From Polynucleobacter sp. 86C-FISCH (GTDB lineage Bacteria; Pseudomonadota; Gammaproteobacteria; Burkholderiales; Burkholderiaceae), in the NCBI RefSeq assembly GCF_018882415.1, contig NZ_JACVOL010000001.1, positions 520,253 to 584,252 on the forward strand: a stretch of DNA of 64,000 nucleotides, written 5' to 3'. The notes beneath the pieces were generated by a model. It was not told where the DNA came from. It saw only the letters and a program-made list of their open reading frames with translations, and did not search any database. The translations under genes and the position numbers were made by a program. Shown piece after piece: positions 1 to 64,000 of this stretch (the stretch's first letter is position 1; every line of letters starts with the position of its first letter).

Positions 1-1
1 T

Positions 2-757
2 TTATTGCTGGCTACGATTAGGAGAGTCTTGGAAACCGTTAGAGCGGTAAGTTAAGACCAATGTATCTCGGTATCCGTAATCCGCCAATGGCTGAATAGG
101 TGTTGATTCATGGATCATGCGTTGATCATTCATTAATAGCAAAGACCAAGGCTGTGTGAGAGTAAAGCGTAGACCTGCAGAACCAGAGGCATCAAATATT
201 CTCGTCTCACCACCTTTGATACCTGAACGATCCAACAAGAAGACCGCTACAAAATCTACGCCATCACGATGAGCGCCCTCAGGCGTAGGACGCCCAATAC
301 CGTCAGTTGTATCAATCCGAAATTGATGTGCCTCAACAAACCAAGTATTGACTTGTTTTAAGCCATTCAAAATATGTGCAAGTCCGAGTAAGACAGCTTG
401 CCATTCAGGATTACTTATTAACTCTTTCTGAATGGGCTCAAACCAACGTTCAATGCCGCCGTGAAGCGCGTTGTAGTCAAGTGATTGCCAATGCGCTCGA
501 TGTGGCACCAGGGTTAATTCATCACCCTTAATTTCATAACTAGCGTGACGACGGAAACGATATCGGCCACCGTCCTTTAAGTATGGGTCACGCGGCAAAT
601 CCCCCCAGAACTTGACGAGGCTTTGAAGATTGGCCAGATCTACATGACTAAATTGAGCAACGGTCTCGGCAGAAATAACTGCGAAACCATCTTCACGCAA
701 AGCCTGGTCAATCTGCTTAAGAGGGGTCAGCGAAGGCGCAAGGCCGGCAATAATCAT
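2..757 (-). CDS. 2OG-Fe(II) dioxygenase family protein
   Basis: This 251-residue protein resembles the small cytoplasmic 2-oxoglutarate/Fe(II) dioxygenase family (2OG-Fe_Oxy_2 type). Visible iron-ligand candidates are H163 and D165 in the motif AHRDGVD and H216 in MIHEST. R230 or R238 is the likely 2-oxoglutarate contact. Related proteins act on amino acids or derivatives, but the substrate cannot be read from the sequence. The ATG at 757 has no strong ribosome binding site. The gene lies 58 bases downstream of the TAXI-type gene on the same strand and could share its transcript. The stop codon lies at the window edge, so the gene is complete. Family is fairly sure; substrate unknown. Confidence 0.8.
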   Translation of the reverse strand: MIIAGLAPSLTPLKQIDQALREDGFAVISAETVAQFSHVDLANLQSLVKFWGDLPRDPYLKDGGRYRFRRHASYEIKGDELTLVPHRAHWQSLDYNALHGGIERWFEPIQKELISNPEWQAVLLGLAHILNGLKQVNTWFVEAHQFRIDTTDGIGRPTPEGAHRDGVDFVAVFLLDRSGIKGGETRIFDASGSAGLRFTLTQPWSLLLMNDQRMIHESTPIQPLADYGYRDTLVLTYRSNGFQDSPNRSQQ

Positions 758-815
758 CTGCTTATTTTAGGGCAGATGGCAGAATCGGGTTTGGTCTGTA
801 TTCCAGTATTTCATC

Positions 816-2117
816 TCAATGCACTAGATTTAAGCGCCCGCGTACTTCACCCACATGCCCTTTTAGGTCATATAGCTCTTTGGCATCCAACATAGAAACC
901 TTGATATTGCCAACCCGTCTTTCGATAGCCTCGAGATCTTTAAAGTTCTTTTCCTTAAGCTCGGGGTTTTGAGCATTTCTCTCAATCACCTTAAGCTCTT
1001 CGTATACCTGAGCTAACTTCAGTCGCAAGAAGAAATTCTTGGCTGATGGAATGTAAGTAAATAACGGAATCAAAATTACCAATAATGGAATAACAATTTT
1101 GACAAAGCGACCTGCCCAAACTGCAGTCCAAAACGGCAGGTGACGATGCAGGAATGAAGGTCCATCTTTCAAATAAATTTCTGCATCTACATGCAAGGGA
1201 AAATCCAATCCAGCACTGGATGGAAATTCACCTACTTTTTGTAAGCGCGAATACGATTTCAAAATATCGTATGAAGCTCCAAGCACCAGAGAAACCAATG
1301 CTGGATTGATATCCTCATGCGCAACTAATGTGGCTGTAGCAGCCATGACTTGAATGTCTTGACGTGGCTGATCATGCTGAATGCTCAATAACCCTCTGGG
1401 TACTGTCACTTTAGATAAATACGTGAGATTGCGGGTATAGGCATCTGCCTGATCAAAGTTCATCAAACGAATCCCAGGAATAGAGTAAAACTTTCTCAGG
1501 ATTGGAGCCTCTGCTGCGGCGACGATAAATACTGCATCCAATTCACCACTACTTAATTTAGCAATGGCTTCATCTGGTTTAAGTCTCTGTGCGCCAATTT
1601 CTTTATCGGTAATGCCGCTGGCCTGCAATAAATCTTTAGTGAGAGCTAAAGTACCACTGCCTTCATTTCCAATGGAAACTTTTTTTCCTTTTAACTGACT
1701 CAATATCTTGAGTTGGCCGCCATCGCTTTTAAATGCACCCTCGCGATACCAAACCCAAATAGGCTCATAAAACATGCCTGCTATAGAAACCAAATTAGGA
1801 TAATCGCCAACATTGGCAACGCCACCCTGAACCATCGCAAAATCTACACCTGATTTGGGATCCTTTAGCAGCGCGAGGTTATCCAATGTCCCACCAGTTG
1901 AGCGAACCTTGAGATTGACACCTTCTTTAGATAGGTCTGCCTTTAAGCGCTCCCCAAACTGGTAATACAGCCCCGTCGGAAATCCTGTAGCCATTTCAAT
2001 CGATTTAGGCGGCGGCGGAATTAAGATCCAAAGCACACCAAAAAGGATAATTAAAAGCGCAAAAAAGGCAGCTGCAAGAGCTAAGGGGTTATAGATCTGT
2101 CTTTTGATGAAATTCAT
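816..2117 (-). CDS. TAXI-family TRAP-type substrate-binding protein with C-terminal membrane anchor
   Basis: This 433-residue protein has an N-terminal membrane segment (about residues 15-33), then a TAXI-type periplasmic binding domain. Signs of the domain are the early ATGFPTGLYYQFG segment, the glycine-rich SIGNEGSGT segment and the ELDAVFIVAA segment. TAXI proteins normally hand a substrate to a TRAP permease. Here a second hydrophobic stretch (about residues 335-355) is followed by some 70 charged, probably helical residues, so the protein looks anchored at both ends with a cytoplasmic helical tail. No TRAP permease gene lies nearby. It may serve a distant permease or act as a sensor; the substrate is unknown. 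Confidence 0.8.
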   Translation of the reverse strand: MNFIKRQIYNPLALAAAFFALLIILFGVLWILIPPPPKSIEMATGFPTGLYYQFGERLKADLSKEGVNLKVRSTGGTLDNLALLKDPKSGVDFAMVQGGVANVGDYPNLVSIAGMFYEPIWVWYREGAFKSDGGQLKILSQLKGKKVSIGNEGSGTLALTKDLLQASGITDKEIGAQRLKPDEAIAKLSSGELDAVFIVAAAEAPILRKFYSIPGIRLMNFDQADAYTRNLTYLSKVTVPRGLLSIQHDQPRQDIQVMAATATLVAHEDINPALVSLVLGASYDILKSYSRLQKVGEFPSSAGLDFPLHVDAEIYLKDGPSFLHRHLPFWTAVWAGRFVKIVIPLLVILIPLFTYIPSAKNFFLRLKLAQVYEELKVIERNAQNPELKEKNFKDLEAIERRVGNIKVSMLDAKELYDLKGHVGEVRGRLNLVH

Positions 2118-2141
2118 TAAAGTCTCTTCATGTTTTTTGCA

Positions 2142-2163
2142 TTATGCCCCGACCATGGCATAA
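2142..2163. promoter_or_regulatory. Inverted repeat between divergent genes
   Basis: TTATGCC (2142-2148) and GGCATAA (2157-2163) form a perfect 7-base inverted repeat around an 8-base spacer. It lies in the 116-base gap between the divergent TAXI-type gene (start 2117) and the SDR gene (start 2234). It could be an operator or a leader hairpin; there is no T-run, so it is not a terminator. No regulator is encoded next to it. Confidence 0.3.
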
Positions 2164-2233
2164 GGAAAAGCTTTCAAATCCAATCACCTAAATCAAGATA
2201 AGATGATGCTTTTTAAGAGCCCTAAAGACCATT

Positions 2234-2995
2234 ATGAATTCAGCAAAAACCAAGGTAGCCCTAGTGACGGGCGCAGGAACTGGGATCGGGAAGGCTGCTG
2301 CCAAGGCCCTACTCAAAGGTGGCTATCAAGTGGTACTAACAGGGCGCAATCTTGATAAATTAGAAAAAGCTATTGCTGATATTGGCGGAGATCAGAGCAA
2401 CTGCCTTGCCGTATCTTGTGATGTTGGCAAACCAGATGAGGTCAAAAAGTTATTTGCCGCACTAAGCAATCGGTTTGGGCGCATAGATGTTTTATTTAAT
2501 AACGCCGGCATGGGCGCTCCCGCCATTCCCATGGAAGAGCTTAGCTATGAGCAGTGGATGAATGTCGTGAATGCCAATCTTTGTGGTGCATTCCTATGTT
2601 CACAGGAAGCGATTCGCATGATGAAAGCGCAATCCCCTCAAGGCGGCAGAATTATTAACAACGGCTCTATCTCTGCTCATGCACCACGACCCATGTCTGC
2701 ACCGTATACCGCAACAAAACATGCGATCAGCGGATTAACTAAAACGATTGCATTGGATGGACGTCCATTTAATATTGCCTGCGGTCAAATTGATATCGGC
2801 AATGCCGCAACTGAAATGACTGAACGTATGGCTGCTGGCATTATGCAAGCTGATCAATCCATCAAAGTAGAGCCACGCATGGACGTTGATCACGTCGGAG
2901 AAGCCGTACTTCATATGGCTCAACTCCCACTGGAAAGCAATATTCTATCGATGACAATTATGGCCACTAATATGCCATTTGTAGGCAGAGGCTAA
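2234..2995 (+). CDS. SDR family NAD(P)-dependent oxidoreductase
   Basis: A classical short-chain dehydrogenase/reductase of 253 residues. The nucleotide-binding motif TGAGTGIGK is at residues 12-20, NNAG at 89-92, and the catalytic set is S145, Y158 and K162 (YTATK). The length fits a single-domain Rossmann enzyme that oxidises or reduces an alcohol/ketone pair. The substrate cannot be deduced. The gene is divergent from the TAXI-type gene and convergent with the ccm operon, so it is probably transcribed alone. Only a weak purine-rich ribosome binding site precedes the ATG. Confidence 0.9.
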
Positions 2996-3009
2996 AGCAG
3001 TCTTTTGGA

Positions 3010-4209
3010 CTATTGGCGCACTTGATCGATCAGCAGGCGAACATTACTTGCACCAACTTTAACTGTCTGGGCTGATGAGATTAAATCTCCTGCCTCTGGT
3101 TTAGCCATTCCGGTTTTGGAGATACGTACTTCGATAGTTGCTTCAGGCAATTGAGAGAGTGGTGCGCTGGGATTCATTGCCAAAGAATCATTCAAGGTAA
3201 AGCTCATTGGGAAATCACTAGCAGCAACCTTTAAGACGGCTACCGGCATACGCTCACCAGGCTTGCGGGCAATGACCATCACAATATCACCCTGTTTAAT
3301 CTTAGATTTCAGATCTGGTGCTAATTCAATCTTGCCGCTAATCGATTTACCCGCCACTGAAGCAGGTGCTTGCGAAGAAAGTCCACCCTTAGAGCGAGCC
3401 TCAGCAATCGAACCCTGGATAGCACGCGCTTCATCGGTATCTGCTGGTATCTGTTTTGCTAGCTTCTCCCAAGTCTGTACGGCCGCTTTGTAATTACCAG
3501 AGCTATACGCTGCCGTGCCCGAAAGCCATAGCGCCATCAAATTATCCGGATCAAGCTTTAATGCCTGATTGATTAACTGCAAAGGCTTACCAGCAAAGTT
3601 ACCATCAGCGTTGGTAGCCAGCACATCTGCGTAATCAGCCAACAATTGAGGATCAGAATTAATAAAGTCGCCAGCACGTGCATATGCTTTAGCGGCGTCC
3701 TCATTGCGACCTAAGATGCGATAAGAGCGAGCTAACATCGCCCAACCCTTCAAGTTACTAGGATCTTTTTCCATCTTGATGGCAAATTCAGCCACCATTT
3801 TTTCAACGCCTTCTTGGGTAACCGGTGTCTCAGAATTTTTTTGCGCTACACGGACTACATCTCCCAATGAAAAATAGAGCCCCGATGAAAGCACGACAAT
3901 AAAAATACATAAGCCAATAGCGGTCTTTTTTGTAGAACCCGCTACCTCACGATCATCCTCTACGATCGTATCCTGGAAAAGACGTTGCCGCATTTCAGCA
4001 TGGGCAATTTCATAGTCAACAGAATTGATTACACCAGCCTGATGTTCCGCTTCTAATTTATCAAGCTCTTCTCGATATATGGCGGCATTCATCTGGCGAC
4101 GAGATGTTGCTGCACTCTTTGCAGGAAATATAAAAGGTCGCAACACTAGCACCAACACTAGAACCAAGAGCAGAAAGGCGGGAATCAAAAAGCTAGTCAC
4201 TAAATTCAT
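3010..4209 (-). CDS. ccmI: Cytochrome c biogenesis protein CcmI
   Basis: CcmI is the apocytochrome c chaperone of system I maturation; it presents the CXXCH-bearing C-terminus to the CcmF/CcmH haem lyase. The 399-residue protein has a membrane segment at about residues 7-25, a cytoplasmic loop with the typical YREELDKLEAEHQAG segment, a second membrane segment at about 97-117, and a periplasmic part with TPR-like helices (about 150-265). It is the last gene of the ccm operon. Its start overlaps the ccmH stop by 4 bases. Confidence 0.93.
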   Translation of the reverse strand: MNLVTSFLIPAFLLLVLVLVLVLRPFIFPAKSAATSRRQMNAAIYREELDKLEAEHQAGVINSVDYEIAHAEMRQRLFQDTIVEDDREVAGSTKKTAIGLCIFIVVLSSGLYFSLGDVVRVAQKNSETPVTQEGVEKMVAEFAIKMEKDPSNLKGWAMLARSYRILGRNEDAAKAYARAGDFINSDPQLLADYADVLATNADGNFAGKPLQLINQALKLDPDNLMALWLSGTAAYSSGNYKAAVQTWEKLAKQIPADTDEARAIQGSIAEARSKGGLSSQAPASVAGKSISGKIELAPDLKSKIKQGDIVMVIARKPGERMPVAVLKVAASDFPMSFTLNDSLAMNPSAPLSQLPEATIEVRISKTGMAKPEAGDLISSAQTVKVGASNVRLLIDQVRQ

Positions 4210-4679
4210 CCTTCTTTCTTATCGGCTGCATTGAGCAATGCATCAATTTTTTGATTATCTGCATCAGTCAGGACAACATTAGGAACGCTGCTGTTACGAC
4301 GGCGCAAATACATTAAGAGGCCCGCAATACCAATACCCAGGATGACGAATGGGCCAATCCAAAGCAACCAGGTCACTGGTTTAACTGGCGGGCGATAGAG
4401 TACAAAATCGCCGTAACGCTCTACCATGAATGAGCGAATTTGATCGTCCGATTTACCTTCGCTAATCAGAATTCGAATTTCACGGCGCAAATCATTTGCC
4501 AAATCTGAGCGCGAGCCCGCTAAAGATTCGTTTTGACATACTAAGCAGCGCATTTCTTCGGAAATACTAATCAAGCGCTGCTCTGTTACAGGGTCATCCG
4601 CAAGAGGCGCAGCGTCTCTGGCAAATACACTGCCAAGGCTTAACGCGATCAATGTAGCTAGAAAAATCTGCTTCATCAT
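4206..4679 (-). CDS. ccmH: Cytochrome c-type biogenesis protein CcmH
   Basis: CcmH is the membrane-anchored thiol oxidoreductase that keeps apocytochrome c haem-site cysteines reduced in the periplasm. The 157-residue protein has a signal peptide (about residues 1-20) and the conserved RCLVCQN motif with C45 and C48. A C-terminal membrane helix (about 103-125) follows the PPVKPVTWLLW segment. It is the short form: the TPR part of E. coli CcmH is the separate CcmI here. Both ends overlap the neighbouring ccm genes by 4 bases. Confidence 0.95.
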   Translation of the reverse strand: MMKQIFLATLIALSLGSVFARDAAPLADDPVTEQRLISISEEMRCLVCQNESLAGSRSDLANDLRREIRILISEGKSDDQIRSFMVERYGDFVLYRPPVKPVTWLLWIGPFVILGIGIAGLLMYLRRRNSSVPNVVLTDADNQKIDALLNAADKKEG

Positions 4680-5203
4680 TTTTTAAGCTCGTTCAGCTTT
4701 GGGTAAATTTTTTGATTCAATAAATTCATAGTCAACGGACCGATATGCTTAAAGCGAATTACGCCCGCTTTATCAATAATGTAGGTCTCGGGAACCCCAT
4801 AGACTCCGTAATCAATACCAACGCGTCCATTGCCATCAAAAGCTGAAAGCACATAGGGATTGCCTTGCTTTGCCAACATTGCCAAAGCATCTTCTCGCTT
4901 GTCTTTGTAGTCCAAGCCAATCACTGGGGCCATTTGAGATTTGGCCAACTCCACCAATACTGGGTGCTCTTCACGACAGGCTACGCACCACGATGCCCAA
5001 ACGTTGAGGACCCACACTTGGCCCTTCATACTTTCCGGTGAAAATGTTTTATTAGGCTCAGCCAATTGAGGAACCTCAAATGCTGGGGCGGTCTTATTGA
5101 TTAATGGTGATGGCACTTCATGAGGATCACGATTGAGGCCAATAGCTAAAAAAATTACTAGGCCTACAAATAAAACGAGTGGAATTAAAAATTTTGCTTT
5201 CAT
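4676..5203 (-). CDS. ccmG: Thiol:disulfide interchange protein CcmG/DsbE
   Basis: CcmG is a membrane-tethered periplasmic thioredoxin-like protein that feeds electrons to CcmH and apocytochrome c. The 175-residue protein has an uncleaved N-terminal anchor (about residues 5-23) and a thioredoxin fold with active-site WCVAC (C73, C76). The cis-proline region YGVYGVPETYIID is typical of the family. It overlaps ccmF upstream and ccmH downstream by 4 bases each, which suggests translational coupling. Confidence 0.95.
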   Translation of the reverse strand: MKAKFLIPLVLFVGLVIFLAIGLNRDPHEVPSPLINKTAPAFEVPQLAEPNKTFSPESMKGQVWVLNVWASWCVACREEHPVLVELAKSQMAPVIGLDYKDKREDALAMLAKQGNPYVLSAFDGNGRVGIDYGVYGVPETYIIDKAGVIRFKHIGPLTMNLLNQKIYPKLNELKK

Positions 5204-7119
5204 GCGAGCTTGTTCTTTAATTTCATTCGATAACGCTTATCCGACATCGCCAATACACCACCTAGGGCCATTAGCAAGCAACCGCCCCAGATCCAATCAA
5301 CAAAAGGTTTGTAGTAAACACGCACGGCCCATGACTGGTCACCCAACTCCTCACCTAAAGACACATAAATATCTCGGGTAAGTCCAGCATCAATGGCTGC
5401 TTCAGTCATTGGCATTGTGGATGAGAAATAGCTTCTCTTTTCAGGATAAAGACTGGTTTGAGAGCCACCATCTTTTGACAATAAGAATGTACCGCGCATT
5501 GCTTGGTAATTTGGACCACGAGCAGCGTTAACACCCTGCAATTGAATTTGATAACCACCAACCGTCACCGTATCGCCAGCTGACATGCGCACATCTTTTT
5601 CTTCTTGGTAAGCACCCACCATCGTGACACCAATGACAAATACCGCAATACCTAGATGGGCTACCTGCATGCCAATGAAAGAGCGAGTTGGTTTGCCTGC
5701 CTTTGCCTGGCGAACAATTTGCATACAGCCTGATGCAATCACCCAAAAAGCCAACATGAAGCCCATGCCAGCAAGCCATGTAAATTGCCCCATGATTAAC
5801 GGAATTGCAACTCCCGCAACCAAAGCAACCGCGCCCGCAAGCCATAAGCGCTTAATGATGCTGAGTAAGTTGCTTTGCTTCCAACTTGACCAAGGGCCTA
5901 TACCCATCAATACCAATAAAGGAACCATGATGGGAACAAAGACGCTATTGAAATAAGGAGGACCTACAGAAATCTTGCCGAGATGCAAAGCATCGATCAA
6001 TAAAGGATAGAGAGTGCCCAACAAAACGGATCCGGCAGAGACTACTAAGAACACATTTCCGAGCAAGATGAATGTTTCTCTGGAGCTTAAATTAAATTTA
6101 CCGCCCATTGTGCTCTTTGGTGCGCGCCAAGCGTAAAGCGCTAGAGACGATCCTACTACCAGCGATAAAAAGATCAGAATGAAAATGCCGCGTCTTGGAT
6201 CGGTTGCAAATGCGTGCACTGAGGTCAGCACACCAGAGCGGACTAAGAAGGTACCAAGCAAGGATAAGGAGAATGCGGTGATCGCTAATAGTACGGTCCA
6301 GCTTTTAAAGCCACCACGCTTTTCAGTAACAGCTAATGAGTGCAATAAGGCAGTACCTACGAGCCAAGGAATAAATGAAGCATTCTCAACGGGGTCCCAG
6401 AACCACCAACCACCCCAACCTAACTCGTAATAAGCCCACCAAGAGCCCAGCGCAATACCGAGGGTCAAGAAAACCCAGGCAGCTGTTGTCCAAGGACGCG
6501 ACCAACGCGCCCATGCTGCATCTAATCTGCCTGACAACAAAGAAGCAATTGCAAAAGCAAAAGCTACTGAAAAACCAACATAACCCATGTACAACATTGG
6601 CGGATGAAATACCAAACCAGGATCTTGTAAAAGTGGATTTAAAGATCGACCGTCTTGGGCGGCCGGTAATAAACGCTCAAAAGGATTTGAGGTTGTTAAT
6701 ACAAATAACAGTAAACCACTAGTGACCAATCCTAAAACACCAATTACTCTGGCTACCATGAAGTCATCTAAAGCTTTTGAAAGTTGCGCTACCAAGATGG
6801 TCCATGTAGCTAGCAAGAAAATCCACAACAACAGCGATCCTTCATGACCACCCCATACCGCACCTAATCGATAGATCACCGGCATTTGTGAATTGGAATG
6901 CTCAGCAACATAGAGCACAGAAAAATCGTTGCTATAAAAACTCCAAGCCAATATTCCAAAGGCGATCGCCAGCAATAAGAAAACAGTCTGAGCGGTAGGT
7001 CTTGCCAGAACCAACCAGTCTCGGCGGCCAAAGTGTGCGCCTACCAAAGGCAAAACCCCTTGTACGAGAGAAATACACAGCGCCAGAACTAATGCGTAAT
7101 GCCCAAACTCTGGAATCAT
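5200..7119 (-). CDS. ccmF: Haem lyase subunit CcmF
   Basis: CcmF is the large membrane subunit of the cytochrome c haem lyase, which takes haem from holo-CcmE and joins it to apocytochrome c. The 639-residue polytopic protein carries the tryptophan-rich haem-handling signature [16 protein letters not shown] and many membrane helices, with a periplasmic domain near residues 500-605 before the last helix. The length matches the usual 630-660 residues. It overlaps ccmE and ccmG by 4 bases on either side. Confidence 0.96.
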
Positions 7120-7550
7120 TTAGCACTTCCGTTTTTTTGCGCCTGGTCTAAAGCATGTTTAGCTTCAGGAGGCATGTAATTCTCATCGTGTTTCGCGAGT
7201 ACTTCGCTGGCAATAAATTCACCATTCGCATTCATGCGACCTTGAATCACTGCACCTTTACCTTCTTTAAATAAATCAGGAAGAATGCCGGTATATGCGA
7301 CTGGAATGTCTTTCACAAGATCGGTGATCTCAAAGTGCACAGTGAGGCCATCACGCTTTACAGAGCCCTCTTTCACCATGCCACCGATCCTAAAAGCTTG
7401 ACCCTGAGGTGCCTTACCTGCCGCAACCTCGCTTGGTGTGACATATAAAGCTATATTGCTGTTGAGTGCATTCAAGATCAACATCGCAGCAACTCCAATC
7501 GCTAGGAGTGCGGCAACAATAATCAATGCGCGTTTATGTCTAGGCTTCAC
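7116..7550 (-). CDS. ccmE: Haem chaperone CcmE
   Basis: CcmE binds haem covalently in the periplasm and passes it to CcmF. The 144-residue protein has an N-terminal anchor (about residues 8-27), an OB-fold domain and the haem-binding segment [13 protein letters not shown]121 is the expected covalent haem ligand and Y125 the conserved axial tyrosine (H130/Y134 in E. coli). Its start overlaps the ccmD stop and its stop overlaps the ccmF start, each by 4 bases. Confidence 0.95.
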
Positions 7551-7735
7551 TTACCAATCTCTTTATCAAACTGCTCTGCTAGTTGTTGTTGCTTCAATCT
7601 GCGGATTATTGCCCTAAAGCGGGCACGCACAAATAGAGGCTCCAATATCAAAACCAGGGCACAAATGCCAAAACTGCTCCACACATAAAGTGCGTAACCG
7701 CCCATAGCAAAAAACTCGGAAGGACTATTCCACAT
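7547..7735 (-). CDS. ccmD: Haem exporter accessory protein CcmD
   Basis: CcmD is a small one-helix membrane protein that helps release holo-CcmE from the CcmABC complex. The 62-residue product has one membrane helix (about residues 12-33) preceded by the conserved [16 protein letters not shown] segment and followed by a basic tail. Its start shares a base with the ccmC stop (TGATG arrangement), and its end overlaps ccmE by 4 bases. Confidence 0.92.
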
Positions 7736-8505
7736 CAGCTTTTCACCTCAATTGATTGTCTCACCCAATCCGCATGGGCTTCACGCTCCAAAATGATTGC
7801 CCTCACTCGCATTAAGGTAACTGCAATGGTGTACATCCAGAAACATAGGGCCATTAATAACATTCCCCAGAGCATGGTTTGGGCCATAGCTGGCGATTTG
7901 GTCAATGAAACGGATGCTCCTTGATGCAAGGTATTCCACCATTTCACTGAAAAATAAATAATCGGCACGTTTACTACGCCTACCAAAGCCAAGATAGCGC
8001 TGGCTTTATCAGCGCGGCGCGGATCATCGATAGAGGCTCGCAGGGCAATAAAGCCCAAATAGAGAAACAATAGAATCAGCTCTGATGTGAGTCGTGCATC
8101 CCATACCCACCATGTACCCCACATTGGCTTCCCCCAAAACGCACCAGTCCATAAAGACAGAAATGCCATCCAGGCGCCTATTGGCGCAAGCGCCTGTGCC
8201 ATCATGGCAGACAAGCGGGTATTAAAAACAAGCCCGAGCCCTGCCCAGGCAGCCATCACTAAATAGATAAACATCGACATCCATGAGGCTGGCACATGAA
8301 TAAAGATTATTCGATAGCCCTGCCCTTGAACAGCGTCGACTGGTGCAACAAAAAAACTAACCCATAAACCGACGGCACCAAACAGGAACGTTAAAACCCA
8401 GAAAAACGGGATGAGCTTACCTGCCACCGGATAAAAGGTGCTGGGGCTCGATAACTTAAACCAGTTAATCAAGCGGTGGTTAGAAAAGTGATTTATTTGA
8501 CTCAT
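7735..8505 (-). CDS. ccmC: Haem transporter subunit CcmC
   Basis: CcmC is the membrane protein that places haem onto CcmE. It has six predicted membrane helices and the tryptophan-rich signature WGTWWVWDARLTSE. I place the start at the ATG at 8505 (256 residues), which overlaps the ccmB stop in an ATGA arrangement as at the other junctions. An in-frame upstream start at 8541 would add 12 residues inside ccmB and is less likely. Confidence 0.94.
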   Translation of the reverse strand: MSQINHFSNHRLINWFKLSSPSTFYPVAGKLIPFFWVLTFLFGAVGLWVSFFVAPVDAVQGQGYRIIFIHVPASWMSMFIYLVMAAWAGLGLVFNTRLSAMMAQALAPIGAWMAFLSLWTGAFWGKPMWGTWWVWDARLTSELILLFLYLGFIALRASIDDPRRADKASAILALVGVVNVPIIYFSVKWWNTLHQGASVSLTKSPAMAQTMLWGMLLMALCFWMYTIAVTLMRVRAIILEREAHADWVRQSIEVKS

Positions 8506-9167
8506 TCGATTGCAATCTTTACAGCAGCTGTACTCACCCAAGGGACAAATGCTAAAGCCAAAATCAATAATGCGCCTAGCAATGAAAAATGACCTGATGT
8601 ATCTAAACCAACGCTATGAGCATATACAGCGCCAGCACCAAAAATAAGAACCGGGATAAATAAAGGCAGTATCAATAAGCTTAGTAACACGCTGCCACCC
8701 CTCACTCCCAAGGTCAATGCAGCACCTATTGAGCCAAGCAAGGATAGCACTGGCGTACCCAATAGTAGAGTACCCATCAGCACATACAAAGAGCCAGCAT
8801 CCAAATCAAACTGAATACCAATAATTGGAGCTAAGAGCACTAGCGGTAGACCACACACAATCCAGTGAGCAATAATTTTTCCAGTCACGAGCAACGCCAA
8901 AGGTTGAGGTGCCAAAACTAGCTGCTCTAAAGAACCATCTTGATAGTCAGCTGCAAACATTCGATGCAAGCCCAATAAGGTAGACAGCAAGGCCGCCACC
9001 CACAGAACTCCCGGCGCAATTTTTCGCAACAAGGCGGCATCAGCGCCTATCCCCAAAGGAAATAAGCTAGTCACAACAACAAAAAAGAATAGGGCTGTCA
9101 GCACCTCACTCTTGCGGCGCATAACCAACAACAAATCGCGGTGAATGATTGCCAGTAAAGCCTTCAT
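8502..9167 (-). CDS. ccmB: Haem exporter membrane protein CcmB
   Basis: CcmB is the integral membrane partner of the CcmA ATPase. The 221-residue protein has six hydrophobic segments and the family-typical N-terminal IIHRDLLLVMRRKSEVL and the segment YQDGSLEQLVLAPQPL. With CcmA and CcmC it forms the ABC complex that powers release of holo-CcmE. It overlaps ccmA and ccmC by 4 bases each. Confidence 0.95.
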   Translation of the reverse strand: MKALLAIIHRDLLLVMRRKSEVLTALFFFVVVTSLFPLGIGADAALLRKIAPGVLWVAALLSTLLGLHRMFAADYQDGSLEQLVLAPQPLALLVTGKIIAHWIVCGLPLVLLAPIIGIQFDLDAGSLYVLMGTLLLGTPVLSLLGSIGAALTLGVRGGSVLLSLLILPLFIPVLIFGAGAVYAHSVGLDTSGHFSLLGALLILALAFVPWVSTAAVKIAIE

Positions 9168-9811
9168 AGATCCAGCACCCTGACATGAGGAAGCGTTACC
9201 TCTTGATGGCTAGTCAACACCACCAAGCCGCCAAACTCCACATGCTCAGCAATAAGGTCTTGCAAAGCTTGCACCGCATGAACATCTAAAGCATTGAATG
9301 GCTCGTCCAGAATCCACAGCCTTGCTTGACGTGTCAACATACGCGCCATCAAGACGCGTCGCTTTTGACCGGCCGACAAGCAACTGACTGGCAAATGTTC
9401 GCGCCCGCGCAAACCAAAACGCCAGAGAGCAGACAAAGCTTTCTCATCCGACAAATGAATATCATCTAGAGCCGCATAGAGTTGTAAATTTTCTAGCGCA
9501 GTGAGGTCTTCCTTTAAGGCATCACGATGCCCCAGAAATAAAAGCTCACGATGATAGGTAGAGACATCCTTATTAATGGATAGTCCACCCCATAAAATCT
9601 CACCTGCCTCCGGCTTAGATAAACCTGTCAACAATCTTAGTAGGCTGGTTTTTCCAACGCCATTCTCACCACGTACATGCAGACACTCTCCACTAGAGAC
9701 TGTTAAGTTGAGTCCCTCAAATAATCTTCTCTCACCACGCACGCATGCAAGAGCTCGCGCTTCAAGCATCAAAGCTGGATTGCTGGAGGAGGGAGATATA
9801 TTGACTGTCAT
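9164..9811 (-). CDS. ccmA: Haem exporter ATP-binding protein CcmA
   Basis: CcmA is the ABC-type ATPase of cytochrome c maturation. From the ATG at 9811 the protein has 215 residues. Visible are Walker A GENGVGKTS (residues 48-56), the signature CLSAGQKRRV and Walker B LWILDEP. An in-frame TTG at 9820 would add three residues; the ATG is preferred, although no clear ribosome binding site precedes it. This is the first gene of the nine-gene ccm operon, so the promoter should lie in 9812-9952. Confidence 0.94.
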   Translation of the reverse strand: MTVNISPSSSNPALMLEARALACVRGERRLFEGLNLTVSSGECLHVRGENGVGKTSLLRLLTGLSKPEAGEILWGGLSINKDVSTYHRELLFLGHRDALKEDLTALENLQLYAALDDIHLSDEKALSALWRFGLRGREHLPVSCLSAGQKRRVLMARMLTRQARLWILDEPFNALDVHAVQALQDLIAEHVEFGGLVVLTSHQEVTLPHVRVLDL

Positions 9812-9952
9812 GTAGGGCAATGGCTTGATTCAAACCACCCCAGGCATTGTCTGAGAACCCATTGGTACTGACAAACCAGAAAAGTGGAATTAAGGGAATA
9901 ATCCCTTTCAATTCAATTACTTATGAAATTATAAACTGAGTCGACCAAGAGC

Positions 9953-9977
9953 AAAAAAACCACCCGCAGGTGGTTTT
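9953..9977 (-). terminator. Rho-independent terminator after the flavodoxin gene
   Basis: On the minus strand CCACC and GGTGG pair around a four-base loop, flanked by A and T runs and followed by seven T residues. It lies 35 bases after the flavodoxin-type gene stop and ends the MarR-DoxX-flavodoxin transcript before ccmA. Confidence 0.85.
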
Positions 9978-10011
9978 CTCTATTAAATCAATTACTTAGC
10001 TCACACTCAGG

Positions 10012-10563
10012 TCACTTCAGACGCTTAGTAATTTCTGCAATACGCTGGCCATAGAGTCTAGCCGTCTCTAAGTCACCCGCATTCACCTCATCCGCACTTG
10101 CGTCAGATGGGGTCTGCATCATCGCTCCAGCAGATGAGCCAACGTAGTTAATGTCATCACGCTTGGCCGCTTTAGAGTTGGAAGGCATCAATCCAGTTCC
10201 AACCCATATGCCATTGTGCTGCATTGCTAGAGTAAAGAAGTAATGCAAGGTGGAATGCTTATCACCATTCATCGTGGCTGAATTGGTGAAGCCACCAAAT
10301 ATTTTATCTTTCCATTGCTGCGAAAACCATTGCTTAGAACTTGCATCAGCAAACTTTTTAAATTGCCAACTAACAGTTCCCATATAAGTTGGCGAACCAA
10401 AAACAATGGCATCAGCTTCATTCAAAGTTGCCCACTGTGCATCCGTCAAATTACCTTCAGCATCAATTGCCACCAATGTAGCATTCGCGCCTTTTGCAAC
10501 TGCCTCCGCCTGTTTTACTGTGTGACCATAGCCACTATGAAATACCACTGCAATTTTTGTCAT
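10012..10563 (-). CDS. WrbA-like flavodoxin/NAD(P)H:quinone oxidoreductase
   Basis: This 183-residue flavodoxin-fold protein has the FMN phosphate loop HSGYGHTVKQ near residues 9-18 and the GSPTYMGTVSWQFKKF segment typical of WrbA-type NAD(P)H:quinone oxidoreductases. Such enzymes reduce quinones by two electrons and avoid radical formation. It is slightly shorter than E. coli WrbA (198). It is the last gene of a MarR-DoxX-flavodoxin set, which suggests induction by quinone-like or electrophilic stress; that is inference. Confidence 0.82.
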   Translation of the reverse strand: MTKIAVVFHSGYGHTVKQAEAVAKGANATLVAIDAEGNLTDAQWATLNEADAIVFGSPTYMGTVSWQFKKFADASSKQWFSQQWKDKIFGGFTNSATMNGDKHSTLHYFFTLAMQHNGIWVGTGLMPSNSKAAKRDDINYVGSSAGAMMQTPSDASADEVNAGDLETARLYGQRIAEITKRLK

Positions 10564-10617
10564 GCTAATCTCCTTTTGATATTTAACTTCTCAATCATTT
10601 TTTCTTAAAAAACGTTA

Positions 10618-11028
10618 TTACTTAATTTCGAGTCTGGCATCAATAGAGTATCCGCCAGCGCCAAATACAGTTAATAAAAATAAACCGCCTGCCATACTCA
10701 GATTCTTCATAAACATAATATTCTGCAAATAAACCTGTTCTGGAGGAAATGCCCAGAAGTTATGGAATATAAAGGCTGCAAGGATAGAAAATAAACCTAG
10801 AAGTAGGCCGGCAATACGGGCTTTATAGCCAACAATGATCGCAAGGCCGCCAAGAATTTCTAAGGCGACTGTAAGTCCGGCAATGATCATTGGCATTGGT
10901 AATCCTTTGGATGCAATATAAGCAGTAACCCCATCAAATCCCAATACCTTGGAAAACCCAGCTGAAATAAAAATAGATGCCATTAATATTCTGGCAACCA
11001 AGGCTAAAGGTTTAGATGCTGAATTCAT
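10618..11028 (-). CDS. DoxX family membrane protein
   Basis: This 136-residue membrane protein has four hydrophobic segments and the DoxX-type opening LVARILMASIFISAGFSKVLGF. A conserved segment, GLPMPMIIAGLTVALEILGGLAIIVG, reads through residues 40-66. DoxX-like proteins are linked to redox and thiol stress in several bacteria, but the reaction is not settled. It sits 22 bases after the MarR gene and 54 bases before the flavodoxin gene, so it is probably in one operon controlled by that regulator. Confidence 0.85.
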   Translation of the reverse strand: MNSASKPLALVARILMASIFISAGFSKVLGFDGVTAYIASKGLPMPMIIAGLTVALEILGGLAIIVGYKARIAGLLLGLFSILAAFIFHNFWAFPPEQVYLQNIMFMKNLSMAGGLFLLTVFGAGGYSIDARLEIK

Positions 11029-11050
11029 ACTCTCTCCGTTTTTAAATAAA

Positions 11051-11470
11051 TTAATTTGTAAAAATAAGGTTAATCACTTGCAAAGACTTGGTCACTTCTG
11101 CCAACTCTTTTTCGGATAATTTTGAAAATGCTTTTTCTAAATGCTGAAGGTGCACTGGAAAAACCCTCTCAAATAAAGCTTGCCCCTCTTTTGTTAGACC
11201 AATCATTTGACTGCGGGCATCTTCTGGATTGAGGTTGCGCTCCAAGATTCCCTTGGCCTCTAGACGCTCAAGGACGCCAGTAAGGGTCCCTTTGGTTACT
11301 AAAGTCTTTTCACCCAAATCCTTGCATGTCATCGGCGGCTGATTACCCAATGTTGCAATCACATCAAACTGAGTAGTAGTCAACCCCATTGCTTTGACAT
11401 CAGGAGCTGAATACCTCTCAAAGGATTGGTAGGCCGAAACCAGATTGCGCAGGGTTGGTAAAAAGTTCAT
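11051..11470 (-). CDS. MarR family transcriptional regulator
   Basis: This 139-residue winged-helix regulator has the MarR recognition region CKDLGEKTLVTKGTLTGVLERLEAKGILER (about residues 49-79) and the wing DARSQMIGLTKEG. No cysteine is placed as an obvious oxidation sensor: the only one, at the start of that region, precedes the recognition helix. It is first in an operon with DoxX and a flavodoxin-type quinone reductase. Two operator-like repeats lie just upstream of its start, which points to autoregulation. Confidence 0.88.
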   Translation of the reverse strand: MNFLPTLRNLVSAYQSFERYSAPDVKAMGLTTTQFDVIATLGNQPPMTCKDLGEKTLVTKGTLTGVLERLEAKGILERNLNPEDARSQMIGLTKEGQALFERVFPVHLQHLEKAFSKLSEKELAEVTKSLQVINLIFTN

Positions 11471-11483
11471 TTGTCTTTTATAA

Positions 11484-11521
11484 AGTACTAATTAGAACTA
11501 GTTTAGTACTAATACGAACTA
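11484..11521. promoter_or_regulatory. Tandem dyad operator upstream of the MarR operon
   Basis: AGTACTAATTAGAACTA (11484-11500) and AGTACTAATACGAACTA (11505-11521) match at 15 of 17 bases and start 21 bases apart, about two helical turns. Each copy is itself an imperfect dyad with TAGT/ACTA-type half sites, as expected for a MarR dimer. They lie 13 bases upstream of the marR start codon. Likely the regulator's own binding site. Confidence 0.65.
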
Positions 11522-11539
11522 AATGCAAGAGGAGGTAAT

Positions 11540-11562
11540 AAAAAACCCACTTTTAAGTGGGT
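11540..11562 (-). terminator. Rho-independent terminator after the 11583-11996 gene
   Basis: ACCCACTT pairs with AAGTGGGT with a minimal loop, and on the minus strand the stem is followed by six T residues. It lies about 20 bases after the stop of the small secreted-protein gene and separates it from the MarR operator. Confidence 0.85.
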
Positions 11563-11582
11563 CTAAGCTGAATTGAAGGTTT

Positions 11583-11996
11583 TCATTTCCAGAAGAGCGA
11601 GATCTTTTGGGTTGAGTCAGCCTTTATGGAGACGGGTCGCTTTTGAGTTACACCTCCATAAACGGCATCAATCATGTAATCGCCAGGCACTAAGTTAACT
11701 AGCATGTAAGGTCCATCTGCTTGAGCTTCAAAGACTATCTGCTTTTTAGCTGAACTCATGATTTTGATGGTTGCACCAAATATCCAGACGCCCCTGCCAT
11801 TCTCAATTTGAGACATCTCCAAAAGCAATGGCCATTGCTTAGCCTCAGCAAGAATAGCTACCGTCTCACCCTCACCAACACCGCCGGTGATATAGGAAAT
11901 TCCTTGTGAATACTGCGTCTCCGGAATTTGCGCCAGAGATAGAGAGCTCATTAAAACCAAATGGGCGGATAGGATTATTTTTAAAAGTGTTTTCAT
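11583..11996 (-). CDS. Secreted protein of unknown function, carboxypeptidase-regulatory-like
   Basis: This 137-residue protein has a clear signal peptide (about residues 1-22, ending SLAQ). A beta-rich segment near residues 85-137 contains LVNLVPGDYMIDAVYGG and recalls carboxypeptidase-regulatory-like or transthyretin-like domains. A QWPLLLEMSQIENGRG segment sits mid-protein. It has no cysteine in the mature part and no membrane anchor, so it is probably periplasmic. It appears to be a single-gene unit with its own terminator. No precise function can be given. Confidence 0.7.
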   Translation of the reverse strand: MKTLLKIILSAHLVLMSSLSLAQIPETQYSQGISYITGGVGEGETVAILAEAKQWPLLLEMSQIENGRGVWIFGATIKIMSSAKKQIVFEAQADGPYMLVNLVPGDYMIDAVYGGVTQKRPVSIKADSTQKISLFWK

Positions 11997-12024
11997 ACTT
12001 CTATCCTACGCCTGATTGAGTCAT

Positions 12025-12050
12025 AAAAAAAGCCCCGATGGCGGGGCTTT
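12025..12050 (-). terminator. Rho-independent terminator after the quinone oxidoreductase gene
   Basis: AAAGCCCCG and CGGGGCTTT form a stem around a short loop, with seven T residues after it on the minus strand. It lies 22 bases after the quinone oxidoreductase stop codon. Confidence 0.9.
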
Positions 12051-12071
12051 AGTACGCTAGAACACTTTAGT

Positions 12072-13052
12072 CTATGGCGTCATCACAATTGCACCAGAAA
12101 CTTTTCTACCTTCAGCAGCGCGATGTGCATCTGCTGCTTGCTCTAAAGAAAACTTAGCACCAATTTGTACTTTGACCTGCCCTTTAGCAATTGCATCAAA
12201 TACTGCCTTAGCATTTTCTTTTAATAAGGCTGCAGTTGCATTGTGTGGAAACACAGAAGGTCTTGTTAAAAACAGGCAGCCTTTCTTGTTTAAGATTTCC
12301 GGCTGAATCTCTGGAGCCGGTCCAGATGCAGCGCCGAATAAAGCAACTGTGCCAAATGGAGCGGCACAATCCAATGAGCCCAAGAAAGTAGTCTTTGCAA
12401 CAGAGTCATAAACCACATTGGCTTTTTTGCCACCAGTCGCCTTAATGACTTCCTCAACCCAATTGGGCTGAGAGTAGTCAACAACCGCATCACAACCTGC
12501 CTCTTTAGCGGCAGCAAACTTTGCTGGAGAGCCAACTGTGCCAACAACAAAGGCGCCTAAGGCTTTCGCCCAGCCTGCCAAAATCTGACCAACACCACCT
12601 GCAGCTGCGTGCACAAGCACCACATCGCCTGCTTTTACTTTGTATGTTTTCTGGACCAGATATTGCGCAGTCATCGCCTTAAAAAAAACGGCTGCAGCTA
12701 CTTCATCAGAAATACCATTTGGTATTAACACCAACTTATCCGCCGCAACATTACGTGCGCTTGCGTATGCACCGATACCAGCATTCATATAAACCACGTG
12801 ATCACCAACCTTAAAGTCAGTGACACCATCGCCCAAAGCTTCAACAACGCCTGCAGCCTCATGACCCAGACCAGTAGGCATCTCTAGAGGGTATACGCCA
12901 GAGCGCTGATAAACGTCAATGAAATTAAAACCAATCGCGGTTTGACGAATTTGCACTTCACCTTTTGCTGGTGGAGGCAGTTCTTTATCCATTACTTTAA
13001 TTACGTCTGCGCTACCTAGTTCAGTCAGACTAACAACTCGAGCTTTTGTCAC
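12072..13052 (-). CDS. qor: Zinc-independent quinone oxidoreductase (NADPH type)
   Basis: This 326-residue protein belongs to the medium-chain dehydrogenase/reductase superfamily, QOR branch. It has the GROES-like N-terminal domain (DVYQRSGVYPLEMPTGLGHEAAG) and the nucleotide-binding motif HAAAGGVGQIL. The structural-zinc cysteine cluster of alcohol dehydrogenases is absent. It should reduce quinones with NADPH in the cytoplasm. The start is GTG at 13052, supported by an AAGGTGA ribosome binding site. It may be co-transcribed with the DUF2452 gene 34 bases upstream. Confidence 0.9.
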   Translation of the reverse strand: MTKARVVSLTELGSADVIKVMDKELPPPAKGEVQIRQTAIGFNFIDVYQRSGVYPLEMPTGLGHEAAGVVEALGDGVTDFKVGDHVVYMNAGIGAYASARNVAADKLVLIPNGISDEVAAAVFFKAMTAQYLVQKTYKVKAGDVVLVHAAAGGVGQILAGWAKALGAFVVGTVGSPAKFAAAKEAGCDAVVDYSQPNWVEEVIKATGGKKANVVYDSVAKTTFLGSLDCAAPFGTVALFGAASGPAPEIQPEILNKKGCLFLTRPSVFPHNATAALLKENAKAVFDAIAKGQVKVQIGAKFSLEQAADAHRAAEGRKVSGAIVMTP

Positions 13053-13086
13053 GTGTCACCTTATTGTTTTTATAGAGAGAAAATAA

Positions 13087-13521
13087 TCATACAGTAAGGG
13101 CATCTTCTTCAATTACCGCCCAGGTACTGTCACCTAACTTCTTCACCGCCATCGAATAGGTCCAACCATCTGGAATGCCGCAGCTCCATTCTCTTGGACC
13201 GTTATGAATTAAGACATTGACGCTATTTCTGCTGTCGTAATAGAGGTGGTAAATTTTTCCGTGGATTGGATTAAAGCTAAATTTGGCGCCGTGCACCATC
13301 TCAGTAGCATCCAGCCTTGCTTGCAAGGCTTTTGCTTGCTTCATCAAGACTTCAGCTTGCTCCATGATGCGGTCGTATTCTAACTTCGCATTCTGGCGCG
13401 CTACGTTAACAGCCTTGTCTTTTTCTTCGGTGACCTTGATAGGCGCAAATACAGGGGCACCCACTTCCATTGGATATTCAATCCCTGCATGACGCGCTGG
13501 ATCGGTATCTTCGATTCTCAT
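13087..13521 (-). CDS. DUF2452 domain protein
   Basis: This 144-residue soluble protein matches the DUF2452 pattern. It has a helical N-terminal half with a likely coiled coil (about residues 35-75, RIMEQAEVLMKQAKALQARL). The compact C-terminal half contains FNPIHGKIYHLYYD and PREWSCGIPDGWTYS. No signal peptide or membrane helix is seen. Function is unknown in the family. It precedes the quinone oxidoreductase gene on the same strand. Confidence 0.75.
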   Translation of the reverse strand: MRIEDTDPARHAGIEYPMEVGAPVFAPIKVTEEKDKAVNVARQNAKLEYDRIMEQAEVLMKQAKALQARLDATEMVHGAKFSFNPIHGKIYHLYYDSRNSVNVLIHNGPREWSCGIPDGWTYSMAVKKLGDSTWAVIEEDALTV

Positions 13522-13591
13522 GAAATGCCCTGTATTTCAAAGTTAATAAATGATGTTCGCAGAAAGTGTGACACAAATCCCGTGCTTTTGC

Positions 13592-14140
13592 TTAGCGCTT
13601 GTAGAAGCTCAAGGTTACTTCGCCGAGCTCAATGCCAAACTTACTCATTTTGGCCTTATTGAGCATTACTTTAGGCGTAACTAGATACATCCAATCATTA
13701 AATTGAACGTTGTAAATAGTGCCATCAACTGGCAAAGCAAGGGTATAAGTCCAATTTAGGGCATTGCCAGACAATTGACCCTGCGCATCTCCCACTACGT
13801 CATCCGCCCTACCAATGTAATTTCCCGGGGACTGCTCTGTAAGTGTCCAAATACGCTTTTGCTTAGTGCCATCAGAATATTCAAAGCTTTCGTCCAGAGT
13901 GCCTACTTTTTTTCCATCAACCATGGTCCAGTTTGCTTTAATTAATACCGTAAAACGTTTCTTTACTTCACCACCACGGTCAGTAAAGATGCCATAGGCA
14001 TCGATCGTTCCGGAAAAATATTCACTCAAATCGAGGACAGGTTTTTCATTGGCGTATTGAGAAACTTGTGGCGTTGAGCATGACACTAAACATAAGCCAA
14101 AGAATACTAATGCGATGATTCGGGAAAGAAGAGATTTCAT
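13592..14140 (-). CDS. DUF3833 lipoprotein
   Basis: This 182-residue protein has a lipoprotein signal peptide with lipobox LVSC (cysteine near residue 21) and matches DUF3833, with motifs YFSGTIDAYGIFTDRGGEVKKRF and the C-terminal VMLNKAKMSKFGIELGEVT. DUF3833 genes in other proteobacteria commonly accompany cyclopropane-fatty-acid-type, DUF2878 and chalcone-isomerase-like genes in light or singlet-oxygen clusters (family knowledge). Here it follows a chalcone-isomerase-like gene by 3 bases, which supports an operon. Confidence 0.82.
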   Translation of the reverse strand: MKSLLSRIIALVFFGLCLVSCSTPQVSQYANEKPVLDLSEYFSGTIDAYGIFTDRGGEVKKRFTVLIKANWTMVDGKKVGTLDESFEYSDGTKQKRIWTLTEQSPGNYIGRADDVVGDAQGQLSGNALNWTYTLALPVDGTIYNVQFNDWMYLVTPKVMLNKAKMSKFGIELGEVTLSFYKR

Positions 14141-14143
14141 GGA

Positions 14144-14692
14144 TTAACAAGCCTCACTAAAAATGGGTGGAGGACAGGATTGTCCAAGTAACTCGGTACG
14201 CAACTTAGGGGCACTTGTTTTTGGGTCAAGCCAAATCCCAAAAAACGCCTTTGAAAATTCAGCCCCCGGTACTTGAGCGATCTGCTTGCCATCGTGATAA
14301 AAAGTTGTCCCTTGCTTGGGGGAATATATTGCTGTTAAGGTTTGTCCAGACTCAACATTCGGCAAGAAAGTAGTTAACTCTTTCCCCCAAAGCACTGCCT
14401 GAGCCTCTGGCACCCCAATACGCTTCATCTCTTCAGCGCTGCGATTAGCAATGGAAGCTCCTGAAAAAGATTTTTGGTAGCGTAAATTCAATGCGAAATC
14501 GGGCGAGGAAAGTGAGCCAACCCGATAAAACGCGGCATCATACACATGGAGACCAAACCAAGTAAGTCGACCACTACCCTGCAATTTTGCAGAACTGATA
14601 TTCGAAGGTAATTCAATTGGCTCGCGAGCAAAGCCATTTGATAAGAACACGGTCAACAAAGTCAGCACCAGAAATAGTGGTATTTTCTTCAT
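14144..14692 (-). CDS. Chalcone isomerase-like periplasmic protein
   Basis: This 182-residue protein has a signal peptide (about residues 1-22, ending GFA) and the bacterial chalcone-isomerase-like fold. Typical segments are LQGSGRLTWFGLHVYDAAFYR near the start and FSKAFFGIWLDPKT near the end. Plant-type flavonoid chemistry is unlikely in this setting; such proteins may bind fatty acids or lipids. Two cysteines occur at the extreme C-terminus. It overlaps the DUF393 gene by 4 bases and precedes the DUF3833 gene by 3. Confidence 0.82.
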   Translation of the reverse strand: MKKIPLFLVLTLLTVFLSNGFAREPIELPSNISSAKLQGSGRLTWFGLHVYDAAFYRVGSLSSPDFALNLRYQKSFSGASIANRSAEEMKRIGVPEAQAVLWGKELTTFLPNVESGQTLTAIYSPKQGTTFYHDGKQIAQVPGAEFSKAFFGIWLDPKTSAPKLRTELLGQSCPPPIFSEAC

Positions 14693-15099
14693 GAAGAGAT
14701 CGCTCCTGATTTGGACTTCACTAAACGAAGTGCGGCCGGCCCAAATAGACTAGAGATTGCATGTCTATTTTTAGCAAAAAATAGATATCCTAATTTTAAG
14801 AATGGCTGCAAAGACTTTCTTGAAAAGAACCAGGCAAGGCGCGGTAAATCCGCTCGGCGATAAGCCTCAGGAAATACAGCAACGCCTTGTATTAATTTGC
14901 CACTAGCAAATTGGCCATACATAGCTGCTAGTGCAGCTTCACATGAGACACCCACTTGTTGAGGGTCAAACCGCTCAGAATTAATGTCGACAAAACCCAA
15001 TAAGTTAGCTTGATTGCGTCCTGACAAAAAAAGAATCTCCGCCTGACAAAGTGGGCAAGCGCCATCGTAGAACAAAGTGAGTTTCTCTAGTTGAGTCAT
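14689..15099 (-). CDS. DCC1-like thiol-disulfide oxidoreductase family protein (DUF393)
   Basis: This 136-residue thioredoxin-like protein has the family hallmark FYDGACPLCQAEI (CXXC at about residues 15-18) and the conserved VDINSERFDPQ segment. A late aromatic segment reads AWFFSRKSLQPFLKLGYLFFAKNR. A thiol-disulfide role is inferred from the CXXC. It is the first gene of the three-gene DUF393/chalcone-isomerase-like/DUF3833 set. Confidence 0.85.
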   Translation of the reverse strand: MTQLEKLTLFYDGACPLCQAEILFLSGRNQANLLGFVDINSERFDPQQVGVSCEAALAAMYGQFASGKLIQGVAVFPEAYRRADLPRLAWFFSRKSLQPFLKLGYLFFAKNRHAISSLFGPAALRLVKSKSGAISS

Positions 15100-15160
15100 G
15101 GTTAAGCAAGTTTACGGCTTATTCAATAAACTGGTTGGCACTAATACTATTAAGGTTGTT

Positions 15161-15535
15161 ATGCAAAATGAGATTGCACTGAATGTATTTGGAGAGCCAC
15201 TAATTCCCTGCTCCTTTGATCCTCTAACAGGGTTTTTTAGAGATGGTTGCTGCAAAACTAACGAAGAAGATGTAGGCAGTCATTTGGTATGCGCCATCGT
15301 GACAGATGCTTTTTTGCAATTTAGCCTGCAAAAGGGGAACGATCTCATTACCCCCAGACCAGAATATCGATTCCCTGGCTTACTTGCGGGTGACCAATGG
15401 TGCTTGTGTATCAATCGCTGGGTTGAGGCATTAAACGCCAACTGCGCTCCATATATCAAGCTAGAAAGTACACATATTAAGGCACTGGAAACAGTTCCAA
15501 TGAATATCCTTAAGGAATATGCGAGAGAAGTTTGA
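15161..15535 (+). CDS. DUF2237 family protein
   Basis: This 124-residue protein matches DUF2237: ALNVFGEPLIPCSFDPLTGFFRDGCC near the start and the GDQWCLCINRW segment. Several conserved cysteines suggest metal binding or thiol chemistry, but no function is established. I place the start at the ATG at 15161, preceded by AAGG five bases upstream. An in-frame ATG at 15098 would overlap the divergent DUF393 start codon and lacks a good ribosome binding site. The stop overlaps the next gene's start (TTGA). Confidence 0.82.
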   Translation: MQNEIALNVFGEPLIPCSFDPLTGFFRDGCCKTNEEDVGSHLVCAIVTDAFLQFSLQKGNDLITPRPEYRFPGLLAGDQWCLCINRWVEALNANCAPYIKLESTHIKALETVPMNILKEYAREV

Positions 15536-16431
15536 AGGCTTTTTATACCGACCATTTTGTATTGCCGCTACCGGCAGGACATCGCTTCCCAATGGAGAAG
15601 TACTCACGCTTACGAGATTTAGTGGGATCGCAAGCAGGTATTGAGTTGGTTGAAGCGCCGTCAGCAACAGATACACAAATTTTATATGCGCATGATCCGA
15701 GCTACCTCATCAAAGTCATAGATGGGACACTTTCTGCGCAAGAGCAAAGAGAAATCGGTTTTCCCTGGAGCACTCAAATGGTTGAGCGCTCACGACGTTC
15801 AGCAGGCGCCACTGTAGCTGCAGCCAAAACGGCTTTGCAAGAAGGTATCGCCGCCAATCTAGCTGGAGGCACTCATCATGCCTATCGCGATACCGGAAGT
15901 GGATTTTGTGTATTTAATGATTCCGCTATCGCAGCCCGGACTCTGCAAAAAGAAATTAACCCATCCCTAAAAGTTGCTGTGATTGATTTGGATGTTCATC
16001 AGGGAAACGGCACTGCAGCCATTTTGCAAAATGATGATTCCATCTTCACTCTATCTATTCACGGGGAAAATAATTTTCCCTTTAGGAAAGAGCAAAGTGA
16101 TCTGGATGTGGGCCTGGCTGATGGCTGCAACGATGAAATCTACTTGCACTCATTGAGTAAGGCTCTTGATCAATTAGATTCACGCTTTAAGGCAGATTGC
16201 CTCGTTTTCTTGGCTGGCGCCGACCCACATGAGGGTGATCGACTCGGAAGACTGAATATCAGCAAGGATGGGATGCGTCTGCGAGATGAAATGGTATTTC
16301 AATACGGACTAGATCGGCAGCTGCCTATCGCATTCTCAATGGCGGGCGGCTACGGTAAAGAAATTGAATCTACCGTGGATATTCATTTTCAGACTATCAA
16401 AACCGCCCTGCAATTTCAGAATCAATATTGA
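15532..16431 (+). CDS. Histone deacetylase family protein (acetylpolyamine/acetyl-lysine type)
   Basis: This 299-residue zinc hydrolase belongs to the histone-deacetylase/acetoin-utilisation family. Visible are GGTHHAYRDTGSGFCVFND (tandem His and the zinc-site region), DLDVHQGNGTA (D and H zinc ligands) and AGADPHEGD (third aspartate). Bacterial members remove acetyl groups from polyamines, proteins or small amines; the substrate here is unknown. The start is a TTG overlapping the DUF2237 stop, which implies translational coupling. Confidence 0.88.
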   Translation: MKAFYTDHFVLPLPAGHRFPMEKYSRLRDLVGSQAGIELVEAPSATDTQILYAHDPSYLIKVIDGTLSAQEQREIGFPWSTQMVERSRRSAGATVAAAKTALQEGIAANLAGGTHHAYRDTGSGFCVFNDSAIAARTLQKEINPSLKVAVIDLDVHQGNGTAAILQNDDSIFTLSIHGENNFPFRKEQSDLDVGLADGCNDEIYLHSLSKALDQLDSRFKADCLVFLAGADPHEGDRLGRLNISKDGMRLRDEMVFQYGLDRQLPIAFSMAGGYGKEIESTVDIHFQTIKTALQFQNQY

Positions 16432-16448
16432 ACTGCGGCCTTAAAGGC

Positions 16449-17000
16449 TCAGCCCTTCTTTATTGAAGAACCTTTTTGGCCTGAAAGATTACTGACGTTC
16501 TCAACACTCTTCTCAAAATTGGTGAATGAGTCAGCCATTGCGGCACGAATCAATTCAAAATTCTGCAACGCATTATTGAAAGATGTTTTAAATACGGATA
16601 CGTAAGCCTCGCTACCAACTGGTGCGTTATCGGTAGCTTCATTTACAAAGTGGATGAGATCTGCTTTAGATTCTTGAATCATTGTTTCGGCAATATCAGT
16701 CAACTCTTGATTGCCACTCTTCAATACCTGTAATAACTGATTGTGATATTGAGTAATCTCTTTAGCCGCATCCTGCAATACCTCAGCATGAACAAACTCG
16801 AAAGCAGATCTAGGATCTTGAGTTTTCATTAGCTCAGACACCCGCTTTTGAATCATCTCAGCTAACTCTTGCGTAGCCTGCTGATTGATCTGCGCAATCG
16901 CCTGAGCACTTTCCATCGCCACACGTCCGGCGGCCCTAGTTGCATCAACAGCACTTTGTTGTCCCGGCATAGCTTTCATATCAAATGGTTTCTTGCTCAT
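16449..17000 (-). CDS. Phasin family protein
   Basis: This 183-residue, mostly helical protein rich in Ala, Gln and Glu resembles phasins, which coat polyhydroxyalkanoate granules. A helical stretch from about residue 25 to 165 includes the typical QAIAQINQQATQELAEMIQKR and a late FELIRAAMADSFTNFEKSVE segment. The last segment is closely similar to the end of the second phasin at 25011-25586, so they are paralogues. It has no signal peptide. It is convergent with the deacetylase-family gene, 17 bases away. Confidence 0.85.
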   Translation of the reverse strand: MSKKPFDMKAMPGQQSAVDATRAAGRVAMESAQAIAQINQQATQELAEMIQKRVSELMKTQDPRSAFEFVHAEVLQDAAKEITQYHNQLLQVLKSGNQELTDIAETMIQESKADLIHFVNEATDNAPVGSEAYVSVFKTSFNNALQNFELIRAAMADSFTNFEKSVENVSNLSGQKGSSIKKG

Positions 17001-17373
17001 ATCAACCTTTCAGATGGGTAATGTCAGTTACCAATCTACTCCCCTGCGGATGGGTTTCTATAGAGAAATACCAGTAGATAGAGCTCCCTGCAGAAAGATA
17101 GGCCCTAGATATTTGAATAAACCACCTTATGCAGCCTAGGGAACAAAGGGGGTAAGCACGTTAATCAAACTTGCGACATCAGCCTCAGCCGGCCTTGTCG
17201 ACAAATAGGCAAAATGCAGGCAGCCAAAATAATGAGTGCGCCCGCCACTAAGCTCCAACTTCTAATGTTTGAACGCACTTTGCAGCCCTCTACTTAATTA
17301 AGCTTGTTTGTATTGTCCATCACTATTCAATCATAAAGAAGTGCAATCCTGGAGATGTCAGGCTTTATTTTAA
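17001..17373. other. Intergenic region between phasin and DUF1345 genes
   Basis: About 370 bases separate the divergent phasin and DUF1345 genes. Both promoters must lie here, but I see no strong -35/-10 pair. The only coding signal is a short minus-strand frame at 17165-17278. The PhaR-like repeat seen at the other phasin was not found here. Nothing else is supported. Confidence 0.5.
17165..17278 (-). CDS. Possible 37-residue lipoprotein-like small ORF or decayed gene
   Basis: A minus-strand frame begins at GTG 17278 with AGAGGG eight bases upstream. It encodes a basic N-terminus, a hydrophobic stretch and a lipobox-like LAAC, ending at 17165. A different frame continues with a protein-like segment to a stop at 17136-17138 (FAYLSTRPAEADVASL...), which could mean a frameshift in a slightly longer gene. 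No homologue is recognised. It may equally be chance coding. Confidence 0.25.
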   Translation of the reverse strand: MRSNIRSWSLVAGALIILAACILPICRQGRLRLMSQV

Positions 17374-17391
17374 GTGCATACTAGTATCACT

Positions 17392-18069
17392 ATGAAAGCG
17401 ACACACTGGACACAACACTGGCATCACATCAGCGCCATTTCAAGACTGATTATTGTTGCAATTGCTGGCATTGGGGCATTTTTTCTACTCTCCTCCGAGT
17501 CTTCCCCCACCATTATCCTGGCCCTCTCTTGGGCGCTAGCAGGAAGTCTTTACCTAGCCCTTACTTACATCATGATGTTCTTTTCAACCCAAGAAAATAT
17601 CTTGTGGCTTTCAAAGAAAGAAGATGATGGCGCTGCAATCATCCTGCTCATCATTATTTTGGCGGCAGCTGCAAGCTTGATCACTATCGTGATTATTCTC
17701 TCGGGTATTAAAACCCTTCCTATTGATTTGGCCATTCGTCATGTTTGCCTAGTTCTAGGGACGTATGCAATCTCTTGGTTATTTGTACATACAGCCTTTG
17801 CCCTGCATTACGCTCATGCCTACTACCAAGAATTCGAGAAAACCAAAGAAGCTCCTCTGCTATTTGCCGGCAAGCAAAGGCCTACCTATGTGGACTTTCT
17901 TTACTTTTCCATGGTGATTGGCATGACCTGCCAGACTGCTGACGTGAACATTGCCAGCTCACGAATCCGGTTTTTAGTGATGATCCAGGGAATGACTGCT
18001 TTTGTTTTTAATGCTTCCCTGCTTGCGTTAGCAATTAACCTCATCGCAGGTGTTGTGGCGTTTACTTAA
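17392..18069 (+). CDS. DUF1345 family membrane protein
   Basis: This 225-residue integral membrane protein has about five hydrophobic helices and matches DUF1345 by its late segment YVDFLYFSMVIGMTCQTADVNI followed by IRFLVMIQGMTAFVFN. The family is widespread but uncharacterised. I prefer the ATG at 17392; an in-frame GTG at 17374 would add six residues and neither has a clear ribosome binding site. It is a single gene, ended by the shared terminator at 18105-18132. Confidence 0.82.
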   Translation: MKATHWTQHWHHISAISRLIIVAIAGIGAFFLLSSESSPTIILALSWALAGSLYLALTYIMMFFSTQENILWLSKKEDDGAAIILLIIILAAAASLITIVIILSGIKTLPIDLAIRHVCLVLGTYAISWLFVHTAFALHYAHAYYQEFEKTKEAPLLFAGKQRPTYVDFLYFSMVIGMTCQTADVNIASSRIRFLVMIQGMTAFVFNASLLALAINLIAGVVAFT

Positions 18070-18104
18070 ACTCAGTTTATTTTTCTAAGTTGTTGTGGGC
18101 AAAT

Positions 18105-18132
18105 AAAAACACCCGCATCAGCGAGTGTTTTT
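18105..18132. terminator. Bidirectional terminator
   Basis: AAAAACACCCGC and GCGAGTGTTTTT pair (one mismatch) around ATCA. A-runs and T-runs on the two sides let it serve both the DUF1345 gene (+) and the amidohydrolase gene (-), which converge here. Confidence 0.8.
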
Positions 18133-18161
18133 AATAAATACCGACAACAATTAAGAGATAT

Positions 18162-19868
18162 TTATTGCAAGCTAACTGGCTTGCCATCAATCCACGTGCC
18201 TTTTACCTTAATGTTACGAATATCAGCCGGCGCAGTTTGGCGGGGATTCTTTTCCAAAATGACTAAGTCGGCTTGCTTGCCAACCTCTAAGCTGCCAACG
18301 ATATTGTCTGCAAAGATTTGATAAGCAGCGTCGATGGTGATAGCACGGATTGCATCGTCAACCGAAACCGCTTGATCAGGCCCTAATACCTTTTGGGGTG
18401 GCAACTGCCATAAGCGCGTTACTTCTTCGCTAACGTAATTTAAAGGACCGACATTCGAAACAGGTGAATCACTGTGCAATGTAAATTTACCGCCTGCACG
18501 TTTGAAGTCGCCCGCTGGATCTATGCGCTTAGCGCGCTCTGGTCCAATAATATGATCATTAAATGCGGCGCCCCAATAATCTACGTGTCCAATAGTGAAG
18601 CTAGGCACTACTCCTAACTTGGCTGCCTGCTTTACTTGGGCTTCAGTATTGACAGTGAAATGTTCCATACGCAAACGACGATCTTGAGGCTTAGGATTGC
18701 CAGCAAGTAATTTTGAATAGCTAGCTAAAGTTTGATCAATCGCCTTATCACCATTCGAGTGGGTGGAAATTTGCCAACCCTGATCAAAGAAGGCTTTCAT
18801 GGAAGCATAAATATCAGCATCCTTATAGTTCAGCGCCCCGCTCCATTGGGAGTTTTTTGGGTAGGCATAAGGCGCATTTAGAGCAGCCGTTAAGCCTTGA
18901 GTAGAGCCATCCGAAATATATTTAATCCCAATAAAGCGTAATTTGTCATCACCCTCATTTGGCTTAAGGGAGGTTTTTCCTGTAGGCAAAGCCTGGCTAA
19001 ACAAATACCCACGCATTCGAATAGGCGCAGCATCTTTGGCAAAAATTGCTTTGTAAATCGCCACTTCTTTATCAACTCCAAAATTGCCACCAACACTCAT
19101 TTCAGAAGCAGTGGTTACACCGGTTGAGGCAATTTTTTTCATAGTGCCTTGAATAGCGCTAAATAATTGGGTCTCAGTAGGGGCTGGCATCTTTGCCATA
19201 AATGGCAAGTAAGAAGGTGGCTCTACTAATTTGCCTGTCAGCCTGCCTTTAGCATCCTTCACATAAACACCGCCACCAGGAGGGTTTGGTGTTTTATCTG
19301 TAACACCAGCCAACTCCAAAGCCTTGTGGTTTACATAACCAATATGACCAGATTGATTCACGATAAAGATCGGAACGTCTTTAGAAACCGTATCCAAATC
19401 ATCGGCAGTGAGCTCGGCCATAAAAGGTGTGGTGCGTGATGGGTCAACACCAAAACCAAAAAGCCATCCGCCAGCAGGCACGTCTTTGAGAGCGGCCTTC
19501 ATTTTCTTAATTAATGTTTCTTTGGTGTCATAAGGCAAAGTAAAGTTGCTTAAATTTAAGCCCAAACCTTCGAACACTGAGGTCACTAAGATATGCACAT
19601 GAGGCTCCACAAAACCTGGCATCAAAGTTTGACCTTTTAGATCAACTACCTTGGTTGATTCAGTCTGCCATTCTTTAGTAACTGCATCTTTAGCGCCGAC
19701 TGCAACAATCTTGCCATTTTGTACTGCGAGCGCCTGAACTTCTTCATTCTTAGCATTCACTGTAACAATGGGACCGCCATAAAAAATCGTATCCGCATTG
19801 CCTTTAGCAAAGGTGACCGCGCATTGCGCCATTAACAGTACAGAAAGTAATTTTGGTGCGAGTTTCAT
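18162..19868 (-). CDS. Secreted amidohydrolase, YtcJ-like
   Basis: This 568-residue metal-dependent amidohydrolase of the YtcJ type has a signal peptide (about residues 1-22), which suggests periplasmic location. The metal-site motif EPHVHIL is near residue 90, with later histidines in STHSNGDKAID and RRLRMEHF. The HSDSPV segment contains the catalytic aspartate, and the family ending KQADLVILEKNPRQT is clear. Substrate is unknown; relatives hydrolyse N-acyl or cyclic amide bonds. It precedes an outer-membrane protein gene only in position: that gene lies 51 bases upstream on the same strand. Confidence 0.87.
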   Translation of the reverse strand: MKLAPKLLSVLLMAQCAVTFAKGNADTIFYGGPIVTVNAKNEEVQALAVQNGKIVAVGAKDAVTKEWQTESTKVVDLKGQTLMPGFVEPHVHILVTSVFEGLGLNLSNFTLPYDTKETLIKKMKAALKDVPAGGWLFGFGVDPSRTTPFMAELTADDLDTVSKDVPIFIVNQSGHIGYVNHKALELAGVTDKTPNPPGGGVYVKDAKGRLTGKLVEPPSYLPFMAKMPAPTETQLFSAIQGTMKKIASTGVTTASEMSVGGNFGVDKEVAIYKAIFAKDAAPIRMRGYLFSQALPTGKTSLKPNEGDDKLRFIGIKYISDGSTQGLTAALNAPYAYPKNSQWSGALNYKDADIYASMKAFFDQGWQISTHSNGDKAIDQTLASYSKLLAGNPKPQDRRLRMEHFTVNTEAQVKQAAKLGVVPSFTIGHVDYWGAAFNDHIIGPERAKRIDPAGDFKRAGGKFTLHSDSPVSNVGPLNYVSEEVTRLWQLPPQKVLGPDQAVSVDDAIRAITIDAAYQIFADNIVGSLEVGKQADLVILEKNPRQTAPADIRNIKVKGTWIDGKPVSLQ

Positions 19869-19919
19869 ATACTTGTTCCAGTGTTTTATTGATGAACTCA
19901 GAATGAGTTGGCTGCGTAT

Positions 19920-20747
19920 TTAAAACTTAAATGTTGCAGCTAACTGCGGACCCTTAAAGGTAGTTTTCTGCAAAAGCCCATCACCCTTCATGTCGTAGTA
20001 CAAGGTACGATAGGCAAGCGACACGTCCACCCATTTTTCAAATGTTTTACCCACACCTAGAACACCCTGCCAAGTCATATTGGTAGTGCCACCGCCGCCG
20101 CCGATATCCGCATAGAAAGGGATATACCAAGTGGAGTCAGCAATACGATAGCGACCTTTAAAACCAACAACAGGATCAATAGTCGAGATAGATTTTGAGT
20201 CAACAAAACTTTTGGAATATCCGAGTGCAGATAAATCTGCTGAGACAGTAGCAGTGGCCATGATGCCGCGCGCGCCCAATAACCCATCCAGGTAAACATT
20301 CTGATTATTGAGAGCGGTGTAGGTTACCGCTCCAGTAATAATATTTTGTTGCAGCGTGACTTTATCTGCGACGTTAACCGGTACTGCTGCGCCACCCAAT
20401 GAAGGTGGCTTCACAGAAACATTTGAATTACTAGTCGTTTGCAAAGTTGCAGAAACGAGATCGCCCATGATGCCCCAGCTGCCGTAATGCGCCTCCGCAG
20501 CAATCATGCCTCCAGATTTGAAATCACCCAGGACGTTGCTTGTAGAAAGCTTAGCTGTATTGAGGTAACGATCGTTATAAAAAAGTGTGGACGAAACACC
20601 AGAGCCCCAAATATACGGCGTCACTTCAAAGCGCCACTCTTCTGAAATTTTGGGGAGTGGTGATAAACCTTGATCAGCATGAGCAACGCTCGCGGTAGTC
20701 AAAATTGCTGAAACTGAGAGGATTGACGCCAGAATTTTTTTCTTCAT
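19920..20747 (-). CDS. Outer-membrane beta-barrel protein of unknown role
   Basis: This 275-residue protein has a signal peptide (about residues 1-24, ending AHA) and alternating beta-strand patterns. It ends in a C-terminal phenylalanine (AATFKF), the usual BAM-complex signal. The segment WRFEVTPYIWGSGV at the mature N-terminus recalls outer-membrane proteins of the TIGR03016/DUF-like 'MipA/OmpV-like' groups, but I cannot assign a family firmly. It lies 51 bases upstream of the secreted amidohydrolase on the same strand and may be co-transcribed with it. Confidence 0.7.
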   Translation of the reverse strand: MKKKILASILSVSAILTTASVAHADQGLSPLPKISEEWRFEVTPYIWGSGVSSTLFYNDRYLNTAKLSTSNVLGDFKSGGMIAAEAHYGSWGIMGDLVSATLQTTSNSNVSVKPPSLGGAAVPVNVADKVTLQQNIITGAVTYTALNNQNVYLDGLLGARGIMATATVSADLSALGYSKSFVDSKSISTIDPVVGFKGRYRIADSTWYIPFYADIGGGGGTTNMTWQGVLGVGKTFEKWVDVSLAYRTLYYDMKGDGLLQKTTFKGPQLAATFKF

Positions 20748-20847
20748 AAAAGCTCTATTGGGGATCGATGTTGATTGGGGAATATTTGCTGCTAATTTTG
20801 AGAGGGATTATAGACTGCAGAGCTAATATCCAAGAGAGTGTTAGCTC

Positions 20848-21651
20848 TTAAAAGTTATAAGAAATCTTTGCATAGGATGACCAGTCATACTGGCGATAGG
20901 TTTGCACCACCTGCTTGCTTCCACCAATAGCAACCACCCAGTTTTTCGCAAGGCGATGTGTCACCATGGCATCAATTGGTACAAACCAGCCTCCGCCAGC
21001 AGAGTTATAAACAGCGCCATTTTCGTCCCAAAAACGCAGCATGGTATTTGGAGATAGCTGGAAGCCAACAGTTGGATAAAGCTGCAGGCTCCGCATTAAT
21101 GCTGGCTGAGTTGGATTCACAATAAGGCTATTATTTTTAGTGTCAAAGCCATACATATAACGAATCAGGGGTGAGAAATCTGTCAGACCCAAAAGACTGT
21201 TAACTGTAGGCACAAACGACCAGTTCAATTGCGGCCCCACTGCCCACTGTCCATTGTTGCCAAATGGAAATATGACGCGCCCACCGACCAAAGCGCCCAA
21301 AGGCTTCAAAAAGGTTTTGTCTTGCCCCCAGATAGTGACCATAGTGTTGCCAGCGCTGTACTGTCCCGCATTATTGGCAGAGGAAATTGAGTTGTAACTG
21401 GAGGCATAGGAAGTATCTAAACGGATACGCCCCTGCCAATCGCCCGCTTCAAGAGGATTGTAGTAACGCAACTTCAAAACATTTTGATAGTTATCGTTAT
21501 TGTCGTAATTGTGATAACCCCAAAACTCCAGAACTTTATTTTTAGTTAAGCGCTGAGAATCATTGTCGAACTGCGAAAGCGGGACTAGCAAATCCTCGGC
21601 ATAGCTTGCCGATACAAAAAGACTGATCAAGAGTATTAGCAATATTTTCAT
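20848..21651 (-). CDS. Outer-membrane beta-barrel protein, transporter-like
   Basis: I place the start at the ATG at 21651, giving 267 residues with a signal peptide (MKILLILLISLFVSASYA). An upstream in-frame start at 21717 would put 22 polar residues before the signal peptide. The mature part has beta-barrel character, many aromatic residues, and ends in ISYNF, typical of outer-membrane proteins. The glycine-rich VGGRVIFPFGNNGQWAVGPQLNW segment resembles proteins annotated as transporters related to the phenol-degradation MetA group. Function unknown. Confidence 0.7.
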   Translation of the reverse strand: MKILLILLISLFVSASYAEDLLVPLSQFDNDSQRLTKNKVLEFWGYHNYDNNDNYQNVLKLRYYNPLEAGDWQGRIRLDTSYASSYNSISSANNAGQYSAGNTMVTIWGQDKTFLKPLGALVGGRVIFPFGNNGQWAVGPQLNWSFVPTVNSLLGLTDFSPLIRYMYGFDTKNNSLIVNPTQPALMRSLQLYPTVGFQLSPNTMLRFWDENGAVYNSAGGGWFVPIDAMVTHRLAKNWVVAIGGSKQVVQTYRQYDWSSYAKISYNF

Positions 21652-21905
21652 GAAAAGCCATGCCGTCCTAAAGCGGGATTTATTACGTTTGTTTTTGATA
21701 GCAGCACTATATCCCAAGGAGTTACAGATTCTCTATAAGCCGACTGCAACCAATTTTGTAGGCGTTTATCGCCCCAAATCACCTCAATTGCTAGTTATCT
21801 ATAAATCCGATCATAAATATCAAATTTATTCATTAGACAAATAAACAACTGAGGTTCAAAATTCATCCAGTTGTATTAACAACCAAAGAATTGATTAACC
21901 AAAAC

Positions 21906-21911
21906 AAGGAG
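21906..21911 (+). promoter_or_regulatory. ribosome binding site that fixes the ahpC start
   Basis: AAGGAG lies six bases before the ATG at 21918. This decides for that start over the in-frame TTG at 21891. Confidence 0.85.
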
Positions 21912-21917
21912 CACAGT

Positions 21918-22481
21918 ATGTCCATCATTAATACCGCAGTTCAACCATTCAAGACTGAAGCTTTCCACAACGGTAAGTTTGTAACTATCACTGACGAAAG
22001 CCTCAAAGGTCATTGGTCTGTTTTGATTTTTATGCCAGCAGCATTTACATTCAACTGCCCAACAGAAATTGAAGACGCAGCTGAGAACTATCCAGAATTC
22101 CAAAAGATGGGTGCTGAAGTGTATATCGTGACAACTGATACACATTTCTCACACAAAGTTTGGCATGAGACATCTCCTGCTGTTGGTAAAGCAAAGTTCC
22201 CACTCGTTGGCGATCCAACACACACATTGACAAATGCATTTGGCGTTCACATTCCTGAAGCAGGTTTGGCATTGCGCGGCACATTCATCATCAATCCAGA
22301 AGGTGTGATCAAGACTGCAGAAATTCACTCTAACGAAATCGCACGTGACGTTTCTGAAACATTACGCAAGCTAAAAGCTGCACAGTACACAGCTGCACAC
22401 CCAGGCGAAGTTTGCCCAGCTAAGTGGAAAGAAGGCGCAGCAACATTGACTCCTTCTTTGGATCTCGTAGGCAAGATCTAA
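21918..22481 (+). CDS. ahpC: Alkyl hydroperoxide reductase subunit C (typical 2-Cys peroxiredoxin)
   Basis: AhpC reduces hydrogen peroxide and organic hydroperoxides in the cytoplasm and is recycled by AhpF. The 187-residue protein has the peroxidatic cysteine C47 in FTFNCPTE and the resolving cysteine near residue 166 in GEVCPAKW. Length and motifs match AhpC. The gene is followed after 101 bases by ahpF; the gap holds strong competing hairpins. No OxyR gene or convincing OxyR site is seen upstream. Confidence 0.96.
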   Translation: MSIINTAVQPFKTEAFHNGKFVTITDESLKGHWSVLIFMPAAFTFNCPTEIEDAAENYPEFQKMGAEVYIVTTDTHFSHKVWHETSPAVGKAKFPLVGDPTHTLTNAFGVHIPEAGLALRGTFIINPEGVIKTAEIHSNEIARDVSETLRKLKAAQYTAAHPGEVCPAKWKEGAATLTPSLDLVGKI

Positions 22482-22497
22482 GCTGAAGCTCTAATCC

Positions 22498-22552
22498 ATA
22501 GACTCTCTTCGGAGAGTCTATTGGAGAGGACAAGATCCTGCCCAATAGACTC
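22498..22552 (+). promoter_or_regulatory. Competing hairpins in the ahpC-ahpF intergenic RNA
   Basis: ATAGACTCTC (22498-22507) and GAGAGTCTAT (22512-22521) form a 10-bp stem capped by TTCG, the very stable cUUCGg loop. GAGTCTATTGG (22514-22524) is also exactly complementary to CCAATAGACTC (22542-22552), and AGGA/TCCT inside that loop can pair too. The two folds share bases and exclude each other. No T-run follows either one, so this looks like an mRNA processing, stability or attenuation element rather than an ordinary terminator. Confidence 0.6.
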
Positions 22553-22582
22553 ACCTAAAAAAAATTACCCAAGGAAATTACC

Positions 22583-24160
22583 ATGCTCGATACCAATATC
22601 AAGTCTCAGTTAAAAGTGTATTTTGAAAAAATTGTTAGCCCTATCGTTCTCGTGGCCAGCCTAGACGACAGCGACAGTTCAAAGCAGATGCTTGAACTCT
22701 TAAATGAAGTGGCGGAGCAATCAGACAAGATTACCGTTAAAACCGATGGTAAAGCTGCGCATATCCCTAGCTTTACAGTAAGCAAGCTCGATCAAGAAGC
22801 GCGCATTACCTTTGCAGGACTGCCAATGGGCCATGAAATGACCTCTTTCATTTTGGCCATTTTGCAAGCTAGCGGCTACCCTGCAAAAGTAGAGCAAGAG
22901 ATCATTGATCGCATCATCAAGCTTGACAGCAAGCTTAGCTTTCAGACATTTATTTCTTTGTCATGCCATAACTGTCCTGATGTTGTACAAGCACTCAATC
23001 TCATGGCAGCCCTGAACCCGAATGTCACCCATGAAATGGTTGACGGCGCCCTCTATCAAGAATTGGTAGATCAATTCCAAATCATGGCTGTACCAACTGT
23101 GATCTTGAATGGTGAAGTGTTTGGACAGGGTCGCATGAGTGTGGAAGAGATTGTGGCTAAGCTTGATACCGCAAGCCCTAAAGAAGAAGCTGCAAAGCTC
23201 TCCGCCAAAGATCCATATGACGTTTTAGTTATCGGCGGTGGACCTGCTGGTTCAGCGGCGGCAATCTACGCAGCACGTAAAGGCATCCGTACCGGCATCG
23301 TGGCAGAGCGCTTTGGTGGTCAGGTCATGGATACCATGGGCATTGAAAACTTCATCTCTGTTAAAGAGACTGAGGGGCCTAAATTGGTTCAAGCGCTTGA
23401 GCAACACGTAAAGAGCTATGAAGTCGACATTATGAATTTGCAGCGTGCTAACGCATTGCGCAAAACTGCCAATGGTCTTGAAGTGGAATTAGTTAATGGT
23501 GCGGTACTGAAAAGCAAATCCGTTATCTTGAGCACTGGCGCCCGCTGGAGAGAAATGAATGTCCCTGGCGAGCAAGAGTACCGCGGCAAAGGTGTAGCCT
23601 ACTGCCCTCACTGCGACGGCCCTTTATTCAAAGGCAAGCGTGTTGCCGTCATTGGCGGTGGTAACTCTGGCGTTGAGGCTGCAATTGATTTGGCTGGCAT
23701 TGTGAGCCACGTCACCTTAATTGAATTTGATGGCAAATTACGTGCTGATGCAGTTCTTCAGAAGAAAATGGCTAGCCTGCCAAATGTAACCGTCATCATG
23801 AGCGCTCTTACCAAAGAGGTATTGGGCGCAGGTGGCAAAGTCAATGGCTTGCGCTACCAAGATCGCACCAATAATTCTGAGCATACGCTTGAGCTTGAAG
23901 GCATCTTTGTGCAAATTGGCTTATTGCCAAATACGGATTGGCTCAAAGGTACTCTTGAGTTGTCAAAACATGGCGAAGTCATTGTGGATGCAAAAGGTGA
24001 AACTTCTTTACCTGGCGTATTTGCAGCGGGTGATTGCACGACTGTTCCTTACAAGCAAATCATCATCGCCATGGGCGAAGGTGCCAAAGCCTCTCTAGGA
24101 GCATTTGATTACTTGATCCGCTCATCAGTTGCCGAGCCAGAAGAGGCGGTAGCTGCTTAA
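22583..24160 (+). CDS. ahpF: Alkyl hydroperoxide reductase subunit F
   Basis: AhpF is the flavoprotein that passes electrons from NAD(P)H to AhpC. The 525-residue protein has the N-terminal tandem thioredoxin-like domain with C128/C131 (SCHNCPD), the FAD motif GGGPAG (218-223) and the thioredoxin-reductase-like CPHCDG site (C341/C344). A second nucleotide motif, GGGNSG, follows, and GVFAAGDCT is near the end. The ribosome binding site AAGGA precedes the ATG. It follows ahpC and is ended by the terminator at 24188-24211. Confidence 0.96.
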
Positions 24161-24187
24161 TAGGATCGAGAGAATCCGCAGTAAAAC

Positions 24188-24211
24188 AAAGGGGTCTTAG
24201 GACCCCTTTTT
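24188..24211 (+). terminator. Rho-independent terminator after ahpF
   Basis: AAGGGGTC and GACCCCTT pair around TTAG and are followed by a T-run. It lies 27 bases after the ahpF stop codon. Confidence 0.9.
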
Positions 24212-24302
24212 ACATGCAAATGAATTACCGGTTATTCAGACTATCAAGATATAAATTACACTGAACCATCCATACATATTCACCAATCCCGAAGGAATCA
24301 GA

Positions 24303-24938
24303 ATGAGCTTAATTGAGAAACTGCAGTGGCGTTACGCAACCAAAAAAATGGACTCTACAAAATCCGTACCTCCGGAGAAGGTTGAGCAAATTCTAGAAGC
24401 CATTCGCCTCACTGCTAGCTCCAGCGGATTACAGCCATATGAGGTACTTGTCATTACCAATAAAGCTATTCGCGAAAAGATTAAGGCGATTGCATGGGAT
24501 CAATCTCAAATAGTCGACTCTTCTCATTTGCTGGTTTTTGCAGCCTGGGATACCTACACAGCAGATCGCATTAATCAATCATTTGATATGACCGAGAAGA
24601 TTCGCAACTTCAAAAGTGAAGCTGGAGATATCTATCGTCAAAAGTTACTCAGCGGCTATACCGCTCGAGATGCTGAAACTAACTACACCCATGCAGCAAA
24701 ACAAGCCTATATAGGATTGGGGACGGCACTCATTGCAGCCGCCTACGAGCAAGTAGACTCCACGCCAATGGAGGGATTTGATGCTGCAGCTCTAGATGAA
24801 ATCCTTAACCTCAAAGAAAAAGGCCTACGTAGCGTGGTTATGATGCCATTAGGTTATAGAAAAGCGGATGAGGATTGGTTGATGAATCTGAAAAAAGTCA
24901 GAAAACCCAAGGAAAGTTTTATCACTTGGATCGAATAA
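24303..24938 (+). CDS. NAD(P)H-dependent oxidoreductase, NfsB-like nitroreductase
   Basis: This 211-residue FMN enzyme belongs to the nitroreductase family, NfsB/YfkO-like branch. Visible are the N-terminal RYATKKMDSTKSV segment with FMN-phosphate contacts, the LTASSSGLQPYEVLVI segment and the late GLRSVVMMPLGYRKADEDWL segment. It should reduce quinones, flavins or nitro compounds in the cytoplasm. AAGGA lies six bases before the ATG. It appears to be a single-gene unit between two terminators. Confidence 0.88.
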   Translation: MSLIEKLQWRYATKKMDSTKSVPPEKVEQILEAIRLTASSSGLQPYEVLVITNKAIREKIKAIAWDQSQIVDSSHLLVFAAWDTYTADRINQSFDMTEKIRNFKSEAGDIYRQKLLSGYTARDAETNYTHAAKQAYIGLGTALIAAAYEQVDSTPMEGFDAAALDEILNLKEKGLRSVVMMPLGYRKADEDWLMNLKKVRKPKESFITWIE

Positions 24939-24960
24939 GCAATCTCATTCCTGGAAAAAC

Positions 24961-24988
24961 AAAAAGCCACCCGAAGGTGGCTTTTTTT
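24961..24988. terminator. Bidirectional terminator with CCACC/GGTGG stem
   Basis: AAAAAGCCACC and GGTGGCTTTTT pair around CGAA; on the minus strand the loop reads TTCG. It ends both the nitroreductase gene (+) and the phasin gene (-), which converge here. The same hairpin core occurs at 37830-37854 and, with a different loop, at 9953-9977. Confidence 0.9.
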
Positions 24989-25010
24989 AACACTAAAACT
25001 AATCAGCTAA

Positions 25011-25586
25011 TTAAGCAGAAGCTTTACGGCTTTTAGCAGCTGGCTTAGCAACAGCGTATTGACCTTGAATGTTTGCCATAGCAGCATCAACACTCTTCTC
25101 AAAGTTAGCAAATGCGTCAGTTGCAGATGCGCGAACTTGGTCGAACTGTTGGAGTGAAGACTCAAATGCAGTTTTGAATGCAGAAACAAATGCCTCAGAA
25201 CCAGCAGGAGCTGTCTTAGTAGCTTCTTTAACAAACTTAACCAAATCAGCACGTGCGTCATCAATAGAAGCGTCAACTACTTGAGCAACTTCTTTGTTAC
25301 CGTTACGAACTACTTGGTTTACTTTAGCTTGGTAAGCAGCAGCGTATTTAGCAGCTTCTTGAGCAGCTTCTGGCTGAGCCAATTTAGCCAATTGTTGTGG
25401 ATCTTTGATTGCTAACAATTGTGAGCTTGCATCTTGAGCAACAACTAAAGCATCTTTAGCAGCAGCTTGGTTGATTTCAGCTAATTCTTGAGCGCTTTCA
25501 ACAGCAACTTGTGCCAAATGCTTAGCGTTTTCGATTGCTTTAGCTTGTGCATTAGCAAATTGATCGTTTAATTGAGTTTGAAACAT
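25011..25586 (-). CDS. Phasin family protein (second copy)
   Basis: This 191-residue, Ala/Gln-rich helical protein is a phasin, a surface protein of polyhydroxyalkanoate granules. The motifs QLNDQFANAQAKAIENAKHLAQ and AGSEAFVSAFKTAFESSLQQFDQ are typical of the betaproteobacterial family. It ends with a short basic tail (KPAAKSRKASA), which recalls tails that let phasins touch nucleoid DNA. It is a paralogue of the protein at 16449-17000. A promoter and a PhaR-like operator are visible upstream. Confidence 0.92.
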   Translation of the reverse strand: MFQTQLNDQFANAQAKAIENAKHLAQVAVESAQELAEINQAAAKDALVVAQDASSQLLAIKDPQQLAKLAQPEAAQEAAKYAAAYQAKVNQVVRNGNKEVAQVVDASIDDARADLVKFVKEATKTAPAGSEAFVSAFKTAFESSLQQFDQVRASATDAFANFEKSVDAAMANIQGQYAVAKPAAKSRKASA

Positions 25587-25632
25587 GATTTATCCTAACT
25601 TTAGTTAATTGTGTTTTTTATTGCGATGCACC

Positions 25633-25661
25633 ATTTTAAGAGCCACATTTTCCAAAAGCAA
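25633..25661 (-). promoter_or_regulatory. Sigma-70-type promoter for the phasin gene
   Basis: On the minus strand TTGCTT (25656-25661) and TAAAAT (25633-25638) are spaced by 17 bases, about 50 bases upstream of the phasin start. This is a good match to a housekeeping promoter. Confidence 0.55.
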
Positions 25662-25669
25662 GATATTTT

Positions 25670-25684
25670 TGTTGCAAAGCAACA
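25670..25684. promoter_or_regulatory. Putative PhaR operator upstream of the phasin promoter
   Basis: TGTTGC and GCAACA form a perfect inverted repeat around three bases, eight bases upstream of the phasin -35 element. PhaR repressors control phasin genes and bind TGC/GCA-type dyads (family knowledge). No phaR gene lies in this window, so the link is inferred. Confidence 0.45.
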
Positions 25685-25761
25685 TATTTTTTACCAAGCT
25701 GCATTTCAAGGCTTTAAATGAGGTATATCAATAACTTAGATATAAGCCCTTTAGATTTAAA

Positions 25762-25778
25762 TGCCTAATAATTAGGCA
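25762..25778. repeat. Near-perfect 17-base palindrome after the nitroreductase gene
   Basis: TGCCTAAT and ATTAGGCA flank one central A. It lies 42 bases beyond the stop of the minus-strand nitroreductase gene. There is no T-run, so it is either a weak terminator or a protein-binding site for the phasin side. Confidence 0.35.
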
Positions 25779-25819
25779 GAACTTGCCAGCAGTGGCGGTA
25801 ATTCCTGGGCCAAATACCT

Positions 25820-26518
25820 CTATTTAACCCAGGTAGTGAATTCTTCAGCGGCTACTCTGGGGGTGTGAAAGGTATTCACCAAGGCATTTTTATCGGCATA
25901 CCCGAGTGCCATACCGCACACCAGCATCTCATTCTCCTGGGCACCAATAGCGGGCAAGATGATCTTTGCGTAATCATTCCAGGCCGCCTGCGGGCATGTA
26001 TCCAAACCCTCGCCTCTTGCGGCGACCATGATGTTTTGTAAGAACATGCCGTAGTCAAGCATTGAGCCTTTGCCAAGCTCCTTGTCGATTGTGAAAAATA
26101 GACATACGGGAGCACCAAATGCTTCAAAGTTTTTACGGTGTTGAGCATGCATCTTGTCTTTGTCGCCTTTAGTAATTCCTAGCAATCCATATAAGCCCCA
26201 ACCATTTTCACGACGCCTATCGATGTAGGGGCTAAACCATTTAGCAGGGTAATACTCATAAGCAGGTTGATATTCTTTTGCTAATTCTGGATTGGCAGCA
26301 ATACTGTCATACGCTGCACATACTTTTTCACATAGATCATTGAGAGCAGCTCCCTCTATGACATAAGCTTTCCATGGTTGAGTATTGGTGCCAGAAGGTG
26401 CGCGCGCAGAGATATTGAGTAGCTTGAGAATGACTTCTTTTGAAACCCCCTCTTTTGTGAATGCTCGCACTGACATGCGCGATGTAATTGCTTCAGCTGG
26501 AGTTAATGCTTTCATCAT
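25820..26518 (-). CDS. Nitroreductase family protein
   Basis: This 232-residue FMN-dependent enzyme opens with ITSRMSVRAFTKEGVSKEVI, the flavin-phosphate region, followed by ARAPSGTNTQPWKAYVI, both hallmarks of nitroreductases. A late segment, EMLVCGMALGYADK, completes the fold. It belongs to a different branch from the NfsB-like enzyme at 24303-24938. Substrate unknown; probably quinones or nitroaromatics. It lies 30 bases downstream of the OsmC-YcaO gene on the same strand and could be in its operon. Confidence 0.88.
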   Translation of the reverse strand: MMKALTPAEAITSRMSVRAFTKEGVSKEVILKLLNISARAPSGTNTQPWKAYVIEGAALNDLCEKVCAAYDSIAANPELAKEYQPAYEYYPAKWFSPYIDRRRENGWGLYGLLGITKGDKDKMHAQHRKNFEAFGAPVCLFFTIDKELGKGSMLDYGMFLQNIMVAARGEGLDTCPQAAWNDYAKIILPAIGAQENEMLVCGMALGYADKNALVNTFHTPRVAAEEFTTWVK

Positions 26519-26548
26519 TGACCTTTGAAGGTTAAATATATTGATTGC

Positions 26549-28744
26549 TTAAAGACTCTTCTTGGTCCGAGCCTGATGCAGCTTTCTATAGCTGTCAATT
26601 AGGCGATGGTGCCTATCAAGTCCCTCTAACCGCATGCTAGTTGGCGTTAATCCGAAGAAGCGAACGCTGCCATCGATAGAGCCAAGCACGGCATCCATAC
26701 GAACATCACCATACATCCGGCGGAAGTTCACTTCGTAATCAGCCATTTCAAGCTCATCATCTAGTAAGACTTTCAAGGCCGCATCCATTGCTTGGTAAAA
26801 CAATTTGCGTTCGACCGTATTGTCGTTGTACTGCAGAAAGGCGCCTACTAAGTCATGCGCCTCTTCATACTGTTTTAAAGCGAGTTGAATCAGCAGCTTT
26901 AATTCAAGCACTGTTAACTGACCCCAAACGGTATTCTCATCAAACTCGATTCCGATGAGCGTAGCGATATCACCGTATTCATCAAGCTCATTATTTTCTA
27001 AGCGCTCGAGTAGCGATGTTAAGCAAGCGTCATCCAAGCGAGATAAATTCAGAATATCTTCACGGAATAACAATGCTTTGTTGGTGTTATCCCAGACAAG
27101 ATCTTCGATTGGGTAGACCTCAGAATATCCTGGCACCAAAATTCTGCAGGCAGTTGCCCCTAACTCGTCATATTCAGCTACATAGACTTCTTTACCAAGC
27201 TCTTTGAGAATGTCAAATAAAGTTTCGGCTTCTTTAGCATTGAAATCCTCACCCTTGCTCGAGAAATCCCAATCAACAAATTCATAATCGGATTTTGCGC
27301 TGAAGAAGCGCCAAGAAACGATGCCACTGGAGTCAATAAAGTGTTCTACAAAGTTATTAGGCTCAGTTACTGCTTCACTTGAAAATGTAGGTGGAGGCAA
27401 ATCATTCAAACCCTCCAAGCTACGTCCCTGCAATAACTCCGTCAGACTTCGCTCTAGAGCAACCTCTAAACTAGGGTGCGCACCAAAAGAGGCAAACACA
27501 CCACCCGTGCGCGGGTTCATCAAAGTGACACACATCACTGGGTAGATACCGCCAAGCGATGCATCCTTTACCAAAACCGGAAAGCCCTGATCTTCTAGAC
27601 TTTGTATACCCGCCAAAATGCCAGGATATCTAGCCAAGACTTCCTGCGGCACATCTGGAAGCGCTATTTCACTTTCCAGAATTTCTCGCTTAACTGCTCT
27701 CTCAAAGATTTCTGATAGACACTGAACTTGGGCTTCGGCAAGCGCATTACCTGCACTCATACCATTACTCACGAAGAGATTTTCAATCAAGTTCGACGGA
27801 AAATAGACTGTCTTACCATCAGATTGACGCACATAAGGCAATGAACAGATACCACGCTGCGCATTTCCAGAATTGGTATCCACCAAATTAGATGCGCGCA
27901 ACTCGCCGTCTGGGTTATAGATGTTTAGGCAGTACTCATCTAGAACTTCTGTCGGCAACGCATCCTTCTTGCCAGGCTTAAACCATTGCTCATTGGGGTA
28001 ATGCACAAATTCCGCATTCGCAATATCCTCACCCCAGTAAGCGCCCGCATAAAAATGGTTATTACTCAGACGCTCAATGTATTCGCCCAAAGCAGATGCC
28101 AGCGCACTCTCCTTGGTTGAGCCTTTGCCATTGGTAAAGCACATTGGTGAATGTGCATCACGTATATGCAGGGACCAGACATTGGGAATGAGATTGCGCC
28201 ATGAGGCGATTTCAATCTTGATGCCGAGGTTTGCGAGCAATGCCGACATATTGGCAATCGTTTCTTCCAAAGGAAGATCTTTACCAACAATATGTGTACT
28301 AGCGCCTGCATTTGGTTTTAGGGTCAGCAGACTCTGTGCATCGGCGTCTAGATTTGCGACCTCTTCAATAACAAAATCAGGTCCTTCCTGCACTACTTTC
28401 TTAACTGTGCAGCGCTCGATAGAACGTAATATACCTTGGCGGTCTGCAGCAGAAATATCTGCCGGCAATTCAACTTGAATCTTAAAGATCTGTTTGTAAC
28501 GATTTTCTGGGTCAACAATATTATTTTGCGAGAGGCGAATATTCTCTGTAGATAAATTACGAGTCTCGCAGTACAGCTTCACAAAGTAGGCAGCGCACAA
28601 CGCTGATGAAGCCAAGAAATAATCAAACGGTCCTGGCGCAGAACCATCACCCTTGTATCGAATAGGTTGATCGGCAATTACCGTAAAGTCATCGAACTTA
28701 GCTTCAAGACGCAGCTTGTCGAGAAAATTGACCTTAATTTCCAT
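26549..28744 (-). CDS. OsmC-YcaO fusion protein
   Basis: This 731-residue protein joins an N-terminal OsmC-like domain (about residues 1-135) to a YcaO domain (about 180-560) and a helical C-terminal part. C50 and C112 are placed as the peroxide-reactive cysteine pair of OsmC proteins. YcaO domains activate amide backbones with ATP; E. coli YcaO assists RimO in beta-methylthiolation of ribosomal protein S12. No precursor peptide, dehydrogenase or RimO gene lies nearby, so a housekeeping YcaO role is more likely than natural-product synthesis. I choose the ATG at 28744 rather than the TTG at 28768. Confidence 0.88.
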   Translation of the reverse strand: MEIKVNFLDKLRLEAKFDDFTVIADQPIRYKGDGSAPGPFDYFLASSALCAAYFVKLYCETRNLSTENIRLSQNNIVDPENRYKQIFKIQVELPADISAADRQGILRSIERCTVKKVVQEGPDFVIEEVANLDADAQSLLTLKPNAGASTHIVGKDLPLEETIANMSALLANLGIKIEIASWRNLIPNVWSLHIRDAHSPMCFTNGKGSTKESALASALGEYIERLSNNHFYAGAYWGEDIANAEFVHYPNEQWFKPGKKDALPTEVLDEYCLNIYNPDGELRASNLVDTNSGNAQRGICSLPYVRQSDGKTVYFPSNLIENLFVSNGMSAGNALAEAQVQCLSEIFERAVKREILESEIALPDVPQEVLARYPGILAGIQSLEDQGFPVLVKDASLGGIYPVMCVTLMNPRTGGVFASFGAHPSLEVALERSLTELLQGRSLEGLNDLPPPTFSSEAVTEPNNFVEHFIDSSGIVSWRFFSAKSDYEFVDWDFSSKGEDFNAKEAETLFDILKELGKEVYVAEYDELGATACRILVPGYSEVYPIEDLVWDNTNKALLFREDILNLSRLDDACLTSLLERLENNELDEYGDIATLIGIEFDENTVWGQLTVLELKLLIQLALKQYEEAHDLVGAFLQYNDNTVERKLFYQAMDAALKVLLDDELEMADYEVNFRRMYGDVRMDAVLGSIDGSVRFFGLTPTSMRLEGLDRHHRLIDSYRKLHQARTKKSL

Positions 28745-28837
28745 GGGAATGATTCCAAAATAGTGCAAATAATGATGTGAGCACCATTATCCATCGCAAT
28801 GTCATTCAGGCACTGGCGCTAGATCAAGTTACCTAAA

Positions 28838-29491
28838 TCAGTCCAGCAAATGACCAGTCTTTACAAAAATAGTGCAGCCTTCTTTACTAAAGGGCTGATG
28901 CAGGCTCATATGAGGACTTCTAATCCAGGAGCCAGCCGGGTAGCGCCCATGCTCATCTTCAAATACGCCATCCACTACAAAAATTTCCTCGCCACCATAA
29001 TGCTTGTGGGGATTGAAATAGGTTTGAGGCGCCCATCGCACTAAAGTCGATCCGCTACCCTGTGTCATTAAGGGCATGACATTGAGGCCGGGAACCATCC
29101 CCTGAAACCAAGGGGCAGTTTTCGTATTGACTATCTCTTGCTCGACTTGATCTGGGCCAAGGTGTCGCAACTTAACAAAAAGAGTGCAGCCAGACTGGCT
29201 GAATGGTGCATGTGAAGATCCAGGCGGGTTCATCATATAAGTGCCAGCAGGATAATCGCCTGTCTCGTCACTAAAGACGCCGTCTAAAACGAAGATCTCT
29301 TCACCAAATTCATGGGTATGCGTTTGAAATTTGGATCCCGGTTGATAGCGAACAATTGAGGTTGCCTTTGCTACCTCATCACCCATGCGATCAAGCATAC
29401 GTCTCTCTACCCCTGCCTCTGGGCTAGAAACCCAAGGTAGGTCATGGTGGTTAATGACAACTCTCTTACTGTAATCGGAGTGGATATTCAC
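28838..29491 (-). CDS. ChrR-like double-cupin protein
   Basis: This 217-residue protein holds two tandem cupin domains of the ChrR-cupin type. GEEIFVLDGVFSDETGDYPAG and GGEEIFVVDGVFEDEHGRYPAG are clearly repeats of one another. ChrR is the zinc anti-sigma factor of the RpoE singlet-oxygen response; its C-terminal half is such a cupin. Here the N-terminal zinc-binding anti-sigma domain (Hx3Cx2C) is absent and the cupin is doubled, so this is not a classical anti-sigma factor. The start is a GTG. It is divergent from the SDR/photolyase region. Confidence 0.82.
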   Translation of the reverse strand: MNIHSDYSKRVVINHHDLPWVSSPEAGVERRMLDRMGDEVAKATSIVRYQPGSKFQTHTHEFGEEIFVLDGVFSDETGDYPAGTYMMNPPGSSHAPFSQSGCTLFVKLRHLGPDQVEQEIVNTKTAPWFQGMVPGLNVMPLMTQGSGSTLVRWAPQTYFNPHKHYGGEEIFVVDGVFEDEHGRYPAGSWIRSPHMSLHQPFSKEGCTIFVKTGHLLD

Positions 29492-29642
29492 TTATTGCAT
29501 TTCTGATCTATAAACAGGAGTAAGAATAGCAAGCAAATGAAGGGTTTGCTTGAAAGAAAATTTTGCCGCGCACGCTCAGACGCGATCTGCGCTAAAGTCT
29601 CTTCAATCCATCCCATTTATTGAATTTCCTCAACAGAGCAAC

Positions 29643-30338
29643 ATGAGCTTACTTCCTAACCCCTTTCGTGCATTAGTTATTGGCTCTTCTGGAACCATAG
29701 GCTCTGCCTTCATGGATCTCTTAAAAGCTAACCCCGCATGCACAGAGGTTGTTGGCATTCATCGCCATTCTGAGTTTCCAATTGATTATCAAAATCTGGA
29801 ATCTATTGAATCCTGTGCAGCCGCACTTTCCCAGTTGGCACCTTTTCAACTCATCATTAATACCATCGGGGTTTTGCATACGAATAAGTGGATGCCTGAA
29901 AAAAGACTGGATGATCTCAATTCAGAACAGCTCATGGAACTCATGACAGTCAATGCGATTGGTCCGGCACTAACGATTCGTCACTTTTCAAAATTACTGG
30001 ATCCCAAAAATAGCATCATGGTGACTCTGTCAGCAAAAGTAGGCAGCATTGAAGATAACCGTCTTGGTGGTTGGTATAGCTATCGCGCCTCTAAGGCTGC
30101 ACTCAATATGTTGGTGAAGACAACATCGATCGAATGGGGACGCACAAAACCGAATACCGCATTAATCGCAATGCATCCCGGCACTGTGAATTCTAGACTC
30201 TCAAAGCCATTTCGTGGCGAGCAGATTGGCAGGCCTGCAGATCAAGCTGCAGCTGAGATGTTTAATGTGATTGAACGTCTTCAAAAAGAAGACACCGGAA
30301 GCTTTCTGACTTATTCGGGTGAAAAGCTGCCTTGGTAA
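29643..30338 (+). CDS. SDR family protein, C-factor-like
   Basis: This 231-residue short-chain dehydrogenase-like protein has the nucleotide motif GSSGTIG and the catalytic YSYRASK. The late MHPGTVNSRLSKPF segment is typical of the C-factor (CsgA-like) SDR group. I prefer the ATG at 29643, because the Rossmann fold begins about 10 residues later; a TTG at 29550 would add 31 residues without similarity to the family. In other proteobacteria this SDR type often sits beside photolyase and ChrR genes. Substrate unknown. Confidence 0.82.
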   Translation: MSLLPNPFRALVIGSSGTIGSAFMDLLKANPACTEVVGIHRHSEFPIDYQNLESIESCAAALSQLAPFQLIINTIGVLHTNKWMPEKRLDDLNSEQLMELMTVNAIGPALTIRHFSKLLDPKNSIMVTLSAKVGSIEDNRLGGWYSYRASKAALNMLVKTTSIEWGRTKPNTALIAMHPGTVNSRLSKPFRGEQIGRPADQAAAEMFNVIERLQKEDTGSFLTYSGEKLPW

Positions 30339-30365
30339 AGGAATAAACGCCCCCCCCTTTAAACT

Positions 30366-31625
30366 TTAGGGCGCATTTAACCACTTTGATCGATAAGTGC
30401 CATCAGGATCATGATCCTGAGCTTGCTTCTTCACATTAAATGGGCGCCCTCCGCGCGGATCTGTGCCTCGCCCTGCTATGTATAGCCAATTACCCTGGTT
30501 GCTATACACATCATAGTCAACCAACTGAGATTCAAACCAAGCAGCGCCAGCGCGCCAATCGCCTTTCATGTCATAAATCCAGTAGCTCGCCACTACTTGA
30601 CGCATACGATTGGATAAAAATCCGGTTTGTTGGAGCTCGCGCATGCCAGCATCAATAAAGTCATCTCCCGTAGAACCAGAACTCCATTGTTGAAATTTCT
30701 TTTCATTAAAACTATTGAGCTCTTTATCAATCAAACCTTGAGGTCGATAAAGCTTGCTCCCATACTTAAAGTGCAGAAAACGGAAATAGTCTCTCCACAA
30801 TAATTCAAACCACAGCCAATAAGTTCCGTCATTAGCGCCGTATGTTGACTCATAATTTTTTAGCTTCTGCACGATTGTTCTTGCCGAGCAACTGCCAAAA
30901 GCCAACCATGGAGAAAACTTACTGGAATAGTCCATACCGATTAATTGATTACGAGTTTGCTTGTAGGTATCTGGCAAGCGACGCTCAAAGTACTGATCTA
31001 GATGGGCTAAAGCACTCAGCTCTCCACCATTAAAAAGAGATTCGACTTGCTTGGGTAATAAATCTTCCTTTGGATTAGTCGGAATATTCATCAGTGGCAA
31101 TGGAGGAATGTGAGCTGGAGCAGAAATCGGCTCTGCATAGGAAAGATTTCTACGCTCAACCTCCTGTCGGAATTTAGTAAATACATCCGGCATCTCCTGC
31201 AAATCAAATGGCAAGTCCTTGGGATCAAGCATGCTTGATTGCCAAAATTGCCTGATATTGAAACCCAGATTCTTAATTACATCTACCTCTGCAAGTTCCT
31301 CTGGAGCTTGGATTTGCTCGCAATATATAGAGTCAAATGACACTTGCTCTCTTAGTGATTGAAAAACCTTTGATGGCTCACCACTGAGCTCTAGCAAATT
31401 AGAGCCCCTGGCAATTAATTGATGACGTATTTCATCTAACGATTGCTGTAAAAATTCTCTAGAGTGCTTGGCAAGTCGAGGAAATCCCCAGCTGGTTAAA
31501 CCATCATTGCTATCTGGATGAATATAGATTGGTAAAAGATGCTTGGCTGATGCGCATGCTTCCTTAAAGCCGGGGTTATCTTCCAATCGAAGATCATTTC
31601 TAAACCAATAGACGATGGTAGACAT
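30366..31625 (-). CDS. DASH-family cryptochrome/photolyase
   Basis: This 419-residue flavoprotein opens with WFRNDLRLEDNPGF, the photolyase N-terminal domain. It ends with GRGTDPRGGRPFNVKKQAQDHDPDGTY, the hallmark of the DASH subfamily. The FAD region includes FLSNRMRQVVASYWIYDMKGDWRAGAAWFES. DASH proteins repair cyclobutane dimers in single-stranded or looped DNA using blue light. It is slightly short for the subfamily. It converges with the SDR gene and starts 8 bases after the exonuclease-nuclease gene, so they probably share a transcript. Confidence 0.92.
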   Translation of the reverse strand: MSTIVYWFRNDLRLEDNPGFKEACASAKHLLPIYIHPDSNDGLTSWGFPRLAKHSREFLQQSLDEIRHQLIARGSNLLELSGEPSKVFQSLREQVSFDSIYCEQIQAPEELAEVDVIKNLGFNIRQFWQSSMLDPKDLPFDLQEMPDVFTKFRQEVERRNLSYAEPISAPAHIPPLPLMNIPTNPKEDLLPKQVESLFNGGELSALAHLDQYFERRLPDTYKQTRNQLIGMDYSSKFSPWLAFGSCSARTIVQKLKNYESTYGANDGTYWLWFELLWRDYFRFLHFKYGSKLYRPQGLIDKELNSFNEKKFQQWSSGSTGDDFIDAGMRELQQTGFLSNRMRQVVASYWIYDMKGDWRAGAAWFESQLVDYDVYSNQGNWLYIAGRGTDPRGGRPFNVKKQAQDHDPDGTYRSKWLNAP

Positions 31626-31633
31626 GGCGCTTC

Positions 31634-33028
31634 TTAACTAAGATGAATCACTTGGTTTTGATATTGTCCGGCTAGTGCTTTTTTAACGATCTTATAAATA
31701 TCAAGATCGAATTCAGCATCGCCAGCACTTTTGAGTTCAGTCAACTCATCCTCATTGATAGCGGTACCCAAGTAGCACCATTTATCCAAAACAATCATTT
31801 CTCCGTTGTCTTTGATGGCTATTGGGCCCTTGTAAGGCCAAACCTGCACCCTATACAACTCCATTGCCGTCCTTAATTGCAGATTATGCATTTCGGTAGG
31901 CATGATGCCAATGCATGCGCCACCGCATTGCTTTACTTGATATCCAAAGCAGGCTTTTCCATCAACCGCTTTTTCAAGCCCCAGCAATACTTCGCATAAG
32001 CGGTATTTTTTTGCAATCGCCTTTAGATAGGAGTTGGCCTCTCTTTTGTTGTAAAACAAACCAAAAAGATTGTCTTGAAGACCAGGCATGAGATCTTTGT
32101 GGTTCACAAGCGTTGGCTTTAGCGCCCCATTGGCATCTTTATCAAGGCTCCATGCGCAAAGATCTCTTGATCGACGAAGCTTTATATTCATACTGGGCAT
32201 GCGCTCTTTAATAAGCTTAGACTCCAAGATTAAAGCTCCTAGCTCTCCACTAGTTTCAATCCAGTCAATATCTCTTACCTGCAAAGATAATTTCATTTCC
32301 TTGCGCTGCGTTAACGAGCCTTGAAAGTGCCCCATCACTCTACTTCGCAGGGAAATACTCTTGCCAATATATAAAGGGGTTCTATTTTCTCCATAAAAGA
32401 TATAACACCCAGGCGCATCAGGTATTGAGTCAATTAATTCCTGATCGATATTCGGTGGCAGACTTGCATTTCCCACTAACTGATTCAGAGCCTCCAGCAA
32501 ACGCTCCTTACCAACTGCTCTCTCACAAATTTGCCAAAACTGAAAAAGTAAGTCTGCGTCGCCAAGCGCCCTATGTCTAGCACTGACAGTCAAACCATGC
32601 TCACGAATGATGGTATCTAGGTTGTGACGAGCTTGGTTAGGAAATAGGAGTCTTGAGAGTTTGACGGTACATAGGACCTTGGGCTTGAAATCCAAGCCTA
32701 TTCTTTTAAAAGAGGCCTTAATAAATCCATAATCAAAGCGCGCATTGTGGGCAACAAATATCTTACCTTCGAGCTCTGCCTTTAGGTCTCTGGCTATTTC
32801 TTCAAAGCCAGGTTTGTCAGACACCATTTGTGGGGAGATACCAGTGAGTCTTTGAATATTTTGCGGAATATAGACATGGGGGTTGATTAAGCTCTCCCAG
32901 ACAGCAACTCCGTTATTAGAAAGCGTTTTAATGCCTATTTCTGTAATGCGATCTCTGTCAAAATTCGAACCTGTTGTCTCGATATCAACAAAAGCAAGTG
33001 TTGGATAGTCGATCGATTGCTTATTCAT
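31634..33028 (-). CDS. DEDD exonuclease fused to a GIY-YIG nuclease
   Basis: This 464-residue protein combines a DnaQ-like 3'-5' exonuclease (DIETTG at residues 15-20, HNARFDY near 94-100, HRALGDADL near 152) with a UvrC-type GIY-YIG domain (CYIFYG...LYIGKS near 208-223). The layout is that of the Cho-like exonuclease family of proteobacteria. It would act in DNA excision repair or 3'-end trimming. It lies just upstream of the photolyase gene, so the pair forms a small repair cluster. Confidence 0.9.
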   Translation of the reverse strand: MNKQSIDYPTLAFVDIETTGSNFDRDRITEIGIKTLSNNGVAVWESLINPHVYIPQNIQRLTGISPQMVSDKPGFEEIARDLKAELEGKIFVAHNARFDYGFIKASFKRIGLDFKPKVLCTVKLSRLLFPNQARHNLDTIIREHGLTVSARHRALGDADLLFQFWQICERAVGKERLLEALNQLVGNASLPPNIDQELIDSIPDAPGCYIFYGENRTPLYIGKSISLRSRVMGHFQGSLTQRKEMKLSLQVRDIDWIETSGELGALILESKLIKERMPSMNIKLRRSRDLCAWSLDKDANGALKPTLVNHKDLMPGLQDNLFGLFYNKREANSYLKAIAKKYRLCEVLLGLEKAVDGKACFGYQVKQCGGACIGIMPTEMHNLQLRTAMELYRVQVWPYKGPIAIKDNGEMIVLDKWCYLGTAINEDELTELKSAGDAEFDLDIYKIVKKALAGQYQNQVIHLS

Positions 33029-33081
33029 AACATTAGAGAATCAGGCAATGAGAGGGTACTAGGCCCCCTTCAACCCAAGCT

Positions 33082-33651
33082 TTAACTTGGGCTGCGATCC
33101 AGAAAGTTTGCAAAGTCAAATACAGAATTAGGCCCACGCGGGACCTCTTCCACTTTTTTAAACTGCGCCTTCACCACTTTTTGAACCTCACCCTTTTGTC
33201 TTTTTTCTTTCTTAGAATCAAGAGGAGCATAAACAGTTCTCTCAGGTGCTTTTTTTATATCACTAAAGCTGGGCACATAATCTTTGATGGTAGATGCCAA
33301 GGTGACGTTGGCCATACAACCAAGCATGTAGGCCTCTAAGGATTGGTAAAGCTCTTTGGCAATATCGGATAACTCTACCTTACGCTTTTTAATTAGATTC
33401 ATGGCAAGCACGATATCTTTTATCGTAATCAAGCCAGGATCTTGAGAAAGTACATATCCGCCTCTTCGGCCCTTGGTGCCCTTTACAAACCCCGACTCCC
33501 TTAAGGGTCGCAATAAAAGTTCAATACGGCTAATTGATAGTTTTTGCCTTTTTGCAAGCTCAGGAACAGGCACTGGTTGGCCATTAACTGAATGGCTGGC
33601 TATGTCTACCAGAGTATTTAGAGCCGCTTTTGCTGCTTTAGTGAGGTCCAT
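33082..33651 (-). CDS. Rrf2-family-like transcriptional regulator without the iron-sulfur cysteines
   Basis: This 189-residue protein has an Rrf2-type winged helix: LTKAAKAALNTLVDIA, the helix-turn-helix ELAKRQKLSISRIELLLRPLRESGFVKGTKGRRGGY, then a dimer helix. Family members such as IscR bind a Fe-S cluster with three cysteines. Here only C112 is present in that area, so a cluster is unlikely. A basic, low-complexity C-terminus (about residues 140-175) is also unusual. It lies 53 bases upstream of the exonuclease gene on the same strand and may regulate that unit. Confidence 0.85.
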   Translation of the reverse strand: MDLTKAAKAALNTLVDIASHSVNGQPVPVPELAKRQKLSISRIELLLRPLRESGFVKGTKGRRGGYVLSQDPGLITIKDIVLAMNLIKKRKVELSDIAKELYQSLEAYMLGCMANVTLASTIKDYVPSFSDIKKAPERTVYAPLDSKKEKRQKGEVQKVVKAQFKKVEEVPRGPNSVFDFANFLDRSPS

Positions 33652-33740
33652 GTTGAACTTAGCAAAGATGTTAGATTGGGTCTAGTATCAGACTGATTCC
33701 AACTTTTTGCTGCAGCGCACTTCTTAACCCTATTTGTCCC

Positions 33741-34232
33741 ATGGTTGAAAGCACTAAAGACCAATACCAATTTGCTAATCGATTTTTGCGATTCATCTCC
33801 CACCTATTGTTTGGAGCAAGCATTGCGCAATTTTTTAGCTGCTTAAGCGCCTATTTGTTCATTGGTGATGCGCAAGCAGCAGGCATGCTAGCGCACATAC
33901 TGATACAGCATTTGTCTTATTACTTATTAGGCTGCACTTTTATAACCTTAAGCCTTGCCAATGTTCTTATCAAAAGAGGGCAGCATGGCCTCAGGGTAAT
34001 TCGTATTCCCGCTCTTTTGCTGATCTTAGTTACCACAATCAGCAGCTTTCTACTGATACCCCGTATGGATTACTTGCGAGAGACCGCACTACTGGATGGC
34101 ATGCCGGTAGCACTCTCTCCGTTTGCTAGTTATTTTGCGATTTTGAATGGGCTGACCTTTGCCCTGGTAATCACTCAGATAATTTGCAGTGGATTAATGG
34201 CGTGGCGCCTTAGCAAACCACGATCAACCTAG
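33741..34232 (+). CDS. Four-helix membrane protein of unknown function (DUF4149-like)
   Basis: This 163-residue protein has four hydrophobic segments at about residues 18-40, 52-75, 88-108 and 130-155. The loop LIPRMDYLRETALLDGMPVALSPFASYFAILNG recalls DUF4149 membrane proteins, but the similarity is loose. There is no signal peptide beyond the first helix and no catalytic motif. It is divergent from the Rrf2-like gene and its last 9 bases overlap the convergent DUF2244 gene. Function unknown. Confidence 0.65.
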   Translation: MVESTKDQYQFANRFLRFISHLLFGASIAQFFSCLSAYLFIGDAQAAGMLAHILIQHLSYYLLGCTFITLSLANVLIKRGQHGLRVIRIPALLLILVTTISSFLLIPRMDYLRETALLDGMPVALSPFASYFAILNGLTFALVITQIICSGLMAWRLSKPRST

Positions 34233-34652
34233 GTGGCGCCTTACTGCGGCAATGAGCGGCAACTGCTGTTCTTGCCTGATGAATTGACCGATCTCCACAC
34301 GTAAGTTTGATTGGCTAATAAAGAAGGTTTTTGCATCTTCAAGAGGAGCTTCTATTTTTGCCCACTGAGTGTTGAATTCATAAACCTTTTCTTTGTAGCC
34401 AATAAATTTTTTAACAATCAGGCGTTTGCCATCGATCTCAATAGTTTCGCTATCAAGTGCATGCCGGCAATAAATCAAAAATCCGATCGTTACCGCACCA
34501 ATTTCAACAATCGTAAAAATCGGAATAACCCAAACTCCCGCCAGAAGAAAGCCGATTGCGACTACAAAGGAGAGGCATACCAAAGCGATATAAAACTGCA
34601 GCAGCTGCTTTGGAGTCAGCGCACAGTTTCTTCGCATTTGCCAAATCTTCAT
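34224..34652 (-). CDS. DUF2244 membrane protein
   Basis: This membrane protein (142 residues from the ATG at 34652) matches DUF2244: RRNCALTPKQLLQFY at the start, two hydrophobic helices, then a soluble part ending VEIGQFIRQEQQLPLIAAVRRHLG. In many betaproteobacteria the family sits near cytochrome oxidase genes, but its role is unknown. A GTG at 34721 would extend the N-terminus over the upstream small ORF; the ATG leaves a 25-base gap and is preferred. It probably shares a transcript with that small ORF. Confidence 0.75.
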   Translation of the reverse strand: MKIWQMRRNCALTPKQLLQFYIALVCLSFVVAIGFLLAGVWVIPIFTIVEIGAVTIGFLIYCRHALDSETIEIDGKRLIVKKFIGYKEKVYEFNTQWAKIEAPLEDAKTFFISQSNLRVEIGQFIRQEQQLPLIAAVRRHLG

Positions 34653-34677
34653 ACCAAGTCCAATTGCAAGAGATGAG

Positions 34678-34824
34678 TTACTTGTTTTTTCGCTCTTGTG
34701 CTTTTGCCAACTGGTCAGCACTTCTTTGCTGAAAGTCGACCATGCTGTGGTAACCCATTTGATAGCACGGGCAATGCTTCCCTAATATCCAGCGGGCAAG
34801 CTTGATGCGTAGTTTTTGTACCAT
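34678..34824 (-). CDS. 48-residue conserved-looking small protein with a CPCYQ motif
   Basis: This short ORF encodes a basic 48-residue protein. It has an amphipathic start (MVQKLRIKLARWILG), the motif HCPCYQMGYH in the middle and a helical, charged tail. A strong ribosome binding site, GGAG seven bases before the ATG at 34824, supports translation. It lies 25 bases upstream of the DUF2244 gene and probably shares its transcript. Its two cysteines and two histidines could bind a metal or form a disulfide; no function is known. Confidence 0.6.
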   Translation of the reverse strand: MVQKLRIKLARWILGKHCPCYQMGYHSMVDFQQRSADQLAKAQERKNK

Positions 34825-34959
34825 TTTGGATCTCCAAGAATTGAACGTCTAATGTAAACGGAAATTGCGTTTATTGCTGGCCGTGGATACAAACATGAGG
34901 GGATTTCAGAGGTTCGGTAGCCATCAGCAAAAAGTATTCAAATCCATTACATTGATTAC

Positions 34960-35604
34960 ATGACTGAATCTAACTCCACCCCACGAAAAATCCCATTATT
35001 CCCTCTCGGTACAGTACTTTTCCCGGATGGCGTTATCGCCCTCAAAATTTTTGAAGCTCGCTATCTGGACATGATTAAACAATGCTTGCGCGAGAAGACA
35101 GAGTTTGGCGTGGTTAGCATCATCAAAAATGCCAATAACGACAATGACAGCCAACCTCCTACTTTTGCCAGCATTGGGACCCTAGCGTTGATCGAAGACT
35201 TTGATCCCGTGCAGCCCGCCCTGTACATGACTAAATCATGCGGTACACAGCGCTTTAAGTTACTAAATAGCACTCAACAAAACAATGGTCTTTGGGTTGG
35301 TGAAGTGGAGCTGCTAGATAAAGATCCACTCATGCCTATTCCTCAAGAACATCAGGGTGTCGCTAAATTGCTCAATGAGATTATTTCCGTCATTCAAAGT
35401 GAAGACTTGTTAGGTGACGCACCTTTCAAAAAACCATTTAAGACCGATGATTGCGGCTGGGTCTCCAATCGCCTTGCCGAACTCTTGCCAATCTCTCTTG
35501 CGCAGAAAAATCACCTCTTAGCCCAAACCAATCCACGGATTAGACTCGATCTCATTACTGAAATCATTGAGGATGATGATTTAAGAAATCTGAAGATGCA
35601 CTAA
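34960..35604 (+). CDS. Lon substrate-binding-domain protein
   Basis: This 214-residue soluble protein is a stand-alone LON N-terminal domain protein. It opens with KIPLFPLGTVLFPDGVIALKIFEARYLDMI, the family signature, and continues with the FGVVSI and IGTLALIEDF segments. It lacks the ATPase and protease domains of Lon. Its role is uncertain; it may bind misfolded or specific proteins. It ends 4 bases before the MpaB-family gene, so the two are probably co-transcribed. Confidence 0.9.
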   Translation: MTESNSTPRKIPLFPLGTVLFPDGVIALKIFEARYLDMIKQCLREKTEFGVVSIIKNANNDNDSQPPTFASIGTLALIEDFDPVQPALYMTKSCGTQRFKLLNSTQQNNGLWVGEVELLDKDPLMPIPQEHQGVAKLLNEIISVIQSEDLLGDAPFKKPFKTDDCGWVSNRLAELLPISLAQKNHLLAQTNPRIRLDLITEIIEDDDLRNLKMH

Positions 35605-35608
35605 GCCC

Positions 35609-36469
35609 ATGCTGGATGAGCTGATTCGGAAAACGATTCGAGAAATGGTGGGCGGTAGCGGCCCACCAGTAGCGTTCTTGGTCCCCAAGGGTGATCGCGG
35701 TTTATTTGGTCCTGAATCAATAGCCTGGAAGGTGCATGCAGACTTTATTTCTATGATGATTGGCGGCATCAGCTCATTGATTATGCAAGCACTGCACCCA
35801 CAAGCCTTAGCCGGAGTTTGGGATCACTCCTCTTTCAGAGAAGACTTAAAGGGTCGCCTTGGTAGAACAGCATTTTTTATTGCAGCTACTACATACGGTC
35901 CTACCGATATGGTAGATAACATTATTCATAAGGTTAATCAGATTCATACCAAAATTACTGGCCTCGATGAATTTGGCAAACCATACTCAGCCACCGATCC
36001 ACATTTACTAGCTTGGGTGCATCTCACAGAAACGCGCAGTTTCATGAGTTCTTTTGAGGTTTATCGTAAAGAAAAATTAAGTCCAAAAGAAAAAGACCAA
36101 TATTTTTTAGAAATGAAATCTCTTGGCGAAAGAATGGGCGCTACCGGCATTCCAAATACTTATGCGGAGACTGAGGGCGCCATTAAAGCCTACGTACCAG
36201 AGCTCTATTTTGGCGACCGAGCTAAGAGCATTATTGATTTACTTGATCACTTCCCAAGTAATCTGACCGCCAAACCCTTTATCAAACTCATTAGTCGTGC
36301 AGGGTTTCTGAATCTTCCTGACTGGGTGTACCCGATCATCAAAAGACCAACGCCCACTTATTTAGAGCGCCTTGCAGTTCAGAAGAGTATCGATCTCATC
36401 GCATACCCTGTGCGTGAAGCCCTAAAGGATGGAGTGGCTGCCCACTCTATGCGCAGAATTTATGGTTAA
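35609..36469 (+). CDS. MpaB-family oxygenase (DUF2236)
   Basis: This 286-residue protein matches the oxygenase MpaB family. The segment LIMQALHPQALAGVWDHSSF holds a histidine expected as a haem ligand. The WVHLTETRSFMSSFEVY segment and the FGERMGATGIPNTYAETEG-like region complete the signature. MpaB-type proteins and rubber oxygenases of this superfamily use haem b to oxidise isoprenoid chains. The substrate is unknown here. It follows the Lon-domain gene by 4 bases. Confidence 0.85.
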   Translation: MLDELIRKTIREMVGGSGPPVAFLVPKGDRGLFGPESIAWKVHADFISMMIGGISSLIMQALHPQALAGVWDHSSFREDLKGRLGRTAFFIAATTYGPTDMVDNIIHKVNQIHTKITGLDEFGKPYSATDPHLLAWVHLTETRSFMSSFEVYRKEKLSPKEKDQYFLEMKSLGERMGATGIPNTYAETEGAIKAYVPELYFGDRAKSIIDLLDHFPSNLTAKPFIKLISRAGFLNLPDWVYPIIKRPTPTYLERLAVQKSIDLIAYPVREALKDGVAAHSMRRIYG

Positions 36470-36502
36470 CTTTTTAGAAAAGACTGCATTAACCTTAGGC
36501 CA

Positions 36503-36676
36503 CTACTCGGACTTGGGCTTATCAGGATTGGGCTCTTGGTTCTTATCTTTTACTTGCAGATTCAAACTCGGTGCCGACATTTTTTCACCATCCCAAACCT
36601 GGCCGCACCAACACTCTCCAGCATCATTGATGATGCAAACTCCTGATCCACAGCAACGCTTATCTGGGGCTTTCAT
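36503..36676 (-). CDS. 57-residue cysteine-rich small protein
   Basis: A minus-strand ORF of 57 codons begins at ATG 36676 with AAGG eight bases upstream. The N-terminal half contains CCGSGVCIIND and ECWCGQVWDG: five cysteines within about 17 residues, a likely zinc or iron-sulfur binding knuckle. The C-terminal part is polar and disordered-looking. It is antisense in position to its neighbours and overlaps neither coding region. Similar short cysteine-rich proteins occur in Burkholderiales as far as I recall; function unknown. Confidence 0.65.
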   Translation of the reverse strand: MKAPDKRCCGSGVCIINDAGECWCGQVWDGEKMSAPSLNLQVKDKNQEPNPDKPKSE

Positions 36677-36729
36677 AATTGCAACCTTCTTTCCGATTTA
36701 CGCCAATAAAAGAATATCTTGAGAACATT

Positions 36730-37131
36730 ATGACAACTAATGCCTGCATTGAATTAAAAGATCTTAAGTTGCAAACGCAAATCGGGACCTATGGCCCGGG
36801 AGCTATTGTTCCAAAACAGCATCTTCTCGAATTAACTCTTTGGATAGACCCAAAACTGGTCCTTATCGCGGAAGATGCCATGGAAAATGTATTTGACTAT
36901 GACCCTTTAGTCATTGAGATTGATCGATTAGCAGGCGATGGTCATTATGAAACCCAAGAAAGACTCATGACTAGGATCGTTCAGGCCTGCTCTAAGTACC
37001 CCGAAATTGAGTCTCTTGAAATTGGCCTCAGAAAACTGCCTGTTAGTGCAGGATCGGGCTCACTAGGCGTTCGGCTCTCGATAGATAACGCCGCTCTCAG
37101 CAACATGAGGGATAAAAACTTACTATCGTAA
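36730..37131 (+). CDS. folB: Dihydroneopterin aldolase
   Basis: This 133-residue protein belongs to the dihydroneopterin aldolase/epimerase (FolB/FolX) family of folate synthesis. It opens with IELKDLKLQTQIGTYGPG. Other visible segments are the core YDPLVIEIDRL and the ETQERLMTRIVQAC helix bearing the catalytic-region residues. I choose the ATG at 36730; the longer frame begins in the divergent small gene's promoter. A second member (FolX-type) cannot be excluded. It is not linked to the folE2 gene, which lies 7.6 kb away. Confidence 0.8.
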   Translation: MTTNACIELKDLKLQTQIGTYGPGAIVPKQHLLELTLWIDPKLVLIAEDAMENVFDYDPLVIEIDRLAGDGHYETQERLMTRIVQACSKYPEIESLEIGLRKLPVSAGSGSLGVRLSIDNAALSNMRDKNLLS

Positions 37132-37234
37132 ATTGGCTCGTATGAAACTGAGAATTTCATCATAAAGCTCTCTAATTTTTCGAATCAATTTCATATGCCC
37201 ATCATCTTAAGCGATTCTCTTTAAAGTAAATATC

Positions 37235-37807
37235 ATGAAAATTATCCGTTCCTTCTTTATAAGTACATTACTTGCTATCGTCGCCATGCCAGTAAGCGCA
37301 AACCTTGCAAGTAGCCTTAGCGATGGACAGCATGTTTTGCTGATGCGCCATGCTGATGCACCTGGCTATGGAGATCCTGTGGGCTATCAACTAGATAAAT
37401 GCTCTACCCAAAGAAACCTGGGTGATCGAGGCAAGAGGCAGGCAATACTGATAGGCCAGTGGTTGAGCAATCAAGGGATTACTTCTGCAAAAGTGTTGAG
37501 CAGCCCCTGGTGTCGCTGTATTGAAACTGCAAAACTACTGAACAAGGGACAAGTTAACATCGCCCCCGCTCTCGGCTCCTTCTTTGACGATATGAGCATG
37601 GAAAAAGAGCAAACCCGAAACCTAGAAAAACTTATTCAAGCTCAGCTAACTGAAAATCCCAAGATGCCCATCATCTTGGTCACACATCATGTGAATATCC
37701 AAGCCTTCACTGGGAAAGTAGTTAACGTTGGAGAGATGGTTCTAGCTAAAGTAGATAAGAATGGTAAGTTCCTCTCCCAACAAATCTATCCAAGCCCAAG
37801 TTTTTAA
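37235..37807 (+). CDS. Histidine phosphatase family protein, secreted
   Basis: This 190-residue protein has a signal peptide (about residues 1-22, ending VSA) and the histidine phosphatase core. LLMRHADAPG carries the catalytic histidine, SSPWCRCIETA the second arginine region and LVTHHVNIQAF the second histidine. It probably acts in the periplasm on a phosphomonoester; the substrate is unknown. It is a single-gene unit ended by the terminator at 37830-37854. Confidence 0.88.
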   Translation: MKIIRSFFISTLLAIVAMPVSANLASSLSDGQHVLLMRHADAPGYGDPVGYQLDKCSTQRNLGDRGKRQAILIGQWLSNQGITSAKVLSSPWCRCIETAKLLNKGQVNIAPALGSFFDDMSMEKEQTRNLEKLIQAQLTENPKMPIILVTHHVNIQAFTGKVVNVGEMVLAKVDKNGKFLSQQIYPSPSF

Positions 37808-37829
37808 CGCTTTTCTTTGCGTATAAAAG

Positions 37830-37854
37830 AAAACCACCCGAAGGTGGTTTTTTT
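37830..37854. terminator. Bidirectional terminator between phosphatase gene and tRNA/rpoD
   Basis: AAAACCACC and GGTGGTTTT pair around CGAA (TTCG on the minus strand), with a T-run on the plus strand and a T-rich stretch on the minus strand. It can end the phosphatase transcript and the rpoD-tRNA transcript. Confidence 0.88.
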
Positions 37855-37859
37855 ACTTC

Positions 37860-37936
37860 TGGTGGGCCCACCAGGACTTGAACCTGGGACCAAAGGATTA
37901 TGAGTCCTCTGCTCTAACCAACTGAGCTATGGGCCC
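37860..37936 (-). tRNA. tRNA with CAU anticodon, probably tRNA-Ile2
   Basis: A 77-base tRNA with encoded CCA. The acceptor stem is GGGCCCA/TGGGCCC, the T-arm TTCAAGTC is intact and the D-arm is AGCTCAGTTGGTTAGAGC. The anticodon CAT is at 37900-37902 within the loop CTCATAA. The anticodon arm and variable loop resemble tRNA-Ile2, whose C34 is changed to lysidine to read AUA; elongator tRNA-Met is the alternative. It starts 12 bases after the rpoD stop and is probably co-transcribed. Confidence 0.93.
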
Positions 37937-37948
37937 GTTAGTCTTGGA

Positions 37949-40528
37949 TCAATCTTCTTCGAGGAAGGTCTTGAGTTTGTCGCTACGGCTCGGATGACGC
38001 ATTTTGCGGAGGGCCTTAGCTTCAATTTGACGGATACGCTCACGAGTAACGTCAAACTGTTTGCCAACCTCTTCAAGAGTGTGATCAGTACTCATCTCAA
38101 CACCAAAGCGCATACGCAATACTTTTGCTTCGCGTGGTGTCAATGAATCCAGAACATCTTTCACAACATCGCGCATAGAGTCATGCAATGCCGCTTCAGC
38201 TGGAGCCAAGGTATTGCCGTCTTCAATGAAATCACCCAAATGAGAATCTTCATCGTCACCAATTGGTGTCTCCATAGAGATAGGCTCTTTAGCAATCTTC
38301 ATGATCTTACGGATCTTGTCTTCAGGAATCTCCATCTTCAGCGCCAAGGTTGCAGCATCTGGTTCATGACCAGTCTCTTGCAAAATTTGACGGCTGATAC
38401 GGTTCATCTTGTTGATCGTCTCAATCATGTGAACTGGGATACGGATCGTACGTGCTTGGTCAGCAATAGAGCGAGTAATCGCCTGACGAATCCACCATGT
38501 TGCATAAGTAGAGAACTTATAACCACGACGGTATTCAAACTTATCTACCGCCTTCATCAAACCGATGTTGCCTTCTTGAATCAAATCCAAGAACTGCAAG
38601 CCACGGTTGGTGTATTTCTTAGCAATCGAGATTACCAAACGTAAGTTAGCTACAGTCATCTCACGTTTTGCTTCGCGGGCACGCTTCTCGCCAGCGATCA
38701 TTTGCTTGTTAACTTCTTTTAATTCTGGCAACGGAATAACGACATTCTTCTGAATATCGATCAACTTCTGTTGTAGCTCTTGAATAGCTGGAACGTTACG
38801 TTGCAAGAGTGCACTGTATGGCTTGTTCTCTTTGAGCAACTTCTCAGTCCAAGTCAAATTCATAGACATCTTAGGGAAGTCTTTTAATACTTCACCACGA
38901 TTAACACCTACTTTGTCCACCAACAAACTCACAATACCGCGCTCAAGCTTCCATACCTGGTCTACTTGTGAGCGCATGGTGTCGCATAACTTCTCAACAC
39001 TTTTCGCTGTTAAGCGGAAACCAAGCAATTCAGCACGAATTGCATCTTGCGCCTTCACGTATGCTGGGCAGTTGTAACCATCTTTATCAAATGCACGGCG
39101 CATCTTGTCAGCTTGTGTACGAACGATTGCAAACTTCTCTAAAGAGATTTGCTTTAATTCTTCCAATTGCTTAGCGTTTGCTGTTGCAGCACCGCCACCG
39201 CCACCGCCGCCTTCATCTTCTTCGCCGCCTTCTTCACCTTCTTCAGCGTCCGGATCGACCTCTGGCTCTTCAGGTCCGAGCTTAATATCTTCTGCATTTG
39301 GATCAACCAAACCATCCACAAACTGGTCGATCTCCATCTCGCCACTAGCGATCTTGTCAACGTTGCTCAGAATCTCGGCAATCGTTACAGGGCAAGCAGC
39401 CAAAGCCATCACCATGTCTTTGAGACCAGCTTCGATCTTCTTCGCAATCACGATCTCGCCTTCGCGAGTCAGCAAGTCAACCGTACCCATTTCACGCATA
39501 TACATACGTACTGGATCAGTAGTGCGTCCGAATTCTGAATCAACAGTAGATAAAGCAGCCTCAGCCTCTTCTTCAGCTTCTTCTTCAGAAGCTGCGGCAG
39601 CTGTATTGTCAGAAAGGATTAATGTTTCTGCATCAGGGGCTTGTTCGTAAACAGTAATGCCGATGTCATTGAGCAAGCTGATCAAAGTTTCCAATGCATC
39701 CGCATCGGACAACTCGTCAGACATCACGTCATTCATCTCGCCATGGGTTAAGTAACCCTTGGACATACCCATCTTGATCAAAGTCTTCAAGCGAGCACGG
39801 CGCAACTCTTGTTGTTCTTCAGTTCCTAACTGTTGTGCTGCAAATTCTTTTAAGAGCGCCTTCTCTTTCGCCTTACGCTCACGCGCTTTTTGGCGATCCG
39901 TTAATACTGGTTCAGCAGCTTCAGCAGGTGCATCTGCTTTCGCTTTGCGACCGCGCTTCTTCTCTTCCTCAACAACTACAGGCGCCTCTAGTTCTGCAGT
40001 CTTAGCTTTTTTGCCTTTGACTTCTTTTGCATCTTTGGTTTCTTTTGCTGCCTTTGTTTCTTTAACTGGCTCAGCCTTAGGTGCTGCTACAGCTTTACCT
40101 TTTTTAACTGGTTCAACCTTGACTTCTGCTTTGGCAGATTTCGCGGGAGCTTTTACAACTGGTTTTGCTGCAGCCTTTACTGGTTTAGCTGGTGCTTTTG
40201 CAACAGCCTTAACTGGTTTGGCTGGCGCCTTAACAACTGCTTTTACTGGCTTAGCAGGTGTTTTTGCTTTTGGAGCTGGTTTTGCAGCAGCTTTTACTGG
40301 CTTAGCTGGAGCTTTTACTTTTGGAGCTGGTTTAGCTGGAGCCTTTGCTTTAGCTGCAGGTTTTGCGGCTGGTTTAGCAGCGGTTTTTACTGGCTTAGCA
40401 GGTGTTTTTGCTTTTGGAGCTGGTTTAGCTGGCGCCTTTGCTTTAGCAGCAGGTTTTGTAGCAGCCTTTACTGGCTTAGCAGGTGTTTTTGCTTTTGGAG
40501 CTGGTTTTTTGGTCTTGGTATTAGGCAT
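37949..40528 (-). CDS. rpoD: RNA polymerase primary sigma factor RpoD with a long Lys/Ala/Pro tail
   Basis: This 859-residue primary sigma factor directs RNA polymerase to housekeeping promoters. Region 1.1 begins near residue 235. Other landmarks are [11 protein letters not shown] (region 1.2), the acidic non-conserved insert with a run of glycines, the region 2 motif [34 protein letters not shown], and region 4 ending [20 protein letters not shown]. Residues 1 to about 205 are a K/A/P-rich repeat tail like histone H1 or AlgP, far longer than E. coli RpoD (613). The tail is encoded by repetitive DNA. Confidence 0.97.
40245..40507. repeat. In-gene direct repeats encoding the rpoD N-terminal tail
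   Basis: A 38-base unit occurs identically three times, beginning at 40245, 40389 and 40470 (spacings 144 and 81 bases, both multiples of three). Many partial copies lie between. It encodes [12 protein letters not shown]-type units, so copy changes would keep the reading frame. Confidence 0.85.
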
Positions 40529-40672
40529 TTATTAGCACTTACTCACATTACTGTTGTTGATATCGACTGATGAAACACAGCCCCGCGTTACTCACTTACC
40601 CACTTACCCCAAATTTCATCAAAATAAAGCGCAAGTGGCTGAATTAAATCGGTTTTTTCTTGGGAACAGAGG

Positions 40673-40678
40673 ATTATA
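40673..40678 (-). promoter_or_regulatory. -10 element of a probable rpoD promoter
   Basis: On the minus strand a perfect TATAAT lies in the 233-base gap between dnaG and rpoD, about 145 bases upstream of the rpoD start. The -35 region at the right distance is a poor match. A leader with the repeated word TAAGTG follows it. Confidence 0.5.
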
Positions 40679-40761
40679 GTCGATTGCGACTTTTTGACCC
40701 CCTTCTTACCTAAAAATATGGGGTAATTTCAGGGGATTTCTAGGGGTGTTTTCAGAAATTC

Positions 40762-42729
40762 TTAGGAGAATTTCAGCTTTTCACCCAATTCCCGATATCG
40801 AGCCCGGTCCTGCTCGGTGGCAGTGCTTCCAGCGATCTTTTGGGCAATTTCCGTCATTTCTTGCTTGAGGTGGGTTAATTCAAGTTTTTTGAATGCCCCA
40901 TCCAGGTCGGCGGCAGCACCATCAAGCTCCAAATCAGAGCCCATCACACGATTTCTGAGGACTTCATACAAAGGAGCCAGCTCGCTTCGAGACAGCTGAT
41001 CTTGGAACATTGCGAATGCTCCAGCACCTGCGGTAGCCGGTTTATTAGCTTCGCCTGGAATCAACTCAACCAAGTCACACTGCGCTAAAAGATCTTTCAT
41101 CAAAGCATGGGCTTTTTCAGATCTTTGTTCCGCAGCTTTCAATGCAAGCGCTCGCTTATTCTCATCTAGCGCCTTTCCTAAATGCGGAAACTGAATGATG
41201 ACTCGCAACATCTGCTCCGCCAAATCGGTTGGTGCTTTAGGTGGTTCAATGTTTTGACTAGCAACGCGCTTTGCAGAACCTTTGGATGCTTGCCAAGGTG
41301 CGCCTTGACGATTGCCATTGCCTGAAAACGAATTCTGATTATTTTGATTGCCTTGAGCACCTGGAGTTCTGACTTGCATCGGCTGATAAGTAGTTTGACG
41401 CACAGGTGCAGGCGCCACTGTTAAACCACAAAATGCTTCAAGCTCGGCTGGAGTGGTATTTGTGCGAATAGCTAACTCACGCAAGATTTGTGTGCGCAGT
41501 GCAATTGGCGGCATGGAAAGCAGAAGGGGTTTAGCAGCATGATGCGTATGGGCTCTGCCTTCAGGTGTAGTTTGCTCATGCCCCTCGCTAACAACCTTGA
41601 AGAAGAAGCTAGAAATAGACATTGCCTCTTTGATGACTTTTTCAAATGCCGGTGCGCCATAAGCACGTACATAACTATCCGGATCATGCTCAGTCGGTAA
41701 AAATAAGAAACGAATTTCTTTATCGTCCGACATGAGAGGCAAGCATGCTTCCAGCGCGCGCTGTGCAGCACGCTGTCCAGCAGAGTCGCCATCAAATGAG
41801 AACACCACCTTATCGGTTTGACGGAGCAGCATACGAACGTGGTTTGCAGTGCACGCGGTACCTAAAGTAGCAACCGCATTTGGAAATCCCAATTGCGCTA
41901 ATGCCACGACATCCATATAACCTTCGCAGACGAGAACATATTCTTGTGAACGAATCGCTTGTCTTGCTTCAAACAAACCATAGAGCGTATTGCCCTTAGA
42001 AAAGAGCGGCGTCTCTGGAGAATTTAAATATTTAGGCTCGCCCTGATCCAAGATGCGCCCACCAAAGCCAATCGTTTGACCTTTAGGATTGCGAATTGGG
42101 AACATGATGCGATCGCGGAAACGGTCATATCGCTTTACATTTGCGCCTTCAGACTGCTCGCCCTGAATGAGTAGACCGCCCTCTAATAATGTCTTGGCAA
42201 CCTCATCATTGGAATAAGTTCCAAAGACCGCTTCTAGGCCCTGCCAGCCATCAGGTGCATAACCCAAGGCATAGCGCTTGGCGATCTCACCAGTAAGACC
42301 ACGACCTTTGAGGTATTCGACAGCTCGGGTGTTGCCCTTGAGTTGCTGGCGATACCAATCCGCCGCAGAACTCATTACCTCACTCAGTGCCATAGCTTGC
42401 TGCTGGCGCGCGACATCATTTGCAGTGCGCTCTTCTCGAGGCACGTCTAAACCAGCAGAGCGTGCCAAGTCTTCAATGGCATCCACATAACCAAGACCGG
42501 AATACTCCATTAAAAAGCTAATGGCAGATCCGTGCGCGCCACAACCAAAGCAGTGATAAAACTGTTTGGTGGGTGATACTGAAAACGAAGGAGACTTCTC
42601 AGAATGAAAGGGGCACAAACCCTGAAAGTTCGCGCCCGCTTTTTTTAGCTTTACGTGCTGACCAACCACATCAACGATGTCTACCCGATTTAATAGATCG
42701 GCAATAAAGGATTGTGGGATGAGTGCCAT
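40762..42729 (-). CDS. dnaG: DNA primase DnaG
   Basis: DnaG makes RNA primers at the replication fork. The 655-residue protein has the CHC2 zinc-binding domain (C39, H42, C60, C63) and the TOPRIM core with VCEGYMDVVALAQLG and FSFDGDSAGQRAAQRA. The C-terminal helicase-binding domain follows a flexible, Asn/Gln-rich linker (about residues 440-480). It lies 36 bases after yqeY. The order rpsU-yqeY-dnaG-rpoD is the macromolecular synthesis cluster. Confidence 0.97.
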   Translation of the reverse strand: MALIPQSFIADLLNRVDIVDVVGQHVKLKKAGANFQGLCPFHSEKSPSFSVSPTKQFYHCFGCGAHGSAISFLMEYSGLGYVDAIEDLARSAGLDVPREERTANDVARQQQAMALSEVMSSAADWYRQQLKGNTRAVEYLKGRGLTGEIAKRYALGYAPDGWQGLEAVFGTYSNDEVAKTLLEGGLLIQGEQSEGANVKRYDRFRDRIMFPIRNPKGQTIGFGGRILDQGEPKYLNSPETPLFSKGNTLYGLFEARQAIRSQEYVLVCEGYMDVVALAQLGFPNAVATLGTACTANHVRMLLRQTDKVVFSFDGDSAGQRAAQRALEACLPLMSDDKEIRFLFLPTEHDPDSYVRAYGAPAFEKVIKEAMSISSFFFKVVSEGHEQTTPEGRAHTHHAAKPLLLSMPPIALRTQILRELAIRTNTTPAELEAFCGLTVAPAPVRQTTYQPMQVRTPGAQGNQNNQNSFSGNGNRQGAPWQASKGSAKRVASQNIEPPKAPTDLAEQMLRVIIQFPHLGKALDENKRALALKAAEQRSEKAHALMKDLLAQCDLVELIPGEANKPATAGAGAFAMFQDQLSRSELAPLYEVLRNRVMGSDLELDGAAADLDGAFKKLELTHLKQEMTEIAQKIAGSTATEQDRARYRELGEKLKFS

Positions 42730-42765
42730 AAGGCGAGTATGAAACTGTTTCGCTTATTTGGATAC

Positions 42766-43212
42766 TTACTTGGCGAGTGCGGCTTTTACCAAACCAGAAA
42801 CTTTGCCCATATCTGCTTTACCAGCCAATTGGCCTTTCAGAACGCCAATCACCTTGCCCATATCCTGTGGACCAGCAGCGCCAGTAGAAGCAACAGCAGC
42901 CGCTACTGCAGCCTCCACTTCAGCATCAGATAACTGCGCTGGCAGGTACGTTTGCAAGATCACCATCTCGGCTGCTTCAATCGCAACCAAATCATCGCGT
43001 CCAGCTTTTTCAAATTGAGAGATAGAGTCTTTGCGTTGCTTAATCATTTTTTCAACAGTAGCAATCACACCGGCATCATCCACTACGATGCGCTCATCAA
43101 CTTCGCGTTGCTTAATCGCCGCCAACAAGAGACGAATAGTTCCTAAGCGCTCAGTTTCTTTTGCGCGCATAGCGTTTTTCATATCTTCAGTAATTTGATC
43201 TTTTAGACTCAT
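42766..43212 (-). CDS. yqeY: GatB/YqeY domain protein
   Basis: This 148-residue helical protein is a stand-alone YqeY domain, related to the tRNA-binding tail of GatB amidotransferase. The opening LKDQITEDMKNAMRAKETERLGTIRLLLAAIKQREVDER is diagnostic. Its cellular role is unclear; tRNA-linked functions are inferred from GatB. It is embedded between rpsU and dnaG, 36 bases upstream of dnaG. Confidence 0.93.
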   Translation of the reverse strand: MSLKDQITEDMKNAMRAKETERLGTIRLLLAAIKQREVDERIVVDDAGVIATVEKMIKQRKDSISQFEKAGRDDLVAIEAAEMVILQTYLPAQLSDAEVEAAVAAAVASTGAAGPQDMGKVIGVLKGQLAGKADMGKVSGLVKAALAK

Positions 43213-43256
43213 GGCTTTATTCCTGATGTTGAATGTATCTAGCGATTAAAAAGCAA

Positions 43257-43287
43257 AAACCCGCTGCGTTTCACCGTCAGCGGGTTT
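43257..43287 (-). terminator. Terminator/attenuator between rpsU and yqeY
   Basis: AAACCCGCTG and CAGCGGGTTT pair around an 11-base loop, and on the minus strand the stem runs into a T-rich tract. It would cap most rpsU transcripts and let a fraction read into yqeY-dnaG. Confidence 0.85.
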
Positions 43288-43322
43288 CAAAGCTTCTCGG
43301 TGAAGAGAGCTTTTAAATTCTA

Positions 43323-43535
43323 TTAGTAAAGCTTCTTTGGCAACATTTGGCTGCGAATGCGCTTGTAATGGCGCTTAGCAGCTGCAGCCTTCTTACGCTT
43401 ACGCTCAGCCGTTGGCTTCTCGTAGAACTCGCGTGCACGCAAGTCTGTCAAAAGGCCATTCTTTTCAATGGTGCGCTTGAAACGGCGCAATGCCACTTCA
43501 AATGGTTCGTTTTCGCGGAGGCGGACTGTAGTCAT
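43323..43535 (-). CDS. rpsU: 30S ribosomal protein S21
   Basis: S21 is a small basic protein of the 30S subunit needed for start-site selection. The 70-residue sequence [20 protein letters not shown] at the N-terminus and the basic [21 protein letters not shown] region are typical. It is the first gene of the minus-strand cluster with yqeY, dnaG and rpoD. It is divergent from tsaD, with 77 bases between the start codons. Confidence 0.97.
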
Positions 43536-43588
43536 ACTTGTTTAACTCGTATATGCTCGAAAAATATCGAAAAATTAACTGAATTGCG

Positions 43589-43594
43589 ATTCTA
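43589..43594 (-). promoter_or_regulatory. -10-like element of a possible rpsU promoter
   Basis: TAGAAT on the minus strand lies 53 bases upstream of the rpsU start, in the 77-base gap to tsaD. The -35 region is weak, so the assignment is tentative. Confidence 0.35.
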
Positions 43595-43612
43595 GCACGA
43601 CCAAGCGAAAAA

Positions 43613-44686
43613 ATGATTGTTTTAGGAATAGAAACTTCTTGTGACGAGACCGGGGTGGCTTTATACAACACCACTCCTTGGGAAGAGGGTAAACCGGCCT
43701 TCCAGGGCATACTGGGTCAGGGTTTGCACTCTCAGATCGCCATGCACCGGGACTATGGGGGCGTTGTCCCGGAATTAGCCTCCCGAGACCATATTCGCCG
43801 TGTTTTACCCCTTTTAGACCAATCTTTAGCCCAATCTGGGCTCAAATTGACCGATATTGATGCCGTGGCCTTCACCCAAGGCCCAGGACTGGCTGGCGCC
43901 CTCCTGGTTGGCAGTGCATTTGCCAAATCCCTTGCTCAAGGGCTGAATTTGCCCTCAATTGGGGTTCATCACCTCGAGGGACACCTGCTTTCCCCGCTTT
44001 TGGGTCAAACAGCCCCTCAATTTCCGTTTATTGCCCTTCTGGTATCTGGCGGACATACCCAACTCATGAAAGTCTCGGGCATTGGGCAATATGAGCTTCT
44101 GGGTGAAACCTTAGATGACGCAGCAGGCGAAGCCTTTGATAAGACCGCCAAATTACTCGGACTCGACTATCCAGGTGGCGCTGCAATTTCTAAATTAGCT
44201 GAGCAAGGACGCTCCGGTATTTTTGACTTACCAAAACCGATGTTGCATTCAGGTGATTTAGATTTTTCTTTTTCAGGACTAAAAACTGCCGTTCTCAATC
44301 AAGTGAAAAAGTTTGAGGATAAAAAGATTGTCGACACATCTGAAGTGGCGCAGTTTCATGCAGATCTTGCTAGATCTTTTGTCGACGCAATTGTTGCAGT
44401 ACTGGTGAGTAAATCTGAAAAAGCACTCAAGCAAACAGGCTGCAAACATCTAGTGCTTGCTGGTGGAGTCGGCGCCAATTTGCAACTGCGTAGCGCATTA
44501 AATGAAAAAGCTGCGCGAAATGGTTTTGAAGTGCACTACCCACCACTAGAGCTATGTACTGATAACGGTGTGATGATTGCATTTGCTGGAGCACTACGAA
44601 TGCTAGCCAAAAATAATGGCTCCACAACATCTGGAGCCTTTGATATCAAACCCCGTTGGGATTTGCAAAGTAATAACTTAATTTAA
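43613..44686 (+). CDS. tsaD: tRNA N6-adenosine threonylcarbamoyltransferase TsaD
   Basis: TsaD transfers the threonylcarbamoyl group to A37 of ANN-decoding tRNAs, with TsaB and TsaE. The 357-residue protein has [18 protein letters not shown], the iron-binding HHLEGH motif, the LVSGGHTQL segment and the late [12 protein letters not shown] segment. Length and motifs are complete. It is divergent from rpsU, as in many proteobacteria. Confidence 0.97.
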
Positions 44687-44723
44687 GAACAGTATTTGAG
44701 TATTTAACTTACTGCGTGACCAC

Positions 44724-45551
44724 TTATTTCTGATGGCTGATACGGGCAAATGCACTGTGATTGTGGATAGACTCAAAGTTCTCTGCCTCAACTACAAACG
44801 ACTGGATACGCTGATCTGCCTTGAGGTTGCCAGCCACATCACGTACTAAGTCTTCTACGAATTTAGGGTTGCTGTAAGAACGCTCTGTTACCCACTTCTC
44901 GTCAGGGCGCTTTAGCAAACCCCACAATTCACTAGATGCTTCACTCTCTGCCGCGGTGACTAAATCCTCTACCGTCATTTTTGTTTCAGTGTCGAGCACT
45001 ACAGACATCGTCACATGTGAACGCTGATTATGGGCACCAAAATCAGAAATCTCTTTTGAACAAGGGCACAAGCTCATGACTGGAACTTGCGCACGCAAAC
45101 CTAATTCCACATCCGCATTGCCATTGGCATTTTGTTTAGCTGTAGCCATCCAGGTCACTTCGTAATCCATCAAGCTTTCGACGCCAGATACTGGCGCTGC
45201 TTTTTTTACAAAGTGGGTGTATGTAAATTGCACATGCCCTTCTTTGGCATCAAGCAACGGCAACATCTCACGAACCATCGCCACTACTGAAGTGCTATCA
45301 ACTGCTATATCTTGTTTTTGCAACAAAGCCATGAAGCGCGACATATGTGTGCCCTTCACATGCGCAGGCAAAGCAACATCCATTTCAAAAGTACCAACAG
45401 ATGGAAAGTTACCGGTCTTGCTACGAATCGTCAGCGGATGACGCACGCCACGAATTCCCACCTGCTCAATTGGCAAAGCGCGCTCATCCAAAGTGGATTG
45501 CACATCAGGCATTGCGCTAGGCTTCAAAAAAGCGGGGTTCATGTCATTCAT
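44724..45551 (-). CDS. folE2: GTP cyclohydrolase FolE2 (type IB)
   Basis: FolE2 converts GTP to dihydroneopterin triphosphate, the first step of folate synthesis, and replaces the zinc enzyme FolE. The 275-residue protein (ATG at 45551) has the family segment VGIRGVRHPLTI and the conserved VMSLCPCSKEISDFGAHNQRSHV segment, which holds the metal-site cysteine and nearby histidines. A longer frame from a TTG at 45569 adds six residues and is less likely. It begins 25 bases after dxs and is probably co-transcribed. Confidence 0.93.
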   Translation of the reverse strand: MNDMNPAFLKPSAMPDVQSTLDERALPIEQVGIRGVRHPLTIRSKTGNFPSVGTFEMDVALPAHVKGTHMSRFMALLQKQDIAVDSTSVVAMVREMLPLLDAKEGHVQFTYTHFVKKAAPVSGVESLMDYEVTWMATAKQNANGNADVELGLRAQVPVMSLCPCSKEISDFGAHNQRSHVTMSVVLDTETKMTVEDLVTAAESEASSELWGLLKRPDEKWVTERSYSNPKFVEDLVRDVAGNLKADQRIQSFVVEAENFESIHNHSAFARISHQK

Positions 45552-45576
45552 GGCTCTATTTTCAGGCAAAACAGGC

Positions 45577-47478
45577 TTATTTGCCTACAAGCACAGAATT
45601 TTGGGTCAATATCGCTGGAAAACGTTGTTTGATGGAGTTGGCAATACCCTCTACATCTAGGCCGCACTTGGTCATTAGCAAGCCGTAGTCGCCATGCTCA
45701 ATAAATTCGTCGGGAAGACCTAATTGCAAGAGGGGCTTATTTATTCCGAGATTTGATAGTGCTTCCAAACAAGCGCTGCCAGCACCACCAGCAATCGCAC
45801 CGTCTTCAATGGTCACAAAATAATCGTGATCAGCAGCCAGGGATTGAATCAAATCCACGTCCAGCGGTTTCACAAAACGCATATTGGCAACAGTGGCATT
45901 AATACCTTCAGCAACTTCAAGCGCAGAGTAAAGCAAAGTACCAAACGCCAAGATCGCTACACGCTGACCGGATGGAGCAGTCGATTTGCGACGAATCTCA
46001 CCCTTACCTAATGGCAAGGTGCGCAATTCTTTTGAAGGCACTGTGCCAACACCTGCACCACGTGGGTAGCGAACTGCACTTGGATGCGGCTGATGAAATG
46101 CAGTGGTTAACAAATCACGGCATTCCGCTTCATCTGCAGGGGTCAAAACCAACATATTAGGAATGCAACGCAAGAATGGGATGTCGTATGCACCAGCATG
46201 GGTGGCGCCATCGGCGCCTACCAAGCCTGCGCGATCCAGCGCAAACAGTACTGGCAAATCTTGCAATGCGACATCGTGAATAAGTTGATCATATGCGCGC
46301 TGCAGGAAAGTGGAATAAATTGCCACCACCGGCTTCATGCCTTCGCAAGCCATACCGGCCGCAAAAGTCACCGCATGCTGCTCAGCAATACCAACATCGT
46401 AATAACGCTTGGGAAAATTCTTTTCAAATTCAACTAAGCCAGAGCCTTCGCGCATCGCTGGAGTAATACCAACTAACAATGGGTCAGCGTGTGCCATATC
46501 GCATAACCATTCACCGAATACTTGTGTGAAGGTTTTCTTGCTAGCGGCAGGTTTTTTAACACCCTCTTGCGGATTGAATTTGCTTGGGCCGTGATATAGC
46601 ACTGGGTCCGCTTCAGCTAACTCGTAACCCTGACCTTTTTTAGTCACTACATGCAGGAACTGTGGGCCACGCCCTTCAAGCGCCAAACGACGCACGTTCT
46701 GCAGCATTGGAATCAAGGCATCTAAATCATGACCGTCAATCGGACCAAAGTAATTGAAGCCAAACTCTTGAAAGATCGTCGATGGAGACACCATGCCTTT
46801 GGCATGATCCTCAAGGCGTTTAGCGAATTCACGCAAAGGTGGTGCAATAGATAAAACGCTATCAATACCTTTTTTAGTTGCCGAATAAATATTGCCACTC
46901 AGTAATCTAGCTAGGTGGCGATTGAGCGCGCCCACTGCTGGAGAGATCGACATATCGTTGTCGTTCAAAATCACCACGAGCGGTAAGTCGTCATACACAC
47001 CAGCATTGTTCATCGCTTCAAATGCCATGCCGCCAGTCATCGCGCTATCGCCAATCACAGCTACAGCAACATGTCGCTCGCCTTTAGTTTGAAATGCACG
47101 AGCCATGCCCATCGCTGCCGAGATACTGGTGGATGAGTGTCCGGTACCAAATGCATCAAACTCACTTTCAGCGCGATGCGGGAATCCAGAAAGGCCTTTG
47201 TACTGACGCAAGGTATTCATACGCTCACGGCGGCCCGTCAAAATCTTGTGTGGATAACTTTGATGACCTACATCCCAGACAATACGATCTTCAGGCGTAT
47301 CAAAGACGTAATGCAAAGCGATTGATAACTCTACCGTTCCCAAATTGGAGGATAGATGCCCACCCGTTTTAGAAACAGAATCCAATACAAACTCGCGCAA
47401 CTCATCCGCCAAAGCAGGAAGCTCTTCGCGCGAGAGTTTTTTGAGATCGTCAGGTGAGTTAATGGAATGTAAAGTCAT
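45577..47478 (-). CDS. dxs: 1-deoxy-D-xylulose-5-phosphate synthase
   Basis: Dxs is the thiamine-diphosphate enzyme that starts the MEP isoprenoid pathway by joining pyruvate and glyceraldehyde 3-phosphate. The 633-residue protein has the TPP motif [18 protein letters not shown] near residue 143 and the [14 protein letters not shown] segment. The pyrimidine-domain part [18 protein letters not shown] and the [18 protein letters not shown] segment follow. It lies 44 bases after ispA and before folE2, all on the minus strand. Confidence 0.96.
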
Positions 47479-47522
47479 TGAATCTAAGTAATCCGTACCA
47501 ATGTATTTCTTTTGCTGCTCTC

Positions 47523-48425
47523 TTATTTGCCGCGATTGACAACCAAGAGGGCCAAATCTTTTAATGCCTGCGCTGATGCGCCAAAACTATCTAAGCTGGC
47601 GATCGCTACCTCTTGTAGCTCTTTAGCCTGCTTCTGCGCATAGTCTAAACCCATCAAGGTCACATAGGTAGGCTTATTGGCAGCAGCGTCCTTGCCGGCA
47701 GTCTTGCCCAATGTTTGACTATCTGCGGTGGCATCCAACACATCATCCACAATCTGAAATGCCAACCCGAGGGCTTTTGCATAGCTTGCGAGATGAGCCA
47801 TTTGCGCGGGGCTTAAGTATGCACAAATACCCCCCAATTCCACTGCACATGACAACAAGGCACCTGTCTTCATGGCATGCATTTGCTTTAAACCTGGAAG
47901 ATCTAGCTTTTTACCAACACTCTCTAAATCAATTGCCTGGCCACCAGCCATGCCGCGCGATCCCGAGGCAGCCGCTAAAGCAGCAATCATTTTAATTTTT
48001 ATCTGTGCATCGCAGTTGGCATTAGCCAGAATTTCAAAAGCGCGGGTTTGTAATGCATCTCCAACCAATAGAGCAGTTGCCTCATCAAACGCTTTGTGCA
48101 CTGTTGGACGACCACGACGCAAATCATCGTCATCCATACAAGGCAAATCATCATGCACCAAGGAGTAAGCATGAATACATTCAATCGCAACAGCCGCTGC
48201 ATCCAAAGACTCGGTCTGCGCTACATCCGACTGATTGCCGAGTTGACCTGCCGCATAAACCAGCAGTGGTCGTATACGCTTGCCGCCACCCTGCGCCGCA
48301 TAACGCATTGCCTCATGCAAACGATGAGGAATGGTTTGAGCAGAATCAAGCAAGCGATCTAAGGCCAACTCAGTTCGCTTGGATTGCGAACCAACCCACT
48401 CTTGGAATTGAAAAACAGTATTCAT
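47523..48425 (-). CDS. ispA: Farnesyl diphosphate synthase / polyprenyl synthetase
   Basis: This 300-residue prenyltransferase condenses isopentenyl and allylic diphosphates. The first aspartate-rich motif [17 protein letters not shown] covers residues 92-108, and the second, FQIVDDVLD, is intact. The residues before the first motif fit a short-chain (farnesyl) enzyme. Its ATG shares one base with the xseB stop (TAATG), so translation is coupled. It precedes dxs. Confidence 0.93.
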
Positions 48426-48658
48426 TAAGCCTCGAATACGCGAACTTGCTGCTCAACTTGAGCCAACATGCCCTGACAGTGTTTTAACAAAGCTGCACCA
48501 CGTTGATAGGCCAGCAGAGTTTCTTCTAGAGAAAATTTTCCGGATTCCATGTCAGAAATGAGCTTTTCCAATTCCTTAACGGCTTGTTCATAGCGCAAAT
48601 CTGGGTCAATTTGAACCTCTAGACCGGATTTTGAACTCTCAGACTTCTTGGTTGCCAT
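48425..48658 (-). CDS. xseB: Exodeoxyribonuclease VII small subunit
   Basis: XseB is the small subunit of exonuclease VII, which degrades single-stranded DNA. The 77-residue helical protein has RYEQAVKELEKLISDMESGKFSLEETLLAYQRG, the family signature. The basic, Ser/Lys-rich N-terminus is common in the family. It is the first gene of the xseB-ispA-dxs-folE2 cluster. The large subunit gene xseA is not in this window. Confidence 0.95.
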   Translation of the reverse strand: MATKKSESSKSGLEVQIDPDLRYEQAVKELEKLISDMESGKFSLEETLLAYQRGAALLKHCQGMLAQVEQQVRVFEA

Positions 48659-48727
48659 AAGCTTATTTCCTTCGTATTTCCCACACGGATAGCCCTACAT
48701 ATTAAAGCGAGAAGCCCTTTGGATGGG

Positions 48728-48733
48728 TATAAT
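48728..48733 (+). promoter_or_regulatory. -10-like element upstream of the Rieske oxygenase gene
   Basis: A perfect TATAAT lies 88 bases before the likely start at 48821; the -35 region is weak. CCACCCC directly after it (48734-48740) is complementary to GGGGTGG (48809-48815) at the ribosome binding site. Confidence 0.35.
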
Positions 48734-48820
48734 CCACCCCTTCCTTTCCAATATCGATCCGTCGATGGTTGGATTGGTTATTCCGCTTAGCTTCGGCTGA
48801 CGTTTTCGGGGGTGGGGAGA

Positions 48821-49927
48821 ATGACTAATCTGGCTACCGCGCAGCAGCTTGCGCCGTCCAATCTACAACTGCCGGTTTCGGCATATTTTGACGCTGACTT
48901 GTATCAGCGGGAAATTGAACTGCTTTTTAAGCAGGGTCCTGGCTATGTTGGCCACGAACTCATGGTGCCTGAAGTTGGCACCTATCAAACTTTAAGCGCA
49001 GAAAACGAAGGTCGCATCCTCGTTCGCAATGAATCTGGTGTTGAACTCCTTTCTAATGTTTGCCGTCATCGCCAAGCACTCATGCTCAATGGTCGCGGCA
49101 AAGCAGACAATATTGTGTGTCCATTGCATCGCTGGACCTATGATTTAGGTGGCAATCTATTAGGCGCCCCACACTTTGAAGATAAGCCTTGTTTGAATCT
49201 TGGCAAATCCCCTTTGCAAAATTGGCAAGGCTTGTTGTTTGAAGGTCCACGCGATGTGCGCACTGACCTTGCAAAACTCGGTGTAGCAGACGATCTCAAG
49301 TTTGATGGTTATGTTTTAGATCATGTTGAAGTACATGAGTGCAATTACAACTGGAAAACATTCATCGAGGTGTATCTCGAGGACTATCACGTTGTGCCAT
49401 TTCATCCAGGCCTAGGCAAGTTTGTTTCTTGTGAAGATCTGCATTGGGAATTTGGCGATTGGCATAGCGTACAAACAGTTGGTATTCATAAAGATCTACA
49501 GACACCAGGTTCACCAACCTATCGCAATTGGCACGAAGCAGTTCTGCGTCAATTTGACGGCAAAGCCCCGCGCCACGGTGCCATCTGGCTCACCTACTAC
49601 CCTAATGTGATGGTGGAGTGGTATCCAGGAGTCCTCTGCGTGTCGACACTCCATCCAATGGGGCCAGGCAAAACTCGCAACATTGTTGAGTTTTACTATC
49701 CTGAAGAAATTGCTCTTTTTGAGCGCGAGTTTGTTGAAGCAGAACGTGCTGCCTACATGGAAACATGCATCGAAGATGATGAAATCGCAGAGCGTATGGA
49801 TCAAGGACGCGCAGCTCTTTTAGCTCGCGGTGTTAATGAGGTAGGCCCATATCAAAGTCCAATGGAAGATGGCATGCAACATTTTCACGAATGGTATCGC
49901 CGCGTCATGAACTTTGAAGGCGCATAA
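48821..49927 (+). CDS. Rieske-type ring-hydroxylating oxygenase alpha subunit
   Basis: This 368-residue oxygenase has the Rieske [2Fe-2S] site C81-x-H83...C100-x2-H103 and the mononuclear-iron region EDYHVVPFHPGL. It would hydroxylate an aromatic or related substrate, needing a separate reductase. No reductase or beta-subunit gene is nearby. I place the start at the ATG at 48821; a GTG at 48812 would add three residues. The G-rich stretch before it makes the ribosome binding site hard to place. Confidence 0.85.
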   Translation: MTNLATAQQLAPSNLQLPVSAYFDADLYQREIELLFKQGPGYVGHELMVPEVGTYQTLSAENEGRILVRNESGVELLSNVCRHRQALMLNGRGKADNIVCPLHRWTYDLGGNLLGAPHFEDKPCLNLGKSPLQNWQGLLFEGPRDVRTDLAKLGVADDLKFDGYVLDHVEVHECNYNWKTFIEVYLEDYHVVPFHPGLGKFVSCEDLHWEFGDWHSVQTVGIHKDLQTPGSPTYRNWHEAVLRQFDGKAPRHGAIWLTYYPNVMVEWYPGVLCVSTLHPMGPGKTRNIVEFYYPEEIALFEREFVEAERAAYMETCIEDDEIAERMDQGRAALLARGVNEVGPYQSPMEDGMQHFHEWYRRVMNFEGA

Positions 49928-49984
49928 TTAGATAAAGTTTTATCGTTTTACCCAACAATCTCATCACTAAAGATAGGAAGCATC

Positions 49985-50815
49985 ATGACTCCTCTGATCT
50001 CAGCTAACCAGTTAGAAGAAATCATTAACAGTGGCGAGAATGTCTTACTCTGTGATTGCCGTTTTGATTTAGTTGATCCTTTGATTGGCAGAAAATCCTA
50101 CGAAGAAAGCCATATCCCCGGCGCGATTTATGTCGATTTGGATAAAGATCTATCTGGCAGTAAAACTGGTGCCAACGGTCGCCACCCTCTTCCAAGCCCA
50201 GAAGCTTGGGCCAAAACAAAAGCCCGTCTGGGCATCAGCCCAAACACATTAGTAGTTGCCTATGACAAGCAAGGCTCCGTATACGCTAGCCGCCTATGGT
50301 GGATGCTGAAAGCAACCGGTCACGCTAATGTTCGCGTCTTGGATGGTGGCTTAGACGCCTGGAATGGCCCTATGGGATCGATACCCAGAGCACCAACCCC
50401 TTGCAATCAACCTATTGCACCCATGCCCTATGCAGGGCTCGTTTTAGTCGATGAGGTTGTTGCCAATCTGGAGACTAAGAAAAACAAAATTATTGACGCA
50501 AGAGGTGAAGATCGCTTCCGCGGTCAGAACGAAACACTAGATCCTGTAGGTGGGCATATCCCAGGGGCGATGAATCGCTTCTTTAAAAACAACCTCAATG
50601 CCACCGCTTTTAAAACTCCAGAACAATTATTTAAGGAGTTTTCAGAAAGTCTTGGCACAACAAAAGCTTCTGAAGTGATTCACCAATGTGGATCCGGCGT
50701 GACTGCTTGCCACAATCTTCTGGCAATGGAACTAGCGGGATTTAAAGGATCACGCCTATATGCAGGCAGCTGGAGCGAATGGTGTGCTAACCCCAAGAGG
50801 CCAGTTGAGCTCTAA
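49985..50815 (+). CDS. Sulfurtransferase, SseA-like (3-mercaptopyruvate/thiosulfate)
   Basis: This 276-residue protein has two rhodanese domains; only the second carries the active cysteine C235 in HQCGSGVTACHN. The CGSGVT loop is typical of 3-mercaptopyruvate sulfurtransferases, although thiosulfate activity cannot be excluded. A first-domain motif, GAIYVDLDKDLSG, is present. It follows the Rieske gene by 57 bases on the same strand and may be in one transcript. Confidence 0.9.
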   Translation: MTPLISANQLEEIINSGENVLLCDCRFDLVDPLIGRKSYEESHIPGAIYVDLDKDLSGSKTGANGRHPLPSPEAWAKTKARLGISPNTLVVAYDKQGSVYASRLWWMLKATGHANVRVLDGGLDAWNGPMGSIPRAPTPCNQPIAPMPYAGLVLVDEVVANLETKKNKIIDARGEDRFRGQNETLDPVGGHIPGAMNRFFKNNLNATAFKTPEQLFKEFSESLGTTKASEVIHQCGSGVTACHNLLAMELAGFKGSRLYAGSWSEWCANPKRPVEL

Positions 50816-50828
50816 GCGTATTTTTGAG

Positions 50829-51602
50829 TTAATGCAGCAGAGAAAGTAAGACGACAAACCCTACGCCGCAAGCAATCAAAATGGTTTGACGTAATGACTC
50901 AACCCAATGTGGACGACGGTGCATTTGCGGAATCAGATCACTCACTGCAATATAAATAAAGCTGCTAGAAGCAATGACTAGAAGATACGGCATTGCTGCA
51001 TGGGCTCGTTCCAAAAAGAAGTACGCCAATACCCCGCCAACAACCGCTGCTAAGCCGCAGATGAAGTTATAGAGCAAGGCGCGTGCGCGTGAGAATCCCG
51101 CATTGAGCAACACAATGAAGTCACCGATCTCTTGAGGAATCTCATGGGCAATGATCGCAATAGCAGTGAAGATGCCCACTTGATAATCAGCCATAAAAGC
51201 TGCAGCAATCAAGATGCCATCAACGAAATTGTGAATACCATCGCCAACCAAAATCATCCAGCCACTACGACCTGCATTTTCTGCATCATGCCCATGGTGA
51301 TGATGGTGACCATCACCTTCGTGATGATGGTCGTGACGCAACAAAGCAATTTTTTCGAGTAAGAAGAAGCCCAACAATCCTGCAAGCAAGGTAGCAAACA
51401 GAAGCTGAGGGTTTACACCTTCCATGCTGAATGCCTCTGGCAACGAGTGAAGCAAAGCAGTCGCCAGCAAGATTCCGACCGACAAGCTCACCATATTGTT
51501 TACCATCTTTGAAAGCACGGCCAACGAGCAGCTTGCGGCAACCAGGGCGCTTGCAGTACCCGCTAGTGCGGTCACCAGAAGAATGGTTTGTAAAACTGAC
51601 AT
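50829..51602 (-). CDS. ZIP family divalent metal transporter
   Basis: This 257-residue membrane protein of the ZIP family takes up zinc or other divalent metals. Eight hydrophobic helices are visible. The metal path motifs are HNFVDGILIAAAF and HEIPQEIGDFIVL. A cytoplasmic or periplasmic loop rich in histidine (HHHEGDGHHHHHGHD, about residues 91-110) could bind metal. The protein lies 6 bases after the dienelactone-hydrolase gene on the same strand. Confidence 0.92.
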   Translation of the reverse strand: MSVLQTILLVTALAGTASALVAASCSLAVLSKMVNNMVSLSVGILLATALLHSLPEAFSMEGVNPQLLFATLLAGLLGFFLLEKIALLRHDHHHEGDGHHHHHGHDAENAGRSGWMILVGDGIHNFVDGILIAAAFMADYQVGIFTAIAIIAHEIPQEIGDFIVLLNAGFSRARALLYNFICGLAAVVGGVLAYFFLERAHAAMPYLLVIASSSFIYIAVSDLIPQMHRRPHWVESLRQTILIACGVGFVVLLSLLH

Positions 51603-51607
51603 ACTAG

Positions 51608-52483
51608 TTAAGCTACTCCGTTTTTCTTAAACCAAGCCAGGCACTTTTCCCAACCATCTTTTGCAGGACCCTCACGATAAGTGGCGCGGTAATCTGCATG
51701 GAAGGCGTGTGGAGCATCTGGATACACTTCAATCATCGATGCTTTAGCAGCCGGATTTTTTGGAGCTGCTTGTGCCAATGCGGCACGCATTTGCTCCACA
51801 CTCTCCAAAGAGATACCGGTATCTGCCGCGCCATATAAACCAAGTACGGGCGCCTTTAAGTCTGCAGCAATATCTACGGGATGACGTGGACTATTTTCAG
51901 TCTTCTCACCAATCACGCGACCATACCAGGCTACACCAGCGCGAACTTGCGGCAAGGTTGCAGATAACCAGGTGATACGGCCACCCCAACAGAAACCAGT
52001 CACACCAACTTTTTTCAGATCGCCACCATTTTTGCCGGCCCAAACTAATGCGGCCTGCAAGTCATTCAAAATCTGCGAGTCCGGAGTTTTGGCAACAATA
52101 TTTTGCTGAATTTCCGCTACTGTTCCATAGGTATTAGGATCGCCAGCACGAGTAAAAAATTCTGGGGCAATCGCAAGGTAACCCAGTTTTGCAAAACGTC
52201 TTGTGACGTCAGCAATATATTCATGTACGCCAAAAATCTCACTCACCACGATCACGATAGGTAGAGCACCCTTTGCTTTTTCAGGACAGGATACATAGGC
52301 AGGCATTTGAAACCTGCCTACTGGAATCATCTGCTCGCCTACTTTAAGACCCTTGAAATCAGTTTCAATAGCTGCAGCCATAACTGGCTCAGATGCCGCT
52401 ACAAATCCTACGCCAAGAGCCGTAGCGCCAATGGCTGATGTCTTCATAAAATTGCGTCGACTATTTTGAATTTCTTTACTCAT
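51608..52483 (-). CDS. Dienelactone hydrolase family protein with Tat signal
   Basis: This 291-residue alpha/beta hydrolase has a Tat-type signal (SRRNFMKTSAIGATALG near residues 8-24), which suggests export in folded form. The nucleophile is C165 in GFCWGG, the acid D in LGLYGAAD and the base H in APHAFHADY. Relatives hydrolyse dienelactones or other esters; the substrate is unknown. It lies 6 bases upstream of the ZIP gene and 36 bases after polA. Confidence 0.9.
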   Translation of the reverse strand: MSKEIQNSRRNFMKTSAIGATALGVGFVAASEPVMAAAIETDFKGLKVGEQMIPVGRFQMPAYVSCPEKAKGALPIVIVVSEIFGVHEYIADVTRRFAKLGYLAIAPEFFTRAGDPNTYGTVAEIQQNIVAKTPDSQILNDLQAALVWAGKNGGDLKKVGVTGFCWGGRITWLSATLPQVRAGVAWYGRVIGEKTENSPRHPVDIAADLKAPVLGLYGAADTGISLESVEQMRAALAQAAPKNPAAKASMIEVYPDAPHAFHADYRATYREGPAKDGWEKCLAWFKKNGVA

Positions 52484-52519
52484 TTTTTTGTCTCCTCGCT
52501 TGAATGTTTATTACGATTC

Positions 52520-55345
52520 TTAATGCGCTTCTTCCCAATTATCGCCAATCCCGATGCTCACCACCAAAGGCACCTTCAATTGGGCCACATGACACATTAA
52601 ATCGGGTAACTTAGCCTGCAGCAGGTCAATCTCATCCAAAGGTACGTCAAACACCAATTCATCATGTACCTGAAGCAGCATTTTCGTTTTTAACTGCTCT
52701 TTTTCAAGCCAATCTTCTACAGCAATCATGGCTAACTTGATGAGGTCTGCAGCAGTGCCTTGCATTGGGGCATTAATAGCTGCGCGTTCGGCACCCTGGC
52801 GACGGGGTCCATTGGAGCCCTTAATCTCTGGCAGCCAAAGGCGGCGCCCAAAAACCGTTTCGACATAACCATTCTCTCTGGCTTCAAGACGAGTGCGCTC
52901 CATATATTGGGCAACCCCTGGATAGCGATCAAAGTATTTGGCAATGTAGTTTTGCGCAGCCGATCGTTCGATACCTAAGTTGCCCGCTAAACCAAATGCA
53001 CTCATGCCATAGATCAAACCAAAGTTAATCACCTTAGCGTAGCGGCGTTGCTCAGAATTCACATCGTCCAAAGGAACGCCAAAGATCTCTGCAGCGGTAG
53101 CTTGGTGAACATCCTTGCCATCTCTAAAAGCTGCCAAGAGATTTTCATCCTCAGCAATGTGCGCCATGATGCGCAGCTCAATTTGAGAGTAATCGGCTGA
53201 CAATAATTTACAACCTTCTGCCGGAATAAATGCCTCCCGTATACGCCTGCCCTCTTCGGTACGTACAGGAATGTTTTGTAAGTTTGGATCACTCGAAGCC
53301 AGGCGGCCAGTAACGGCCGTAGCTTGAGAAAAATTCGTATGCACACGCCCTGTCTTGGGATCAGCCATACGAGGCAGTTTCTCAATATAGGTCGACATCA
53401 GCTTTGCCAAACTGCGATAGTCCAAGATGCGTGCTGGCAGCGGGTAATCTTCTGCGAGCTTTTGCAAAACCTCTTCATCGGTAGATGGCGCGCCTGATGG
53501 GGTCTTTTTAATCACTGGCAACTCAAGCTGACCAAACAAAATTTCAGCAATTTGCTTAGGTGACTGAATATTAAAAGGCTGGCCTGCGAGCTTGTGGATT
53601 TCCCCTTCAAGCTCTAAAAGGCGCTTACCTACCTGCTGGCCCTGTTTCGCGAGTAATGCAGAATCAATCCGAATGCCATTCCGCTCCATGATGCCCAGCA
53701 CTCTCATGGCAGGCATCTCTACCTTCTCATAAATGTAGAGCAGGCCTTGGCTCTCCTGAATTTGAGGCCAGAGCTCTAGGTGGAGACGCAATGTAATGTC
53801 CGCATCTTCAGCCGCGTAATCGGTTGCAATCTTCAGATCGACCTGATCAAAGCCAATCTGATGAACCCCTTTGCCACATACCTCTTCATAGCGAATAGTC
53901 TTCATACCCAGATGGCGCTCAGCCAAGCTGTCCATATTGTGTGGCAGATGGGACTCGAGTACATATGATTCGAGCAAGGTATCGAATGCAACACCTTTTA
54001 ATGTAATGCCGTAATTAGCGAAGATATGAGCGTCGTACTTGAGGTTTTGCCCGACCTTTAAATGAGTCTCACTTTCTAACCAAGACTTCATACGCGCTAA
54101 CACCAAATCACGATCGAGTTGCACCTCACCATTGCGATGTGCAACCGGAATGTAACAAGCCTCCCCTGGCTTCACCGATAAAGAAATTCCAACAAGCTCT
54201 GCTGCAAGCGCATCGAGACTAGTAGTTTCCGTGTCAACTGCTGTCAATTCAGAAGACTCAATCTTTTTTAACCACTTCTCCAATCCAACTTCATCGACCA
54301 CACACTCATAGTTACGCTCTATAGCATCTTGAGAGTCGCGAGTTTCTTGTGATAAATCTTTAGTTGGTGCGCTCGCGATCACGCGAGTCTTTTTTTCTTC
54401 ACCTGAAACATTTTCGGAAGCAGCAATTGGGCTGCCCGCCAAATCAAATGTAGGGGCTTCACCCTTATTCTCTGGGCTTGTGAGCTGTTTTTCTACATCA
54501 CGCAACCAAGTTTTAAATGCATAGCGCTCAAATAACTCCCGCAGTAAAGGTGCATCTTCTGACTTCGCATGCAAATCATCTAGCCCAGGCAGATGAGGAG
54601 ATAAATCGCAATCTGTTTTTACGGTAATCAGCTGACGAGCTTGCGGCAACCAATCGAGTGAGGCGCGAAGATTTTCGCCAACTACACCCTTAACTTGATC
54701 GGCGTTAGCCATTAAGTTATCGAGATTGCCAAATTCTGCTAGCCATTTATTTGCTGTCTTCGGTCCTGCTTTAGGAACACCCGGTACGTTATCAACGGTA
54801 TCGCCGATGATAGATAAATAATCGACAATCAATTCAGGAGGCACGCCAAACTTTTCTTTAACGCCAGCAATATCCAACTTTTCATTTGTCATCGTATTAA
54901 TCAGAGTGACAGAAGGGTTTACTAGTTGCGCTAAATCTTTATCTCCAGTGGAAATTATGGTTTCCCATCCAGCTTGAGTAGCTTGGCAAGCCAAAGTGCC
55001 AATCACGTCATCCGCCTCGACACCGCTCACCATGAGCACAGGCCAACCTAATGCTTTGACCATGGCATGAATAGGCTCAATCTGCTTAACCAGGTCTTCC
55101 GGCATGGGGGAGCGATGGGCCTTGTACTCAGAGTACATTTCATCGCGAAAAGTTTTGCCCTTGGCATCAAAAACACAGGCAATATGGTCAGCCTTGAGCT
55201 CAGAACGGGCCCTGCGCATCATATTAACCATGCCGTAGATAGCCCCAGTGGGCTCTCCAGCCCCATTTCTGAGGTCTGGCATGGCGTGGAAGGCACGATA
55301 GAGGTAGCTAGAGCCGTCTACCAACAAGAGTCTATGTTTAGTCAT
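52520..55345 (-). CDS. polA: DNA polymerase I
   Basis: Pol I removes primers and fills gaps in replication and repair. The 941-residue protein has a 5'-3' exonuclease domain (residues 1 to about 290), a 3'-5' exonuclease domain with intact DTETT and the polymerase domain. The polymerase motifs SADYSQIELRIMAH, RRYAKVINFGLIYGMSAFGLA and LLQVHDELVFDVP are clear. I choose the ATG at 55345; a TTG at 55360 adds five residues. Proofreading therefore appears active. Confidence 0.97.
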   Translation of the reverse strand: MTKHRLLLVDGSSYLYRAFHAMPDLRNGAGEPTGAIYGMVNMMRRARSELKADHIACVFDAKGKTFRDEMYSEYKAHRSPMPEDLVKQIEPIHAMVKALGWPVLMVSGVEADDVIGTLACQATQAGWETIISTGDKDLAQLVNPSVTLINTMTNEKLDIAGVKEKFGVPPELIVDYLSIIGDTVDNVPGVPKAGPKTANKWLAEFGNLDNLMANADQVKGVVGENLRASLDWLPQARQLITVKTDCDLSPHLPGLDDLHAKSEDAPLLRELFERYAFKTWLRDVEKQLTSPENKGEAPTFDLAGSPIAASENVSGEEKKTRVIASAPTKDLSQETRDSQDAIERNYECVVDEVGLEKWLKKIESSELTAVDTETTSLDALAAELVGISLSVKPGEACYIPVAHRNGEVQLDRDLVLARMKSWLESETHLKVGQNLKYDAHIFANYGITLKGVAFDTLLESYVLESHLPHNMDSLAERHLGMKTIRYEEVCGKGVHQIGFDQVDLKIATDYAAEDADITLRLHLELWPQIQESQGLLYIYEKVEMPAMRVLGIMERNGIRIDSALLAKQGQQVGKRLLELEGEIHKLAGQPFNIQSPKQIAEILFGQLELPVIKKTPSGAPSTDEEVLQKLAEDYPLPARILDYRSLAKLMSTYIEKLPRMADPKTGRVHTNFSQATAVTGRLASSDPNLQNIPVRTEEGRRIREAFIPAEGCKLLSADYSQIELRIMAHIAEDENLLAAFRDGKDVHQATAAEIFGVPLDDVNSEQRRYAKVINFGLIYGMSAFGLAGNLGIERSAAQNYIAKYFDRYPGVAQYMERTRLEARENGYVETVFGRRLWLPEIKGSNGPRRQGAERAAINAPMQGTAADLIKLAMIAVEDWLEKEQLKTKMLLQVHDELVFDVPLDEIDLLQAKLPDLMCHVAQLKVPLVVSIGIGDNWEEAH

Positions 55346-55428
55346 ACCGCAATCGTACAATCTAGTTGTGAATTGCCTACAGGTCTGGTTAAGGAACCGC
55401 CCGAGAGTAGGCTTAAAAAGGTGAAAAA

Positions 55429-55836
55429 ATGCATTATTTAACGAACTTAATTACTCACTCCATGAGCCAAACCCTAGCTATAACTAGCTTTTTAGTGGTT
55501 TTTGGATTTTTGGGTGCCACTTCAGCCCAAGCTCAGAATAACAGCCAGGCGCTGAGCCCATCAGAACTAAACCGCATCAATAACCAACCAATCGCGCCAA
55601 CGGTGAGTGCCACTGGTGCCATGAATACTCCAGAGCAACGCAAACCCAATTTTCAGTACAAGGATAAAAACGGAACTACCATTACTGAATATAAAGACGT
55701 GAATTCACCAACTCAAGTTGACGTAAAAACACCTTACACCAGCTATGAAATGGCGCCGCCTACATCAGTAATGCCAGGGCCACCAAAAGAAACCGATCTG
55801 ATTAGCGTTCCAAGCATCAGCATCCCCCTCAGATAA
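55429..55836 (+). CDS. DUF2782-like secreted protein
   Basis: This 135-residue protein has a long signal peptide (about residues 1-36, ending AQA). The short soluble domain contains FQYKDKNGTTITEYKDVNSPTQVDVKTP, the DUF2782 pattern. The C-terminal part is proline-rich. AAGGTGA lies five bases before the ATG. DUF2782 genes often sit between polA and thrB in betaproteobacteria; function unknown. It precedes thrB by 32 bases. Confidence 0.8.
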   Translation: MHYLTNLITHSMSQTLAITSFLVVFGFLGATSAQAQNNSQALSPSELNRINNQPIAPTVSATGAMNTPEQRKPNFQYKDKNGTTITEYKDVNSPTQVDVKTPYTSYEMAPPTSVMPGPPKETDLISVPSISIPLR

Positions 55837-55868
55837 AAATCGTTTAAATCATTTAGTTAATTTAGTTT

Positions 55869-56843
55869 ATGGCCGTATTTACTCCGATCGAACTTGAGGA
55901 TATTGCTCAATGGATTGATCAAGACTTTAATATTGGTCATGCTAGTGAAATACGCGGTATACATGGCGGTATTGAGAACTCGAATTTTTTCTTGGACACT
56001 GCCAAGGATGGCAAGAAGCAGGAATATGTTTTAACCATCTTTGAAAGGCTGACTGCACAGCAGCTTCCTTTTTATTTAGAGCTGATGCGCCACCTTGCAA
56101 ACAAAGGCGTCCCAGTTCCTAAGCCAATTGAAAATAAACAGGGTGACATTCTTTTCACCCTTAAGGGCAAGCCGGCAGCCATTGTTACCAAGCTTCCTGG
56201 TCTTTCTAGATTACAACCTGAATCCAATCACTGCGCACTGGTTGGCGAGATGCTAGCAAAGATGCATTTGGCTGGAAAAGATTTCTCAAAGTACCAAGAG
56301 AATCTTCGTAGCCTTGATTGGTGGCAAAAAACGATTCCTTCAGTATTGCCGCATTTAAATACTTCGCAAAAAGAACTCATTACCCATGAGCTCAAAACTC
56401 AAGAAGAATTCTTTTCATCAAGCACGTATGATGTTTTGCCACAAGGCGCGAGCCATTGCGATTTGTTTCGTGACAATGTCTTATTTGACCCAAAGGGGCC
56501 GGATGCATCTCAAGACCAATTGGGCGGCTTCTTTGACTTTTATTTTGCAGGTACCGATAAATGGTTGTTCGATATTGCCGTAACCGCTAACGATTGGTGT
56601 CTTGCCGACAACAAACAAGATCTTGATCCAGCACGCTTGGATGCATTTATGAAGGCCTACCAATCAGTTCGCCCACTCACCAAAGAAGAACAGGCAAGCT
56701 GGACTTTAATGTTGCGTGCAGCGGCTTTGCGCTTCTGGGTCTCTAGATTGTGGGATTTCTATTTACCACGTGACGCACAAATGCTGACGCCACATGATCC
56801 CACGCACTTTGAACGCATCCTCTTAAGTCGTCGATCCCTATGA
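55869..56843 (+). CDS. thrB: Homoserine kinase (ThrB, APH-fold type II)
   Basis: ThrB phosphorylates homoserine on the way to threonine. The 324-residue enzyme is the aminoglycoside-phosphotransferase-fold type, with FELTAQQ-like N-terminal lobe, the catalytic loop SHCDLFRDNVLFD and the metal segment GGFFDFYFAGTDKWLFDIA. Length fits the betaproteobacterial family. Its stop overlaps the next gene's start by 4 bases. Confidence 0.93.
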   Translation: MAVFTPIELEDIAQWIDQDFNIGHASEIRGIHGGIENSNFFLDTAKDGKKQEYVLTIFERLTAQQLPFYLELMRHLANKGVPVPKPIENKQGDILFTLKGKPAAIVTKLPGLSRLQPESNHCALVGEMLAKMHLAGKDFSKYQENLRSLDWWQKTIPSVLPHLNTSQKELITHELKTQEEFFSSSTYDVLPQGASHCDLFRDNVLFDPKGPDASQDQLGGFFDFYFAGTDKWLFDIAVTANDWCLADNKQDLDPARLDAFMKAYQSVRPLTKEEQASWTLMLRAAALRFWVSRLWDFYLPRDAQMLTPHDPTHFERILLSRRSL

Positions 56844-57619
56844 AACTCAATTACGTAGCTCCAAAAGAAGGCTATACCTGGATTAGACAGGGTATTTGGC
56901 TATTCAAACAGAATCCTTTGGGGTTCTTAATGCTGGTCTTTATGTATGTATTTGCAGCGCAACTGGCAGTCATCATCCCAGTCATCGGTGTTTTTGCAGT
57001 ATTACTCTTGACGCCTACCTTATCGGTAGGATTTATGACGGCTTGTCGCCAAGCAATTCAAAAAGAGCGCATTAAACCTTCAGTCTACATAGCAGCATTA
57101 AAGTCTAGCCCGATTGTGCGCAAAAGAATTTTGCAATTAGGTTTGGTATATGCCGCAATGATTGTGTTGCTAAGCTTTATCTTAAGTCTCTTGGTTGACT
57201 TTGAATTACTCCTCCCCTTAATGACGAGTGACAAACCCATCACCCCGGAGGCTATTCGCCAGATCTATCTAGTACTTTTCTTTGGTGCGATGTTGTATGT
57301 GCCGGTGGCGATGTTGATGTGGTTTTCGCCAGTGCTAGTTGCGTGGGAAGATATGTCAGTGCCTCAAGCCCTATTCTCAAGCGCCCTAGCGTGCTGGTCC
57401 AACAAAGCCGCATTCTTTTTGTACCTGTCGATTTGGAGCGCAATTCTGATTGCCATCCCCTTAACTATTGGCATGATCTTTGATGTCATTAATTTGGGGC
57501 AAGTAGCCTCGTACATCATTGCTCCCATCTCTATGGCTGGTCTCACTGTGATGCACTGCTCTTTTTATGCGACCTGGAAAGCTTGCTTCACAGATAACGA
57601 AGTGGTGATGCCTGTTTAA
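56840..57619 (+). CDS. BPSS1780-like polytopic membrane protein
   Basis: This 259-residue protein has about six hydrophobic helices and matches the BPSS1780 family of betaproteobacterial membrane proteins. Its opening is GYTWIRQGIWLFKQNPLGFLMLV. The SPVLVAWEDMSVPQALFSSALACW segment is also typical. Function is unknown. It overlaps thrB by 4 bases, so it is translationally coupled to it, and converges with uvrD. Confidence 0.85.
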   Translation: MKLNYVAPKEGYTWIRQGIWLFKQNPLGFLMLVFMYVFAAQLAVIIPVIGVFAVLLLTPTLSVGFMTACRQAIQKERIKPSVYIAALKSSPIVRKRILQLGLVYAAMIVLLSFILSLLVDFELLLPLMTSDKPITPEAIRQIYLVLFFGAMLYVPVAMLMWFSPVLVAWEDMSVPQALFSSALACWSNKAAFFLYLSIWSAILIAIPLTIGMIFDVINLGQVASYIIAPISMAGLTVMHCSFYATWKACFTDNEVVMPV

Positions 57620-57628
57620 CTAAATTCT

Positions 57629-59995
57629 TCAGTCAATAGCAGCAAGCTTCGCAATACTCAACTGTAGCCATTTAATGCCGTGACGCTTGAAATTCACTTG
57701 CGCTCTTGCATCTGCATCAACACCCTCTAGACCAGTCACGCGCCCCTCACCAAACTTGGTATGGAAAACATTTTGCCCGATAGTGAATGGATAATTTCCA
57801 CGTGGAGGTGAAGCCAGTCTTTTCACTTCCATAGAAGCAGAGCCTACTCGCTTAGCAGGCCTTTGACGCTCAGAACCTGAATCAAAAAAATCATTTGATT
57901 CGTATTCACGTTGACGGGTATAGCCGTCTTGCCAGGTAGATCCAGATCTTGAATTGCCGCCACCCCAACGTGCATCTCTTGCTTTGGGCGTAAGCCACTT
58001 CAATGAATCAGAGGGAAGCTCTTCAAGGAAACGAGAAGGCATGTTGTAGCGCACCTGACCATGCAACATACGTGATTGGGTATGCGATAAATAGAGTCGC
58101 TCTTTGGCGCGAGTAATCGCCACATACATTAGGCGACGCTCTTCCTCCAGCCCATTCTGTTCGTTCACACTGTTCTCATGGGGAAATAAACCCTCCTCAA
58201 GACCGGTAATAAAGACAGAGGTGAACTCTAAGCCCTTAGCTGAGTGGACGGTCATCAGCTGCACGGCATCTTGGCCAGCCTGAGCCTGGTTATCGCCAGC
58301 CTCCAAGGAAGCGTGCGACAGGAATGCAGCTAGTGGAGAAACTTCTACAACGCCAGGGGCATTCTCACCTGGCAACATAGCTGCAGCAGCATCTTGGCCA
58401 TAACCTTCTTCGGCAATGAATGCAGTTGCTGCGTTAATCAATTCTTGTAAGTTCTCTACGCGATCTTGCCCTTCACGCTCAGAAAGATAGTGCTGGATCA
58501 GGCCGCTATTCTGAATCACAAATTCAACCGTTTCCGGCAACGTGTTATGACGAGTGGCCTCACGCATGTGATCCACTAAGCGAACAAACCCACTCAAAGC
58601 TGCACCAGCTTTACCTTCTAATGTGGAGGCCGCCAGATACAAAGAACATTGCTGCGCTCTGGCAGCATCTTGCAATGCTTCAATTGAGCGCGCACCAATT
58701 CCGCGAGTCGGGAAATTCACCACTCGAGAGAAAGAAGTGTCGTCATTCGGATTCTCAAGCAAGCGTAAATACGCTAGCGCATGTTTAATTTCGGCACGCT
58801 CGAAGAAGCGTAAACCTCCATACACACGATACGGAATGCCCGCAGAAAATAAAGCATGCTCAATGATGCGTGACTGTGCATTGCTGCGATAAAGCAAAGC
58901 TACTTCAGTACGTTTAATGCCGCTATTTACTAAAGCCTTGATCTCATCTACCAACCAAGCAGCCTCAGCATGATCGCTAGGGGCCTCATAAATTCGGACC
59001 GGCTCGCCATGACCAGCATCGGTGCGTAGGTTTTTACCAAGACGTTCTGAATTATTAGCAATCAGATGATTTGCAGTATCCAGAATATGGCCATGGGAAC
59101 GATAGTTCTGCTCTAGCTTCACCATGAGCGGGTGATATTGCTTTTCGTAGAGGCGCATGTTTTCTACATCAGCGCCACGGAACGCATAAATACTTTGGTC
59201 ATCATCACCAACAGCAAAAACGGAACTACTGCCCATGCCACTCACATTGATGCGACTTGCATCATGGCCTGACAATAATTTGAGCCATGCATATTGCAAG
59301 GCATTCGTATCCTGAAACTCATCAATCAAAATATGACGGAAGCGCTCTTGGTAATGTGTGCGAATTGCTTCGCTGTGTTTGAGCAATTCATAACTACGCA
59401 ATAAGAGCTCAGCAAAATCTACTACGCCTTCACGTTGGCATTGCTCATCGTAAGCAGCATAGAGTTGCGCCATCTTGGCCTGAAAGTCATCGCCGAGGGA
59501 TAAATCTTTTGCACGCTGACCGCGCTCTTTGGCGTGTGCAATAAAGTATTGCAGCTGCTTGGCGGGATATTTCTCATCATCGACTTTTAAGCCCTTTAAA
59601 AGACGCTTAATCGCAGAGAGTTGATCCTGGGTATCCAAAATCTGGAAAGTTGATGGCAAACCCGCTTCTTTGTGGTGAGCCCTCAATAATCGGTTACATA
59701 AGCCGTGAAAGGTGCCAATCCACATGCCACGGGTGTTAATCGGCAGCATGGCACTTAAGCGCAACATCATCTCTTTGGCGGCCTTATTGGTAAAGGTCAC
59801 CGCTAGGACGCCAATAGGGGATACCTGGCCGGTCTGAATCAACCACGCTATACGGGTGGTGAGGACGCGGGTCTTGCCACTCCCTGCCCCAGCCAAAATC
59901 AAGGCTGATTGGGCTTGGCCATTTTCATTTACGGGCGGGAGGGTCACTGCCTCGCGCTGTTCTGGATTGAGGTTCGCGAGCAAGTCTGAGTACAT
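57629..59995 (-). CDS. uvrD: UvrD/PcrA-type superfamily 1 DNA helicase
   Basis: This 788-residue 3'-5' helicase has Walker A GAGSGKT (residues 36-42), motif Ia [10 protein letters not shown], motif II DEFQDTN, motif [17 protein letters not shown] and motif [14 protein letters not shown]. The C-terminal end ([15 protein letters not shown]...) is the UvrD/PcrA tudor-like tail, which separates it from Rep. It acts in nucleotide-excision and mismatch repair and in removing stalled protein-DNA complexes. Confidence 0.94.
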
Positions 59996-60019
59996 CAGCC
60001 CAATTATAATTTGCCTCTT

Positions 60020-62911
60020 ATGCCAAATGCCTCAAATACCCCTAATTCACCAGCGGCCAGCTCTGCAGACGAGCTCGCCAAATCCTATGAACCTGCCCCG
60101 ATAGAGGCCTACTGGGGTCCAGAGTGGGAGCGTCGTGGAATTGCCGATGCCACCATGGATGAGGGTAAGGGTGATTTTTCGATTCAACTACCCCCGCCAA
60201 ACGTTACCGGCACCCTGCACATGGGTCACGCTTTTAACCAAACCATCATGGATGGCTTGGTACGCCACGCACGCATGTCTGGCAAAAATACTTTATGGGT
60301 ACCAGGCACTGATCATGCAGGTATTGCCACTCAAATTGTTGTTGAACGCCAACTTGATGCGCAAAAAGTATCTCGTCATGATTTAGGTCGTGAGAAGTTT
60401 TTAGAAAAAGTGTGGGAGTGGAAGGAAACTTCTGGCAACACGATTACTAGACAAATTCGTCGCTTAGGCGCATCGATTGATTGGGGCAAAGAATATTTCA
60501 CAATGGACAGCAAGATGTCCAAAGCGGTGGTGGAAGTATTTGTACGCTTACACGAACAAGGTTTGATCTATCGCGGCAAACGTTTAGTGAACTGGGATCC
60601 CGTTTTAGGAACCGCAGTTTCCGACTTAGAAGTAGTGAGCGAAGAAGAAGATGGCTCGATGTGGCACATTCGCTATCCATTGACTGACGGCTCTGGTCAC
60701 CTCACAGTCGCGACTACCCGTCCTGAAACCTTGCTGGGCGACGTTGCCGTGATGGTGAACCCTGAAGACGAACGTTATAAACACCTCATTGGCAAGTCCG
60801 TTAACTTACCTTTGTGTGATCGTGAAATTCCGATCATTGCAGATGACTACGTTGATTTGAACTTTGGTACTGGCGTTGTTAAGGTGACTCCTGCGCATGA
60901 CTTCAATGACTATGCAGTAGGCCAACGTCATCAATTGCCGATGATCAACATCCTCACTTTGGATGCGAAGATTAATGAGAATGCTCCTGCTGCCTATCAA
61001 GGCATGGAACGTTTTGCAGCACGCAAACAAGTAGTTGCTGATTTGGAGTCTGCTGGCTTATTAGAAAAAGTTCAGCCGCATAAATTGATGGTGCCACGTG
61101 GTGACCGCACCCAAACCATCATTGAGCCAATGTTGACTGACCAGTGGTTTGTGGCAATGTCCAAACCAAGTCCGGACAACAAATACCAACCCGGTTCATC
61201 CATTGCTGGAGCAGCCTTAGATGCTGTCACTAAAGGTGACATCAAACTTGTTCCAGAAAATTGGATCAACACCTATACCCAGTGGTTAGAAAATATTCAG
61301 GACTGGTGCATCTCCCGCCAACTCTGGTGGGGTCATCAAATACCCGCTTGGTATGGCGATGATGGGCAAATTTTTGTAGGACGCTCAGAAGAAGAGGCGA
61401 AGGCCAAAGCAGCGGCAGCGGGCTACACCGGCAAACTCAATCGCGATCCTGATGTTCTGGATACCTGGTTTAGCTCGGCTCTGGTGCCATTTAGCTCCTT
61501 AGGCTGGCCAGATGAAACGCCCGCTTTAAATCACTTCTTACCTTCGTCTGTACTAGTTACCGGCTTTGACATCATCTTCTTCTGGGTAGCGCGCATGGTC
61601 ATGATGACCTGCCACTTCACTGGAAAAGTGCCATTCCATACTGTCTATGTTCATGGACTAGTACGCGATGCCGAAGGTCAGAAAATGAGCAAGTCCAAAG
61701 GCAACACTTTGGACCCAATTGATTTGATTGACGGCATTCAGATTGAAGAGCTCGTAGGCAAGAGAACTACCGGTCTCATGAATCCAAAGCAAGCCGAGAG
61801 CATTTCTAAGAAAACCAAAAAAGAGTTTCCAGATGGCATCCCAGCATTTGGTACGGATGCCTTGCGCTTTACCTTTGCCTCTTTAGCATCACTTGGTCGC
61901 AACATTAATTTTGATCAAAAGCGTTGCGAAGGCTATCGCAATTTCTGCAACAAGCTTTGGAACGCTACTCGCTTTGTGTTGATGAACTGCTCAGGCAGCG
62001 ATGAAGACAATGGTCTAGCACCATGCGACAACCAATGTGGTCCTGACGGCTATTTAGACTTTTCGCCTGCTGACAAATGGATCGTCTCTCAGCTCCAAAG
62101 AACTGAAGCTGATGTAGCCAAAGGTTTTGAGAACTATCGCTTTGACAACATTGCGAGCAGCATCTACCAATTTGTTTGGGATGAGTACTGTGATTGGTAT
62201 TTGGAGCTTGCTAAGGTACAACTTCAAACAGGCACTCCTGCACAGCAACGCGCTACCCGTCGCACCCTGTTGCGCGTTCTAGAAACAATCTTGCGCATGG
62301 CGCATCCATTGATTCCATTCATTACCGAAACGCTTTGGCAAACAGTTGGTCCGAAGTCCGGCAAAGAATTGGCCAAGCAAACCAAACAAACGATTGCACT
62401 CCAACCTTATCCTGTTGCTCAGCCTGAGAAGATCGACGAGCAAAGCGAAGCTTGGGTAGCTCAGGTGAAAGCGATTGTGGATGCTTGCAGAAATCTACGT
62501 GGTGAAATGCAAGTTCCCCCAGGTCAAAAAGTACCACTTTGGATTTATGGTCCAGAGGAATTCCTGGCAAAAGCCACACCTTATTTGATGGCACTTGCCA
62601 AACTCACCGAGGTTAAGATTTACAGCGATGAATCTGCCCTGGAAAAAGATGCGCCTGGAGCACCAATTGCCTTGGTGGGCGATATCAAACTCCTACTCAA
62701 GATTGAGGTGGATGTTGCTGCTGAACGTATTCGTCTTGGTAAAGAGATCGAGCGCTTAGCGAATGAAATCAACAAAGCTAAGGGCAAGCTAACCAATGAA
62801 AGCTTTGTGGCTCGCGCCCCAGCCGAAGTGGTTGCCCAAGAAAAACAACGTCTTGCTGGTTTTGAGCAAAACCATGAGAAGCTTGTTGCACAATTAGAGC
62901 GTCTGAAGTAA
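60020..62911 (+). CDS. valS: Valyl-tRNA synthetase
   Basis: ValS charges tRNA-Val with editing of threonine. The 963-residue class I synthetase has HMGH (residues 67-70), the KMSKSKGN loop, an editing domain and a C-terminal coiled coil ([22 protein letters not shown]). I choose the ATG at 60020; a TTG at 60011 adds three residues. It is divergent from uvrD, with 24 bases between the start codons, so the promoters must overlap the two 5' ends. Confidence 0.97.
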
Positions 62912-62942
62912 ATAGCAGCCAAATAAAGCGATTGGAACCCAT

Positions 62943-63827
62943 ATGCCGTTAAGCACTAAAGCCGTCACCAAAGCAGTCTTTCCTGTTGCGGGCTTGGGTA
63001 CACGCTTTTTGCCCGCAACGAAAGCTAGCCCAAAGGAAATGTTGAATGTGGTGGATAAGCCGCTCATTCAATACGCCGTTGAAGAGGCAATCGCCGCCGG
63101 TATTACTGAAATGATTTTTGTTACTGGTCGCAGCAAACGCGCTATTGAAGATCACTTTGACAAAGCATATGAGCTCGAGGCTGAATTAGAGGCTAAAAAC
63201 AAACAGGCTCTTCTCGATATCGTTCGCAACGTTAAGCCTAGCCATGTAGATTGTGTATATGTGCGCCAACCAGAAGCGCTTGGCCTAGGTCACGCAGTTT
63301 TATGTGCGGAGAAGTTAGTGCGCGATGAGCCATTTGCCATCATCTTGGCCGACGACTTGTTGGATGGCCAGCCTCCAGTTCTCAAGCAAATGCTAAAAGT
63401 TTTTGAAGAGCAAAATGGCTCTGTAGTTGCGGTTGAAAAGATTGATCCTGCCAAGAGCAGCTCTTATGGAATTGTTTCTGGCGCCGAAGTTGCCAAAGGT
63501 ATTTATCGCCTTAACGGCATTGTAGAAAAGCCACAACCAAAGGATGCGCCGTCTAATTTAGCGGTGGTAGGGCGTTATGTTCTCTCATCCGATATCTTTA
63601 CCCATATTCGCAATCTCAAGCCTGGTGCAGGTGGCGAGATTCAGCTGACTGATGCCATTGCCTCTTTACTCAAGGAAGAGCCGGTATTTGCTTATGAGTA
63701 CGATGGCGTGCGTTATGACTGTGGCAGTAAGTTGGGCTACCTCAAGGCTTCAGTAGAGTTTGCTCTGCGCCACCCTGAAGTCTCTGCTGACTTTGCTGCT
63801 TACCTCAAGAGCCGCTCATTGACTTAA
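62943..63827 (+). CDS. galU: UTP-glucose-1-phosphate uridylyltransferase
   Basis: GalU makes UDP-glucose for envelope polysaccharides. The 294-residue enzyme has the nucleotide loop [22 protein letters not shown] and the [12 protein letters not shown] metal site. The VEKP segment and the [10 protein letters not shown] segment are also present. It follows valS by 31 bases and is ended by the terminator at 63846-63875. Confidence 0.96.
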
Positions 63828-63845
63828 TTTGCTTTTGGCCGAAAT

Positions 63846-63875
63846 AAAAAAGGCAGAGAGATCTCTGCCTTTTTT
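63846..63875. terminator. Bidirectional terminator after galU
   Basis: GGCAGAGA and TCTCTGCC pair around GA, flanked by A-runs and T-runs. It serves galU (+) and the convergent tusA-like gene (-). Confidence 0.92.
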
Positions 63876-63892
63876 ATTGTCATTGAGGTCCA

Positions 63893-64000
63893 CTACCTGC
63901 GCTTCATAAAAAACACCAGCACATCACCTTCGGTGGTACTGGCTAGCAACTCGTTACCAGTTTGCTTGGCAAATGCCGGAAAGTCATGAGCCGCGCCAGC
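63893..64000 (-). CDS. tusA: TusA-like sulfurtransferase, 3' end only
   Basis: The last 35 codons of a minus-strand gene lie here; the rest is beyond the window. HDFPAFAKQTGNELLAS followed by a short beta strand and a basic end is typical of TusA/SirA-type sulfur carrier proteins. The N-terminal CPxP motif cannot be seen, so the call rests on the C-terminus alone. Confidence 0.7.
   Translation of the reverse strand, partial: AGAAHDFPAFAKQTGNELLASTTEGDVLVFFMKRR

Follow-up and report, generated by a model that had tools for sequence, protein, structure and literature searches.

The window analysed here comprises 64,000 nucleotides of Polynucleobacter sp. 86C-FISCH, whose assembly totals 1,988,466 bases in 3 contigs. 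Around its midpoint lie genes for a double cupin protein (bicupin), an SDR and a DASH-type cryptochrome/photolyase, and profile searches with Pfam and NCBIfam confirmed the families that the initial annotation had assigned to these three reading frames (Table 1). The DASH protein scores 469 bits against TIGR02765 and thereby passes the DASH cryptochrome family cut-off of 317. For the SDR the best NCBIfam model is PRK09009, whose cut-off of 330 bits it misses with 186; the label 'C-factor-like' attached to this protein derives from no search. The likelier start of the frame is the ATG at residue 31. The genes for the Rrf2-type regulator, the nuclease and DASH all point leftward, the SDR runs rightward toward DASH and the bicupin leftward from the SDR-bicupin spacer, so the trio consists of three units (nuclease-DASH, SDR and bicupin) and forms no single operon. 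Co-transcription of the nuclease gene with DASH is likely given their shared strand and the 8-base gap. A scan of positions 28700-33800 for the sigma-70 consensus gave 7 sites versus 9.2 in shuffles. On the far side of the bicupin the window encodes an OsmC-YcaO fusion protein.

Table 1. Features of the window and related loci of the same genome (C1, genome coordinates; all others, window positions).
Feature	Position	Strand	Remarks
DUF3833 protein	13592-14140	-	Module member
Chalcone_3 (chalcone-isomerase-like)	14144-14692	-	Module member
DCC1-like protein	14689-15099	-	First gene of DCC1-Chalcone_3-DUF3833 run
GCCGTAAACTTG	15107-15118	-	Two-mismatch copy of GTCTTARACTTG, just before DCC1
OsmC-YcaO fusion protein	26549-28768	-	Downstream of bicupin; TIGR03549, 1436 bits
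Bicupin	28838-29491	-	217 aa; two Cupin_7 (ChrR cupin-like) stretches by Pfam
TTGCTATTCTT, promoter-like element	29522-29532	-	41 bases before bicupin start
CAAGCAAA-N7-TTTGCTTG, inverted repeat	29530-29552	-	Overlaps promoter-like element
SDR	29550-30338	+	262 aa; adh_short; PRK09009-like; convergent with DASH
DASH-type cryptochrome/photolyase	30366-31625	-	419 aa; DNA_photolyase and FAD_binding_7
RNase_T exonuclease and GIY-YIG protein	31634-33028	-	8 bases upstream of DASH
Rrf2-type regulator	33082-33651	-	Upstream of RNase_T/GIY-YIG gene
Sigma-70 factor	37949-40528		859 aa
DUF2805-DPRP (photolyase-related)	C1:430520-432315
GPx-FAD oxidoreductase-DUF1365-Cfa-like-SDR2	C1:822252-827044		Adjacent genes
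Second photolyase	C1:1174093

The surroundings of DUF3833 were fetched for 45 genomes of the genus (G000, G017 and G028 were left out though they matched). In nine of them (G031, G012, G020, G047, G021, G044, G018, G008 and G040) the run DPRP-DUF3833-Chalcone_3-DCC1-DUF2805 is followed by an SDR and DUF2237, and DASH comes next in all but G020. Across the 45 loci an SDR lies in the DUF3833 stretch at 21 (five at only 45-56% identity) and a DASH or DASH-like gene at 11 (three at 28-29%); at the 24 loci with no SDR in the fetched stretch, some stretches are short. Where DASH and DUF3833 share a contig they lie at most 5 kb apart in 11 of 18 genomes, three of these having the DASH-like gene, and at most 25 kb apart in 15. 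The SDR tree places the bicupin-adjacent SDRs in two groups of nine and five rows, each supported at 100/99; the five-row group, which holds the SDR of the window, nests among DUF3833-adjacent SDRs with weaker intervening forks (88/72 to 97/86), indicating that the SDR probably moved at least once. The DASH tree separates two clades by location, beside the nuclease or beside DUF3833, both at 100/99, and the separation of the two locations is therefore old.

The window carries its own DUF3833 and Chalcone_3 genes, which Pfam confirmed where they had been annotated, and the suggested search of the rest of the genome for cfa and DUF1365 recovered both, adjoining one another in an operon 290 kb from the DUF3833 region. 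By Pfam family, the FAD oxidoreductase (FADox) of this operon may be read as UfaD-like, the DUF1365 protein as UfaO-like and the Cfa-like protein as UfaM-like, where we take RSP2144, RSP1091 and RSP1090 to be members of those families. The order GPx-FADox-DUF1365-Cfa-SDR2 recurs in 39 of 40 congener DUF1365 loci, the exception, L227, being only 4 kb long and lacking GPx and FADox. Among the 40, DPRP stands beside the operon in six, SnoaL in six and the regulator LitR in four of the six DPRP loci; in these four, about 0.9 kb lies between GPx and FADox. DUF3833 and DUF1365 are within 25 kb of each other in 1 of 23 genomes and 130-490 kb apart in the others. That one congener, G032, holds a single run, FADox-DUF1365-Cfa-SDR2-SnoaL-SDR-DPRP-DUF2805-DUF2878-DUF3833. 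As SDR and DASH stand beside DUF3833-Chalcone_3-DCC1 in congeners while the remainder lies 290 kb away, the module is genuine and dispersed, being split over at least four places in the genome of the window. Broken matches to the photolyase and DUF3833 in G017 (C1:179027-179557 and 1150154-1150650) and to DPRP in G023 (C1:1118118-1118784) suggest that module genes decay in some species.

Outside the genus, 11 genomes contain both DUF1365 and DUF3833; in 9 the two genes are at most 5 kb apart, and in 2 they fall on different contigs. In 15 stretches from 14 such genomes (Pfam on representatives) the usual run is FADox-DUF1365-Cfa, joined by some of Chalcone_3, an MFS protein, DUF3833, SDR2 and SnoaL, and sometimes by FolE2. 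One family of neighbours, recognised as a cluster of ORFs from nine of these stretches, is LitR (MerR_1, B12-binding_2 and B12-binding). By tblastn, 11 of the 15 non-genus genomes of the order with DUF1365 have LitR no more than 7 kb from that gene, 8 of them with at least 46% identity (the query among these) and 3 only at 26-28%; tblastn found no LitR in G052, G061 and G066, and the first two share a protein, TetR-like by eye, in its place. Within the genus LitR occurs in 7 of 49 genomes, at most 4.1 kb from DUF1365 in all six that have both, and the two proteins inspected keep W-x9-EH and ExHxxG, which we take to be the B12 ligands of CarH/LitR. LitR, which belongs to a light-switch family, thus accompanies the set in some Polynucleobacter as well as in other families of Burkholderiales. 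The genome of the window gave no LitR match at E <= 0.001, nor did 41 other genus genomes, some of the 42 being incomplete assemblies; the B12-binding matches of the window's genome fall only in frames of 490-923 aa, in agreement with its absence. Since these genes also have LitR as a neighbour outside the genus, the simplest reading is that the 42 genomes lost it.

The initial annotation had compared the cluster with RpoE-ChrR regulons. The gene set it described is real, but in the order and in part of the genus LitR is the regulator that stands beside it. The genome of the window yielded no rpoE-chrR pair: its three Sigma70_r2 matches are unaccompanied by ChrR, and the bicupin is the sole match to the ChrR anti-sigma model TIGR02451, below the cut-off; the expectation that regulation differs from RpoE-ChrR thus held. 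The one ECF-like sigma factor is located with a DUF3619 gene. Only one of the Sigma70_r2 matches is inside the window, the 859-aa sigma-70 that we presume to be RpoD. As far as the searches show, regulation in this lineage would be neither RpoE-ChrR nor LitR.

A 12-bp element, GTCTTARACTTG, recurs before several pieces of the set. Upstream regions of GPx are conserved around AATGTCTTAGACTTGG and those of DUF2805 and DCC1 around AAGTCTTAAACTTGC. Exact GTCTTARACTTG gives 47 non-duplicate sites in 3.04 Mb of fetched loci, most of them selected for their module genes, and the element itself was spotted by eye after the fact: 28 sites precede GPx, 16 DUF2805 and 2 DCC1, and the last (locus L240) is just before DUF2805-DPRP of the window's genome. 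As the GPx sites are orthologous to one another, and likewise the DUF2805/DCC1 sites, independent occurrences number two or three. Allowing two mismatches, GTCTTARACTTG is found in 33 of 45 GPx, 19 of 20 DUF2805 and 19 of 29 DCC1 upstream regions. In 569 kb of the window's genome there are 2 exact copies, each preceding a module operon, and 3 further sites, with one mismatch, at other places. At two-mismatch stringency the window has 2 matches versus 9.2 expected; GCCGTAAACTTG, not significant alone, counts only through its position, the same place as the better copies of relatives. In the four LitR loci, the spacer between LitR and GPx contains TGTCYTAGAC sites, which the core of GTCTTARACTTG in its GPx form, GTC-N-TA-GAC, resembles, and GTCNTAGAC precedes GPx in all four LitR loci and in 28 of 36 LitR-less loci. 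No LitR-like sites were seen by eye before Chalcone_3, DUF3833, DUF2878 or SDR in LitR-bearing genomes, and GTCTTARACTTG is unlike the LitR consensus published for Pseudomonas, T(G/A)TACA-N12-TGTA(C/T)A. The element may belong to a promoter instead of being an operator; either way, its distribution points to a further regulator or promoter type that may still couple several pieces. A more specific scenario, in which the LitR targets of most Polynucleobacter passed after LitR loss to a new regulator or promoter type reading GTCTTARACTTG, so that this light-stress regulon changed its master and kept its operator, with the bicupin as one candidate sensor, seems to us rather doubtful.

The bicupin differs from its two companions. 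Both of its cupins carry the full HxHxxxE...H metal site with ligand spacing identical to that of ChrR, whose zinc ligands are H141, H143, E147 and H177 according to the accessible text of PMC6852236. H58, H60, E64, H94, H162, H164 and H198 are kept in 80 of 80 rows and E168 in 31 of 31, in alignments gathered with peptide patterns covering part of those same residues. The match to TIGR02451 (54 bits, cut-off 124.5) begins only at model position 112, so the protein is without the zinc anti-sigma domain, and its family represents a naturally doubled form of the ChrR metal domain. An AlphaFold model from 31 sequences has a mean pLDDT of 86.3 (five models span 63.6-86.3), and its best structural match is the Marinobacter bicupin 3o14 (Z 26.9, rmsd 2.4, 213 aligned, 44% identity), the nearest solved relative, with ChrR itself at only E 0.045. 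Deposited as anti-ECF sigma factor ChrR, 3o14 is a bicupin of similar length and fold, but in an alignment by eye its second cupin is without the HxHxxxE ligands that the window's protein keeps. The next matches (Z 21.7 and below) are again bicupins and include ureidoglycine aminohydrolase and quercetin, salicylate and putative dioxygenases. Together with the two intact metal sites, these enzymes make it an evenly balanced proposition that the protein is simply a cytosolic metal-dependent small-molecule oxygenase of catabolic regions, unrelated to light, although a common fold alone shows no function. Its neighbours elsewhere, among them TctC receptors, an FAA hydrolase and a lipase-like gene, are consistent with such a role, but TctC genes are very common in Burkholderiales, so their presence says little.

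The bicupin also has upstream sequence of its own. TTGNTATKCTT occurs in 44 of 79 bicupin upstream regions, 36-54 bases before the start, with no occurrence in 20 shuffles of each; we take the window's copy, TTGCTATTCTT, to be a promoter-like element of the extended -10 type. The motif was not found upstream of GPx (27), DCC1 (27), Chalcone_3 (24), DUF3833 (36), SDR (42), DASH (24), DUF2237 (11), qor (25) or RpoD (1). The suggested common promoter motif for the trio therefore did not emerge, the bicupin element being absent before SDR and DASH and GTCTTARACTTG absent before all three genes. The inverted repeat CAAGCAAA-N7-TTTGCTTG is a possible operator. A hairpin and T run, judged by eye, often stand just before the promoter-like element in unrelated neighbourhoods (L041, L050, L064, L077, L092 and others), and no conserved sequence, such as a cassette end, was seen by eye 3' of the gene.

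Bicupin neighbourhoods vary widely among loci. Module genes occur in the fetched flanks at 22 of the 33 loci from named Polynucleobacter and at 5 of the 47 remaining loci, some of which come from unnamed assemblies that may be Polynucleobacter; among loci longer than 18 kb the counts are 21 of 31 and 0 of 13. The proposal that the families of the trio form one set across relatives thus holds for SDR and DASH, found with DUF3833, and is not supported for the bicupin. In the 49 genus genomes, 21 have bicupin and DASH, 17 bicupin only, 2 DASH only and 9 neither; we do not rely on this co-occurrence, its Fisher p of 0.04 ignoring descent. The bicupin, encoded in named Polynucleobacter relatives at up to 97% identity, is most likely a metal-dependent oxygenase-like protein that moves independently of the set, of which it would be a separate, weak and unproven member; a stand-alone sensor is less likely. 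The variable surroundings, the division of the trio into three units and two loci (L035 and L036) where DASH and the adjoining exonuclease/GIY-YIG gene are both absent while Rrf2, SDR and bicupin stay would also fit an assembly of the trio merely through high gene turnover between conserved flanks, with no functional link here. We consider this unlikely, since SDR and DASH recur jointly beside DUF3833 in eight congeners and, in 13 of the 16 genus genomes with both genes on one contig, no more than 25 kb separates the bicupin from DASH. Very improbable is a ChrR descendant that shed its anti-sigma domain, senses singlet oxygen for another partner and controls the module: Cupin_7 homology, the ChrR-like ligand spacing in both domains and the rank of furan fatty acid genes among core RpoE-ChrR targets in other proteobacteria (accessible text of PMC6852236) are outweighed by the missing above-cut-off ChrR match, the DUF3619 company of the sole ECF-like sigma factor, the long loci free of module linkage outside named Polynucleobacter and the closer kinship to 3o14. 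As side observations, Polynucleobacter sp. Latsch14-2 carries a bicupin at each of two loci (L033 and L087), 97% and 84% identical to the window's, and genes that we presume to be EgtB/EgtD-like and AlkB-type lie with DUF427 near the bicupin in L040, L044, L054, L089 and L102, L040 and similar loci also having an amine-oxidase-type flavoprotein.

We therefore favour, with a probability of roughly 0.68, the reading that SDR and DASH have been displaced from a conserved light or photo-oxidative-stress set, in a lineage that lost LitR and split the set, this loss and splitting being its most likely history. Judged by their family, DASH, DPRP and the second photolyase would carry out light-driven repair of UV lesions. 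SDR, Chalcone_3, the DCC1-like protein and DUF3833 may serve lipid or redox modification, judging by their gene company, and another regulator or promoter type would couple several scattered pieces through GTCTTARACTTG, presumably in response to light or singlet oxygen. The FADox/DUF1365/Cfa trio would probably, as its characterised relatives do, make furan fatty acids from membrane fatty acids, these families being described as furan fatty acid makers in the available portion of PMC7380195. If this reading is correct, a photoprotection gene set outlives the loss of its photoreceptor, GTCTTARACTTG offers a bait for the replacement regulator, and the DUF3833, Chalcone_3, DCC1-like and DUF2805 proteins become candidate photo-stress genes. 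Members of Polynucleobacter are common in sunlit fresh water.

Other bacteria have been described with this gene set; what is new, as far as our literature search goes, is that it is dispersed here, that LitR is missing and that an element is common to several pieces. That search found no paper joining LitR, photolyase, cyclopropane and cobalamin, none on ChrR with bicupin or on Polynucleobacter with furan fatty acids, and, for two or more of DUF3833, DUF2878 and DUF1365, only work on Aeromonas riboflavin; four papers mention both Polynucleobacter and photolyase. The light-inducible sets under LitR, PplR and PmlR in Pseudomonas hold phrB, an SDR, an FAD oxidoreductase, the Cfa-like ufaM, cryB and folE, and their regulators are class II LitR proteins with LOV proteins and another binding site (accessible parts of PMC9758184). 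The target families (photolyase, cryptochrome, SDR, FAD oxidoreductase and UfaM-like) are present in the window's genome, which, unlike Pseudomonas, has no LitR gene and a scattered set. The RpoE-ChrR (ECF11) singlet-oxygen regulon shares the Cfa, FAD oxidoreductase and DUF1365 families and a ChrR-type cupin (accessible text of PMC6852236), whereas here the regulatory pair and the anti-sigma domain are missing. Likened by Pfam family, the CMAS methyltransferase, amine-oxidase-type flavoprotein and DUF1365 protein of the UfaM-UfaD-UfaO pathway, as set out in the available portion of PMC7380195, are adjacent here too.
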